Made by a program: the position numbers and the translations under genes
Source: Puniceicoccus vermicola
Lineage (GTDB): Bacteria > Verrucomicrobiota > Verrucomicrobiia > Opitutales > Puniceicoccaceae
Assembly (NCBI RefSeq): GCF_014230055.1
Contig: NZ_JACHVA010000009.1
Location: 1-48,540 of the forward strand
Length of the DNA stretch: 48,540 bases
Direction: 5' to 3'
The notes under the pieces: model-generated
Told to the model about the DNA's origin: nothing
What the model saw: the letters and a program-made list of their open reading frames with translations, nothing else
Databases searched by the model: none
Part shown: one piece after another, positions 1 through 48,540 of the stretch
Position numbering within the stretch: position 1 is the first letter of the stretch
How the letters are laid out: every line of letters starts with the position of its first letter

Positions 1-1
1 G

Positions 2-529
2 TGGGGCGACGAAACGGCCATCAAGCCGGAATGCCATTTTCGAAGAAGCTTCTCGCCCAAAGGAGTCACTCCAGTCGTACGCCAATCGGCCAAACGTTTC
101 CATTCGAGCCTCATCAGCGCCATCAACAACCAAGGAAAAATGCAGTGGATGCCGCTGAAGGAGGCGATCAACTCCGAGACCTTCCTGAAGTTCCTCCGGC
201 AACTGGTTAAGTTCAGGAAGCGTAAGATCATCCTGATCGTCGATAACCTGCGGGTCCACCACAGCAAGCCCGTCAAGGAGTGGTTGGAGCAAAACACCCA
301 TCGCATCGAACTCGTATTCCTTCCAGCCTACAGCCCCGAGCTCAACCCGGACGAATACCTGAACAACTACTTGAAGCAGACCGTGACCGCAGAAGAAAGG
401 CTCACCGACAAAGTCGAACTCGATGCAACCGTGAAGGTGAAAATGTTCCTGCTCGGGATCAGAAAACATCTCGTAAAATCCTTCTTCCGTCATCCTGCGG
501 TCCAATATGCAGGCCTATCACCTATTTGA
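2..529 (+). CDS. IS630-family transposase, 5' part outside window
   Basis: This frame is open from the first bases of the window and carries the catalytic half of an IS630/Tc1-mariner DDE transposase. The first Asp is visible in WGDETAIKPE at the window edge and the second in IILIVDNLRVHH. The third acidic residue is in the family signature PAYSPELNPDEYLNNYLKQ. The protein ends FRHPAVQYAGLSPI, a natural-looking C-terminus. No ATG is needed near the edge because homology continues upstream out of the window, so the gene is cut by the window and not necessarily truncated in the genome. It acts by cut-and-paste transposition into TA. I could not identify a terminal inverted repeat in the roughly 245 bases that follow, which hold no convincing gene. 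Confidence 0.88.
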   Translation, partial: WGDETAIKPECHFRRSFSPKGVTPVVRQSAKRFHSSLISAINNQGKMQWMPLKEAINSETFLKFLRQLVKFRKRKIILIVDNLRVHHSKPVKEWLEQNTHRIELVFLPAYSPELNPDEYLNNYLKQTVTAEERLTDKVELDATVKVKMFLLGIRKHLVKSFFRHPAVQYAGLSPI

Positions 530-775
530 TTAGCCGAGTAATAAGCTGAACCGGGAACTCGAGAGATATAGATATCTTTTTACGATTTACGGTTAGGGTG
601 ACGACAAGCAGATCGTTTTCCCAAGGCATCATTCTTTGCGAAATTAGAGCCGATCGGCCAATGCTTCCGATGCCTTTCGACGTGCTCAAGATCTGAAACA
701 AGCAAGGGATGAGTCTAACTTGAGGAAGAAGGTTCCGGGGGAATCCCTGCCACCACTCCAAAGGGACCTCCGTGC

Positions 776-1702
776 CTAGAGCACGAGCCGTAGCACTGCT
801 TCTTCGACTGCCTCCACCGAAACATTCTTGAGATCGCCTTGCTCTCCCCGGATGGAGACATTCTCTGGTTTATCGAAGGGATATGGGCCGTAGAGTTTGG
901 GGTCCGTCGGACCAAAGACGGCGATGACGTGACGATCCATGGCGGCGGCGAGATGCATTGGGCCACTATCGTTTGCCACGACGACTGCGGCCTCACGCAT
1001 CACAGACGGCAGAGAGGCCAAGGGCACTTTCCCGCGGTAGTCGACGACTGTTTCCGGGAAATCTCCCTTTTCCGCCAGCGGTTCTTTCCCGGTGCCAAGC
1101 CAGCCGATCGTGCGATCTGGAAACCTTTTCGCCAGGGATTGAGCAAGGTCAGCAAAGCCCTGCCACTCTTTTTCCGCCCGTCGGCTTTCGGGGAACAAGA
1201 GGATAGATCCCGGAGGTGGACCCTCGGGCAGCTTCGGACTGTTTGGAAAACTCAGAGCTTCCGGATCCAAGTCGTAGAGGCCTAATGGGCGTTGGAACTG
1301 CCGGAGAATCTCTACCGCGTGGTATGGCGGTGGACCCGGCGGAATAGGCACCTTGACCCGATAGAAAAACTTCGATCCCTCACGGGCATCATAGCGCCCG
1401 ATCTTCATCTTGGAACGCGAGAAAAAGGTCATGATCCCGCTCCGGGCCAAGCCCTGCATGTCCAGAGTGACGTCGTAAATCTCCTTCCGCATTTCCCGAC
1501 AGACTCTAAGAAATCCGCCCGGACTCCGCTCGAAGCGAAGAACTTTCCGAGCCAGACCCGAGGCTTCGACCATTCCGGCAAAAATATCACGGGCGACCCA
1601 ATCGATCTCCACATCCGGAATCTGGGTTCGAATTCGATCCACCACCAGCAGAGCGTGAACGATGTCGCCAAAAGAGGAGGGCTTAATAATGAGAATCCGC
1701 AC
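776..1702 (-). CDS. glycosyltransferase family 9 (heptosyltransferase-like)
   Basis: This is a GT-B glycosyltransferase of family 9, the family of LPS heptosyltransferases WaaC/WaaF, which add sugars to the LPS core at the cytoplasmic face of the inner membrane. The N-terminus RILIIKPSSFGDIVHALLVV is the classic acceptor-domain start. The C-terminal donor-site motif is ANDSGPMHLAAAMDRHVIAV followed by FGPTDPKLYGPY. The GTG at 1702 is preferred because it gives the family start MRILIIKPSS. A TTG at 1741 would add 13 residues, and neither has a Shine-Dalgarno sequence. Length is about 308 residues, normal or slightly short. It is divergent from the acyltransferase-GT9 fusion at 1877, which suggests a small envelope locus with a shared promoter region. 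The exact sugar and acceptor cannot be read from sequence. Confidence 0.87.
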   Translation of the reverse strand: MRILIIKPSSFGDIVHALLVVDRIRTQIPDVEIDWVARDIFAGMVEASGLARKVLRFERSPGGFLRVCREMRKEIYDVTLDMQGLARSGIMTFFSRSKMKIGRYDAREGSKFFYRVKVPIPPGPPPYHAVEILRQFQRPLGLYDLDPEALSFPNSPKLPEGPPPGSILLFPESRRAEKEWQGFADLAQSLAKRFPDRTIGWLGTGKEPLAEKGDFPETVVDYRGKVPLASLPSVMREAAVVVANDSGPMHLAAAMDRHVIAVFGPTDPKLYGPYPFDKPENVSIRGEQGDLKNVSVEAVEEAVLRLVL

Positions 1703-1876
1703 GAACTTTCTCAATTTGAGGAGCACCCGGGGATTCGGCAACGAATAATATTCACAGCTTTGGCTCGGGGATCGAAGAACCTAAGCTGACCGTGCAATGA
1801 GGCTGCCCCTCCGACGAATGCCCAACTGTCAAAATTTAGGTTGGAGAGGCGGACGGGTTCAGGTTGGATAGCGACA

Positions 1877-3772
1877 ATGTTTCTCCTCGTCCGAGTCTTA
1901 TCTTTTCTTGTTCGCATTCTTCCTGATTTTATCCTTCAGGGGATCTGTCTGGGGCTCGGCATGTTCCTCTATCTCCTCAAATCGAAGAGGAGGATCGTCA
2001 TGTCCAACTTGGCGCACATCTATCCGGATCTCTCGGAGAAGGAACTTCGCCGCCTGGCCCGAAAGAATTGCATTTTGACAATCGAGATGGGTCTCTTCGC
2101 CCTCGCCTCGCCCGGGTTCGACTCCACCAGCATCCACAAACGCTTGAAGTTCGGAGAGGACTTTGAGGAAAACTACCACCGAGTCGCCGGGACCTCACCG
2201 ATGCTCATCCTCCTCCCCCACAACTATCTCAACGAGATGGTCATTTTCACCCCCAACATGCTGGGCTTGGAGAAAAAGAAAGCGGCCGCGATCTTCCGTC
2301 CCATGGATGATCCGAAGCTCGACGACTGGATCCGCCAGACCCGCGAACGGGGCGGACTGAAACTGCTCTCCCGTCGCGGCGGACTCGAAGCGGCAATTGG
2401 CCACCTCCGGGCCTGCGGCCACCTTGCGATTCTCGCCGACCAGAGCGCCGGCGATTCCGGCATTCTCGGGCGCGTCGGCGGCCGAACCGCTTCCCTCTCC
2501 CCTTTTCCCGATCTTCTGGTCCGGAAGTTTCCGGTTCAACTCGCTTTCGTCTACATTGAGCGCACTGGATTCTTCCGCGGAACCCTCCATATGGGGACTC
2601 CCAAGGATCGCGACCGTGAGCCTTCCGTTCTTTTCGCGGAATGGATGACCGAGAAACTTCAGAACTCCGAAGGCTGGGAAACGAACTGGCTCTGGATGCA
2701 CCGTCGGTGGAAGACCCAGCGTAAACCCGAGAAACGGCTTCGCCTCGAGCAAAAGCGCGGCATCTCCTCCGACTTCTACCCAATCCCCGACGACCGCTCC
2801 CGCGCCGACCGTTTCTACCTTCGCCTACCCAACTGGCTGGGCGACATCGTTATGCTCACTCCGCTGATTCGGGCGATTCGCAAGGCCCGGCCCGATGTCC
2901 GACTCACCCTCGTCTACCGTCCTCAATTTGAATCCCTGATCGATCTTCTTCAAATTCCCTGCGACGATCGCCTCCCCGCCGACAGCCGCAATGCTGAAGG
3001 TCGCAAGCTCTTAAAAGACAGACGTCACGACTACCCCGATACGGCCATCCTTTTCACCAACTCATTCCGCGGAGACAAGGAAATGTGGACGACCCGCGCC
3101 GAACAGAGGTTTGGGATCAATCGTCCCGGCAAACCACGCCCTCTTCTCACTCACTCGTGGGAGATGCCGGCGGACCTCGACGAACAGTCAATCCATCAAA
3201 CCGAACTCTGGAACCGCTTCCTGCAACACTTCGGTCTACTCGAAGAACCGGATACCCAACCGCTGAACGGCGACCCCGTTTCGCCAGACTCCTTCCGTAT
3301 CGGTCTATTCTCCGGCTCGGAAAACTCGCCGGAGAAACGCTGGGCCCCTGAGAAATGGATCAGCCTCGTCGAGAAACTCCTTGCTGAATATCCATCCGCG
3401 GACATCGAACTCTACGGCACCCAGGGAGACCGTGAAATTACCGAAAAGATTCTCTCCGCAGCCAATAACCCACGGTTAACCGATTACGCCGGAAAGACGA
3501 ACTTGGCCGAGCTCGGTGAACGGGTGAGAAACTGCCGTTTCGCCATCGGCAACGATTCCGGAGGCATGCACTTGGCCAATGCTTTGGGCTGCCCCGGTGT
3601 GGTCCTGTTCGGACCAACCAACCCCGTTCGTACACGCCCCGTTTTCGATGATCCCTTGGAGATTGTTCAGGCTCCCGATGCCTCTCCGACCGGGGGAGGG
3701 ACCATGGAGGCCATTGAGGTCGGTGAAGTTCTGGCGGCGACGCGGAAGCTCGTGGACGTCCCGGGAAACTGA
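1877..3772 (+). CDS. lipid A acyltransferase (LpxL/HtrB-like) fused to GT9 heptosyltransferase-like domain
   Basis: One uninterrupted frame of about 631 residues joins two LPS enzymes. Residues 1-290 (counted from ATG 1877) are an LpxL/HtrB-type late acyltransferase. They have an N-terminal hydrophobic segment (FLLVRVLSFLVRILPDF) and the HX4E catalytic dyad in LLPHNYLNEMVI (about H115 and E120), then ADQSAGDSGI and the NWLWMHRRWK ending typical of the family. After a linker, residues 310-631 are a family 9 glycosyltransferase with LRLPNWLGDIVMLTPLIRAI at its start and IGNDSGGMHLANALGCPGVV plus LFGPTNP near its end. An in-frame TTG at 1841 is possible; ATG 1877 is preferred because it begins the hydrophobic segment. 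Together with the divergent GT9 gene this suggests lipid A/core assembly. The fusion would couple acylation and core glycosylation at the membrane, which is inference. Confidence 0.88.
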   Translation: MFLLVRVLSFLVRILPDFILQGICLGLGMFLYLLKSKRRIVMSNLAHIYPDLSEKELRRLARKNCILTIEMGLFALASPGFDSTSIHKRLKFGEDFEENYHRVAGTSPMLILLPHNYLNEMVIFTPNMLGLEKKKAAAIFRPMDDPKLDDWIRQTRERGGLKLLSRRGGLEAAIGHLRACGHLAILADQSAGDSGILGRVGGRTASLSPFPDLLVRKFPVQLAFVYIERTGFFRGTLHMGTPKDRDREPSVLFAEWMTEKLQNSEGWETNWLWMHRRWKTQRKPEKRLRLEQKRGISSDFYPIPDDRSRADRFYLRLPNWLGDIVMLTPLIRAIRKARPDVRLTLVYRPQFESLIDLLQIPCDDRLPADSRNAEGRKLLKDRRHDYPDTAILFTNSFRGDKEMWTTRAEQRFGINRPGKPRPLLTHSWEMPADLDEQSIHQTELWNRFLQHFGLLEEPDTQPLNGDPVSPDSFRIGLFSGSENSPEKRWAPEKWISLVEKLLAEYPSADIELYGTQGDREITEKILSAANNPRLTDYAGKTNLAELGERVRNCRFAIGNDSGGMHLANALGCPGVVLFGPTNPVRTRPVFDDPLEIVQAPDASPTGGGTMEAIEVGEVLAATRKLVDVPGN

Positions 3773-4107
3773 GAAATTTCTGCTTAGTGACGACGCACCT
3801 GCAAAAGGCAAAGAGCCGCCAACCCGAGAGGCAGCAAAATGCTAAAATTTGACACCGTCCAGGCCAAGGGAACCAAGATACAAATAAAGATGGTCCATTA
3901 ATAAAGCTTATTCGCCCAAGACAGCAATCCCCTCCCACGCCTAACGACGGCCCCCTCTCCTTGTCTTTCGCCTATCTCAAGACCGAGTGGCAAGCAAAGG
4001 GAGGAGTCTGGTTTAAGATGCCCTCGGTACTCCGACTCCCATCCTTCCAAAGATAACCTTAAGCATATCTATCTAATTTCGATAAGAATGTACGGGAAAG
4101 GCTTTGC

Positions 4108-4223
4108 TGGAGCGCGGAATTGATTCATCTCCGCATGCCGCTCAGTTTTCTCACCTTGGGATCCGAAAAGGAGACCGTTCCAACGCAACCTTTCCAACGG
4201 GGCGGAATCAATTCCGCGCTCCA
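4108..4223. repeat. perfect 19-bp inverted repeat around a 78-bp core
   Basis: TGGAGCGCGGAATTGATTC at 4108-4126 is exactly complementary to GAATCAATTCCGCGCTCCA at 4205-4223. The 78-bp core has no coding potential. The element could form a long hairpin in DNA or RNA, or be the paired ends of a small non-autonomous element (MITE-like). No target-site duplication is obvious directly outside the arms. Confidence 0.75.
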
Positions 4224-4230
4224 TCTAAGA

Positions 4231-4261
4231 CCCGCGTCAGCGGGGGGTTCGAATGCCCCCC
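4231..4261. terminator. overlapping GC hairpins 3' of the carboxyltransferase gene
   Basis: Two adjacent stems are visible: CCCGC-GTCA-GCGGG (4231-4244) and GGGGGG-TTCGAATG-CCCCCC (4242-4261). They share G residues, so they are alternatives. They lie about 40 bases past the stop of the minus-strand gene ending at 4299. No U-run follows on either strand, so this is a terminator-like or REP-like structure rather than a clear intrinsic terminator. The first stem resembles the CCAGC-TGAC-GCTGG hairpin of the 7-kb repeat. Confidence 0.4.
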
Positions 4262-4298
4262 AAATCTTCAAATCGACCCACTAAGAGCCGATCGCTCT

Positions 4299-5816
4299 CT
4301 AAAGCTCTTCGACGCTCACGTCGTGACTCGTGCCGTTGATCGCCACCTTCATGCGGGAGAACCGTCCAGAACCAACCGGAGTAGCCGGGGCAGGAGCGGC
4401 CCCTTGAGGAGCGGCTGCGGCCGCAGGCTTTGCGGCGGCCGCGGGAGCCTCCCCTTCAGCCTTTTTCTTATAAAGGTTCTCAATCCCCTGCGGGAACATG
4501 GCCCAGATGACGCAGTGCTCTTCGTCGTCCGGATACCCTTTTTCGCGGAGTTCGGCGGCGAGCTGTTCCATGCGTGGCTTCTGCAGATCTGCAGGACGGC
4601 AGGTGATCGGGTCTTTGCCGGTCTTCTTGGCGGCCAAGTCCCGAACCTCCTGATTCACGGGCGCAGGAGTCTGGCCGTAGTAACCAAGAGCGATATCCAT
4701 GGCTTGCGGGGAGAAGTTCTTCCAGCGACCAAATTTAACGTTCAGCATGGCCTGCACCCCAACAATCTGAGACGTCGGTGTGACAAGGGGAATCCAGCCG
4801 AGCGCTTCGCGGACCACCGGGATCTCGGCAAAGACCTCGTCGAACTTGTCCTCCATCTTCTGCTCTTTGAGCTGATTGCGGAAGTTGCTGAGCATCCCCC
4901 CCGGAACTTGGTAGAGCAGCGTATCACTATCAACGACCTCATTTTTGTGAGCGGTGAAGTCGGAAAGCTCTCCGTACACAGTTTCGAAATATTTCCGAAG
5001 CTCGGTCAACTTCTCCATCTTTTCTTTGGAGTCATAGTCGGGCTTGCGATCAAAGCCGGCGAGAAGCGCCATCATCCGAACGGTATCGGGCTGCCCCGTT
5101 CCATTGGCGAAAGGAACGATCGAAGTATCGACCGCATCGACGCCTGCCTCAATGGCGGCCATGTAGGTCGAGGCGCCCAAGCCTGCGGTGTCGTGAGTGT
5201 GAATCCAAACCGGAATCTTTAGGCGCTTTTTCAGGCCGGAAACAATCTGACTGGTCACATGCGGAGGGATCAGACCCGCCATATCCTTGATGACAATGGC
5301 ATCGCAGCCCATATCGGCCAACTCTTCCCCCAGGCGGATGAAGGCTTCAACATCATGGACGGGGCTGGTCGTGTAACAGATAGTCCCATGAGCCTGCTTG
5401 CCAGCACTCTTGGCGGCCTCAATCGCGCAACGCATGTTCCGGGGATCGTTCAGGGCGTCAAAGATGCGGAAAATATCCATCCCATGTTTCGCCGAGTTCT
5501 TGACGAAAGCCGTGACGACATCATCCGGGAAGTTCTGGTATTGGACAATGTTCTGCCCCCGCAAAAGCATCATGTGAGGGGTCTTCGGAGCCGCCTTCTT
5601 CACCGCGTCGAGGCGGTCAAAGGGGAACTCACCGAGGAAACGCAGCCCGGCATCAATTGTGGCTCCGCCCCAAGTCTCAAGCGCTCCGAATCCGAGAGAA
5701 TCCAGTATCGGGGCGGCGGGCAGCATCTGCTCTGTGCGCATCCGGGTAGCCGCGAGCGATTGGTGACCATCCCGAAGAACAGTATTGTTGAAAATAACGG
5801 GTGTTTTGTTTGCCAT
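4299..5816 (-). CDS. pyruvate carboxylase subunit B / oxaloacetate decarboxylase alpha-type carboxyltransferase, biotin domain incomplete
   Basis: This is a 505-residue biotin-dependent carboxyltransferase that moves CO2 between carboxybiotin and a keto acid (pyruvate/oxaloacetate). The N-terminal TIM barrel has FNNTVLRDGHQSLAATRM, the metal-binding HTHDT (about 206-210) and the probable carboxylated lysine in VIKDMAGL (K177). The carboxyltransferase PYC_OADA domain runs to about residue 440. An Ala/Pro-rich linker (about 455-480) then leads to RMKVAINGTSHDVSVEEL and a TAG stop. That last stretch matches only the first strands of a biotinyl domain. The EAMKM lysine region is absent, and I found no remainder in the other frames downstream. 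A separate biotin carrier would be needed, as in transcarboxylase 5S/1.3S systems. No oadB/oadG or biotin carboxylase gene is nearby, so pyruvate carboxylase versus decarboxylase cannot be decided. Confidence 0.85.
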   Translation of the reverse strand: MANKTPVIFNNTVLRDGHQSLAATRMRTEQMLPAAPILDSLGFGALETWGGATIDAGLRFLGEFPFDRLDAVKKAAPKTPHMMLLRGQNIVQYQNFPDDVVTAFVKNSAKHGMDIFRIFDALNDPRNMRCAIEAAKSAGKQAHGTICYTTSPVHDVEAFIRLGEELADMGCDAIVIKDMAGLIPPHVTSQIVSGLKKRLKIPVWIHTHDTAGLGASTYMAAIEAGVDAVDTSIVPFANGTGQPDTVRMMALLAGFDRKPDYDSKEKMEKLTELRKYFETVYGELSDFTAHKNEVVDSDTLLYQVPGGMLSNFRNQLKEQKMEDKFDEVFAEIPVVREALGWIPLVTPTSQIVGVQAMLNVKFGRWKNFSPQAMDIALGYYGQTPAPVNQEVRDLAAKKTGKDPITCRPADLQKPRMEQLAAELREKGYPDDEEHCVIWAMFPQGIENLYKKKAEGEAPAAAAKPAAAAAPQGAAPAPATPVGSGRFSRMKVAINGTSHDVSVEEL

Positions 5817-6020
5817 AGTGAGTGGAATTTAGGGGAGATTATGCAATAAAGTCGGAATATATCTAGAAAAAAATCTTAACCCAAACTGATTTCAGCAGAA
5901 ATTTTACTTATCATAGACACGCATCGCGGCGCTTAGCATGCGGGCCCATCTGAAGTCTATTAAGGCTAATTTGGACCTTGAAACCCTACAGGAAACGCCA
6001 ACGATCATAACATCTAGAAA

Positions 6021-6248
6021 ATGGAACGTAAAAACAACTCACTTCTCCCCTTTCGCCTCCCTCTTGGCCTCATTTCACTGGCCAGTTTATTTCTCCTTTG
6101 CTCTTGCGCCACCACGGCACCCAATGAGCCCGAGACGGCTCCCGGTCCAGACCGGGCTGAAATGGCCAAGCGTTCCGAAATCAAAAGTGAACTGAACAAG
6201 GTGTTTGAACCGATCGATGAAAAATCGGAACTCCTTGAATCTCGATAA
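6021..6248 (+). CDS. small lipoprotein, possible YnbE-like partner of YdbL
   Basis: The product is a 75-residue protein with a basic start, a hydrophobic segment (LGLISLASLFLLCSC) and a lipobox-like LCSC, so it is likely a lipid-anchored protein with the mature part starting CATTAPNEPE. The mature region is short, charged and ends DEKSELLESR. Sequence similarity to a known family is not clear to me. The reason for the YnbE suggestion is position: it is 18 bases upstream of a YdbL-family gene, and in E. coli the short lipoprotein YnbE is encoded next to YdbL (with YdbH). The two genes here very likely form one transcript. No Shine-Dalgarno sequence precedes the ATG. Confidence 0.65.
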   Translation: MERKNNSLLPFRLPLGLISLASLFLLCSCATTAPNEPETAPGPDRAEMAKRSEIKSELNKVFEPIDEKSELLESR

Positions 6249-6266
6249 CCTCCTATTTCATCTCGC

Positions 6267-6644
6267 ATGCGCAAAATTTTCCCATTCGCTCTTCTTCTCC
6301 TCACCCTCGCCTCCTCCGCTTTCGCGGCGGCCTCCGCTCAGGACATGCGCGATGCCCGCGAACGCATCATCGAGCGCCTGCCCGAGCTAGAGAACCTCTG
6401 GAACCGCGGCCTGACCGGTGAAAGCAACGAAGGCTACATCGTCGCCCGCTCATCCCTGAACAGCACCCAGATCGGGTGGATCCAGGCCGAAAACCGCGAT
6501 AGGGTCATCCTCTACTCGTACGTTGCCGAACGAACCGGAAGCGATCTCTTTGAAGTCTCCCGCGAACGCGCCGCCCTGATTGCCGAAATGGCCAAAGGTG
6601 GCCTGTGGATCCAAGACGATTTCGGAAACTGGAAACGGAAGTAA
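6267..6644 (+). CDS. YdbL-family (DUF1318) periplasmic protein
   Basis: A 125-residue protein with a Sec signal peptide (MRKIFPFALLLLTLASSAFA) and a DUF1318/YdbL-type domain. Matching features are the central segment RGLTGESNEGYIVARSS, then the NRDRVILYSYVAERTGSDLF region and the C-terminal KGGLWIQDDFGNWKRK, which parallels the family ending in a Gly-Trp-Ile motif. In E. coli, YdbL works with the YdbH-YnbE envelope bridge implicated in phospholipid transport to the outer membrane. A periplasmic role next to the upstream lipoprotein is a reasonable inference. No YdbH/AsmA-like gene is in the window. Confidence 0.75.
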   Translation: MRKIFPFALLLLTLASSAFAAASAQDMRDARERIIERLPELENLWNRGLTGESNEGYIVARSSLNSTQIGWIQAENRDRVILYSYVAERTGSDLFEVSRERAALIAEMAKGGLWIQDDFGNWKRK

Positions 6645-7005
6645 GCGAGCTTTCGATTTTGCCACCGGGATTACACCGGACAAGGCTGCGATGCCGTTAC
6701 TGGTGTAAACATACGGTGACCCCTCAAGAATATATCCCCCGCCACGCGGTAGGCTTCACTTCCGAGTCGAAAGGGTTCTAGTTGTTACACGGCTCACGCT
6801 TGTGGTTCAGCAACTATGGCAAGGGGTTCGGATTGACCGGAGGGGTAACCCGCCCCGCGAAGCGCCCCCCCTCCTACGAGCACATCCTTACGCACAAATT
6901 CCTAGACCAACGTTGTCCTGTAGGAGTATGCCAAAAATGGAGTGCGTTTTCGAGACCGTCCAGAGCCATAGGCTTGTGTGTAAGGATATGCCTGCGAGTA
7001 GGAGA

Positions 7006-7641
7006 GGAGTTTTCGATGAGCTGTTAAATCCTGACGAGCTATCCAACCTAAAACTCTTCCCCTGCTTGCAGGGGAAGTGCTTCCATCGGAAGCGGAGGGG
7101 TTCTGACCGCAACACGGGCTCTTCACTGAATTCAGCAACTATAGACTGTAAGTACAGACCTTCGGGGGGAACCTCCCCACCAGCTGACGCTGGTCCCCCC
7201 CCTCCTACTCGTAGGAGGGGAGTTTTCGATGGGCTGTTAAATCCTGACGAGCTATCCAACCTAAAACTCCTCCCCTGCTTGCAGGGGAAGTGCTTCCATC
7301 GGAAGCGGAGGGGTTCTGACCGCAACACGGGCTCTTCACTGAATTCAGCAACTATAGACTGTAAGTACAGACCTTCGGGGGGAACCTCCCCACCAGCTGA
7401 CGCTGGTCCCCCCCTCCTACTCGTAGGAGGGGAGTTTTCGATGAGCTGTTAAATCCTGACGAGCAATCCAACCTAAAACTCCTCCCCTGCTTGCAGGGGA
7501 GGTGCTTCCATCGGAAGCGGAGGGGTTCTGACCGCAACACGGGCTCTTCACTGGATTCAGCAACTATGACTGTAAGTACAGACCTTCGGGGGGAACCTCC
7601 CCACCAGCTGACGCTGGTCCCCCCCTCCTACTTGCAGGAGG
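7006..7641. repeat. three tandem ~212-bp hairpin-rich units
   Basis: Three near-identical direct units start at about 7006, 7219 and 7431 (periods about 213, 212 and 211). Each contains several self-complementary stretches: CCCCTG-CTTG-CAGGGG, GCTTCC-ATC-GGAAGC, CTGTA-AG-TACAG, CCAGC-TGAC-GCTGG and CCTAC-TC-GTAGG with flanking C/G runs. The units differ by only a few substitutions and one-base indels. Because the period is not a fixed multiple of three, the frames through them are not protein repeats. A diverged flank resembling the unit lies at about 6800-7005. A degenerate single copy occurs at 17854-17980. The array sits between the YdbL gene and the end of the ATP synthase operon. Confidence 0.9.
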
Positions 7642-7695
7642 GAAGTTTTGGAAGGGAAAAGCAGAAAAACCCAGTCAGTCCAGACGGCAACGCAA

Positions 7696-7768
7696 CTCCC
7701 ATCTCCCAACTCCAATCTACCATTCTCCATATCCCATCCCCCATCTTCTATCTCCCATTCTCCCCTCT
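7696..7768. repeat. degenerate pyrimidine-rich minisatellite
   Basis: About 70 bases are built from irregular copies of a CTCCCAT/TCTCCCA-like word (on the minus strand, GGGAGAT/ATGGGAG). It lies between the 212-bp array and the atp operon terminator. There is no coding potential. Slippage or a decayed simple repeat is the likely origin. Confidence 0.65.
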
Positions 7769-7804
7769 CGCCGAAAGGCTGATCCTAAAACAACCTGCCC
7801 CCCC

Positions 7805-7843
7805 AAAAAAAGAATGCCTCCCCTGCGAACAAGGGAGACATTC
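7805..7843 (-). terminator. intrinsic terminator of the atp operon
   Basis: On the minus strand, GAATGTCTCCC and GGGAGGCATTC form an 11-bp stem with one G-U pair and a 10-base loop, followed directly by a run of seven U. It starts 23 bases after the atpC stop. This is a textbook Rho-independent terminator and marks the end of the operon. Confidence 0.9.
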
Positions 7844-7866
7844 TCGGGAAAGTATAAAAAGCGGGT

Positions 7867-8280
7867 TTAGCGCGAACGACGGCCCTTGGCCAATCGTTGA
7901 GCGACCGCGAAACGGAGACTTCCTTGGATTTGGTCCAGCTCGTGTGGATCGAGATCGGGCTTTCCTTCGGCTTCAGCCAGGTAACGACGGGCGCGCTCTT
8001 CAGCCTTACTCACGGCTTCAAGATCGATTTCCTCGACGTCAATGGCCGCCTCGGTGAGAACGCGAATCTTGTCTTCGCTCACTTCAGCAAATCCCTTATC
8101 GACCGCCAGAAACTGCTTTTGCCCTTGATGCTCGACTTGAACATCACCGGCACGCAGGAGAGTCACCAGCGGAAGGTGTCCGGGAAGGATGCCGATCTCC
8201 CCTTCAACCGTGTTGAGAACGACTGAGTCGGCCTCGCCGTCGAAGGCGGTTCTTTCGGGGGTAATGATCGTCAGTTTCAT
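7867..8280 (-). CDS. atpC: F1FO ATP synthase subunit epsilon
   Basis: Epsilon is the small central-stalk subunit of F1 that contacts gamma and the c-ring and restrains ATP hydrolysis. The 137-residue product has the N-terminal beta-sandwich signature MKLTIITPERTAFDGEAD and VEGEIGILPGHLPLVTLLRAG. It also has a two-helix C-terminal domain rich in Glu/Ala/Arg (SKAEERARRYLAEAEGKP). Length is normal. It is the last gene of the operon, 21 bases after atpD and just before the terminator. Confidence 0.96.
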   Translation of the reverse strand: MKLTIITPERTAFDGEADSVVLNTVEGEIGILPGHLPLVTLLRAGDVQVEHQGQKQFLAVDKGFAEVSEDKIRVLTEAAIDVEEIDLEAVSKAEERARRYLAEAEGKPDLDPHELDQIQGSLRFAVAQRLAKGRRSR

Positions 8281-8301
8281 GCGGAACTTTCCGTTCGAAG
8301 C

Positions 8302-10628
<2,327 letters not shown>

Positions 10629-10660
10629 ACCGATTTAGTTCTCGATCTCGAGGATTAGGT

Positions 10661-12193
<1,533 letters not shown>

Positions 12194-12238
12194 GATGGGA
12201 AGTGGGAAAAATTGAAAAGGAGTGGTATTTACAAGGGC

Positions 12239-12628
12239 TCAGCTACCAACCGCTGCAAGCCTGGATGGAATGGAAATTTCGTAAACGTCGTCACCGACTT
12301 GAACACGGGTTCCGGCGATCATGGAAGGATCTTCATGATTTTCGACGGTAATCGATCGGCCGTATTTGGCCGAGAAACGGGAGCGGATGCTCTCGATCGA
12401 GCTTTCGCTCAACGCCTTCCCCGAAGTGACCCGGGCGGTCGATGCGGCAATCTCACGCTCGGCGAGGAAAGCCAGATAGTGGAGAACGTCGCGGTAATCC
12501 CGCGGCGGCTTGGCGTGCAGGGCAGCCAGCACTTCCCCTACCTTATCGGCAGACAAAAGCCCCTCGTCATCGCGGCAAATTGCCAACAACCGGGTCGCCA
12601 GTTTTCTCGCTCGAGGATTTTTGCGCAT
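12239..12628 (-). CDS. atpH: F1FO ATP synthase subunit delta, short form
   Basis: Peripheral-stalk subunit joining b to F1, here only 129 residues against about 175-180 in most bacteria. The C-terminal part is recognisable: RFSAKYGRSITVENHEDPSM, then IAGTRVQVGDDVYEISIPSR, matching the family GxxxxxGDxxxDxSxxxxL ending. The missing length is in the N-terminal helical domain that binds the alpha subunit. The frame cannot be extended far, because atpF ends only 9 bases upstream of the ATG. The position between atpF and atpA strongly supports the assignment. Whether the shortened head still forms a full six-helix bundle cannot be told here. Confidence 0.85.
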   Translation of the reverse strand: MRKNPRARKLATRLLAICRDDEGLLSADKVGEVLAALHAKPPRDYRDVLHYLAFLAEREIAASTARVTSGKALSESSIESIRSRFSAKYGRSITVENHEDPSMIAGTRVQVGDDVYEISIPSRLAAVGS

Positions 12629-12637
12629 CGTTCGGAG

Positions 12638-13219
12638 TTATCGGAGAGATTCGGTAAGTTCGGAGGCGGCGCGATCGCTGAAGGAGGATTTCTCCGCGTC
12701 GGATAGTTCGCGGTCCAGCACCTTGCGGGTGGTTGCCACGACCAAGCGGGTCACTTCTTCGTGAACCTCGTCGAGCATCTTCTTGCGCTCGGCGGTGAGA
12801 GATTCCTCGCCACGGCGGATGATGTCTTCGGCCTTGGTGCGGGCTTCCTCGGTCTTGGTTTCGATGAGGGCCGCAGCCTGGGCCTTGGCTTCCTTCAAAA
12901 TATTTTGTGCTTCAACCGATGCCTTACGAAGGGTCTCTTCGTGACTCTTTTCGGCTTCAGCGAGCTTCGCCTTCATCTCTTCCGAGTAGCGGAGGCCGTC
13001 TTCGATCTTCGTCTGGCGCTCGGAGACCGTGCGCAGGATCGGCCGGAATGCGAGGAAGTAAAGCAGCGCAGCGACGATCAGGAAGTTGATCGTCTGCCCA
13101 AAGAAAAAGCCAGTATCCAGGCCGAAGTGTTGGACGATCGTTTGGATCGGTCCACCGGATTCACCTTCGACAGCCGGTGCGGCGGCGAGGGTGAGCTGAG
13201 TCAGGAATTGGGTGAGCAT
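12638..13219 (-). CDS. atpF: F1FO ATP synthase subunit b
   Basis: Membrane-anchored peripheral stalk subunit, 193 residues from the ATG at 13219. An in-frame TTG at 13258 would add 13 residues, but the ATG is preferred. After a short hydrophobic start there is one transmembrane helix, GFFFGQTINFLIVAALLYFL (about 38-57), then FRPILRTVSERQTKI and a long charged coiled coil rich in Glu, Lys and Ala. The C-terminus reaches RAASELTESLR. The family is normally about 155-170 residues, so this one is slightly long at the N-terminus. The first 20 residues (LTQLTLAAAPAVEGE) look like a cleavable signal-like segment. Confidence 0.93.
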   Translation of the reverse strand: MLTQFLTQLTLAAAPAVEGESGGPIQTIVQHFGLDTGFFFGQTINFLIVAALLYFLAFRPILRTVSERQTKIEDGLRYSEEMKAKLAEAEKSHEETLRKASVEAQNILKEAKAQAAALIETKTEEARTKAEDIIRRGEESLTAERKKMLDEVHEEVTRLVVATTRKVLDRELSDAEKSSFSDRAASELTESLR

Positions 13220-13301
13220 GAGAGGAAAAGGGATGACGGCCGGACGAAGCCGAAGCAAGGTCCGACCGTCAAATTCGATTCAATCGTGTGTGACAGGGAG
13301 T

Positions 13302-13526
13302 TTAGCCCTGGTACAGGAACAACGAGTAGAAGGCAACCGCCTCAGCGAGCGCCATACCGATGATGCTCTGCACGAGGATCGCGGTGGCAGCACCTGGGTT
13401 ACGGCCGACGGCTTCAACCGCCTTCGTTCCAACGAGACCCACACCGAGGGCTGCAGCGAAGCAACCTAATCCAGCGGTGAGGCCGGCTCCAAGATCGCCA
13501 GAGAGTTCTGCAAGGATGTTCAACAT
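13302..13526 (-). CDS. atpE: F1FO ATP synthase subunit c
   Basis: Proteolipid ring subunit, 74 residues, two transmembrane helices with the polar loop GRNP at about 41-44. The ion-binding carboxylate is Glu62 in IIGMALAEAVAFYSLFL. Helix 1 has the glycine-spaced packing face (AALGVGLVG). There is no Gln in helix 1 and no Ser/Thr directly after the Glu, which are typical Na+ ligands, so proton coupling is the likelier reading (inference). It lies between atpB and atpF as expected. Confidence 0.97.
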   Translation of the reverse strand: MLNILAELSGDLGAGLTAGLGCFAAALGVGLVGTKAVEAVGRNPGAATAILVQSIIGMALAEAVAFYSLFLYQG

Positions 13527-13627
13527 AGTATTTTTGGTTTTTTAGTTAGCGTTTTTCCCGACGCCCGGCACTCGGTGAGGATTGGTTACCTCTGGCACCG
13601 GTCCCGCCGGAGAAAGTGATGAGAGGA

Positions 13628-14587
13628 TCAATGTCCGTGTTCTTCGTCTCCGTGGTTACAGATGAGGCCGATGTAGACGGCTACGAGAAGCGTGAAAACG
13701 AGGGCTTGGACGAATCCAATGATGACCTCAAGAAAGTAGAATGGGATCGGGAGGAGGAAGGCAAAGATCCCGTGCATGCTGGTGAGCAGGTTCTCTCCCC
13801 CGAACATGTTCCCGAAGAGACGGAAAGACAGTGAAACCGGACGGAAGAGGATCGAAATGATTTCGATAAACCCTACCCCGATAAAGATAATGGTCAGGAG
13901 ATAATAGACCGGCATCGGAACATTCTCCTTATCCGCCTTGTTCCCGAAAATATCCTTCACGACGCCCCTGGGACCGACGTAAACGAAGATATAATAAAGC
14001 CACGCCACCATCGAGACCGCGGCAAGGGCGAAGGTCATGTTCAAATCCGCGTTGGCCGGACGAATCACATAGCGGAAGTGATCGTGGACCTGACCTTCCT
14101 TGCGCAATTCTTTGATCATGTCCTCCCGCTCCTCAGAACCTTCGGGGAGGCTGTTGAAAGCATTCTGCTGTTCAACCGAGTCGAAATGGATCTGGACCGT
14201 ATCGTGACCGATGGTCCCGACGCCCGGAAGGAGTCCGCTCCAATTCGAAATGAGAATAAAGGTGAAGAGTCCACCGAGGAGCCAGAAAGTCGGTCCCACC
14301 ATTCTCTTCCCGACGATCGGAGAGATCAAATCCCGCACACCGATGACAAGAGTCTCGATGACCACCTGCCCCTTCGAGGGAACCAGGGAGATTTTTCCAA
14401 CCATCAAACGGATGACGAGGATGAGGATCAGGGAAATGACCCAACTGGTCACCATCGAATTGGTAATCGCGATCCCAAAGATTTCGCCGATCTCGTAAGC
14501 GTGAGGAGATACCGCGCCATCCGCCGCAGACGCCGCGGAAGCAGACGCCAATAGGCCAGTAGCAACGAGTAGATTTCGTAATTTCAT
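13628..14587 (-). CDS. atpB: F1FO ATP synthase subunit a
   Basis: Membrane subunit holding the ion half-channels, 319 residues. The essential Arg is R256 in SLSFRLFGNMFGGENLL, and the last helices contain IGFVQALVFTLLVAVYI. Two features are unusual against the E. coli type. The first is a signal-peptide-like start (LLVATGLLASASAASAADG). The second is a charged insertion of roughly 45 residues (about 131-175) between NWSGLLPGVGTIGHDTV and RPANADLNMTFALA. It is the first gene of the operon; no atpI precedes it. A candidate promoter lies just upstream at 14616-14645. Confidence 0.96.
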   Translation of the reverse strand: MKLRNLLVATGLLASASAASAADGAVSPHAYEIGEIFGIAITNSMVTSWVISLILILVIRLMVGKISLVPSKGQVVIETLVIGVRDLISPIVGKRMVGPTFWLLGGLFTFILISNWSGLLPGVGTIGHDTVQIHFDSVEQQNAFNSLPEGSEEREDMIKELRKEGQVHDHFRYVIRPANADLNMTFALAAVSMVAWLYYIFVYVGPRGVVKDIFGNKADKENVPMPVYYLLTIIFIGVGFIEIISILFRPVSLSFRLFGNMFGGENLLTSMHGIFAFLLPIPFYFLEVIIGFVQALVFTLLVAVYIGLICNHGDEEHGH

Positions 14588-14615
14588 CGAGAAGAGGAAG
14601 GGGGGAAAGGTCTAA

Positions 14616-14645
14616 GTTATCGGAAACCTTCGACAGTCGGGTCAA
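14616..14645 (-). promoter_or_regulatory. candidate sigma70 promoter for the atp operon
   Basis: On the minus strand TTGACC (14640-14645) and GATAAC (14616-14621) are separated by 18 bases, and the expected start is about 20 bases before the atpB ATG. The match is 5/6 and 4/6 to consensus. It lies between aspS and atpB, so it would let the operon run independently of aspS. Confidence 0.45.
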
Positions 14646-14653
14646 CTCTCAAA

Positions 14654-14677
14654 GGCAAATAATTCAGAAACTTTGCC
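14654..14677 (-). terminator. weak hairpin after aspS
   Basis: GGCAAA and TTTGCC form a 6-bp stem with a 12-base loop a few bases past the aspS stop, followed by TTT. It is too short and AT-rich to be a confident terminator, but it sits exactly between aspS and the candidate atp promoter. Confidence 0.3.
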
Positions 14678-14681
14678 GATT

Positions 14682-16487
14682 CTAGGAATTTTCGTCGTCG
14701 CGGACGGGTTCTACGTTGCGAATGAAGAGATCTCGGAGCTGTTTCTCGCTGACCGGAGACGGCGAGCTAGCCATGAGATCCTGGCCTTTCTGCGTCTTCG
14801 GGAAGGCGATGACGTCGCGAATACTCGGGCGGTTGGCGAGGATCGCGGTAAGGCGGTCGAGTCCAAAGGCAATCCCCCCGTGCGGAGGCGCTCCGTAGGA
14901 AAAGGCTTCGAGCATGTAGCCAAAACGTTCCTGGACCACGTCCTTCGGCAAGCCGAGAACGTCTTCGAACACTTTCTTCTGCAAATCCGGTTGGTGGATA
15001 CGAATGCTCCCTCCGCCGAGCTCCACCCCATTGAGGACGAGGTCGTAGTGCTGGCCACGGACGGCCTTGGGATCAGAATCGAGAAGTTCAAGGTCTTCGG
15101 GAACCGGAGAAGTAAACGGATGGTGAGCTGCCGTGTAACGACCGGCTTCTTCATCAAAGAGCATGAGCGGAAACTCGATGACCCAGAGGAACCGATAGTC
15201 CGCCGGATCGCGGGTGATCTTTCCGCGCTTTTCAAGCAGCTTGGCCGAATCCAGGCGCACACGTCCAAGAATCGTGCAGGCCGATTCCCATTCGCCAGCG
15301 GCAAAGAAGACGACGTCGCCGTCTTCGACATTCAAGCGCTCGCGCAAAGCCTGTTGCTCTTCCTCGGAGAGGAACTTGAGGATCGGTGACTTCCACTCCC
15401 CTTTCTCCGCCTTGATGAAGGCGAGCCCCTTGGCCCCGAGAGAACGGGCGGCTTCTTCCAGCCCCTTGAGTTCGCCCTGAGTCAGATCGGCGAGCCCCTT
15501 GGCGTTGATAGCCTTGACGACCCCACCATTGGCGATCGTGCCGGCAAACACCTTGAAGCCGGACTCGGCGAAGGTGTCGGAGAAGTCGGTGATCTCCATG
15601 TCAAACCGGGTGTCGGGCTTATCGCTGCCGAACCGGTTCATGACCTCATCGTAGGAAAGACGGGGGAACGGAGTCGGAACATCGACCCCGACCGCATCCT
15701 TCCAGACCCGCTTCATCAGGCCTTCGACCAAGGCATACATATCCTCACGGTCAATGAAGGACATCTCGAGGTCGATCTGGGTGAACTCGGGTTGACGGTC
15801 GGCACGCAGGTCCTCGTCGCGGAAGCAACGGGCGATCTGGAAATACTTCTCCACGCCGGCCACCATCAGCATTTGCTTATACTGCTGCGGAGACTGAACG
15901 AGTGCGTAATACTCATTGGGGTTCAGGCGACTCGGCACCAAAAACTCACGAGCCCCCTCCGGCGTACTCTTAAAAAGAGAGGGAGTTTCGATTTCGAGGA
16001 ATCCAACTTCGTCGAGATATTGGCGCACGGCCTGCGTCGCACGGTGGCGCAAGCGGAGAACCTCCAGATTGCGCGGACGGCGCAAGTCCATGTAGCGAAA
16101 ACGCAGGCGCAGGTCCTCGTTCACCTTGTCCGCCTTCTCATCGTCCATGGGGAACGGCGGGGTCTTCGAGCGGTTCAAGAGCTCGACCGAAGTCGCCGAG
16201 ACCTCAATCTCACCGGTCTTCATCCGCGGGTTAATCGTTTCCGGCTCGCGGAGGACGACCTCCCCTTCCACCTCGAGGACGGACTCGGTCTTAAAATGGG
16301 CAAGAGCCTCGTCAATCGTCTGATTTCCCGGGTGTACGACGACTTGGGTCAACCCTTCGCGGTCCCGCAAATCGACAAAAAGAACTCCTCCGTGGTCACG
16401 GACCGAATCAATCCAGCCGGCGAGTACTACCTGGTTTCCGGCAGCCTCTTTTCTCAGCTCTCCGCAGTTGTGTGTGCGCTTCTTCAT
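14682..16487 (-). CDS. aspS: aspartyl-tRNA synthetase
   Basis: Class II synthetase charging tRNA-Asp, 601 residues from the ATG at 16487 (MKKRTHNCGELRKEAAGNQV). The open frame continues upstream to 16742, but that part is a repeat sequence and not family-like. The N-terminal OB-fold has GWIDSVRDHGGVLFVDLRDR. Motif 2 is visible in RCFRDEDLRADRQPEFTQID. A bacterial-type insertion domain of about residues 290-400 precedes the C-terminal core, where motif 3 is GIAFGLDRLTAI. The ending DVIAFPKTQKGQDLM is conserved. Length is normal (about 590-600). Upstream of the start lies a direct-repeat copy (16619-16790). Confidence 0.96.
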   Translation of the reverse strand: MKKRTHNCGELRKEAAGNQVVLAGWIDSVRDHGGVLFVDLRDREGLTQVVVHPGNQTIDEALAHFKTESVLEVEGEVVLREPETINPRMKTGEIEVSATSVELLNRSKTPPFPMDDEKADKVNEDLRLRFRYMDLRRPRNLEVLRLRHRATQAVRQYLDEVGFLEIETPSLFKSTPEGAREFLVPSRLNPNEYYALVQSPQQYKQMLMVAGVEKYFQIARCFRDEDLRADRQPEFTQIDLEMSFIDREDMYALVEGLMKRVWKDAVGVDVPTPFPRLSYDEVMNRFGSDKPDTRFDMEITDFSDTFAESGFKVFAGTIANGGVVKAINAKGLADLTQGELKGLEEAARSLGAKGLAFIKAEKGEWKSPILKFLSEEEQQALRERLNVEDGDVVFFAAGEWESACTILGRVRLDSAKLLEKRGKITRDPADYRFLWVIEFPLMLFDEEAGRYTAAHHPFTSPVPEDLELLDSDPKAVRGQHYDLVLNGVELGGGSIRIHQPDLQKKVFEDVLGLPKDVVQERFGYMLEAFSYGAPPHGGIAFGLDRLTAILANRPSIRDVIAFPKTQKGQDLMASSPSPVSEKQLRDLFIRNVEPVRDDENS

Positions 16488-16618
16488 GGCAAAAAGGAAA
16501 AAGAAAACCTGACTGCCCACTACGGCACAAGCGCAAACCTCGAAAATGCGAGGATCGAGGACGGAAGATGGAAAATTCGGGCCGCTCCAACAAATTCTCG
16601 AGGCCGAGTCTACTCCAA

Positions 16619-16790
16619 CCCATTGCCTCTCACAAAGAGCACAAAGCTCACAGAGGTTTTTCTTGAAATGTCCGAATGGGGCCCATCCGGAAACCGGAGG
16701 CCTCACCTCACCGATTTCCTCTACTAAAAACCAAGAACTCACCAGGAGCGCTGACCTTTAGGCGATTGGCACTAGATTAAGGGCGAACCC
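16619..16790. repeat. left copy of a ~173-bp imperfect direct repeat flanking the TA pair
   Basis: This stretch matches 17671-17845. Shared blocks include CCCATTGCCTCTCACAAAGA at the left end, CTACTAAAAACCAAGAAC in the middle and GCGAATGGCACT/GCGATTGGCACT to CGAACCC at the right end. The central 45 bases have diverged more. The copy lies immediately upstream of aspS. Confidence 0.8.
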
Positions 16791-16902
16791 AAATTGGGAA
16801 ATCGTAATTTTTGCGTAGCCACTTGGCAAAGCGAATAATCGCAGCTTTAACCTCAGGATCTCCTCTATGTCCGCAAATTCTTAGTCCCGATCGTCTCACC
16901 AT
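16777..16902 (-). pseudogene. remnant of a small hypothetical protein gene
   Basis: A 41-codon frame from ATG 16902 has a protein-like sequence including IIRFAKWLRKNYDFPIWVRP. It resembles the start of a family of longer hypothetical proteins in which the segment RFARWLRKNYDFPIRV is followed by more than 80 further residues; this recollection is from memory. Here it stops right after WVRP, and its last codons lie inside the left direct repeat. This suggests the gene was truncated when repeat DNA was joined to it. It could also be a chance frame. Confidence 0.35.
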
Positions 16903-16980
16903 TAAAATTTCCCATACGTAATGCAGGATCACGAAGTGAGTGGCAGCGAACGGATTTGGTCACTGCATCTGGAAAGATGC

Positions 16981-17178
16981 TCACTCGGCAAGGAGATCAG
17001 TGCGAATCTCACTCAGAGGCGTCGTCGGGGCATCGCCTTCCGAATTCTTGGCTTCTCTCAGATCTTTCAGATCCTCGTAATTCTCAAGATTCTCCTTCAT
17101 CGCCAAAAACTCCTCATAAGGTAGCACGACAAATTCCTTTTTGCCTTCTTTTTCAATGACTTGTGGATGAATACTCAT
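16981..17178 (-). CDS. Phd/YefM-type antitoxin
   Basis: A 65-residue protein with the start MSIHPQVIEKEGKKEFVVLP followed by YEEFLAMKENLENYEDLKDL, a pattern common in short prevent-host-death-type antitoxins with a DNA-binding N-terminal part and a disordered acidic C-terminal part. Its ATG overlaps the stop of the upstream toxin gene by four bases (ATGA), so the two are translationally coupled. The order toxin-then-antitoxin is the reverse of classical relBE and like higBA. It would neutralise the toxin and repress the operon. Confidence 0.8.
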   Translation of the reverse strand: MSIHPQVIEKEGKKEFVVLPYEEFLAMKENLENYEDLKDLREAKNSEGDAPTTPLSEIRTDLLAE

Positions 17179-17423
17179 AAATATGCCTCCTTTCGATGTA
17201 ATACACGGTAGACCACAATTTTCCCTTCTTCAATCTCGAATAATACTCGGTAATTGCCACTGCGCATCCGATATTCCGGGGGGTGATTCGTCAATTTTTT
17301 CACATCTCCCTCCAGATTGTCCTCTATCCGCTCGATGCGTCCCACAATTCTTTCCCGCTCCTTAAGCGGGATTGATTTGAGGTCTTTGATCGCCTTGGGC
17401 TTTAGCTCAGAGGTGTATTTCAT
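17175..17423 (-). CDS. RelE/ParE-family toxin
   Basis: An 82-residue basic protein starting MKYTSELKPKAIKDLKSIPL, with the RelE-fold C-terminal strand pair PEYRMRSGNYRVLFEIEEGK and IVVYRVLHRKEAYL. RelE toxins are ribosome-dependent mRNA endonucleases and ParE toxins poison gyrase; the sequence does not decide which. The ATG at 17423 is chosen as the family start. A purine-rich AGAAGGAG lies about 28 bases upstream and is one of the few Shine-Dalgarno-like sites in the window. Imperfect dyad symmetry around it (CTCTTC/GAAGGAG) may be the antitoxin operator. The pair is bracketed by direct repeats. Confidence 0.85.
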   Translation of the reverse strand: MKYTSELKPKAIKDLKSIPLKERERIVGRIERIEDNLEGDVKKLTNHPPEYRMRSGNYRVLFEIEEGKIVVYRVLHRKEAYL

Positions 17424-17670
17424 TCGTTTGCATATCAGTTGGCATCTCCTTCTCTGAGTGAAGAGATCAACCATGTTCAAATTCAGCAATTTATTGGGGC
17501 TTCCGAGGCTAGGTCTTACAGAAGAATCTGAGGTTAGAAAAGAACTCACATACTGTTTCGGAGCAATCCGAATTTCCGGAAAAACATGCTCTGGTTAATT
17601 TAATGCCTGAATTGAGAGAGAGAAACCTCCGGGACTCCCCATCGAACCCCAGTACTAGGGTCCAATCCTG

Positions 17671-17845
17671 CCCATTGCCTCTCACAAAGAGCACAGAGCT
17701 CACGGAGAATATTTCACGGTGCATACTGAAGGGGGTCTGATCTGAAAACCAAAAGCCTTCCCTCGCCGATTTCTTCTACTAAAAACCAAGAACCCACCAA
17801 GAGCGCTGGCCTCTAGGCGAATGGCACTGGATTAAGGACGAACCC
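17671..17845. repeat. right copy of the ~173-bp imperfect direct repeat
   Basis: Matches 16619-16790 in the same orientation. The 880 bases between the copies hold the toxin-antitoxin pair, a gene remnant, and about 250 bases (17424-17670) in which I see no gene. A degenerate copy of the 7-kb hairpin repeat follows directly at 17854. Confidence 0.8.
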
Positions 17846-17853
17846 GAACTGCT

Positions 17854-17980
17854 GAACCTCCCCACCAGCTGGCGCTGGTCCTCCCCTCCTACGAGTAGGA
17901 GGGGAGGGAGTTATATTGATTGGTTTCAACTCCTCCCCTGCTTGTTTAAACCTTGAGCTTGTCGATAGGCGCGGGAGGGG
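17854..17980. repeat. degenerate copy of the 7-kb hairpin repeat
   Basis: It contains the same ordered modules as the 212-bp units: GAACCTCCCCACCAGCTGGC, a CTCCTAC/GTAGGAG palindrome, then CTCCTCCCCTGCTTG and GGGAGGGGTTC. The second hairpin of the unit is replaced by unrelated sequence. The copy is single and not tandem. From 17981 to 18154 I see nothing further. Confidence 0.75.
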
Positions 17981-18154
17981 TTCAGGTTCAGTCCTATTAT
18001 CTGCAACCAAGCTTCGTAAGACGGCTCAAACCAATGTCATTCGACCTTTAGGCTGCGCCCACCCTGCCTTTCGGCAATCTTTGTGCCCCCTCTGAGGGAA
18101 GAATCTCCACACGGCGACTGAGGACCGTCGCCCTCCCACTCTATTCTGACCGAT

Positions 18155-19744
18155 TTACGCAAACACCCAGACGAGGGCACCGGTGGAAATTAGCAGGAGC
18201 ACCGACCAGAGCCGGTAACTCTGCCACCAAGGCATCTCGGCCAGCTCCCGACTCTCGGCCCGGTAGAACTCCTTGGTCCAGACTAGGGCTTGTTTTTCTT
18301 CTGTGGGTGGTGGGCCGCTGCGACTCACGATGACGAGCACGGCCATGGAGATGACAAAGAGGATCGGCCCCACGTAGAGGAAGTGCAGATCAATCCAACC
18401 CGTCACTCCCACGAATAGGAAAAGAACCAGACCAGCACCCGTGCCCCAAAGAACGCCCATCCAGGCGCCGCGCGCATTGGCCCCTTTCCAGAAGGCTCCG
18501 GCCACATAGGCGGCCACGATCGGCGGAACGGTATAGGAGAGCACCATCTGGAGGTACTGAAAAAGCGAGGCAAAGTTCTCGATCATCGGAGCCCAGAGGG
18601 CCGCCAGCACCATAAAGCCCCCGGTCACCCAGCGACCGACCTTCATCAAGGTTGCCCCGTCGAGGTCTGGCTTCCATCGGCGGACGAAATCCATGGTGAC
18701 CAAGGTTGAAGCCGCATTGAGAGTCGAATCGATTTGCGACATCAAGGCCGCGACAAACCCAGCCATCACCAGCCCCAAAAGTCCGGCTGGCAGAAGCTCG
18801 AACATCAAGGTCGGATAAACGAGATTGGGGTCCGGCAAACCGGGAAAAAGATGAATCGCCATCGTCCCCGGCAAAACCATGAGGAAGAGAACCGGGAGTT
18901 TGAGAAAGGCGGCAAAAATCACCCCCCATCGTCCGTGATTCACGTTTTTTGCGCTCAGAACGCGCTGGGCCATGAATTGGTTCGTGCACCAAAAATAGAA
19001 TCCCAACAACGGCACCCCGGTCAGCAATCCAAGCCAGGGCACCCCCGGATCTCCGAGAGGACGGATGAGGCTGAGCTGCGCCGAATCAATGCCCTCGGTC
19101 ATCCCCGACCATCCACCCACCTCCTGGAAGGCGGTAACGGAAATAACCACCGCCCCAATGAGGAGGAGAATGGTTTGCAGCGCGTCGGTATAGATGACTG
19201 CCGCCAGTCCCCCGGCAATCGTATAGAGCCCGGCCACTACCGCGAGGACGGCTATGGTCACCGCAATATCGAGCTCGGGAAAAACCAGCTTCATCAGCAA
19301 GGCTCCCGCGAACAGGCTTCCGGCCGTATCGACAATGATGTTCAGGAAGAGAGTCAGCCCTGAAAAGTAGAGCCGCAGGCGTCCATCAAAACGCTTCTCC
19401 AGGAATTCCGGGAGAGTGAAGACTTGGGACCGCAGAATGAACGGAAGAATAAAAAAGGCGAAGATGACCAAGACCACCGAGGCCATCCACTCATAGTTAA
19501 AAACCGAAATTCCCTTGTCGTAGGCATCGCCGGCCAAGCCAATGAGGGTCGTCGAGGAAATATTGGAGGCGAAGAGCGAGACCCCGATCAACGGCCAGAT
19601 CATCCCCCGCCCCGCCAAAAAATAATCCTCCGCCGAATGATTCTTCCCCGCCAACCGAATCCCGATGCCGAGAACAACGAGAAAATAAACGCCGATCAAA
19701 ACCAGATCAATGGTCGCGAGCTCATAATGGGGTGGTTCGCTCAT
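18155..19744 (-). CDS. sodium:solute symporter (SSS/SLC5 family)
   Basis: An integral membrane protein of 529 residues with about 13-14 transmembrane helices, of the Na+/solute symporter family (sugar or related solutes). Family marks are YFLAGRGMIWPLIGVSLFAS with NISSTTLIGLAG in the first helices, YTIAGGLAAVIYTDALQTIL, and ALMSQIDSTLNAASTLVTMD, where conserved Ser/Asp residues help form the Na2 site. The resemblance is to SGLT-type carriers, but the substrate cannot be fixed from sequence. The gene stands alone: downstream is repeat DNA and upstream is the REP/RAYT region. The ATG at 19744 has no Shine-Dalgarno sequence. Confidence 0.92.
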   Translation of the reverse strand: MSEPPHYELATIDLVLIGVYFLVVLGIGIRLAGKNHSAEDYFLAGRGMIWPLIGVSLFASNISSTTLIGLAGDAYDKGISVFNYEWMASVVLVIFAFFILPFILRSQVFTLPEFLEKRFDGRLRLYFSGLTLFLNIIVDTAGSLFAGALLMKLVFPELDIAVTIAVLAVVAGLYTIAGGLAAVIYTDALQTILLLIGAVVISVTAFQEVGGWSGMTEGIDSAQLSLIRPLGDPGVPWLGLLTGVPLLGFYFWCTNQFMAQRVLSAKNVNHGRWGVIFAAFLKLPVLFLMVLPGTMAIHLFPGLPDPNLVYPTLMFELLPAGLLGLVMAGFVAALMSQIDSTLNAASTLVTMDFVRRWKPDLDGATLMKVGRWVTGGFMVLAALWAPMIENFASLFQYLQMVLSYTVPPIVAAYVAGAFWKGANARGAWMGVLWGTGAGLVLFLFVGVTGWIDLHFLYVGPILFVISMAVLVIVSRSGPPPTEEKQALVWTKEFYRAESRELAEMPWWQSYRLWSVLLLISTGALVWVFA

Positions 19745-19920
19745 ATAACTATAAGAGGCTCAAGCGATGGAAGATGGCAAAAGGTTTTTGAATGGGGAGA
19801 GCTACGTAGGTGGGTGAAGGGAGTTCGGGCTTGAATCAAAGGTGAACCTTTGTTCACTTAATCATGTTTACGATTCGATGGTTATGAGGATTCAAAACGG
19901 TTCTGATTGGATGCGCGTAC

Positions 19921-20089
19921 CACAGGCTGCCAGCCTGTGCACCGATCCTACGCGAACAGGCAAGCTGCCTGTTCTACACTTCCGTTCAAACGTACCACAG
20001 GCAGCTAGCCTGTGCACCGATCCTGCGCGAACAGGCAAGCTGCCTGTTCTACATTCCCGTTCAAACGTACCACAGGCTGCCAGCCTGTG
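19921..20089. repeat. left REP-like palindrome cluster
   Basis: Five palindromes alternate: type A CACAGGCTGCCAGCCTGTG (19921-19939, 19996-20014 with changes, 20071-20089) and type B GAACAGGCAAGCTGCCTGTTC (19954-19974, 20029-20049). A plus B plus spacer makes a 75-bp unit repeated about 2.5 times. The sequence GTACC precedes each type A palindrome and TAC follows type B. They sit directly upstream of the RAYT gene. Confidence 0.92.
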
Positions 20090-20093
20090 TTCT

Positions 20094-20744
20094 CCCATCA
20101 AAAACTCTCCCGCTCCAAAACCTCCACCTAACGACGGCTATTTCAATCCCCGCCAAGAGATTGCTGTTTCCCGGCGAAATTTGCCGCATTGGCGGCAGGA
20201 AGACTCTTGGTATTTTCTTACCTACTGTCTCGCCGATTCCCTTCCGCGACACGTTCTGTCTTCACTGAAAAGCCAACGGGAGCGCTGGCTGAAGGCACAT
20301 CCGAGACCTTGGACCGCGGAAGAGGCCGCGGAATACGGAAATCGCTTCGGCAACCGAATCGATGAACTGCTCGATGCGGGTTCCGGTGCGTGCTGGCTGC
20401 GACGCAGCGAAATCCAATCCGTGATTGAGGAATCACTCCACTACTTTGAAAACCAGCGATACACCCTTGATCGCTGGGTAGTGATGCCCAACCACGTCCA
20501 CGTTCTCGCCAAACCTCAGGGTCAATCCGAGATCGAAAAGATCCTCCACACCTGAAAGTCGTATACCGCGACACGGATCAACCAAATCCTTCGTCTTTCC
20601 GGACCTTTCTGGCAGGACGAAACCTACGACCACTTGGTGCGCAATCGCAGTGCGTTCTGGAGAATCCGGGAATACATTCGGCAGAACCCAGTCAAAGCCG
20701 GTTTGCGGGAAGGGGAATGCTTGACGTCTTCGGAGGGAGATTGA
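20094..20744 (+). pseudogene. REP-associated tyrosine transposase (RAYT, Y1_Tnp), one in-frame TGA
   Basis: A single reading frame encodes a RAYT (IS200/IS605-like HUH) protein. It has NLPHWRQEDSWYFLTYCLAD near the start, the metal-binding HUH in VMPNHVHVLAKP (about 20490), and the catalytic-helix segment EYIRQNPVKAGL near the end. The frame is interrupted once at 20553-20555 by TGA in ILHT-stop-KSYTATRINQIL. RAYTs usually have Trp at this point (W-K-S), so a TGG to TGA change explains it; the frame after the stop is intact to TGA 20742. No clear ATG precedes the domain and the 5' end runs into REP repeats, so 20094 is only the first base after the last repeat. RAYTs act on the REP palindromes found on both sides. 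The gene is probably recently inactive. Confidence 0.88.
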
Positions 20745-20777
20745 AGCGCAGATGCGGCCTTTCATGGCTAGAGGGGA

Positions 20778-21048
20778 AACAGGCTGGCAGCCTGTTCTAC
20801 TTTTGCGGAATCCGCCCGTACCACATGCTGCTAGCCTGTGTGTCTTCGGTTTATGCAAGGGGAACGCACTTATCCAACGTGCAAACAGGCTGGCAGCCTG
20901 TTCTACTTTTACGGTATCCGCCTCGTACCACAGGCTGCCAGTCTGTGTGTCTTCCATTCGCACGCGAACCGCACTTGCCAAACGCGCAAACAGGCAAGCT
21001 GCCTGTTCTACACTTCCGCTCAAACGTACCACAGGCTGCTAGCCTGTG
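20778..21048. repeat. right REP-like palindrome cluster
   Basis: Six palindromes continue the same two types: 20778-20796, 20822-20840, 20884-20902, 20929-20947, 20989-21007 and 21030-21048. A variant AACAGGCTGGCAGCCTGTT appears twice. Several type A copies carry single mismatches (for example CACATGCTGCTAGCCTGTG). The spacing is less regular than on the left side. The cluster ends 27 bases from the 3' end of recD2. Confidence 0.9.
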
Positions 21049-21074
21049 ATTTTCCTCCTTTCCTGCCCTTCCCT

Positions 21075-23237
21075 CTATCCGGAGTTTCGGATTTTTCGGA
21101 CTTGGTCGGTTAGGCGTTTTTGGTCGTTACTTTGCCTGACAGCCATGGCGTAGGCATCGGGGTCGCCGACGAAGAAGACTGCGCGCTTGCCCCGGGTCAG
21201 GGCGGTGTAGACTAGGTTTCTTCGCAGGAGAAGGAAGTGCTGTTTCATGAGGGGGAGGACGAGAACCGGGTACTCGCTCCCTTGGCTTTTGTGAACCGTG
21301 ATCGCATAGGCCAATGAGAGGTCGCCGAGATGACCTTTGTCCACCGTGACCCGATTTCCAGTGAAATCGATTTCTAAGGCACCGTTGCCCAGATCGGTTC
21401 GGAGGACAATGCCGAGGTCTCCATTATAAATCCCGAGGTCGTAGTTATTACGGGTCTGGATCACTTTGTCGCCAACCGCAAACAAGCCGCCCTCCCCGGC
21501 CCGCTGGCCATTGAGACGCTCCTTGATCCGCTGATTTAGATTGGCCACTCCGATTGTGCCTTTGTGCAAGGGACAGATGACCTGAATGTCACGCACTGGA
21601 TCGATTCCCGGCATGGCCTTGGGGATGTAATCCATCAAGCGCAAGACGCGGTCGAGGCAGGTATCCGGATCCTCGCCGAGCACCCACTGCACATCCCCAT
21701 CGATCTCGGGGCGCGCAGGTGCGTTGCCCTTGGCGAAGGGAAAGGCCGGATTGCCGCCCAACACCTGATAGGCCAAATCGACGATTCGGCTTCCTCCCTC
21801 CTGGCGGAAGACCCGATTGAGCCGAACGACCGGGAAGCGCTCGGATTCGATCAGATTGCGCAAGACATCCCCGGGCCCGACGGAGGGCAATTGGTCCGCA
21901 TCGCCCACGAGGAGAACGCTGGCCCCCGGCGCAATCGCGGCGAAGAGCGATGCGGCCAGACGCACATCGAGCATACTCACCTCATCGACGATGACAAAGT
22001 CCAACGGGAGCGTCTTCTTCTCGTGGTGAACGAAGCCTCCGGTGGCATGATCATGTTCGAGGAGGCGATGAATCGTCTTCGCGGGAGCTCCCGTTGCCTC
22101 ACTCATCCGCTGGGCGGCACGGCCTGTCGGCGAAGCCAGCCCCACCCGGACTTTCTTGGCCTGGAGGATCGAGACAAGGGCACTGAGAATCGTGGTTTTT
22201 CCAGTCCCAGGACCGCCAGTGAGAATCGTCATTCTCCCTTTCAGCGCGGTCTTCAATGCTTCGACCTGCTCGGGGGCAAAGGCGAAGCCTGCACGTTCGG
22301 CGGCCCACTCGACCGCTTTCTCCACTTGGATTTTCGGCAGCGCCGAGTTGGCCCAGACCAGATTCAGAAGAGACTTCGACAAGCGAGCCTCCGCACGAAA
22401 GAGATCCGGACGTTGAATCAAAGTATCCGATTCGATCCCCACGAGTTGCTCATCTTTGAGCGCCCGCTGCAGGACCGGCTCTACCGAATCTCCGGGCAGG
22501 CCGAGGATTTCGGAAGATCGTGCGAGGAGATCTCCCCGGACCAAAACGGTATGCCCCTCCTCCGATGCCGCCTGGAGCGAATACGACAGGGCGGCCATAA
22601 TGCGGTCCGGCCCGTCGCTCGGTAGGCCGAGATTGACCGCGATCTGATCGGCCGTGCGAAATCCGATGCCCTCGATCTCATCGGCAAGGCGATAAGGGTT
22701 GGCCCGAAGGATCTTCTCCGTGCTCTCTCCGTAGCGTTTGACGAGACGCAGACATTTCGCCGCCGACACGCCGTAGGTCTGGAGAAAAATCATCACCGAG
22801 CGAAAGGTGCGATGCTCCTCCCAGCCTTCTTTAATCTTCCGCGCCCGCTCCTTCCCAATGCCCGGCACCTCCCGCAAGCGCGAGGATTTCGTCGAGATCA
22901 CGTCGAGGGTTTCCTTCCCAAAATGATCGACGATCTTCGCGGCGTAGGTCTTCCCAATACCGGGAATGAGACCACTGCCGAGATACTTTCGGATCCCATG
23001 GACTGACGAGGGCAGGTGCGATTGAAAATCCGAAACCCGAAACTGCTTCCCGTGCCGCGGGTGACTCACCCACTCTCCCCGCAGGATCAACGATTCGCCG
23101 CATTGCACTCCGGGCAAGACCCCGGTCACGGTCACCTTCTGTCGGCTGTCTTCCGGTGAAAATTCAGCGACCAGATACTGCTTCTCCTCATTCGAGAAGA
23201 CGATGCGCTCAACGGTCCCCTTGAGCTGATCGGCCAT
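21075..23237 (-). CDS. recD2: RecD2-type SF1B DNA helicase
   Basis: A 720-residue 5'-3' helicase of the RecD/TraA group that works without RecBC. The N-terminal extension carries OB-like and tandem helix-hairpin-helix motifs (GLIPGIGKTYAAKIVDHFG near 89-107; EVPGIGKERARKIKEGW near 123-139). The motor has Walker A TGGPGTGKTT (about 340-349), Walker B FVIVDEVSMLD (about 414-424), and motif VI near the end (LVYTALTRGKRAVFFVG). A conserved YAITVHKSQGSEYP precedes it. Length is normal for RecD2. Its ATG overlaps the stop of the upstream HAD gene (TAATG), so it is translationally coupled. Roles in DNA repair are known for the family; its placement behind proB is probably only transcriptional. Confidence 0.94.
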   Translation of the reverse strand: MADQLKGTVERIVFSNEEKQYLVAEFSPEDSRQKVTVTGVLPGVQCGESLILRGEWVSHPRHGKQFRVSDFQSHLPSSVHGIRKYLGSGLIPGIGKTYAAKIVDHFGKETLDVISTKSSRLREVPGIGKERARKIKEGWEEHRTFRSVMIFLQTYGVSAAKCLRLVKRYGESTEKILRANPYRLADEIEGIGFRTADQIAVNLGLPSDGPDRIMAALSYSLQAASEEGHTVLVRGDLLARSSEILGLPGDSVEPVLQRALKDEQLVGIESDTLIQRPDLFRAEARLSKSLLNLVWANSALPKIQVEKAVEWAAERAGFAFAPEQVEALKTALKGRMTILTGGPGTGKTTILSALVSILQAKKVRVGLASPTGRAAQRMSEATGAPAKTIHRLLEHDHATGGFVHHEKKTLPLDFVIVDEVSMLDVRLAASLFAAIAPGASVLLVGDADQLPSVGPGDVLRNLIESERFPVVRLNRVFRQEGGSRIVDLAYQVLGGNPAFPFAKGNAPARPEIDGDVQWVLGEDPDTCLDRVLRLMDYIPKAMPGIDPVRDIQVICPLHKGTIGVANLNQRIKERLNGQRAGEGGLFAVGDKVIQTRNNYDLGIYNGDLGIVLRTDLGNGALEIDFTGNRVTVDKGHLGDLSLAYAITVHKSQGSEYPVLVLPLMKQHFLLLRRNLVYTALTRGKRAVFFVGDPDAYAMAVRQSNDQKRLTDQVRKIRNSG

Positions 23238-23926
23238 TACGGAGAGGACGGGCCGGCCGCCATTTCCTCGCCAAACAATTCTCTGCCCAGAGCCGCCATA
23301 TCGGTGAAGACCCAGTCTGCCGGGGTTTCCTGAAGCTGCTCACTCGTGTGACTCCCCGTCGCCACAACCGCGACCCAAAGGCCTCGCACTTTGCCCCCCT
23401 CGACGTCGAACGGCGAATCACCGATCATCAAAGTCTCTGCAGCCTCCGAACCGACCGTTTCCAATACGTGATCGGTGAACTCGGGCTCGGGCTTGCGAAA
23501 GGCTGTATCTCCCGCACCGACGATGGCCTGAAAATAGCGGGCCAGATCAATGTGCTCAAGAACCGCCCGGGCGTGCTCCCCTTTTTTATTTGTGAATACC
23601 GAGACCGGGACTCCCTGCGAAGTCAGGGCCTCCAGCAGATCCCGCACCCCCGGAAGGATGGAAACTTTCTCCAGCATCACTTCGGAAAAACGCTGGTCGA
23701 ACAATTCCAGCGCCTTCTCGTAAGTTTCGTCAGAGGCATCGTCCCCGATCAATCGACGCATGGTCACCGGAACCGAGCCGCCCACCGTCGCCTTCACCTT
23801 TTCCAGACTCGCGGGCGGAAGCCCCAAGGTGTTCTGGGCAAAGTTGTAGGCTTCGTGAATCGCCTCAAAGTGATCGATGAGGGTTCCATCCAAATCGAAC
23901 AGAATGTGGGAAAATGACTTCTTCAT
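23237..23926 (-). CDS. HAD-superfamily phosphatase (Gph/PGP-like)
   Basis: A 229-residue HAD subfamily IA hydrolase. Motif I FDLDGTLID holds the nucleophile Asp and general acid Asp, motif II is FTNKKG, the lysine is in FRKPEPEF, and motif III/IV is MIGDSPFDVEGG. The small helical cap lies between about residues 20 and 85. Phosphoglycolate phosphatase is the closest well-known relative, but the substrate is not determined by these motifs. It overlaps proB by four bases upstream and recD2 by one base downstream. Confidence 0.87.
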   Translation of the reverse strand: MKKSFSHILFDLDGTLIDHFEAIHEAYNFAQNTLGLPPASLEKVKATVGGSVPVTMRRLIGDDASDETYEKALELFDQRFSEVMLEKVSILPGVRDLLEALTSQGVPVSVFTNKKGEHARAVLEHIDLARYFQAIVGAGDTAFRKPEPEFTDHVLETVGSEAAETLMIGDSPFDVEGGKVRGLWVAVVATGSHTSEQLQETPADWVFTDMAALGRELFGEEMAAGPSSP

Positions 23927-25083
23927 GTGGACTCGGTTTCGCTCTCGGATTCAGATTGGAAATGCGGAACTTCGTCCAGAAGCACCAACTCGTTGCGGTG
24001 GACCACTTCGTATTGCTTTCGGTCGGGAAGAAGCTCGCGGAGCTCCTCCGAGCGGCGGCCAGAGACCTGGTTCAACTCCTCGGGAGAGTAGGCAATGACT
24101 CCGTGGGCGAAGGTGTGGTCGTCCTCATCCCGGATTTCAATGACCGAGCCTTCTTCAAACTTTCCGCCGCAACTGGTCACCCCACTGGCGAGTAGACTCG
24201 TCCCCTTCTCACAAACAGCCTCGGTTGCCCCTGCATCGATCTGAATCCAGCCAGTGGGTCGATCAAAGAAAGCGAGCCAGCGCTTGCGGGAGGTCAGTGT
24301 TTCCTCCCCGGGGAGAAAGAGGGTCCCGGAAACGTCGGTCCCGGAGAAACGCCGGAGGAGCTTGGGGTTGGTCCCACTGCCGATAATCACGCCGCACCCG
24401 GAGCGATTGGCAATCCGGGCGGCCCGTATCTTGGTCACCATCCCGCCGACCGCAGTCGGGCTGTTCGTTCCGCGGGCCATCGCCTCAATTTCCGGAGTGA
24501 TCGAACGGATGACCGGCTGCAATTCTCCGGTATCCAGATTCAGGAGACCCGGAGCCGTGGAGAGGATAAAAAGAAGATCGGCCTTGATGAGCGAGGAGAC
24601 CAACGCACTGAGAACATCATTGTCCCCAAAGCGAATCTCTTCAGTGCTGAGGCAGTCGTTCTCGTTGACGATCGGAACCACACCGAGGGCGAATAACCGC
24701 TCCATCGTGTCCTTCACGGCCACGTGACGGCGACGGCCCCGGAGATCTTCCCGGGTGAGAAGGATCTGAGCCACCTTGTGCCCAAATGGATCCATGCACT
24801 CCTGCCAAGTCTGGGTCAGAATGCTCTGACCGACGGCCGCGCACGATTGCAACGTCGGCAGATCGGTAGGACGCCGTGAAAACCCCAAGTGCTTCATCCC
24901 GAGGCCAACGGCCCCGGAGCTCACCACGCAGACATCGACGCCGGCTTTCCGGGCATCGTCGACCTCACGGCAAATGGAGGAGATGCGGGCGCGATCTACC
25001 CCACCCTCGGCATCCGTCAAAATGCCGGTGCCGAGTTTGACGACGATTCTACGGAAGGACCGGGCGAGAAATTCCTCGGGCAT
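23923..25083 (-). CDS. proB: glutamate 5-kinase
   Basis: Catalyses the first step of proline synthesis, ATP-dependent phosphorylation of glutamate. The 386-residue product has the amino-acid-kinase domain (RRIVVKLGTGILTDAEGG, VCVVSSGAVGLGMKHLG, VPIVNENDCLSTEEIRFGDN and GGMVTKIRAARIANRSG). A C-terminal PUA domain follows (about 280-370, with GASLLASGVTSCGG-like sequence). Length is normal with a short acidic Ser/Glu tail (SESESETEST). No proA is adjacent. It follows frr by 26 bases and overlaps the HAD gene, indicating one transcript. Confidence 0.94.
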   Translation of the reverse strand: MPEEFLARSFRRIVVKLGTGILTDAEGGVDRARISSICREVDDARKAGVDVCVVSSGAVGLGMKHLGFSRRPTDLPTLQSCAAVGQSILTQTWQECMDPFGHKVAQILLTREDLRGRRRHVAVKDTMERLFALGVVPIVNENDCLSTEEIRFGDNDVLSALVSSLIKADLLFILSTAPGLLNLDTGELQPVIRSITPEIEAMARGTNSPTAVGGMVTKIRAARIANRSGCGVIIGSGTNPKLLRRFSGTDVSGTLFLPGEETLTSRKRWLAFFDRPTGWIQIDAGATEAVCEKGTSLLASGVTSCGGKFEEGSVIEIRDEDDHTFAHGVIAYSPEELNQVSGRRSEELRELLPDRKQYEVVHRNELVLLDEVPHFQSESESETEST

Positions 25084-25109
25084 ATTCCGTGCGGGTCGCT
25101 CGCGGATCC

Positions 25110-25676
25110 TTAGACCCGGAGGAGCTCCTTTTCCTTGTGCGTAACGGCCTCGTTGATCTTCTCAACGAAATCGTCGGTCGTTTTCTGAATCTCCTTTTCC
25201 ACGCGCTTCACGTCGTCTTCGGAGAGACTCTCTTCCTTCTCGGCAATCTTCAAAGCGTCCATCGCATTGCGGCGAGCCTGACGCACACTGATGCGGCCAT
25301 CCTCTGCATGCTTGTGGGCGACCTTTACCAGTTCCTGACGACGCTCTTTACTGAGCTCGGGGATGTTGAGGCGGACTAGGGCTCCGTCGACCACCGGATT
25401 GATGCCGAGGTTCGCCTTCTGCAAGGCCTTCTCCACGTCCTTGATCACCGTTTTGTCCCACGGTTGAATCTGAATCGTGCGGGCATCCGGGGTGGTGATG
25501 GCGGCAATATCGCGGAGCGGCATCGAAGAGCCATATGACGAAACCTCAATGACGATCCCTTCGACCATGGCCGGAGACGCCTTCCCCGTGTGGAGGGAAT
25601 TGAATTCCGCCAGAGTGTGTTCAAGGGCCTTTTGGGTTTCGGCAACCTGCTTCTTTTGAATCGTGTCGGTGTCCAT
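25110..25676 (-). CDS. frr: ribosome recycling factor
   Basis: RRF, with EF-G, splits post-termination ribosomes. The 188-residue product starts at ATG 25676 (MDTDTIQKKQVAETQKALEH); the open frame upstream of this is not family-like. Conserved sequence includes FNSLHTGKASPAMVEGIVIE, ITTPDARTIQIQPWDKTVI, and GALVRLNIPELSKERRQELV followed by KVAHKHAEDGRISVRQARRN. Length is normal. Unusually, pyrH and tsf are not upstream; frr heads a transcript with proB, the HAD gene and recD2. It is divergent from the LOV kinase. Confidence 0.96.
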   Translation of the reverse strand: MDTDTIQKKQVAETQKALEHTLAEFNSLHTGKASPAMVEGIVIEVSSYGSSMPLRDIAAITTPDARTIQIQPWDKTVIKDVEKALQKANLGINPVVDGALVRLNIPELSKERRQELVKVAHKHAEDGRISVRQARRNAMDALKIAEKEESLSEDDVKRVEKEIQKTTDDFVEKINEAVTHKEKELLRV

Positions 25677-25791
25677 GCCCAACAATGTAGCGCGGGTTTC
25701 CACGGACTGACGAGAGGTTTTTTTACAAAAGAACCTCTTCAAATCCCCCATTGCCAGAGCAGTATGGTTGCTGTAACTTATTTTTAGCAAG

Positions 25792-28365
25792 ATGGCGAAA
25801 TTCTCTACAACCCGCCTCGTTCGCGAAAATGGCCCCCTCCTTCTCGCTCTGGCCCTGAGCGCTGTCTTTTGGTTGATTACCTCACTATCGAAGGAAACAT
25901 TTTATCAAAACGAGCAGGTACCTCCAGCCCTGCGAGTCGGGGGAATTGCCGCAATTTTATTTTTCGGAGTCATCCTCCAGGTCATCCTGCGGTCTCTGAG
26001 TCAGAGCAGAGCCGATCTCCGAGACGAACTCGGGTTTTTCAGCACTATTTTTGCGGAGGGCCCCACTCCCGGGCTGGTTATCGATGGAGAAAGCGGAAAG
26101 ATCATCGACGCAAATCAAGCGGCGTCCCGTTTATACGGATGGTCGATCGAAAGTCTGCGGCAAAAAAACATGATGGACCTTGCCGTCGTCAACGAGGAGG
26201 CAGTCAAAAACCGGCTTCTCGAAATATCGCAGCATAGAAGCCTCCGATTCCGGACAAAAAATTATCTCCAAAGCGGGCGAATCTGCCCTGTTGAAATTGA
26301 TGCAACCTTTCTGGATCTCAGTTCACGTAAAACTCTCGTATGCTTGGTTCGAGATTTAAGTACAGAAGAGGAGGTCCAACGTTCCCTTGAGGAGCAAAGG
26401 CTGATCACCGAAAGCCTCTTCGAATCGGCCCGGGTCGGTTACTGGGACTGGAATCTTACCACTCAACGAGTTTATCTCAGCCAACAGTTGCTGCAAATGA
26501 TCGGCATCTCCGAGAACAGCGAGAAACCGCTCCCGGCCAACTGGGAAGACCTGGTCATGGAACAAGATCTACCCAAAATGATGTCCGAATACCAAAGCCA
26601 CATCGATAGCCGGGGAGAATACCCGTTTTTCTGCGAGATTCGGTACCATCAAAAAAGTGGCAATCCGATTTGGATGATCTGCACGGGAAAAGTCATCGAG
26701 TGGGATACCGACGACCAGCCTGTTCGCATGGTCGGGTGCAACATAGACATCTCCGAGCGCAAGACCAACGAGCAGCACCTTTTTCTCGCGAACCGCGCTC
26801 TTAACTCAATTCGCGCGGGCGTCACCATTTCCAGGGCGGCGAACGACTACCCCATCCGATACATAAACCGATCCTTCGAAAACCTTACGGGCTATACTCA
26901 TGATGAGGTTATCGGGAAAAATTGCCGCTTTCTCCTCCGGGATGACTACGACCAAGAGGCCTTGACAACGGTCAGAAAGGCTCTTCGGGAGAAAACCAAC
27001 TGCCAGGTCGTTCTCAGAAACTATCGCAAGGACGGCTCCCTTTTCTGGAATCGCCTCACCATCTCACCGGTCTTCGACCACAATGGCGAATTGACCCACT
27101 TTGTAGGGACCCAAGAGGATGTCTCGAAAGAAATCGCGGCCCAACAAGAGCTCGTGCTAGCGAAAGAATCGGCCGAGCGCGCCAACCACGTCCGAGACGA
27201 GTTTTTGGCGATGATGAGCCATGAACTCCGCACGCCCTTGAATCCAATCATCGGGCTCGGTACTTTCCTACTCGATGAAACCGACGATCCCGATAAGAAG
27301 GACATGCTCAAGACGATCGTCGAATCGGGCTACCGCCAGCTCGGTTTGGTCGAAAACCTACTGTCCATCTCAGACCTCGCCAGCATGCGCCCGACGGAGA
27401 GACAACAGTCCCTCGACATTCAGGACCTGTTGGATGCGGTCATCGCGACAAACCATCGCAAGCTGAAGCCCGGAGTGAAGATCCAGACGGATATGGATCA
27501 TTGCGATCCGGAGGTCTGGATCCGCGGCACCGAAAAACACCTCGAGCAGATGCTCGATCATCTGGTCGAAAACGCCTGCAAATTCAGCGAACACGGAGTC
27601 ATCACCCTCCGGGCCTACACCGATCGACCCACCCAAGAGAATCGCAATCTGTATTTTGAAATCCAAGACCAGGGGGTCGGCATCTCGGAAGATGCCCTAG
27701 AGCGAATCTTTCGCCCCTTCGAGCAGGAGGACTCCTCCTCAAAACGAAAATTCCAAGGAGCGGGACTCGGCCTGGCGATCGCCAAAAAGATCGCCCTCAT
27801 TCTCGGAGGAGACATCACCGTCTCCAGCGAAGTAGGAGCAGGATCCCGCTTTCTCTGCCGGATCCCACTGATTGAGAAGCCGACCGACGTCGCACCTCTG
27901 CCAGAGCCGATTCAGCCCAAGCCTCGGCCCAATTCAGCGGAGACGGGACGGCCCACCATTCTCATTGTCGAAGATCAGGAGTCCAATGCCTTTTTTGTCC
28001 AAAGCTTTTTGAAGCGGAAGGAAATGTCGACGATCCTCGCCGTCGACGGAGAGATGGCTGTCGCCGAGTTCGCGAAGAACGACTGTTCCGCAATCATTCT
28101 CGATCTTCACATCCCGGTGCTGGACGGATACGAAGTCCTCAAACGCATACGGGCCACCGAAAAAGGGGAAAACACCCCAGTCATCGTGGTCACTGCCGAT
28201 GTGAATCCTGAGATCCCCGTCCGCTGCCGCGAACTCGGGGTCACCGCTTGTTTGACCAAACCGTTCGACATCAAGGAATTCTACAAAATTCTTCAGGATT
28301 CCCTCGGCGAACGACCCGATCAAAGCGAAACTCCGGAGCCCTCTCGTTCGCAACTCAAGGAGTAA
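25792..28365 (+). CDS. LOV-domain hybrid histidine kinase with C-terminal receiver
   Basis: A membrane-linked sensor kinase of 857 residues. Two hydrophobic segments (about 15-32 and 48-66) are followed by PAS1 (about 82-190), PAS2 (about 203-325) and PAS3 (about 335-446). PAS3 is a LOV domain: GKNCRFL holds the photoactive Cys (C378), LRNYRKDG and LFWNR hold the flavin-contacting Asn residues (N410, N420), and FVGTQEDVS holds Gln441. The Gln that usually follows NCRFL is Leu382. The kinase has H477 in FLAMMSHELRTPLNPIIG, an N-box (HLVENACKFSE) and G-boxes (DQGVGIS, GAGLGLAIAKK). A receiver domain (about 721-838) has D771 in ILDLHIP and K823 in TKPFD. Blue-light sensing is inferred from the conserved LOV residues. 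No separate output regulator is adjacent. Confidence 0.92.
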   Translation: MAKFSTTRLVRENGPLLLALALSAVFWLITSLSKETFYQNEQVPPALRVGGIAAILFFGVILQVILRSLSQSRADLRDELGFFSTIFAEGPTPGLVIDGESGKIIDANQAASRLYGWSIESLRQKNMMDLAVVNEEAVKNRLLEISQHRSLRFRTKNYLQSGRICPVEIDATFLDLSSRKTLVCLVRDLSTEEEVQRSLEEQRLITESLFESARVGYWDWNLTTQRVYLSQQLLQMIGISENSEKPLPANWEDLVMEQDLPKMMSEYQSHIDSRGEYPFFCEIRYHQKSGNPIWMICTGKVIEWDTDDQPVRMVGCNIDISERKTNEQHLFLANRALNSIRAGVTISRAANDYPIRYINRSFENLTGYTHDEVIGKNCRFLLRDDYDQEALTTVRKALREKTNCQVVLRNYRKDGSLFWNRLTISPVFDHNGELTHFVGTQEDVSKEIAAQQELVLAKESAERANHVRDEFLAMMSHELRTPLNPIIGLGTFLLDETDDPDKKDMLKTIVESGYRQLGLVENLLSISDLASMRPTERQQSLDIQDLLDAVIATNHRKLKPGVKIQTDMDHCDPEVWIRGTEKHLEQMLDHLVENACKFSEHGVITLRAYTDRPTQENRNLYFEIQDQGVGISEDALERIFRPFEQEDSSSKRKFQGAGLGLAIAKKIALILGGDITVSSEVGAGSRFLCRIPLIEKPTDVAPLPEPIQPKPRPNSAETGRPTILIVEDQESNAFFVQSFLKRKEMSTILAVDGEMAVAEFAKNDCSAIILDLHIPVLDGYEVLKRIRATEKGENTPVIVVTADVNPEIPVRCRELGVTACLTKPFDIKEFYKILQDSLGERPDQSETPEPSRSQLKE

Positions 28366-28374
28366 TCCGGCGCC

Positions 28375-29208
28375 CTACTTCTCTTGGGGAAGCAAGCCAA
28401 AGTGCCGGCACCCCTCTAGCACTCCGCTGGTGGCGAAAGCCTTCGCCGCATAAAACCGCTCTGAAGCCCCATTGGCCTTCATCTCTTGGGCAACCTTCTC
28501 CACCAGCTCGGAAGCGGCGTTTCCTACTGCAATCGACCGAAATCCAGCCACGAGCGCCGCATAATCATTCCCGGAATCCCCGGAAAAGACCAGCTCCTCC
28601 GGTCGAAAATCCGCGTGGGTCGCGAGCCAAATCAGGGCGTAGGCTTTCGAAACTCCAGCCGGGAGGAGATCGAGCAATCCATTCTGATTAAAAGGATCGA
28701 CGCTTCCCATCGCCAAAAAGGGAAGCCCCTTTTCTTCGCAAGCGCGTCCCATTTCCCGAACCAACTCATCTACGCGCGAGTTGTCGGCAAAGTAGCTAAT
28801 CTTAAAGGGACCTTGGCTTTCTGCCCCCTGCAACTCCAATCCATCGATCCCCGAAACCGCCTCCTCGACATCAGTGCGGTCGATCCCTCCCGACTTTTCG
28901 GAGAGGTGGTCGACATAGGGCTGGTAAAGCTCATAGCCGCCCCCCTTCGCCCGATAGATCGAAGTGCCGACATCGCAAATCAACCATTGAGGCTGCGGGA
29001 GGCCGAACTCCTCAATCGCCTCTAAAACCGACTCGAAATGGCGGCCGGTGGCAAAGACGACTTCTCTGCCCCCACTCTCGAGGCCCTTCTTCAGGATTTC
29101 CAGGTCTTCTCGATTCTCCGGACAATCCGGTAAAGGGATCAGAGTCCCGTCGAGGTCCGTGCCGAGAACTCGCACATCCAAATTAGATTCAAGGTTGAAA
29201 AGATTCAT
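28375..29208 (-). CDS. sucrose-6-phosphate phosphatase-like HAD hydrolase
   Basis: A 277-residue HAD subfamily IIB phosphatase of the sucrose-phosphate phosphatase (SPP) type. Motif I is LGTDLDGTLIPLP, motif II is FATGRHFESV, and motif IV is VFSGDSGNDYAALVAG; the cap has CDVGTSIY and GPFKISYFADN. The likely reaction is sucrose-6F-phosphate to sucrose. It is divergent from the sucrose-phosphate synthase gene with only 52 bases between starts, which supports the assignment. Mannosyl-3-phosphoglycerate or other sugar-phosphate phosphatases are alternatives. The synthase next door carries its own SPP domain, so this is a second copy. Confidence 0.85.
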   Translation of the reverse strand: MNLFNLESNLDVRVLGTDLDGTLIPLPDCPENREDLEILKKGLESGGREVVFATGRHFESVLEAIEEFGLPQPQWLICDVGTSIYRAKGGGYELYQPYVDHLSEKSGGIDRTDVEEAVSGIDGLELQGAESQGPFKISYFADNSRVDELVREMGRACEEKGLPFLAMGSVDPFNQNGLLDLLPAGVSKAYALIWLATHADFRPEELVFSGDSGNDYAALVAGFRSIAVGNAASELVEKVAQEMKANGASERFYAAKAFATSGVLEGCRHFGLLPQEK

Positions 29209-29223
29209 TCGACACAGAATAGT
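29195..29223 (+). promoter_or_regulatory. candidate promoter for sucrose-phosphate synthase
   Basis: TTGAAA (29195-29200) and AATAGT (29218-29223) are separated by 17 bases, about 37 bases before the synthase ATG. It overlaps the first codons of the divergent phosphatase gene. Match is moderate (5/6 and 4/6). Confidence 0.35.
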
Positions 29224-29260
29224 GAATGAGCGTTCCCTTCGGAACCTCTAAATTACCACT

Positions 29261-31438
29261 ATGAGCCAGAAAAAAGGAATTCGAATCGCACTTCTCAGTC
29301 TCCACGGTCTGATCCGTGGCGAAAATCTCGAGCTGGGACGTGACGAGGACACCGGCGGCCAAACAAAATATGTTGTCGAGCTAGCCCGCGCTCTTGCCGA
29401 GCGCCCCGATGTTGCCCGGGTCGATCTGATCACCCGGCAGATCATAGACGATCGCGTCTCCGACGACTACGCCCAACCGGAGGAATCCATCGGGAACAAT
29501 GCCTACATCATCCGGATTCCCTTTGGGCCCCGACGCTACCTCTACAAGACCAAGCTCTGGCCCTACATGGAGGTATTTGTCGACCAATGCCTCAACTACT
29601 TTCAGCGGAACCGCGCCGTTCCCGATATCATCCACGGTCACTACGCCGACGCAGGATACGGAGGAGCCCAACTGGCTAGACTTCTCGGCATTCCCTTCGT
29701 CTTCACCGGTCACTCTCTTGGCCGAGTCAAGAAAGAGCGCCTCATCGAAAGCGGAGTCGCGCAAAAGAAGATTGAATCGAACTATCGCATCACCCGCCGT
29801 ATCGAGGCCGAAGAATTCGCTCTCGAAACCTGCTCGCTGATCATCACCAGCACCCACCAGGAAGTCCGGCAGCAATACGAGAAATATGACCACTACATTC
29901 CGGAACGGATGGAAGTGATCCCCCCCGGAGTGAATCTCGAATCGTTCCACCCGCCGCGGGAGGACGACGAGGAGCCCGAGATCGCCCAGAAGATCAATCT
30001 CTTCTTCGACGATCCCTCGAAGCCGATGATCGTCGCCATGGCCCGTCCCGACGAGCGTAAGAACCTCGAACGCCTCGTCCTCACCTACGGGGAATCTCCC
30101 CAACTTCAGAGGGAGGCCAATCTCGTTCTCATCATGGGAAGCCGGACGGACATCCGCGAGATGCCCTCCGGCCAGCGCGCGGTCCTGAACAACATTCTCA
30201 CCCTCATCGACGTTTACGACCTTTACGGCAAGGTGGCCTATCCGAAGCACCACCGCTCAGATGACGTCCCAGAGATCTACCGGATGATCACCCGCAACCG
30301 CGGTGTCTTCATCAACCCGGCCATGACCGAGCCCTTCGGGCTGACGCTGCTCGAGGCGGCGGCCAGCGGTGTGCCCATCGTCGCTACCAACGATGGGGGT
30401 CCGAGCGACATCATTGCCAACTGTAAGAACGGGATCCTCATCGACCCATTCGATACAGATTCGATTGAGAAAGCCCTACTCCGCGCTCTCACCGAGCCGG
30501 AGACTTGGAACGAATGGTCGCGCACCGGTTACGACAACGTCCACAAATACTATTCCTGGCAGCGCCACGCCGAGCGATACATTCGCGACGTGAACGAGGT
30601 CCTTGACGTCTTCAAGAGCTCACCGTCGATCACCAACCGTAAGAAGACCCGCCCTCTGACCGGAGTGGACCGGATCGTAATCGCCGACATCGACAACACC
30701 CTCACCGGCAACGATGAGGCGATGCGCGAGTTCTTCGACCTTCTCGAAAACACCGAGACCGGCGTCGGATTCGGAATCGCGACGGGCCGCCGCTTCGAAG
30801 AAGTGATGCGCCTAATGGACGAGCACCACCTGCCACAGCCGGAGGTCATCATCACCTCCGTCGGCACCGAGATGTATTACGGGAAAAACCTGACGCCGGA
30901 CGCCAGCTGGCGGAAGCACATCGACTTCCGCTGGGAACCGGAAAAGGTCCGAGCTGCTCTCGATTCGATCAAGGGACTATACCCGCAAGAGGAGCACGAA
31001 CAATCCACCTACAAGATTAGCTACGGAATCGATTTCTCCGAATCTCCGAGCGTTGCCACAATCCGCCGAATCCTTCGTGAAAACGGAATCCGGGTGAAGG
31101 TCATCGTCTCGCTGGGCATGTTCCTCGACATCATTCCCGCCCGAGCTGGCAGTGGACTCTGCATCCGGCACATGGCCTTTAAGTGGGGCTTCCCCCTCGA
31201 GCATATCCTCGTCGCCGGAGACTCGGGCAACGACGAAGAAATGCTCGCCGGAAACACCCTGGGCGTGGTCGTGGGGAACTACAGCAAGGAGCTGGAGAAA
31301 CTTCGCAAGTATCCACGCATCTTCTTCGCCGAGAAAGAGCATGCAGCCGGTATCGTGGAAGGCATTGAATACTACAACTTCCTCGACAAGATCCAGATTC
31401 CCAACGACCGCAACGTCGAACCGGAACAGTCAGAGTAA
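29261..31438 (+). CDS. two-domain sucrose-phosphate synthase/phosphatase
   Basis: A 725-residue enzyme predicted to join UDP- or ADP-glucose and fructose-6-phosphate and then remove the phosphate to give sucrose. The GT4 domain (about 1-455) has SLHGLIRGENLELGRDEDTG, HGHYADAGYGG, FTGHSLGRVK and the donor-site E-X7-E in AMTEPFGLTLLEAAASG (E357, E365). The SPP domain (about 470-705) has DIDNTLTG with both aspartates of motif I (D476, D478), ATGRRFEEV, and LVAGDSGNDEEMLAG. Because motif I is intact, the phosphatase domain is probably active, unlike that reported for some cyanobacterial synthases. It lies 78 bases upstream of the amylosucrase gene, likely one transcript. Confidence 0.93.
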   Translation: MSQKKGIRIALLSLHGLIRGENLELGRDEDTGGQTKYVVELARALAERPDVARVDLITRQIIDDRVSDDYAQPEESIGNNAYIIRIPFGPRRYLYKTKLWPYMEVFVDQCLNYFQRNRAVPDIIHGHYADAGYGGAQLARLLGIPFVFTGHSLGRVKKERLIESGVAQKKIESNYRITRRIEAEEFALETCSLIITSTHQEVRQQYEKYDHYIPERMEVIPPGVNLESFHPPREDDEEPEIAQKINLFFDDPSKPMIVAMARPDERKNLERLVLTYGESPQLQREANLVLIMGSRTDIREMPSGQRAVLNNILTLIDVYDLYGKVAYPKHHRSDDVPEIYRMITRNRGVFINPAMTEPFGLTLLEAAASGVPIVATNDGGPSDIIANCKNGILIDPFDTDSIEKALLRALTEPETWNEWSRTGYDNVHKYYSWQRHAERYIRDVNEVLDVFKSSPSITNRKKTRPLTGVDRIVIADIDNTLTGNDEAMREFFDLLENTETGVGFGIATGRRFEEVMRLMDEHHLPQPEVIITSVGTEMYYGKNLTPDASWRKHIDFRWEPEKVRAALDSIKGLYPQEEHEQSTYKISYGIDFSESPSVATIRRILRENGIRVKVIVSLGMFLDIIPARAGSGLCIRHMAFKWGFPLEHILVAGDSGNDEEMLAGNTLGVVVGNYSKELEKLRKYPRIFFAEKEHAAGIVEGIEYYNFLDKIQIPNDRNVEPEQSE

Positions 31439-31516
31439 TCCAAACTGATTGGATCATCGCCCACGCACAAGCGAAGCATTACGAACCGCTAAAGAAATAG
31501 ACTGCCGGTGAATTTG

Positions 31517-33475
31517 ATGGAAGAAAGCCGTCTCGAGTACGAGGCGACCCGTTCCCTTCGACGTATCCGTCCCAAGATCACGAGACGCATTGAGGAAGAA
31601 ACTCAAAGCGATCTTGAGAGGGCGCGATTGCACGAGACGATCGACTATCGTCTCGACGAGCACTGGCTCACCCTATTCCGCCTCCTCTACCAGCTCTACG
31701 GACATCACTACGATTTCTTCTACTACTTGGAAGATATCGCGCTGACGGCCGTCGACTCTTGGCTCGCACGCCCGCGAGATCTGAAGGAGCTGGATCAGCG
31801 GCGTGAGAACGATCCGGGATGGTATCTTTCCGAACGAATGGTCGGAGGATCCCTCTACGTCGACCTCTTCAGTGGAGATTTGGTCAAATTGCGCGATGCG
31901 ATTCCCTACTTGCGGGACTTGGGCCTGACCTACCTTCACCTCATGCCTCTCTTCGCCTCCCGCCCAGGAAATAGCGATGGGGGCTATGCCATCAGTGATT
32001 ACCGAGCCGTCGACCCACGGTTGGGCACGATTGAAGATCTTCAAGCTCTCGCCAACGATCTTCGGGAAGTCGGCATCTCTCTGGTTCTCGACTTCGTATT
32101 CAATCACACCGCTGACGACCACTTGTGGGCGATCCGTGCGCAGGAGGGTGAACAGGAGTTTCTCGACTATTACCGGACCTTTCCCGACCACTCGATCCCG
32201 AGCCAATACGAGAGGACTCTACGCGAGATCTTCCCATCCGTGCGTCGGGGTAACTTCACGTGGGATGAAACCTTGAAGCGTTGGGTTTGGACGACTTTCA
32301 ATAGCTTCCAGTGGGATCTCAATTACGACAACCCGGAGGTCTTCCGCGCCATGGCCTCCGAGATGCTCTTCCTGGCCAACACCGGAGTCGAAATTCTCCG
32401 CCTCGACGCGGTCGCCTTCATCTGGAAACAGATGGGCACCACCTGCGAAAACCTTCCCGAGGCGCACCTTTTGATCCAAGCGTTCAATGCGGTCTGTCGG
32501 ATCGCCGCCCCGGGGCTCGTCTTCAAATCAGAGGCAATCGTCCACCCGGACGAGGTCGTCAAATACATCGACGCCAAAGAGTGTCAGATCTCCTATAACC
32601 CGACCTTTATGGCCCTCCTCTGGGAGGCCATGGCTACCCGTGAGACCAAACTTCTCGAACGCTCGATCTCACACCGCTTTCAGCTGCCCCCGGGCACGAC
32701 TTGGCTCAATTACCTCCGCAGTCACGATGACATCGGATGGTCCTTTGACAACGGAGACTGCTGGGAGGTAGGGATCAATCCCGACGGGCATCGCGACTTC
32801 CTCAACCGGTTCTACACCGCCCGCTTCCCGGGAAGTTTTGCCCGCGGAGTCCCATTCCAGCACAACGTCGATACGGGGGACATGCGCATCTGCGGCACCA
32901 TGTCCTCCCTCGCCGGCCTTGAAGAAGCGATTACGGAAAAGGATCCGGCCCTCCTGGATATGGCCGTGCGCCGTATGCGCATGGTTTACGGCGTCCTCTG
33001 TGCCGCCACGGGCATCCCCCTGATTTTCATGGGCGAGGAATGGGGCCTCCTCAATGACTACGACTTTGAGAAAGACCCGGACAAAGGGGACGACAGCCGC
33101 TGGGTTCACCGAGTCAAGATGGACTGGAGCCTCACACGCGAACTGAAGAAAAAGAAGTCCGTCCCCAAAGAGGTCTTCCTCACTCTTCAGCAACTGTTCT
33201 CCACGCGAAAAGAGATCCCGGCCTTCCGCGGCAATCGGATGCGTTTGCTCTACATGGTCAATCCTCATGTTCTCGGCTTCATCCGTTGGCACGACGCCAG
33301 CTTTGCCGCCATCCTCGCCAATTTTTCCGAGAAACCGCAGGAGATCGATCTTTCCGAACTCCGCACGATCGGCATGGGTCACTTCGTGAAGGACGCCCTC
33401 TCCGACCGCGAATTCAGTACGCGTAAGCTCGCCAAACTCGAGCCCTACGACCTTCTCTGGCTCGGAGAAGAATAA
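31517..33475 (+). CDS. amylosucrase (GH13 subfamily 4)
   Basis: Transfers glucose from sucrose to a growing alpha-1,4-glucan, releasing fructose. The 652-residue protein has a helical N-terminal domain. The GH13 barrel follows with [32 protein letters not shown], the nucleophile Asp in [16 protein letters not shown] (about D297), the acid/base Glu in [14 protein letters not shown] (about E339) and SHDDIGWSF. The segment [20 protein letters not shown] is characteristic of amylosucrases. ATG 31517 is preferred; GTG at 31508 would add three residues. Length matches the family (about 630-650). Behind the sucrose synthase it suggests sucrose is a route to glycogen-like glucan, as in some methylotroph sps-spp-ams clusters. 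Confidence 0.94.
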
Positions 33476-33479
33476 GCCA

Positions 33480-33507
33480 CTCCGAAAGAAGCGAATGCTT
33501 TTCGGAG
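33480..33507 (+). terminator. hairpin after amylosucrase
   Basis: CTCCGAAA and TTTCGGAG form an 8-bp stem with a 12-base loop, starting a few bases past the stop codon. No clear U-run follows, so termination is possible but not certain. It lies between convergent genes. Confidence 0.45.
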
Positions 33508-33580
33508 GGTTCAAAGAAACTTCTATCGAAGTTCCTCTACGAAAAATACCTCTCTACAAGCACACCCTCGCCTAAGAAGC

Positions 33581-34798
33581 CTAATTTCTCACCTCTCGAC
33601 CCGTTTTTCCCAAAAAACCGATCAAGACAAAGATGAAGAAATACGCCAGCGGTACGAGGTAGAAGGCGGTGGCCAGACTCCCCGCAAGGTCTCCCCAGAA
33701 TCCCATCAAATAGGTAAAGACCCCGCACCCGGGGACTCCTGCGCAGGATAGCAGAATAAGGAGCATGGTCTCATCCAATTCCGGCAAACGCTCAGCGGCG
33801 TGACTCTGGATACTGGGCCAGAAGGGAGCGGTCGCCAGACCCGAGAGAAAGAGGAGCAGATAGAATTGATAAAGCTCCGTGACCCAAGGCAAAAAGACGG
33901 TCACCCCGGTTCCGAAAACGGCCGCAATCAGGATCATCTTCCTCAGTTTTGCCTGGGGGACAAAGTAGCCCGCGCCCAGTCTCCCGATAACCATCGCCAA
34001 GGCAAAAATGGCGACACCGATTCCTCCGCCCCAAGCCGTTTCTCCGAAATGCAGCTGGATGTGGCTCGCACTCCAAAAGGTCAGACAAAACTCGCCTCCT
34101 CCGGCCAAAAACATCGCCCCGTAGAAGACCCAGAACCTCCGGCTCCGCGCGATTTTTCGGATCCGCTGCCAGATTTCGCGAACATCGGCCCGCTCCGCAC
34201 TCTCTGCAGAATGCATCCCCGCGGGAGTTGGCCATAGGATCAGCAATGCAGCGAATGCCCCGACCCCGGAAACCACTGCGGTCAAGACTCTCCACGAATA
34301 ACCGGCGGCCAGCATCCAACCTGCCACGACCACCGTGACCAGGATCCCCACCGACCAGAAGGCGTGGGAAATGTTGACGTATCGGCCCGGCTCACGCGGA
34401 TGTAGGTTTTGCACAAAGGGAGTCGCCAGCCCCTCAATGACCCCTTCCCCGAGACCAGCGAAAAGCATAGCGAGAAACAAAAGGCCATATCCAGGCGACA
34501 AAGCGCAAAGCAGAATCCCCACGCTCATCAACAGCACCGAAGTTCCGAGGGTCCGGCGTGTTCCCCAGCGCCCGGCCACAAAACCGACGAGGAGCATTGC
34601 GACGACCATCGTGACCGTCCGGCCAAAGTGGAGTCCTCCCCCCGCCGTCATCCCGCCCGAAGCCAGATCAAAGTTCAACTCACGCGCGAGCTCGATCAGA
34701 CAGACCGGGACCACGACTGACCCCGCTGCATAAGCAAAAAACGTCAGGTAGGCCGCGAAATCATAGCGGCCCAGGGAAAGCTTTCGCCCAGCCGACAC
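33581..34798 (-). CDS. MFS transporter
   Basis: A 405-residue protein with about 12 hydrophobic helices of the major facilitator superfamily. The cytoplasmic loop between helices 2 and 3 has the MFS pattern GFVAGRWGTRRTLGTS. Further marks are FAGLGEGVIEGLATPFVQNL and NISHAFWSVGILVTVVVAGW, which recall sugar or drug:H+ carriers of the FucP/YjjL-like type. No substrate is indicated. The start is GTG at 34798, four bases after the stop of the VOC gene, so the two are co-transcribed. Confidence 0.85.
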   Translation of the reverse strand: MSAGRKLSLGRYDFAAYLTFFAYAAGSVVVPVCLIELARELNFDLASGGMTAGGGLHFGRTVTMVVAMLLVGFVAGRWGTRRTLGTSVLLMSVGILLCALSPGYGLLFLAMLFAGLGEGVIEGLATPFVQNLHPREPGRYVNISHAFWSVGILVTVVVAGWMLAAGYSWRVLTAVVSGVGAFAALLILWPTPAGMHSAESAERADVREIWQRIRKIARSRRFWVFYGAMFLAGGGEFCLTFWSASHIQLHFGETAWGGGIGVAIFALAMVIGRLGAGYFVPQAKLRKMILIAAVFGTGVTVFLPWVTELYQFYLLLFLSGLATAPFWPSIQSHAAERLPELDETMLLILLSCAGVPGCGVFTYLMGFWGDLAGSLATAFYLVPLAYFFIFVLIGFLGKTGREVRN

Positions 34799-34802
34799 GG
34801 TC

Positions 34803-35207
34803 TCACCAATTTACGTGGCAGGTGCCTCCGTTGAGCTGAAGACTCTCTGCGGTGTATTCGTGCAGCTCAATCTGGACCCCACTGGGATCGGTAAGCCAAG
34901 CCTGCCAAGAATGGTCTGCCCCCATCTTCTTCTCTCCCACTTCGTATCCGGCCGCTTTCACCCGCTCCAGGACGGCATCGATGCTCGAAACCTCGAGCGC
35001 AAAATGACCGATATTGCCCGGCTCTCCCGATTTTCCAGAAAAGACTTCGATGAAGGTGTTCCCTCCAAATTTGAGATAAAAACCAAATAGCTCCCCGTCG
35101 CGGATAAACTCAAAGCCCTTCTCCAACCCGAGACCCTCTTGATAGAAACGCAAGGTCTCAGACAAGCTTTCCGAATGGATGCAGATATGGGCCAAATGTT
35201 TGATCAT
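34803..35207 (-). CDS. VOC-superfamily protein (glyoxalase/dioxygenase fold)
   Basis: A 134-residue protein starting MIKHLAHICIHSESLSETLR, with two beta-alpha-beta-beta-beta modules. Possible metal ligands are His7, Glu54 in TFIEVF, His68 in NIGHFALEV and Glu114 in GVQIELHEY. Family members include lactoylglutathione lyase and fosfomycin-resistance enzymes, and the precise reaction is not decided. ATG 35207 is used because upstream residues are not family-like. It lies upstream of the MFS gene in the same transcript; a small-molecule modification plus export pair is conceivable but speculative. Confidence 0.8.
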   Translation of the reverse strand: MIKHLAHICIHSESLSETLRFYQEGLGLEKGFEFIRDGELFGFYLKFGGNTFIEVFSGKSGEPGNIGHFALEVSSIDAVLERVKAAGYEVGEKKMGADHSWQAWLTDPSGVQIELHEYTAESLQLNGGTCHVNW

Positions 35208-35579
35208 GAATGTCAAAGATGGAGATAGGACATCCTCAAGCAAACGTATTGATCAATCTCGGATAAACAATCGTCGACTCGTCTCTCGACGGATCAACCG
35301 ACTTTCCGAATCGGGTATGGCTTCAGCCTTACCCACGCATCATCGTCCGGACATCCGAATCCTTCCCGTAACCTCTCGACAAATCCCTCCCTCGCAAATC
35401 CGGCCCTTGCTCTGGGTTGAACGATTGAATGACATCCTTTCATAGGTCGGCGGCCTTATTCAACGCGCCCGCGGATAAATCGATCAGCGAATATGGTCGC
35501 TGAAAGTCCTACCTCAAATGGAATGGCAAGAAGTGAACGCTCTGAAGCACACCTTCAGCCGACCCCCAAAAAACTCTTC
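35208..35579. other. 372-bp gap, no gene seen
   Basis: Short frames only, none protein-like. One small hairpin, CGTCGA (35272-35277) with TCGACG (35286-35291), lies about 65 bases upstream of the VOC gene start. No promoter or RNA gene stands out. Confidence 0.5.
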
Positions 35580-36050
35580 CTAGAGAACCTTCAGAACGCT
35601 CCCCTCGGTGCCATTTGCCAGCTTGAAGGCAGCGCCCGCGGTTTTCCCCGCGACGGCCGCTCCCAAGGGAGACTTTGCCGTAACAATCGAAATCTCCTCA
35701 CCGTCAAAATCCAATGTCTCCCCTCCTCCGACCGGAGAGAGATAGAACCACTCGCGGAAGCCGCCGAGATCACATTCAAACAAGGCTCCCCGCATCACCC
35801 GATCACGGGGCACGATCATTTCTTCCTGAACAGATCCCAGGGTGGCAATTGCATCTGCCAGGGAATTGGCCATCGTCGCCTGGCCCGCTGCCAAATAGGA
35901 AGCCTCAAGCCCTTGCGTGTCGTACTTGGACTCCGCCCTCGCCTCCTCGTTCGTAGCATACTCCGCGGCATCCCGCGACGCCCCCACCGCAGTGTTCAAT
36001 TCCTGCTGAAGCTTCTCCCGAAGAGCGTCGAATACCTGAGCTTTATCCAT
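35580..36050 (-). CDS. GreA/GreB-like transcription elongation factor family protein
   Basis: A 156-residue protein whose C-terminal half matches the GreA/GreB FKBP-like domain: IVPRDRVMRGALFECDLGG, then FYLSPVGGGETLDFDGEEIS, and IVTAKSPLGAAVAGKTAGAA. The N-terminal 75 residues are helical (FDALREKLQQELNTAVGASR) and may form the coiled-coil part, but the acidic tip residues of GreA are not clear. It could relieve backtracked RNA polymerase or be a related secondary-channel factor. The gene stands alone, divergent from malic enzyme. AGGGGG lies directly before its ATG. Confidence 0.72.
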   Translation of the reverse strand: MDKAQVFDALREKLQQELNTAVGASRDAAEYATNEEARAESKYDTQGLEASYLAAGQATMANSLADAIATLGSVQEEMIVPRDRVMRGALFECDLGGFREWFYLSPVGGGETLDFDGEEISIVTAKSPLGAAVAGKTAGAAFKLANGTEGSVLKVL

Positions 36051-36273
36051 CCCCCTATTGAATCCGATGCGTGGAAATGCGAAAGCTCAAAATTTCGGGA
36101 TCCGCGGCAGACACAGACTCTACCGAGATCAACTTGATCGGAGAGGTCCTGCCATCAACCAACCTTTCACCGGATTCTTCAATTCGATTGCTTTCATGCT
36201 AAGTACACGCAACCTCTCGGACACCCCCTCTCTCACACTCACTCAATCCTCAAAGAAAGGACAGAAAAGCTCC

Positions 36274-37980
36274 ATGTACACGGAAGTAAAAGACGCCGAA
36301 GGCCGCATCACCGCGATTCAAACCGATGAGCCCGCAAGAGACATTCTCGACAACCCCTTGATCAACAAAGGAACGGCATTCAACGCTGAAGAACGCAAGG
36401 CGCTAGGCCTCTACGGGCACCTGCCCACTCGGGTCGAAAGCATGCAGTCGCAGGTGCAACGGGTTTATCGCCAATTCCAAAGCAAGAATTGTCCGATCGA
36501 GAAAAACATTTTTCTGAATACCCTCCACGACAGCAACACGACGCTTTTCTACAAGTTCTGCAGTCAGCACGTAGATGAAGTTCTCCCCATCGTCTACACG
36601 CCGACGGTCGGTGATGCCGTGGAAGCCTATTCCACTGATTTTCGCCGTCCATCCGGAGTCTACCTCTCCTACAACAACCGCGAATACATGGACGAAGTCC
36701 TGTCGTCGTTCACCACTCGTCAAATCGATTTCATCATCGTCACCGACGGGGAAGCGGTTCTCGGGATCGGCGACTGGGGGGTCGGCGGAATGGACATCAG
36801 CATCGGAAAGCTGATGGTCTACATCATCTGCGCGGGCATCAACCCGGCCCGGGTGTTGCCCATCCAACTGGATGTCGGCACCAACAACCCGAAGCTTCTG
36901 GATGATCCACTCTATCTGGGCTCACAACATAAGCGAGTCGACGGCGAAGAATATGACGCTTACATCGAACAATTTGTGAAGTGTGTCGAAAAGAACTTCC
37001 CCAACGTTTATCTACACTGGGAAGATTTTGGCCGCGGCCATGCCCGCAGCATTCTCGAAAAATATCGTCCGCAGTTATGCACCTTCAATGACGATATGCA
37101 GGGCACGGGCATCGTCGCCACTGCCAACGTCATCGCTGCGATTGAAGCCACCAAAACGCAATTCAGGGATCATCGGGTCGTCATGTTCGGCGCGGGCACC
37201 GCGGGCTGTGGCATCATGGACCAAATTCTCGACGCCTTTGTCGACAGCGGCATGAGTCGCGAGGAGGCATTGGAACGATTCTACATCATCGACCGAAATG
37301 GTTTGATCGTCGACGACATGGAAGACCTTCCCGACTTCCAGAAAAAATTCGCCCGCAACCGCGGAGAGCTTGCGGACTGGGAAGTCTCGGACACGGCCAA
37401 CATCACTCTTACCGAGGTCGTCGCAAACTCCGGGGCAACGATCCTCATCGGATGCTCAACGGTCAAAGGAGCCTTCACCAATGAAATCCTTCGACAGATG
37501 GGGAAGAACACCCGTTTCCCGGTCATCATGCCACTCTCCAACCCGACTGCAAATTCGGAAGCGGAGCCCAAAGACGTGATTGAACAGACCGAAGGGCGGG
37601 CAATCATGGCCGCAGGCAGCCCCTTCGATCCGGTCGAATACCAAGGCAAGACCTACCAGATTTCACAGGGAAACAATGCCTTCATCTTTCCGGGCTTGGG
37701 TCTCGGTGCGATTGCCGTCAAAGCCACCGCCGTCAGCGACGGAATGATCCGAGCCGCCTCGCAAACGCTGAGCAGCTTCTCCCCGCTCCACGACTCACCG
37801 GACAATCCCGTTCTGCCTCCAATCCACGACGCTCCCAAGGTCAGCAAGGCCGTGGCGATCGCGGTCGGTCAGCAGGCGGTCAAAGAAGGACTCTCCTCGA
37901 TGAAGGCCGAAGTCGATGACGTTGAAAAACTCGTCGAACTCGCCCAATGGCAACCGAACTACATCCCCGTTCGCCGCTAA
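36274..37980 (+). CDS. maeA: malic enzyme (NAD-type, SfcA/MaeA-like)
   Basis: Oxidative decarboxylation of malate to pyruvate and CO2 with NAD(P). The 568-residue protein is of the large eukaryote-like class: YTPTVGDAVEAYS, FIIVTDGEAVLGIGDWGVGG, CTFNDDMQGTGIVATANV (Mg-binding Asp pair) and the Rossmann motif FGAGTAGCGI. ATG 36274 (MYTEVKDAEGR) is chosen because it gives family length (E. coli SfcA is 565) and AAAGGA lies about 13 bases upstream. The frame is open back to 36058 and an in-frame ATG at 36196 is a second option. It is followed by alsS after 18 bases, suggesting a pyruvate-producing unit. Confidence 0.92.
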   Translation: MYTEVKDAEGRITAIQTDEPARDILDNPLINKGTAFNAEERKALGLYGHLPTRVESMQSQVQRVYRQFQSKNCPIEKNIFLNTLHDSNTTLFYKFCSQHVDEVLPIVYTPTVGDAVEAYSTDFRRPSGVYLSYNNREYMDEVLSSFTTRQIDFIIVTDGEAVLGIGDWGVGGMDISIGKLMVYIICAGINPARVLPIQLDVGTNNPKLLDDPLYLGSQHKRVDGEEYDAYIEQFVKCVEKNFPNVYLHWEDFGRGHARSILEKYRPQLCTFNDDMQGTGIVATANVIAAIEATKTQFRDHRVVMFGAGTAGCGIMDQILDAFVDSGMSREEALERFYIIDRNGLIVDDMEDLPDFQKKFARNRGELADWEVSDTANITLTEVVANSGATILIGCSTVKGAFTNEILRQMGKNTRFPVIMPLSNPTANSEAEPKDVIEQTEGRAIMAAGSPFDPVEYQGKTYQISQGNNAFIFPGLGLGAIAVKATAVSDGMIRAASQTLSSFSPLHDSPDNPVLPPIHDAPKVSKAVAIAVGQQAVKEGLSSMKAEVDDVEKLVELAQWQPNYIPVRR

Positions 37981-37998
37981 CCGGAAATTCATCCGACG

Positions 37999-39651
37999 AT
38001 GTCAGAACAAACCACTGCCGAACTCCTTGTCCGGTGCCTCGAAGCGCATGAGGTCGAATTCGTCTTCGGGATCCCCGGAGCCAAGATCGACAAAGTCTTC
38101 GACGCGTTGGAAGACTCCCCCATCCGGGTCATCCTCTGCCGACACGAGCAAAATGCCGCCTTCATGGCCGCTGCTTACGGACGGCAAACCGGGAAGCCCG
38201 GGGTGGTGCTCGTCACCTCCGGACCCGGCGTGGCCAACCTTGCCACTGGTCTCCTGACCGCAACCACCGAGGGTGACCCGATCGTCGCCCTCGGCGGCAA
38301 CGTCCCGCAGAACATGAAGTTCAAGGAGTCGCACCAAAACACGGACAACGCCAAGCTCCTCGAATGCGTGACCAAATCGAGTATCGAAGTCACCGCCCCG
38401 GAAGTCGTCCCCGAGAGTCTCGCGAATGCCTTCCGCCTCGCCACAGCCCCCCGCGCGGGTGCCTGCTTCATCAGTCTGCCCCAAAATATCATGCTGGCGG
38501 ATGCGTCGCACTTGGGCAGCTACACCGCTCCCCCCATCACCTTTGGGCGAGCCCGTTCTTCAGTCCTCGCCGATGCATCCCGGCGACTCTCTGATGCAAA
38601 ATCTCCAATCCTTCTCCTCGGCGAGGAAGCCAGCCGCCCCGAGAATCTCGCGGCAATCAACTCCTTCCTAGAGAAACACCCCATTCCGGCGATCAACACG
38701 TACCAAGCCGCAGGCGTCATTTCCCAGGAAAATATGCATTGCTTCTATGGAAGGGCCGGACTGTTCCGCAACCAACCGGCTGACCGTGTTCTGAATCAGT
38801 CAGACCTCGTCATTTGCGTAGGCTTCAATCCAGTCGAGTATGATCCCGAGATCTGGAACGCCGACATCTCAAAAGAAATCCTCCACATCGACTACACCTG
38901 CGCGAACGTCCATTCCCAATATCGCCCGGAGTGCGAGCTTCTCGGGGAGATCAAAACCAACCTAGGCCTTCTCACCGAGGGAACGGATCCCGTTAAAGCA
39001 CCCAGTTATCCTGACATTCAACGGGAACTCTTCTCCATCGTCGAAGGAGCGGGAAACAAGACGGGCCGCCCCGGCACGATCCACCCTCTTCGATTCGTCC
39101 ACGAATTATCCCAGATTCTCGATGACGACACCGTCGTCTGCTGCGACATCGGCTCCGTGTATATGTGGCTCGCTCGCTACCTGTTTTCCCACCGGCCCCA
39201 CCAAATCCTCTTCAGCAATGGACAACAAACACTCGGCGTCGGCCTCCCCTGGGGCATGGCTACGAAGCTCGCGTATCCGGATAAGAAAGTGATCTCTATC
39301 TCTGGCGACGGAGGATTCCTCTTTTCAGCGATGGAGCTCGAAACGGCCGTACGGGAGGGACTGCAATTTACCCACATTGTTTGGCGGGATGGCTCCTACG
39401 ACATGGTCAAGGAACAACAAGTGATGAAGTATCACCGCGAGGCTTCCGTCGAGCTGGGCAAGGTCGACCTCCGCAGCTTTGCCGAAGCCTTCGGCGCAAA
39501 AGGCTTCCAAATCGACGATCCCGAACAAATCCTCCCCACCCTGATCGAGGCACGCGGAGTTGCCGGCCCGACCCTCATCAATGTCGAGATCGACTACTCC
39601 GACAATCAGCAGCTCTTCACCGACGCCCACCATGAAGACGTGGGCAACTGA
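37999..39651 (+). CDS. alsS: acetolactate synthase, catabolic AlsS/BudB type
   Basis: ThDP-dependent condensation of two pyruvates to 2-acetolactate. The 550-residue product has the active Glu50 in CRHEQNAAFMAAAYGRQTGK, then VVLVTSGPGVANLATGLLTA, and the ThDP/Mg motif ISISGDGGFLFSAMELETAV. No regulatory small subunit is adjacent. The sequence pattern EGDPIVALGGNVPQNMKFK fits the FAD-independent catabolic type used in acetoin/butanediol overflow. The gene expected next, acetolactate decarboxylase (alsD), is absent and a CMD-family gene is there instead. Other pyruvate-type ThDP enzymes (glyoxylate carboligase, sulfopyruvate decarboxylase) fit less well. Confidence 0.85.
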   Translation: MSEQTTAELLVRCLEAHEVEFVFGIPGAKIDKVFDALEDSPIRVILCRHEQNAAFMAAAYGRQTGKPGVVLVTSGPGVANLATGLLTATTEGDPIVALGGNVPQNMKFKESHQNTDNAKLLECVTKSSIEVTAPEVVPESLANAFRLATAPRAGACFISLPQNIMLADASHLGSYTAPPITFGRARSSVLADASRRLSDAKSPILLLGEEASRPENLAAINSFLEKHPIPAINTYQAAGVISQENMHCFYGRAGLFRNQPADRVLNQSDLVICVGFNPVEYDPEIWNADISKEILHIDYTCANVHSQYRPECELLGEIKTNLGLLTEGTDPVKAPSYPDIQRELFSIVEGAGNKTGRPGTIHPLRFVHELSQILDDDTVVCCDIGSVYMWLARYLFSHRPHQILFSNGQQTLGVGLPWGMATKLAYPDKKVISISGDGGFLFSAMELETAVREGLQFTHIVWRDGSYDMVKEQQVMKYHREASVELGKVDLRSFAEAFGAKGFQIDDPEQILPTLIEARGVAGPTLINVEIDYSDNQQLFTDAHHEDVGN

Positions 39652-39732
39652 CCGGTCCGGGAATCAGAACTTCCGTTTTTCCCGAAGCCACCCACCTTCG
39701 ACGATCCGATAAACCACGAACCCAGAGAAAAA

Positions 39733-40119
39733 ATGAGTGACCGCTACGAACGAGGCTTGAAAGTCATGCGCGAGCATCTTGGCAAAGCCGCTGACGAATA
39801 CGTCGAAAACATCCGCGAAGTCTCCCCTCTCTTTGCGAAAGTCAACGTGGAGTTTGCCTTCGGCGATATCTACGGCGACAAGAGCAATGTCCTCGAACCC
39901 AAGATTCAAGAGCTGATCACCCTCTCCGCATTAACGGTGATGGGTGACTGCCTCCCCCAGCTCGAACTGCACATTCACTGCGCTCTGAATGAGGGAGCAA
40001 CCAAGGAGGAGATCGCCGAAACGATCACCCAGATGATCGCCTACTGCGGCTTCCCCTCCGCCACCAACGCCATTCTCACTGCCAAAAAGGTTTTTAAGGA
40101 AAGAGGCATTCTCGAGTAA
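39733..40119 (+). CDS. carboxymuconolactone decarboxylase-family protein
   Basis: A 128-residue helical protein of the CMD/AhpD-like family. The signature region is LITLSALTVMGDCLPQLELH followed by IHCALNEGATKEEIAETITQ and AYCGFPSATNAI, closest in pattern to PcaC (gamma-carboxymuconolactone decarboxylase). The CXXC of AhpD is not present, so a peroxidase role is less likely. It follows alsS by 81 bases. No beta-ketoadipate genes are nearby, so its substrate is unknown. Confidence 0.83.
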   Translation: MSDRYERGLKVMREHLGKAADEYVENIREVSPLFAKVNVEFAFGDIYGDKSNVLEPKIQELITLSALTVMGDCLPQLELHIHCALNEGATKEEIAETITQMIAYCGFPSATNAILTAKKVFKERGILE

Positions 40120-40165
40120 CGGGCCGACTACGTGTCCCCGCCTGTAGACCCAACCCCATTTTGGA

Positions 40166-40241
40166 TGGTGGAGCCGAACGGGATCGAACCGTCGACCTCT
40201 TGCATGCCATGCAAGCGCTCTTCCAACTGAGCTACGGCCCC
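40166..40241 (-). tRNA. tRNA-Ala (anticodon GGC)
   Basis: A 76-base cloverleaf on the minus strand. The acceptor stem is GGGGCCG with CGGCTCC, including the G3-U70 wobble pair that identifies alanine tRNA. The D-arm contains AGCTCAGTTGG, the anticodon stem-loop is CTTGC-ATGGCAT-GCAAG with anticodon GGC, and the T-arm is ACGGTTCGATCCCGT. CCA is encoded. It lies 40 bases after the stop of rdgB on the same strand and may be processed from the same transcript. Confidence 0.97.
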
Positions 40242-40281
40242 ATTTCCAGATGAGGAAAGCGAAGACAAAACCGCGATCTGG

Positions 40282-40899
40282 TCAGGCGGTCAATTCTTTT
40301 TCTAATTTTTCCAAGGCTTGGCCTCGGTGACTGATCCGATTCTTTTCCTCCGGATCAATCTCGGCGAAGGATTGGCGGGATCCGCTGGGAGCGAAGACGG
40401 GATCGTAGCCGAACCCACCCTCTCCCTTCGACTGTCGAAGGATTCTCCCTTCGCACTCGCCGCGAAAGAACTGGATCGATCCTTTGCCTTTCCAAAGAGC
40501 GAGCACGCAGACAAAACGAGCGGTACGGCGACGCGGTTGGGCGACTTTGCGCATGCGCTCGATGAGGAGCTCCCGGTTCTGCTGATCGTCGGCCCCTTCC
40601 CCGGCAAACCGGGCGGAAAACACCCCTGGAGCACCGTCGAGAGCATCGACCTCGAGTCCACTGTCATCCGCCAGGATCCACGTCTGCGGCGAGACCCGTT
40701 TTTGGAGAAATTCGACTTTGATCCGGGCGTTGCCTTCGAAATCGGTCGCGGTCTCTTCGCAGCCTTTCATCCCACCGAAGTGACTGGCAGTCAGGACGCT
40801 TACAGAGTGACCCCTTTCCCGCAGCCAAGCTTGAATTTCCTCGGCCTTATGGGCATTTCCGGAGGCGAGGACGATATCGACAGAGGTTTCGGTAATCAT
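40282..40899 (-). CDS. rdgB: RdgB/HAM1 non-canonical purine NTP pyrophosphatase
   Basis: Hydrolyses dITP, ITP and XTP to monophosphates, cleaning the nucleotide pool. The 205-residue product has the substrate-binding start IVLASGNAHKAEEIQAWL, the catalytic ILADDSGLEVDALDGAPGVF, then SARFAGEGADDQQN, and the ending GEGGFGYDPVFAPSG with RISHRGQALEKLEKEL. ATG 40899 overlaps the ribD stop by four bases, which supports this start over one at 40926. It is third in the run MBL hydrolase-ribD-rdgB. Confidence 0.95.
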   Translation of the reverse strand: MITETSVDIVLASGNAHKAEEIQAWLRERGHSVSVLTASHFGGMKGCEETATDFEGNARIKVEFLQKRVSPQTWILADDSGLEVDALDGAPGVFSARFAGEGADDQQNRELLIERMRKVAQPRRRTARFVCVLALWKGKGSIQFFRGECEGRILRQSKGEGGFGYDPVFAPSGSRQSFAEIDPEEKNRISHRGQALEKLEKELTA

Positions 40900-42020
40900 G
40901 ATCGTTCCTTCCCTACAGGATAACAAATCCTGCCTCGAAGCAACTGATCGGAACCAAAAATCTCGTGCCGGCAGTCCTCCAAGGTGATCGCTTCGGAGGG
41001 GTCTTCCAAGTAGCGACCTCCCGCGACCGGCCTCGCCCGATCATCGAGGAAAAGTTTCGGCGCCCGATAGGCAAAAAGGTAATCCACTGCCTGCTCGGCA
41101 AAAAGCCGACTATGAAGCACGCTCCCGCCCTCCACATAGATCCCGTGCAGGCCCTCATTGGCCAACCAGCCGAGCAAGAAATCACGGATTTCCCCTTCTC
41201 CAGGGCAACGAACCACCCGGACCTCATCGGAAACGACTTTCCTCACCTTGTCATAGGCTTCGTCGGAAACAAAGATCACGGTCTTGTCCCGAAATTTATC
41301 GGTCAGGACCCGCAGGTTGGGGAAATTCACCAGCCGTCCGGTGCGATCAAAAATGATCCGGACCGGGCAAAAGTCCTTCGGCCCCAGTCTGGAGGTCAGG
41401 GAGGGGTCGTCCGCAATTGCGGTGCGGGCCCCCACCGCAATCGCTGGGAAATAACGGCGCCATTGGTGGACGTTGGCCCGCGACTTTTCTCCGGTGATCC
41501 ATTTCGAAGCCCCTCCCTCGACAGCTGTGCGGCCGTCGATGGTTGTGGCGACTTTGGCCGCGATCATCGCCCGACCCGTCCGGTGAAAAAAATGAAAGAT
41601 CAAATTCAGATCCTCGCAATCCTGCTCCAGAACGCCAGCGGTGGCCGCAATCCCCGCACTCCGCAGGATTTCCAGGCCTTTCCCGCGATGGCGGGCATCG
41701 TCATCGAGCGCACCGACGACCACCCGTTTGATTCCCGCATCGATGATCGCCTGCGTACAGGCTGGCGTTCGCCCGACTGTGGAACAGGGCTCCAAGGTCA
41801 CATACAAGGTAGCGGAATCGGGAACCACGCCTTCCCATTGTCGGAGGGCCTGCACTTCGGCATGCGGGCCGCCAGCCACTTCGTGGTAACCTTCGGCCAG
41901 GATCTGTTCTCGATCGGCCAACACGGCCCCTACCAAAGGATTTGGATGAGTCGTCCCCCACCCTTTGCGGGCCACCTCGATGGCCCTCCGCATCCAGCGT
42001 TCGTCAACTTCCGGGCTCAT
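40896..42020 (-). CDS. ribD: bifunctional riboflavin deaminase/reductase RibD
   Basis: Second and third steps of riboflavin synthesis: deamination of the pyrimidine intermediate, then NADPH reduction of its ribosyl side chain. The 374-residue product has an N-terminal deaminase with zinc ligands in GGPHAEVQAL and LEPCSTVGRTPACTQA. A C-terminal reductase follows with VATTIDGRTAV, SKWITGEKSRANVHQWR and GIYVEGGSVLHSRLFAEQAV. ATG 42020 is preferred to TTG 42029. No other rib genes or FMN riboswitch are visible. It overlaps rdgB and follows the MBL gene by 14 bases. Confidence 0.95.
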   Translation of the reverse strand: MSPEVDERWMRRAIEVARKGWGTTHPNPLVGAVLADREQILAEGYHEVAGGPHAEVQALRQWEGVVPDSATLYVTLEPCSTVGRTPACTQAIIDAGIKRVVVGALDDDARHRGKGLEILRSAGIAATAGVLEQDCEDLNLIFHFFHRTGRAMIAAKVATTIDGRTAVEGGASKWITGEKSRANVHQWRRYFPAIAVGARTAIADDPSLTSRLGPKDFCPVRIIFDRTGRLVNFPNLRVLTDKFRDKTVIFVSDEAYDKVRKVVSDEVRVVRCPGEGEIRDFLLGWLANEGLHGIYVEGGSVLHSRLFAEQAVDYLFAYRAPKLFLDDRARPVAGGRYLEDPSEAITLEDCRHEIFGSDQLLRGRICYPVGKERS

Positions 42021-42034
42021 GGAAATCAATGAAT

Positions 42035-42667
42035 TTAGGAGATTGCCCGAACAAACGGATTACGCCTCTTTTCTTCCCGCACGGAAGTGATCGGCCCGTG
42101 TCCCGGATAGATTTCCGTATCGTCCGGCAAGGTAAAAACGCGTTTCTGAATCGATTTCTCCAGAACCGCAAAGTCGCCACCGGGCAAATCGGCGCGCCCG
42201 ACACTTCCGGCGAAGATCACGTCTCCACTGAAACAGGCGGCCTCGTCCTCAAAATAAAAGAGGATGTTTCCCGGACAATGCCCGGGAACGTGGCGCACCT
42301 CGACGGATTCTCCCAAGAATTCCAGCTGAGACCCTTCATCGACCCAATGATCAATCTGAACGGGCTCCATCGGCACGCCGGGCAAGCCGTAGGAAGACAT
42401 CGTGCGCGGATTTTCGTAAAGCTCTTGGTCGTCCCGATGACCGTAGAGGGGGATCCCGTCCTTCTGGAAGAGATACGCGTCCGTGGTGTGATCCCAATGG
42501 GCGTGCGTCAGCAAGAGCGCATCCAGGGTCAGCCCCTTTTCCTCCAGCAAGGCGGTCACGGCATCGTGCGCCCCCATGGGTGCGTCGATAAGCACGGCGT
42601 GTCCGTCCTTCGCGAGGAAGTAAGCGTTCGTCTGTATAGGTCCGAGGGGAAGGATTTTGACTTCCAT
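42035..42667 (-). CDS. MBL-fold metallohydrolase (glyoxalase II-like)
   Basis: A 210-residue metallo-beta-lactamase-fold hydrolase. Metal ligands are visible in LLLTHAHWDHTTDA (HxHxDH), HVPGHCPGN, FSGDVIFAGSVGRADLPGGD and EIYPGHGP. The pattern is that of the short YcbL/GloB-like group, which lacks the extra C-terminal domain of true glyoxalase II, so thioester hydrolysis is plausible but not shown. It is first in the minus-strand run with ribD and rdgB. Confidence 0.9.
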   Translation of the reverse strand: MEVKILPLGPIQTNAYFLAKDGHAVLIDAPMGAHDAVTALLEEKGLTLDALLLTHAHWDHTTDAYLFQKDGIPLYGHRDDQELYENPRTMSSYGLPGVPMEPVQIDHWVDEGSQLEFLGESVEVRHVPGHCPGNILFYFEDEAACFSGDVIFAGSVGRADLPGGDFAVLEKSIQKRVFTLPDDTEIYPGHGPITSVREEKRRNPFVRAIS

Positions 42668-42773
42668 TCGGCGTTTGTATCTGTCCCGTAACAGAGAGAC
42701 GAGGAGAAACTTTTTCTCCCTCGACTTCTCGGCTTCGATTGGCGGTTATGGAGCAGCCTATCCAGCCATTGTC

Positions 42774-43964
42774 ATGACCCGGAATCGCGCTCCTCTCTTC
42801 TCTCTCTTTCTCATCTACCTTCGTCTCGGTTTGACTTCTTTCGGAGGTCCGGTCGCCCACTTAGGCTACTTCCGCGATGAATTTGTCGGCCGCAAAAAAT
42901 GGCTGACCGATGAAGCCTACGCCGATCTCGTCGCCCTCTGCCAATTTCTCCCCGGCCCGGCCAGCAGCCAAGTGAGCTATGCTATCGGCTACCTCCGGCA
43001 CGGATGGGCGGGCGGCATCCTCGCTTGGTGCGGATTTACGCTTCCCTCAGCCATTGCTCTTATCCTCTTTGCCTATGGCTTGGCCGCGATTGGGGATGCA
43101 TCGGGGGCGGGATGGGTCTTGGGGCTCAAGCTCGCTGCAGTTGCGGTCGTGGCCAAAGCCGTCTGGGGAATGGCGACGAAACTGTGTCGCAACCGAACTA
43201 CGGTCACTTTCGCCCTCGTTGCCGGAGCAGTGGTCCTCCTCTTCCCGACCGTCTGGGCTCAGATCGGCGTCATCCTCTGCGGGGCAATCGGCGGATGGAT
43301 TCTGCTCTCCCCACCCGACACCAAGTGGAGCCGAACGGAGCCGAACCCCAACCTCTCGCACCGGACGGGCCTTCTCTGCCTGATCTCTTTCGCCGTCCTC
43401 CTCGTGGGCTTCTGGATCGCGGGCAGCCTCCTTTCCTCTTCCTACATCCAATACTTTGACGCCTTCTACCGTTCTGGATCTCTGGTATTTGGCGGGGGCC
43501 ATGTCGTCCTCCCTCTACTCGAAGAAGCCGTCGTCCAAACCGGATGGGTAGACCAGAGCACCTTCCTCGCCGGATATGGTGCCACTCAGGCCGTTCCGGG
43601 GCCCCTCTTCACCTTCTCCGCCTTTCTGGGAGCTTCGATGAACCAATCCCCGGCCGGATGGTTTGGAGGACTCTATTGCCTCGTGGCCATCTACGTCCCC
43701 TCGATCCTCCTGGTTTCCGGCCTCCTCCCCTTTTGGGATCGCATCCGCACCAACCGCTCTGCGAAACGCGCCCTCGCCGGAACCAATGCCGCGGTCGTCG
43801 GCCTTCTCCTCGCCGCCTTCTACAATCCGGTCTGGATCAGTGCTGTGATTTCTCCCGGCGCGGCGGCCTTCGCCCTCTTTGCCTTCCTCCTCCTCCAATT
43901 CTGGAAGATGCCTCCCTGGGCTCTGGTCATCCTCAGCGGCCTGGCTGGCTGGGCCGTATTCTAA
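42774..43964 (+). CDS. chrA: chromate transporter, two-domain ChrA type
   Basis: A 396-residue membrane protein with the two homologous CHR domains of long-chain chromate transporters, which export chromate. The N-terminal domain has GLTSFGGPVAHLGYFRDEFV and CQFLPGPASSQVSYAIGYLR. The second domain repeats the pattern as SGSLVFGGGHVVLPLLEEAV and GATQAVPGPLFTFSAFLGAS. ATG 42774 (MTRNRAPLFS) is used, since upstream in-frame sequence overlaps the divergent MBL gene. No chrB regulator is next to it. Confidence 0.93.
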   Translation: MTRNRAPLFSLFLIYLRLGLTSFGGPVAHLGYFRDEFVGRKKWLTDEAYADLVALCQFLPGPASSQVSYAIGYLRHGWAGGILAWCGFTLPSAIALILFAYGLAAIGDASGAGWVLGLKLAAVAVVAKAVWGMATKLCRNRTTVTFALVAGAVVLLFPTVWAQIGVILCGAIGGWILLSPPDTKWSRTEPNPNLSHRTGLLCLISFAVLLVGFWIAGSLLSSSYIQYFDAFYRSGSLVFGGGHVVLPLLEEAVVQTGWVDQSTFLAGYGATQAVPGPLFTFSAFLGASMNQSPAGWFGGLYCLVAIYVPSILLVSGLLPFWDRIRTNRSAKRALAGTNAAVVGLLLAAFYNPVWISAVISPGAAAFALFAFLLLQFWKMPPWALVILSGLAGWAVF

Positions 43965-44049
43965 AAAACCCTGACTCTGCCCTAGAGGACCTCGAGGCGC
44001 AATAGCGTCACCAGCAGATCGCCACACCCGGGTCACTTTCTCGCGAAAT

Positions 44050-44078
44050 TTGACTCAAACGGATACCTCCCATAGACT
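44050..44078 (+). promoter_or_regulatory. sigma70-like promoter for the dihydroxyacetone kinase gene
   Basis: TTGACT (44050-44055) and TAGACT (44073-44078) are separated by 17 bases (5/6 and 4/6 matches), leaving a leader of about 68 bases before ATG 44153. Confidence 0.5.
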
Positions 44079-44152
44079 GCATAGTGATATTGTAAGGAAC
44101 AAACCGATACATATTCCTCATACCACTCTCCCCATTGCACACCCTAGAAACT

Positions 44153-45784
44153 ATGAAGTCATTTATAAATAACCCCGAAGATGCCGTTAACGAATCGATC
44201 GAAGGCCTCTTGACCAATCCTTTACTCACCAAGCTAGACTCTTTCCCCGAAATAAGAGTCGTTCTCCGAAAAGAAATCGATCCCCAAAAAGTAGCCATCG
44301 TCTCCGGCGGCGGCTCAGGACACGAACCAATGCACGCCGGATTTGTCGGCAAAGGAATGCTCACAGCCGCCGTTTGTGGCGATATTTTCGCATCGCCATC
44401 CGTTGATGCCGTTCTCGCGGCAATCCTCGCGGTCAGCGGTGAGGCCGGCACCCTTCTGGTCGTCAAGAACTACACTGGCGATCGACTCAATTTCGGATTG
44501 GCAGCGGAACAGGCCCGGGCGCTCGGCCACCGGGTCGAGATGGTAATCGTCGGAGACGACATTGCCCTGGGCGAGGATACGGCCCAACGGGGACTCGCCG
44601 GAACCCTTTTCGTCCACAAAGTAGCCGGTAAGCTAGCAGAAGAAGGAAAGTCGCTGGAGGATGTGACCGAAGCGGCAAAGGGTGTAGCGAATGATGCGAT
44701 TTCAATCGGCCTTTCTTTGACCGAGGGCCAGAAATATCAAAATCCAGAAAAATCGAGACTCTCCCAATCCGAGGCAGAGCTCGGTCTCGGAATCCACGGC
44801 GAACCCGGTGCTCAAGTCATCCAAATGGAAAAAGCCCGTTCCTTGGTCGAGCAAGCCGTGAAAGAGCTCAACAAATATCTCCCGAAGAAGAGCGGTGAAT
44901 TCGCCCTGCTCTTCAACAACCTCGGAAGCGTCACTCCGCTCGAGATGAACCTCCTCGTCCATTGCTTCGATCAGACGGACTTGTCCTCCAAGGTGAAGTA
45001 TTTGATCGGCCCCACGGCAATGACGACTTCGCTCAACATGAACGGGTTTTCCCTATCACTCCTGCCTTTGGATTCAGAGACCGAAGAGGCTCTACTCGAA
45101 ACCACGGAGACACCGGAATGGAGGATCCGCCCCTACTCGCAACCGACAAGCATTCAGAGCCCACAATTACCCGAGACCCTCCAATTCGAAGCATCCAACG
45201 ACGATCAGACAAAGAGAGTGGTGCAGGAAATCGCCTCTCTCCTCATCGAGATCGAAGGAGAGATGAATGATTTGGACGAAAAAGTCGGCGACGGCGACGC
45301 CGGATCGACCTTTTCAGGCGCAGGCCAACGATTCAAAAACCTCTCGGAAAAGCTCCCCTACGCCTCTCCTCCCGAACTTCTGACTACGATCGGCCGCGTC
45401 CTCTCCCGCGAGTCCGGCGGATCCAGTGGCGTCCTGCTCTCCCTTCTGTTCACCAAATCAGGGAGCCAGATGAAAGAAGGCGCAAACCTCGGAGAGGCAC
45501 TGAAACAGGGCTTGGATAGAATGAAATCATTCGGCGGAGCCGAACAGGGCGACCGAACGATGATCGATGCCATGGAGCCTGCCTTCGAAGCCCTGGCCGC
45601 GGGAAAATCGCTGCAAGAGGCTGCAGAGGCCGCTCGGAAGGGAGCGGATCAGACCCGCGAAATCACCGAAACGAGTGCGGGTCGGTCATCCTACCTCTCA
45701 GAGTCCAATCTAAAAGGCATCCCCGATCCCGGCGCTGAAATGGTGGCCCGAGTCTTCGAGAAGCTGGCCGGTCTAGACCTCTGA
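44153..45784 (+). CDS. dihydroxyacetone kinase, fused DhaK-DhaL (ATP type)
   Basis: Phosphorylates dihydroxyacetone to DHAP. The 543-residue protein joins a DhaK domain (about 1-330) and a DhaL domain (about 345-543). DhaK has IVSGGGSGHEPMHAGFVGKG and the covalent substrate His215 in GLGIHGEPGAQ. DhaL has the Mg-ADP motif LDEKVGDGDAGSTF, a GDGDxG form typical of ATP-dependent kinases rather than PTS-dependent ones, and RESGGSSGVLLS. The ATG at 44153 (MKSFINNPED) is preferred over an in-frame TTG at 44135. No glycerol dehydrogenase or PTS gene is adjacent. Confidence 0.94.
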   Translation: MKSFINNPEDAVNESIEGLLTNPLLTKLDSFPEIRVVLRKEIDPQKVAIVSGGGSGHEPMHAGFVGKGMLTAAVCGDIFASPSVDAVLAAILAVSGEAGTLLVVKNYTGDRLNFGLAAEQARALGHRVEMVIVGDDIALGEDTAQRGLAGTLFVHKVAGKLAEEGKSLEDVTEAAKGVANDAISIGLSLTEGQKYQNPEKSRLSQSEAELGLGIHGEPGAQVIQMEKARSLVEQAVKELNKYLPKKSGEFALLFNNLGSVTPLEMNLLVHCFDQTDLSSKVKYLIGPTAMTTSLNMNGFSLSLLPLDSETEEALLETTETPEWRIRPYSQPTSIQSPQLPETLQFEASNDDQTKRVVQEIASLLIEIEGEMNDLDEKVGDGDAGSTFSGAGQRFKNLSEKLPYASPPELLTTIGRVLSRESGGSSGVLLSLLFTKSGSQMKEGANLGEALKQGLDRMKSFGGAEQGDRTMIDAMEPAFEALAAGKSLQEAAEAARKGADQTREITETSAGRSSYLSESNLKGIPDPGAEMVARVFEKLAGLDL

Positions 45785-45889
45785 CCGGACCAGGACCTTC
45801 GCAGGTCCCCAACCCTTCTCGACAAAGGCATCGAAACAGAAGGCTCCTCGACAGCACGCAAGCCAAACCGCGAGTCCTGAAGCCCTTAC

Positions 45890-47554
45890 TCAACGCGAAC
45901 CGACTGAGACGTAGTTGGACCGCCTGGGATCCGCAACTCCGGTCGACATCTGGGTTTCCGAATCAAAGAAAATCCCATTCACTCCACCGAAGTAATATTC
46001 GTCCCGTGAGACGAAGTGTACATCCCAGCCCAACGCAGTCATCTCGTCCCTCCAGTCTTCTCCCATTTCCGGCTCCACCTCGACATACTGATCAGGTTCG
46101 CTTCGCTTCCGGGGACGTCGTAGGTGATAACGAGGCGCGTTCACCGCGTCTTCCAAACTCTCATCCTGCTGCAGGACTGCCGAAATCACCTGAACGATCG
46201 CCGTGGGAATCCGTTGTCCGCCCGGAGCCCCTAGGGCCAAACGGGGCTGATCATCTTCAAATATGATGGTAGGAGCAATCGTACTGCGGGGGCGCTTCCC
46301 TTCGCCGATATAATTCGGAGACTTCGAGTAGTGGATGGCGAAGTTCTTCATCGAATTATTGAGGAGGAAGCCAGTCCCCGGCGCGATGAGCCCCGCGCCG
46401 AAGCGACTGCTCAACGATTGAGTCACCGAGGCCACGTTTCCCTCCTGATCGACGATCACAAAATGAGTGGTGCAGCGCAACCCACCCTCTTCCTCTTGCT
46501 CCGGCGAAAAATGATTCATCGAAACGGACTTGAGCAGAGGAACGGACGCCTCCTTCTTGAGATTCCGCAGATTTTTGGAGCTAAAAGCGTCTACACGCTG
46601 ATCGGCAAAAGACTCATCGTCTCCAAATGATCGATATACTCTGGGAAACGTGGCGCGGAGCGTTCTCCCCATCAGGTCCAAGCGTTCGACCGCCCCCTGA
46701 TTGAGCTCCCGAGTATTCCCCTCCAGTCCCTTGAGAGCCATTAATATTGTCGCTCCCCCCGCCGTAGGAGAAGGAGAAGTGAGAACATCGTAGCCATTCC
46801 ATGAGATCGACAACGGCTCTTCCACGTACGCTTGATACTCGGCCAAATCCTCCAAGGAGATCCATCCTCCTCCCTCCTGGATTCCTCTTACAAGCATCCT
46901 CGCCGTCGCCCCGGTGCGAAACTCGTCGATTCCATTGATTGCCAAACGCTCCATCGTCGCAGCTAGAACCGGATTCGGAAGAAAACTCCCCAAAACCGGA
47001 GGCCGTCCGTCAACTGTGTAGAGCTGTCTGACTTGGGGATTCTCCCTCAGCCGAGAAATATTTCTGCGAAAAATTGCTGCGGAGTGTTCATCGAGCTCAA
47101 ATCCTCTCTCCGCGAGACGGGCTGAGGGGAGCACATCCTCGGCCCATGGCTTTCTTCCGAATCGTTGGTGAAGCTCCCACAGTCCGGGGATCAATCCAGG
47201 AGTACAAACAGCGAGAAATGATCGGCTTCTTTCTTGGTACGAAGCATCTTGATACTCTTCGACCGGAAAGTCCAAAGGAGACTGTCCCATCCCATTGATG
47301 AAGACGGTTTCACCACTGGCTTTATCGAAATAAAGCATCGCCAGCTTCCCGCCCGGCCCCGAGCCAAACGGCTCAGAGACACCAAGCGCAAGCGAAACAG
47401 CGACTACCGCATCTGCCGCAGACCCACCTGTTTCCAGAATTTGGATACCGATCTGAGAAGACTCCTGACTCCCCGAGACGACGACTGCCGTCGAAGAGCC
47501 AAAAACCCCGGCAGCGAAAAAAGATGAAAGGACAAAGAAGAACGAGAAGCGCAT
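45890..47554 (-). CDS. ggt: gamma-glutamyltransferase precursor
   Basis: Secreted or periplasmic Ntn-hydrolase that cleaves gamma-glutamyl bonds such as in glutathione. The 554-residue product starts with a signal peptide (MRFSFFFVLSSFFAAGVFGS) at ATG 47554. The large-subunit start has ILETGGSAADAVVAVSLALG. The autocatalytic and catalytic Thr is in GLRCTTHFVIVDQEGN, and the small subunit has SRFGAGLIAPGTGFLLNNSM and LGAPGGQRIPTAIVQV. One departure is GPGGK where most members have a GxGGG run near the N-terminus. The two chains are made by self-cleavage. It lies 40 bases after the prepilin-like gene on the same strand and is convergent with the kinase gene. Confidence 0.92.
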   Translation of the reverse strand: MRFSFFFVLSSFFAAGVFGSSTAVVVSGSQESSQIGIQILETGGSAADAVVAVSLALGVSEPFGSGPGGKLAMLYFDKASGETVFINGMGQSPLDFPVEEYQDASYQERSRSFLAVCTPGLIPGLWELHQRFGRKPWAEDVLPSARLAERGFELDEHSAAIFRRNISRLRENPQVRQLYTVDGRPPVLGSFLPNPVLAATMERLAINGIDEFRTGATARMLVRGIQEGGGWISLEDLAEYQAYVEEPLSISWNGYDVLTSPSPTAGGATILMALKGLEGNTRELNQGAVERLDLMGRTLRATFPRVYRSFGDDESFADQRVDAFSSKNLRNLKKEASVPLLKSVSMNHFSPEQEEEGGLRCTTHFVIVDQEGNVASVTQSLSSRFGAGLIAPGTGFLLNNSMKNFAIHYSKSPNYIGEGKRPRSTIAPTIIFEDDQPRLALGAPGGQRIPTAIVQVISAVLQQDESLEDAVNAPRYHLRRPRKRSEPDQYVEVEPEMGEDWRDEMTALGWDVHFVSRDEYYFGGVNGIFFDSETQMSTGVADPRRSNYVSVGSR

Positions 47555-47594
47555 GGGATATTGGATTAAATTGAGGGGGCAAGAAAAACCGCAT

Positions 47595-48277
47595 CTAGTT
47601 TCTAGAAGGGTAAGCCCCTTCTTCGATAAACTCGACATGGCCATCAAAGAAAGCGTAGTTCCGTCCCCCCCACGGCGTTTTCACTTCGTCACCGACCGAA
47701 AATTTACCCCCGCCCGTAGCAGCACTCCCATAGTTCGCCCCATCGAGATTGGTAATCATCCATATCTGGGGAAGAGGCTCATTCTCCACATCATCTGCGG
47801 CCTGATTCGAACGGATCTGATAGATATTCAGCGGAGGCGAGACCTTCGACTCATCGGAACTGCGTCGACCGAAGAAATTCGAGGGGCTGGAATGGATGGT
47901 ATTATTCAACAGATATCCATGGCCGCTCTCCTCAATCCCATAATCCACAGCTGGAGCAAAAAAATCGTCGTCATCTGGAAGAAACCCCTGATCGGCCATT
48001 GAGGTGGAAAACCAATTTCCTCGAGAGCCCTCAGAGATCGAACTCGGAATTCGAACCGCCCTATAGAAACGCCCTGGGAGATGACCCTCTACTGAATTGT
48101 ATAGTATAACGGCTTGGGCCATTCCTCTGATGGTTGCCACATCATCCGATTTGGCAGCCTGGTTTTTCGTAGCCGAAATGACCGGCAACAAAATCCCAGC
48201 CAAGACACCAAGCACCGCCAAAACGACAAGTAGCTCAATCAACGAAAACCCACGTGTTCCCCTTTTTTCAGGTTCAT
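47595..48277 (-). pseudogene. type IV prepilin-like protein; leader separated by an apparent -1 frameshift
   Basis: From codon TTG at 48242 the frame reads IELLVVLAVLGVLAGILLPV, the hydrophobic core of a type IV prepilin/pseudopilin, and continues about 215 codons to 47595. The end GGRNYAFFDGHVEF resembles the DG-containing C-terminus common in Verrucomicrobia and Planctomycetes pseudopilins, though the H of the H-X9-DG motif is not obvious. In this frame there is no ATG, GTG or TTG upstream before a stop. In the neighbouring frame an ATG at 48277 gives MNLKK and then a stop at CGT-TGA. A -1 shift (or one extra A) at the A6 run (48263-48268) gives MNLKKRGTRG followed by FSLIELL, a perfect prepilin leader with its Gly cleavage site. 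It may be a broken gene, a sequencing error or a programmed shift. Confidence 0.75.
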
Positions 48278-48372
48278 CGTCGATTGGCGGGAAAGAAGTA
48301 GCAAAGAAGCGGAATCGAAGTTAACTGATGTTGTAACTACACTAACATCAATCACTTCAAAACCGCTTCAAC

Positions 48373-48540
48373 ATGAAGTCTGTACTATGTTCCCTGTTTT
48401 GGGAAGGCTACACTTTGTATAAACACAAGCATCTGGGAAAAGGGCATTTGTTGTTCATCCTAGAGGCCCTAAACGATCCGGTCTGTGGAGGTTGTGGGCA
48501 GAGTTGCCGGAGGATTCACGACCAGTCGCTGCGCCGTATT
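48373..48540 (+). CDS. ISL3-family transposase, N-terminal part cut by window end
   Basis: An open frame from ATG 48373 runs off the right edge with 56 codons. It contains a cysteine cluster, DPVCGGCGQSCRRIHDQSLR (C38, C41, C45, H49), matching the N-terminal zinc-finger region of ISL3-family transposases, in which Cys pairs are followed by a HD-x-R pattern. The DDE core would lie outside the window. It is divergent from the prepilin-like gene with about 95 bases between starts. Confidence 0.75.
   Translation, partial: MKSVLCSLFWEGYTLYKHKHLGKGHLLFILEALNDPVCGGCGQSCRRIHDQSLRRI

Follow-up and report, generated by a model that had tools for sequence, protein, structure and literature searches.

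A hybrid histidine kinase of Puniceicoccus vermicola carries, as its third PAS domain, a LOV domain with one rare substitution in the flavin pocket (Leu382), and we consider it reasonably probable that this putatively membrane-anchored kinase uses the domain as a working, FMN-binding and probably fast-cycling sensor of blue light. The gene lies in the window, by which we mean the whole stretch of 48,540 nucleotides of contig NZ_JACHVA010000009.1 that was analysed, and its features are collected in Table 1. Pfam and hydropathy agree with the initial annotation in assigning to the protein two membrane segments, two further PAS domains and a C-terminal receiver, and the domain order of the 857-aa kinase is two predicted membrane helices, PAS, PAS, LOV, HisKA, HATPase and receiver. 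The two hydrophobic segments are separated by a short loop in the hydropathy profile, and the kinase is probably anchored in the membrane. The features of a hybrid histidine kinase are all present, namely the HisKA H box, the HATPase N and G boxes and the acceptor Asp of the C-terminal receiver, whose motifs are complete (Asp771 plus its acidic, Thr and Lys partners). A fold of the whole 857-aa protein computed without an alignment had a mean pLDDT of 38.6 and supports none of the claims made here.

Table 1. Features of the LOV hybrid histidine kinase gene and its two neighbours, in window coordinates.
Feature	Position	Strand	Basis
LOV hybrid histidine kinase gene	25792..28365	+	ORF, 857 aa; Pfam domains
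Predicted membrane segment 1, residues about 14-32	25831..25887	+	Kyte-Doolittle window-19 mean 2.02
Predicted membrane segment 2, residues about 48-67	25933..25992	+	Kyte-Doolittle window-19 mean 2.21
PAS domain 1, residues about 82-199, non-LOV	26035..26388	+	sensory_box match, YtvA_fam match absent; PAS_8 stretch 83-125
PAS domain 2 (PAS_3 fold), residues 227-316, non-LOV	26470..26739	+	Pfam; YtvA_fam/BluLightHisKinLov matches absent
LOV domain, residues 335-446	26794..27129	+	phmmer, pocket residues, AlphaFold model, Foldseek, NCBIfam
Codon TGC, putative adduct-forming Cys378 (= YtvA C62)	26923..26925	+	translation/alignment
Codon CTC, Leu382 at YtvA Q66 site	26935..26937	+	Gln in 98/103 Cys-bearing LOV domains
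J-alpha/DHp linker, Asp443 to phospho-acceptor His477 (34 residues)	27118..27222	+	residue spacing; model helix
HisKA, residues 468-529, His477 in SHELRTP	27193..27378	+	Pfam, H box
HATPase_c, residues 580-693, N/G1/F/G2 boxes	27529..27870	+	Pfam, motifs
Receiver domain, residues 723-834, acceptor Asp771	27958..28293	+	Pfam, motifs
Ribosome recycling factor frr, divergent neighbour	25110..25676	-	PF01765 3.9e-59
Sucrose-6-phosphate phosphatase (S6PP), convergent neighbour	28375..29208	-	PF05116 9.2e-55

By every sequence and predicted-fold test run, residues 335-446 are a LOV domain inside a hybrid histidine kinase, as the initial annotation had read them. A phmmer comparison with PDB sequences returned 156 distinct sequences at E<=0.001, a match far above chance at the sequence level; among the best 60 of the 156, the first was the short LOV protein PF5-LOV (7r5n, E=1.6e-32), the next 8c05 (1.4e-30), and these were accompanied by Pseudomonas short LOV proteins, phototropins, aureochromes, YtvA and, lower down, a Brucella LOV kinase. 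The two computational checks proposed with the initial annotation, a comparison of the domain with LOV profiles and a structure prediction, gave concordant results. Among the NCBIfam profiles, YtvA_fam (NF052652) scored the domain at 134.6 bits and BluLightHisKinLov (NF052306) at 113.6 bits, and neither matched PAS 1 or PAS 2 of the same protein at E<=0.001. The equivalog cut-offs, which are set for whole proteins (250 bits for NF052652, 450 bits for NF052306), were missed, the full protein reaching 142.1 bits with NF052652; the kinase shares a LOV domain with both families and is an equivalog of neither. The AlphaFold2 model of the domain, built from 81 sequences (the window's domain and all 80 named loci), had a mean pLDDT of 94.3 and shows a PAS fold whose strands and helices follow the LOV-type order. 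Foldseek gave 589 matches to this model at E<=0.001, of which the best 50 were all LOV structures, headed by PF5-LOV (TMq 0.92, 44% identity). YtvA_fam also scores relatives that lack the Cys (134.3, 109.2 and 77.1 bits for loci L021, L022 and L002), and therefore a profile score alone is no proof of photochemistry; the putative photochemistry is argued from the residues, with the profile scores left aside.

Six of the seven pocket residues checked are kept (Cys378, Arg379, Arg395, Asn410, Asn420 and Gln441). These comprise the adduct-forming Cys on helix E (C378), two Arg corresponding to YtvA R63 and R79 (R379 and R395), for which a role in binding the FMN phosphate is described (PMC3836802), the Asn pair (YtvA N94 and N104; N410 and N420) and the flipping Gln (YtvA Q123; Q441). 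The Cys in GKNCRFL, the two Asn and Gln441 thus stand in the translation where the initial annotation had placed them, and so does its one exception, Leu382 in place of the Gln that follows NCRFL. This is the last letter of the consensus GXNCRFLQ (YtvA Q66), which we treat as a consensus letter and not as a defining feature because EL222 functions without Gln there. Glu372 and Lys413 are also present and, by counting positions, match YtvA E56 and K97, which form a salt bridge described as having to stay conserved (PMC4041573). Arg348 is rare, as 75 of 80 relatives carry Asp or Glu at this site and only one carries Arg.

Leu at the Q66 site is exceptional among the domains compared. The 148 loci yielded 103 distinct LOV domains that bear the Cys, and in these the site is Gln in 98, His in two, Pro in two and Leu in one, the domain studied here. 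The named share of this set (74 Gln, two Pro and one His in 77 domains) is biased towards Gln, since one of the two search patterns contained Gln and 80 of 592 confirmed loci were kept; the other 26 domains, retrieved by querying with the domain itself or with alignment A1, have Gln in 24, His in one and Leu in one. Alignment A2 (81 rows, two of them without the adduct Cys) reads Gln in 76 rows, Pro in two, and Leu (the domain studied here), His and Val in one each. Among the open-licence papers searched, none describes a natural Leu here and none treats EL222 A79Q.

The expected consequence of Leu382 can be argued by analogy with characterized LOV proteins. In YtvA, Q66 is counted among the residues coordinating the FMN ribityl chain and phosphate (PMC3836802), and N94 bonds to it (PMC4161478). 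EL222 has Ala79 at this site, which we confirmed from PDB sequence 3p7n (NCRFLAG), and this Ala is associated with solvent (water) access and non-Arrhenius decay of the adduct (PMC4161478); EL222 recovers in about 30 s compared with about 6000 s for YtvA (PMC4428443), and YtvA Q66H recovers in 753 s compared with 2100 s for the wild type in wet E. coli cells (PMC4161478). Leu382 would lack the hydrogen bonds that the usual helix-E Gln makes near flavin N1 and the ribityl chain, and because it cannot make them, adduct decay is expected to be faster than in YtvA, as in EL222. The suggestion in the initial annotation that Leu382 could alter photocycle speed fits both EL222 and YtvA Q66H. Its other suggestion, an altered signal relay, appears less likely because the relay glutamine (YtvA Q123) is kept as Gln441; the receptors without Q123 treated in PMC9098866 concern this other glutamine. 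However, in EcFbFP, a fluorescent protein derived from YtvA, Q66L lost function while Q123L kept it (PMC4041573), and therefore flavin binding itself comes into question, such that Leu382 may threaten the binding of the cofactor as well as its kinetics. By these analogies, fast cycling is probably the first expectation and failure to hold the flavin the second.

The chief rival to a working sensor is thus a degenerate LOV domain, in which Leu382 abolished or greatly weakened flavin binding, so that the domain is now a mere structural spacer of PAS fold or has another ligand, and the kinase senses through its other PAS domains or its membrane part. The loss of function of EcFbFP Q66L, the sole Leu in 103 Cys-bearing domains, a long end branch in the LOV tree and Arg348 count for it and against a working LOV domain, and the last two could reflect relaxed constraint. 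On the other side, the six remaining pocket residues, including both phosphate-binding Arg, are intact, which would be surprising in a domain that had lost its flavin long ago, and EL222 tolerates the absence of Gln at the site. The working sensor is further favoured by LOV structures as the nearest folds, the salt-bridge pair, the linker register, the kinase motifs and a free-standing HPt protein in the genome. We regard degeneration as a serious but unlikely explanation. A sensor of flavin redox state or oxygen seems less likely again; in this reading FMN is bound, the domain responds mainly to flavin reduction (to the neutral semiquinone or hydroquinone) and light is secondary. Signalling by the neutral semiquinone is possible for LOV proteins even when the Cys is missing (PMC4682037), and a polar-to-apolar change near N1 could alter the redox behaviour of the flavin. 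Against this reading, Cys378 is present here but missing from the natural LOV-like redox relatives treated in PMC4682037, and a scan of ten neighbouring proteins revealed no redox partner. It is very improbable that an error of sequencing or assembly hides a canonical Gln: although the assembly is in 143 contigs, the frame is open throughout, and both Gln codons (CAA and CAG) differ from CTC at two positions, the His codon CAC at one, so that one wrong base in a Gln codon would not yield Leu382.

For the working sensor, the proposed route is that blue light would drive Cys378 to form a C4a adduct with the flavin, that the resulting N5 protonation would be read by Gln441 and relayed along the in-register C-terminal helix to the DHp helix bearing His477, and that phosphate would then pass to receiver Asp771 and, via a separate HPt protein, to an unlinked regulator. 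The J-alpha helix begins at residue 120 of the 138-aa AlphaFold model, and Asp443, in a DIT-like motif, lies 34 residues from His477. A recognisable HisKA H box was found within 75 residues of the LOV Asp in 17 of 99 loci (this kinase included), the remaining 82 having no motif close by, another output or a motif unreadable by the search pattern. The Asp-His distance is 20, 27, 34, 41, 48 or 55 in 14 of these 17 (all 7n+6) and 50 in the other three (7n+1). The register of the kinase with the main 7n+6 class shows, as far as residue spacing goes, an intact PAS-to-kinase junction; such spacing neither separates LOV from other PAS inputs nor gives the sign of a light effect. Reading an on or off response from linker length was considered and rejected, as the YF1 rule applies to the 7n and 7n+1 linkers of its own kinase and the phase here differs. 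We take the Asp-His spacing of YF1 to be 36, compared with 34 here.

The view in the initial annotation that no dedicated output regulator is adjacent stands, a scan of 16 other proteins of the window having revealed none. Two HPt matches occur in the genome, one in a free-standing protein (open frame of 135 aa, contig C143) and one within a 1110-aa frame (contig C126), and the free-standing protein is the natural candidate for the phosphorelay. A functional link of this solo gene with its neighbours was considered and dropped, since neither of the two neighbours scanned has a Pfam match and a repeat-rich gap lies on one side. Upstream of the gene (L181:4140-4900, contig C143), several direct copies of a repeat of about 140-150 bases (GAGAGCTGGAAGCTCTCGCTACTTT) were recognised by eye. 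A small membrane protein without a Pfam match is encoded nearby (L181:3736-4140), and may resemble a lycopene-cyclase type protein. Among other light-related proteins, the genome has a photolyase-family protein, and BLUF as a second blue-light receptor gave no match at E<=0.001.

In a tree of 106 LOV domains, 12 rows of the host's order fall in one starred clade (97/86) and the LOV domain of the kinase lies outside it; no starred set contains this domain, its end branch is 0.7 against a median of 0.3, and it pairs, unstarred (80/86), with a Lamprobacter LOV domain. LOV-bearing histidine kinases from the same order (L008-L012, L014 and L016-L019, architecture judged by eye) reach 56% LOV identity to it and differ in keeping Gln at the Q66 site. 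Several other loci depart from the usual active site. L021 (1528-1821; genome G125, same order) has Ala for the adduct Cys (NARFLQ) and Cys at the flipping-Gln site (GTCTD), possibly a swapped active site; L022, L023 and L024 of family f21 (genomes G137, G055 and G023) have Ser for Cys (GQDSLFLQ) but retain the two Gln, and their open frames are 1155-1209 aa long. In Undibacterium curvum (L100:4001-4372; 52% identity to the window's LOV domain), the LOV-like domain has lost all three residues together, with Gly in place of the Cys, Val in place of Q66 (GREGRFLVRDD) and Ile in place of Q123. In the Cys-bearing Nostoc loci L090 and L103, which read CAFLP, Ala replaces R63, Pro replaces Q66, Gln replaces R79 and His replaces Q123.

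Within the family the gene is restricted to a single species as far as the genomes compared go. The kinase gene is flanked by frr and the S6PP phosphatase gene, and beyond the latter come genes for a sucrose-phosphate synthase fusion and for an alpha-amylase-family protein. The syntenic site of the sister genome (G002) has frr, phosphatase and synthase, at 87%, 69% and 90% protein identity, and no kinase between them, and therefore either this species gained the gene or its sister lost it. In two further genomes (G003 and G001), frr is present and the kinase absent from the stretches examined. The window LOV is the only one found in the four family genomes, no LOV match being obtained in the other three at E<=1e-16; one alignment A1 match in the sister genome reads SPRIF, without Cys. 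Searched in full against the four family genomes at E<=1e-80, the protein has one non-self match, 29% identical, and no full-length orthologue; residues 1-325 gave partial matches only (at most 40%) in the 372 genomes of the order, and a full-protein scan of the genome contig collection returned 0 relatives. Foreign origin by base composition was considered; the GC content of the gene (0.537) is the lowest of 16 window genes measured (0.541-0.599 in the others), a gap too small to decide. A scan gave 0 promoter-like sites (shuffle mean 1.4) and eight terminator-like sites (shuffle mean 3.8, sd 2.0), all within the gene, and the repeats inside it are short and not informative. Elsewhere in the window, the sucrose cluster (28375-33475) has S6PP both as a free phosphatase and, in a second copy of the domain, fused to a sucrose-phosphate synthase-like protein, together with an alpha-amylase-family enzyme, and 8302-12193 encodes two ATP-synthase alpha/beta-family subunits, the first of which (8302-9726) matches a V/A-type C-terminal domain.

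The initial annotation had held a blue-light input to be notable for this group, a view that the distribution does not support: 73 of 372 genomes of the order match alignment A1 at E<=1e-25, and at least 22 of the 372, its own included, carry a Cys-bearing LOV domain, a lower bound that comes from inspecting 30 loci of the A1 search. A search of the open-licence literature for LOV domains in the Opitut group found nothing related. A 2014 survey listed 1390 LOV proteins in bacteria, and histidine kinases made up roughly half of this number (PMC4844311).

Each of the characterized systems resembles the kinase in part. EL222 of Erythrobacter litoralis, a LOV-HTH protein, likewise lacks Gln at the Q66 site and is the precedent for function, but it carries Ala rather than Leu, a DNA-binding HTH output instead of a kinase, and no membrane part. 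The Pseudomonas short LOV proteins (PF5-LOV, PpSB1 and PpSB2) are nearest in solved sequence and fold but have no effector domain; the site is Gln in all four aligned chains (Pseudomonas 7r5n, 6gg9 and 8a33, and the cyclase 8c05). The engineered LOV-FixL kinases YF1 and SB2F1 (4gcz, 8a3u), in which LOV is joined via a helical linker to DHp, offer a model of the relay, but lack a receiver, extra PAS domains and a membrane part, and their linker phase is another. By their entry names, 6rhg and related chains are LOV domains of multi-sensor hybrid histidine kinases, but they are isolated domains of 113 residues, so that the likeness is limited to LOV; 6ywr, by its Foldseek entry name, is CagFbFP of Chloroflexus aggregans.

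The class of LOV kinases is well described, and what is new here is one rare pocket substitution. We would only tentatively go so far as to propose a natural LOV domain whose flavin pocket has been rebuilt around Leu at the Q66 site, giving either an unusually fast photoreceptor for bright light only or a LOV domain turned into a sensor of flavin redox state; it would act alongside two further PAS inputs in a hybrid kinase that is anchored in the membrane and found in a single species of the family. This we hold to be rather doubtful. The laboratory data conflict on the loss of the helix-E Gln, as Ala is natural in EL222 and Leu lost function in EcFbFP, and the kinase is a natural test of this one residue: it has the Leu that EcFbFP did not tolerate, while the rest of the pocket is intact. 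The protein could reveal how a LOV domain makes up for such a change, or how a photoreceptor starts losing its light sensing.
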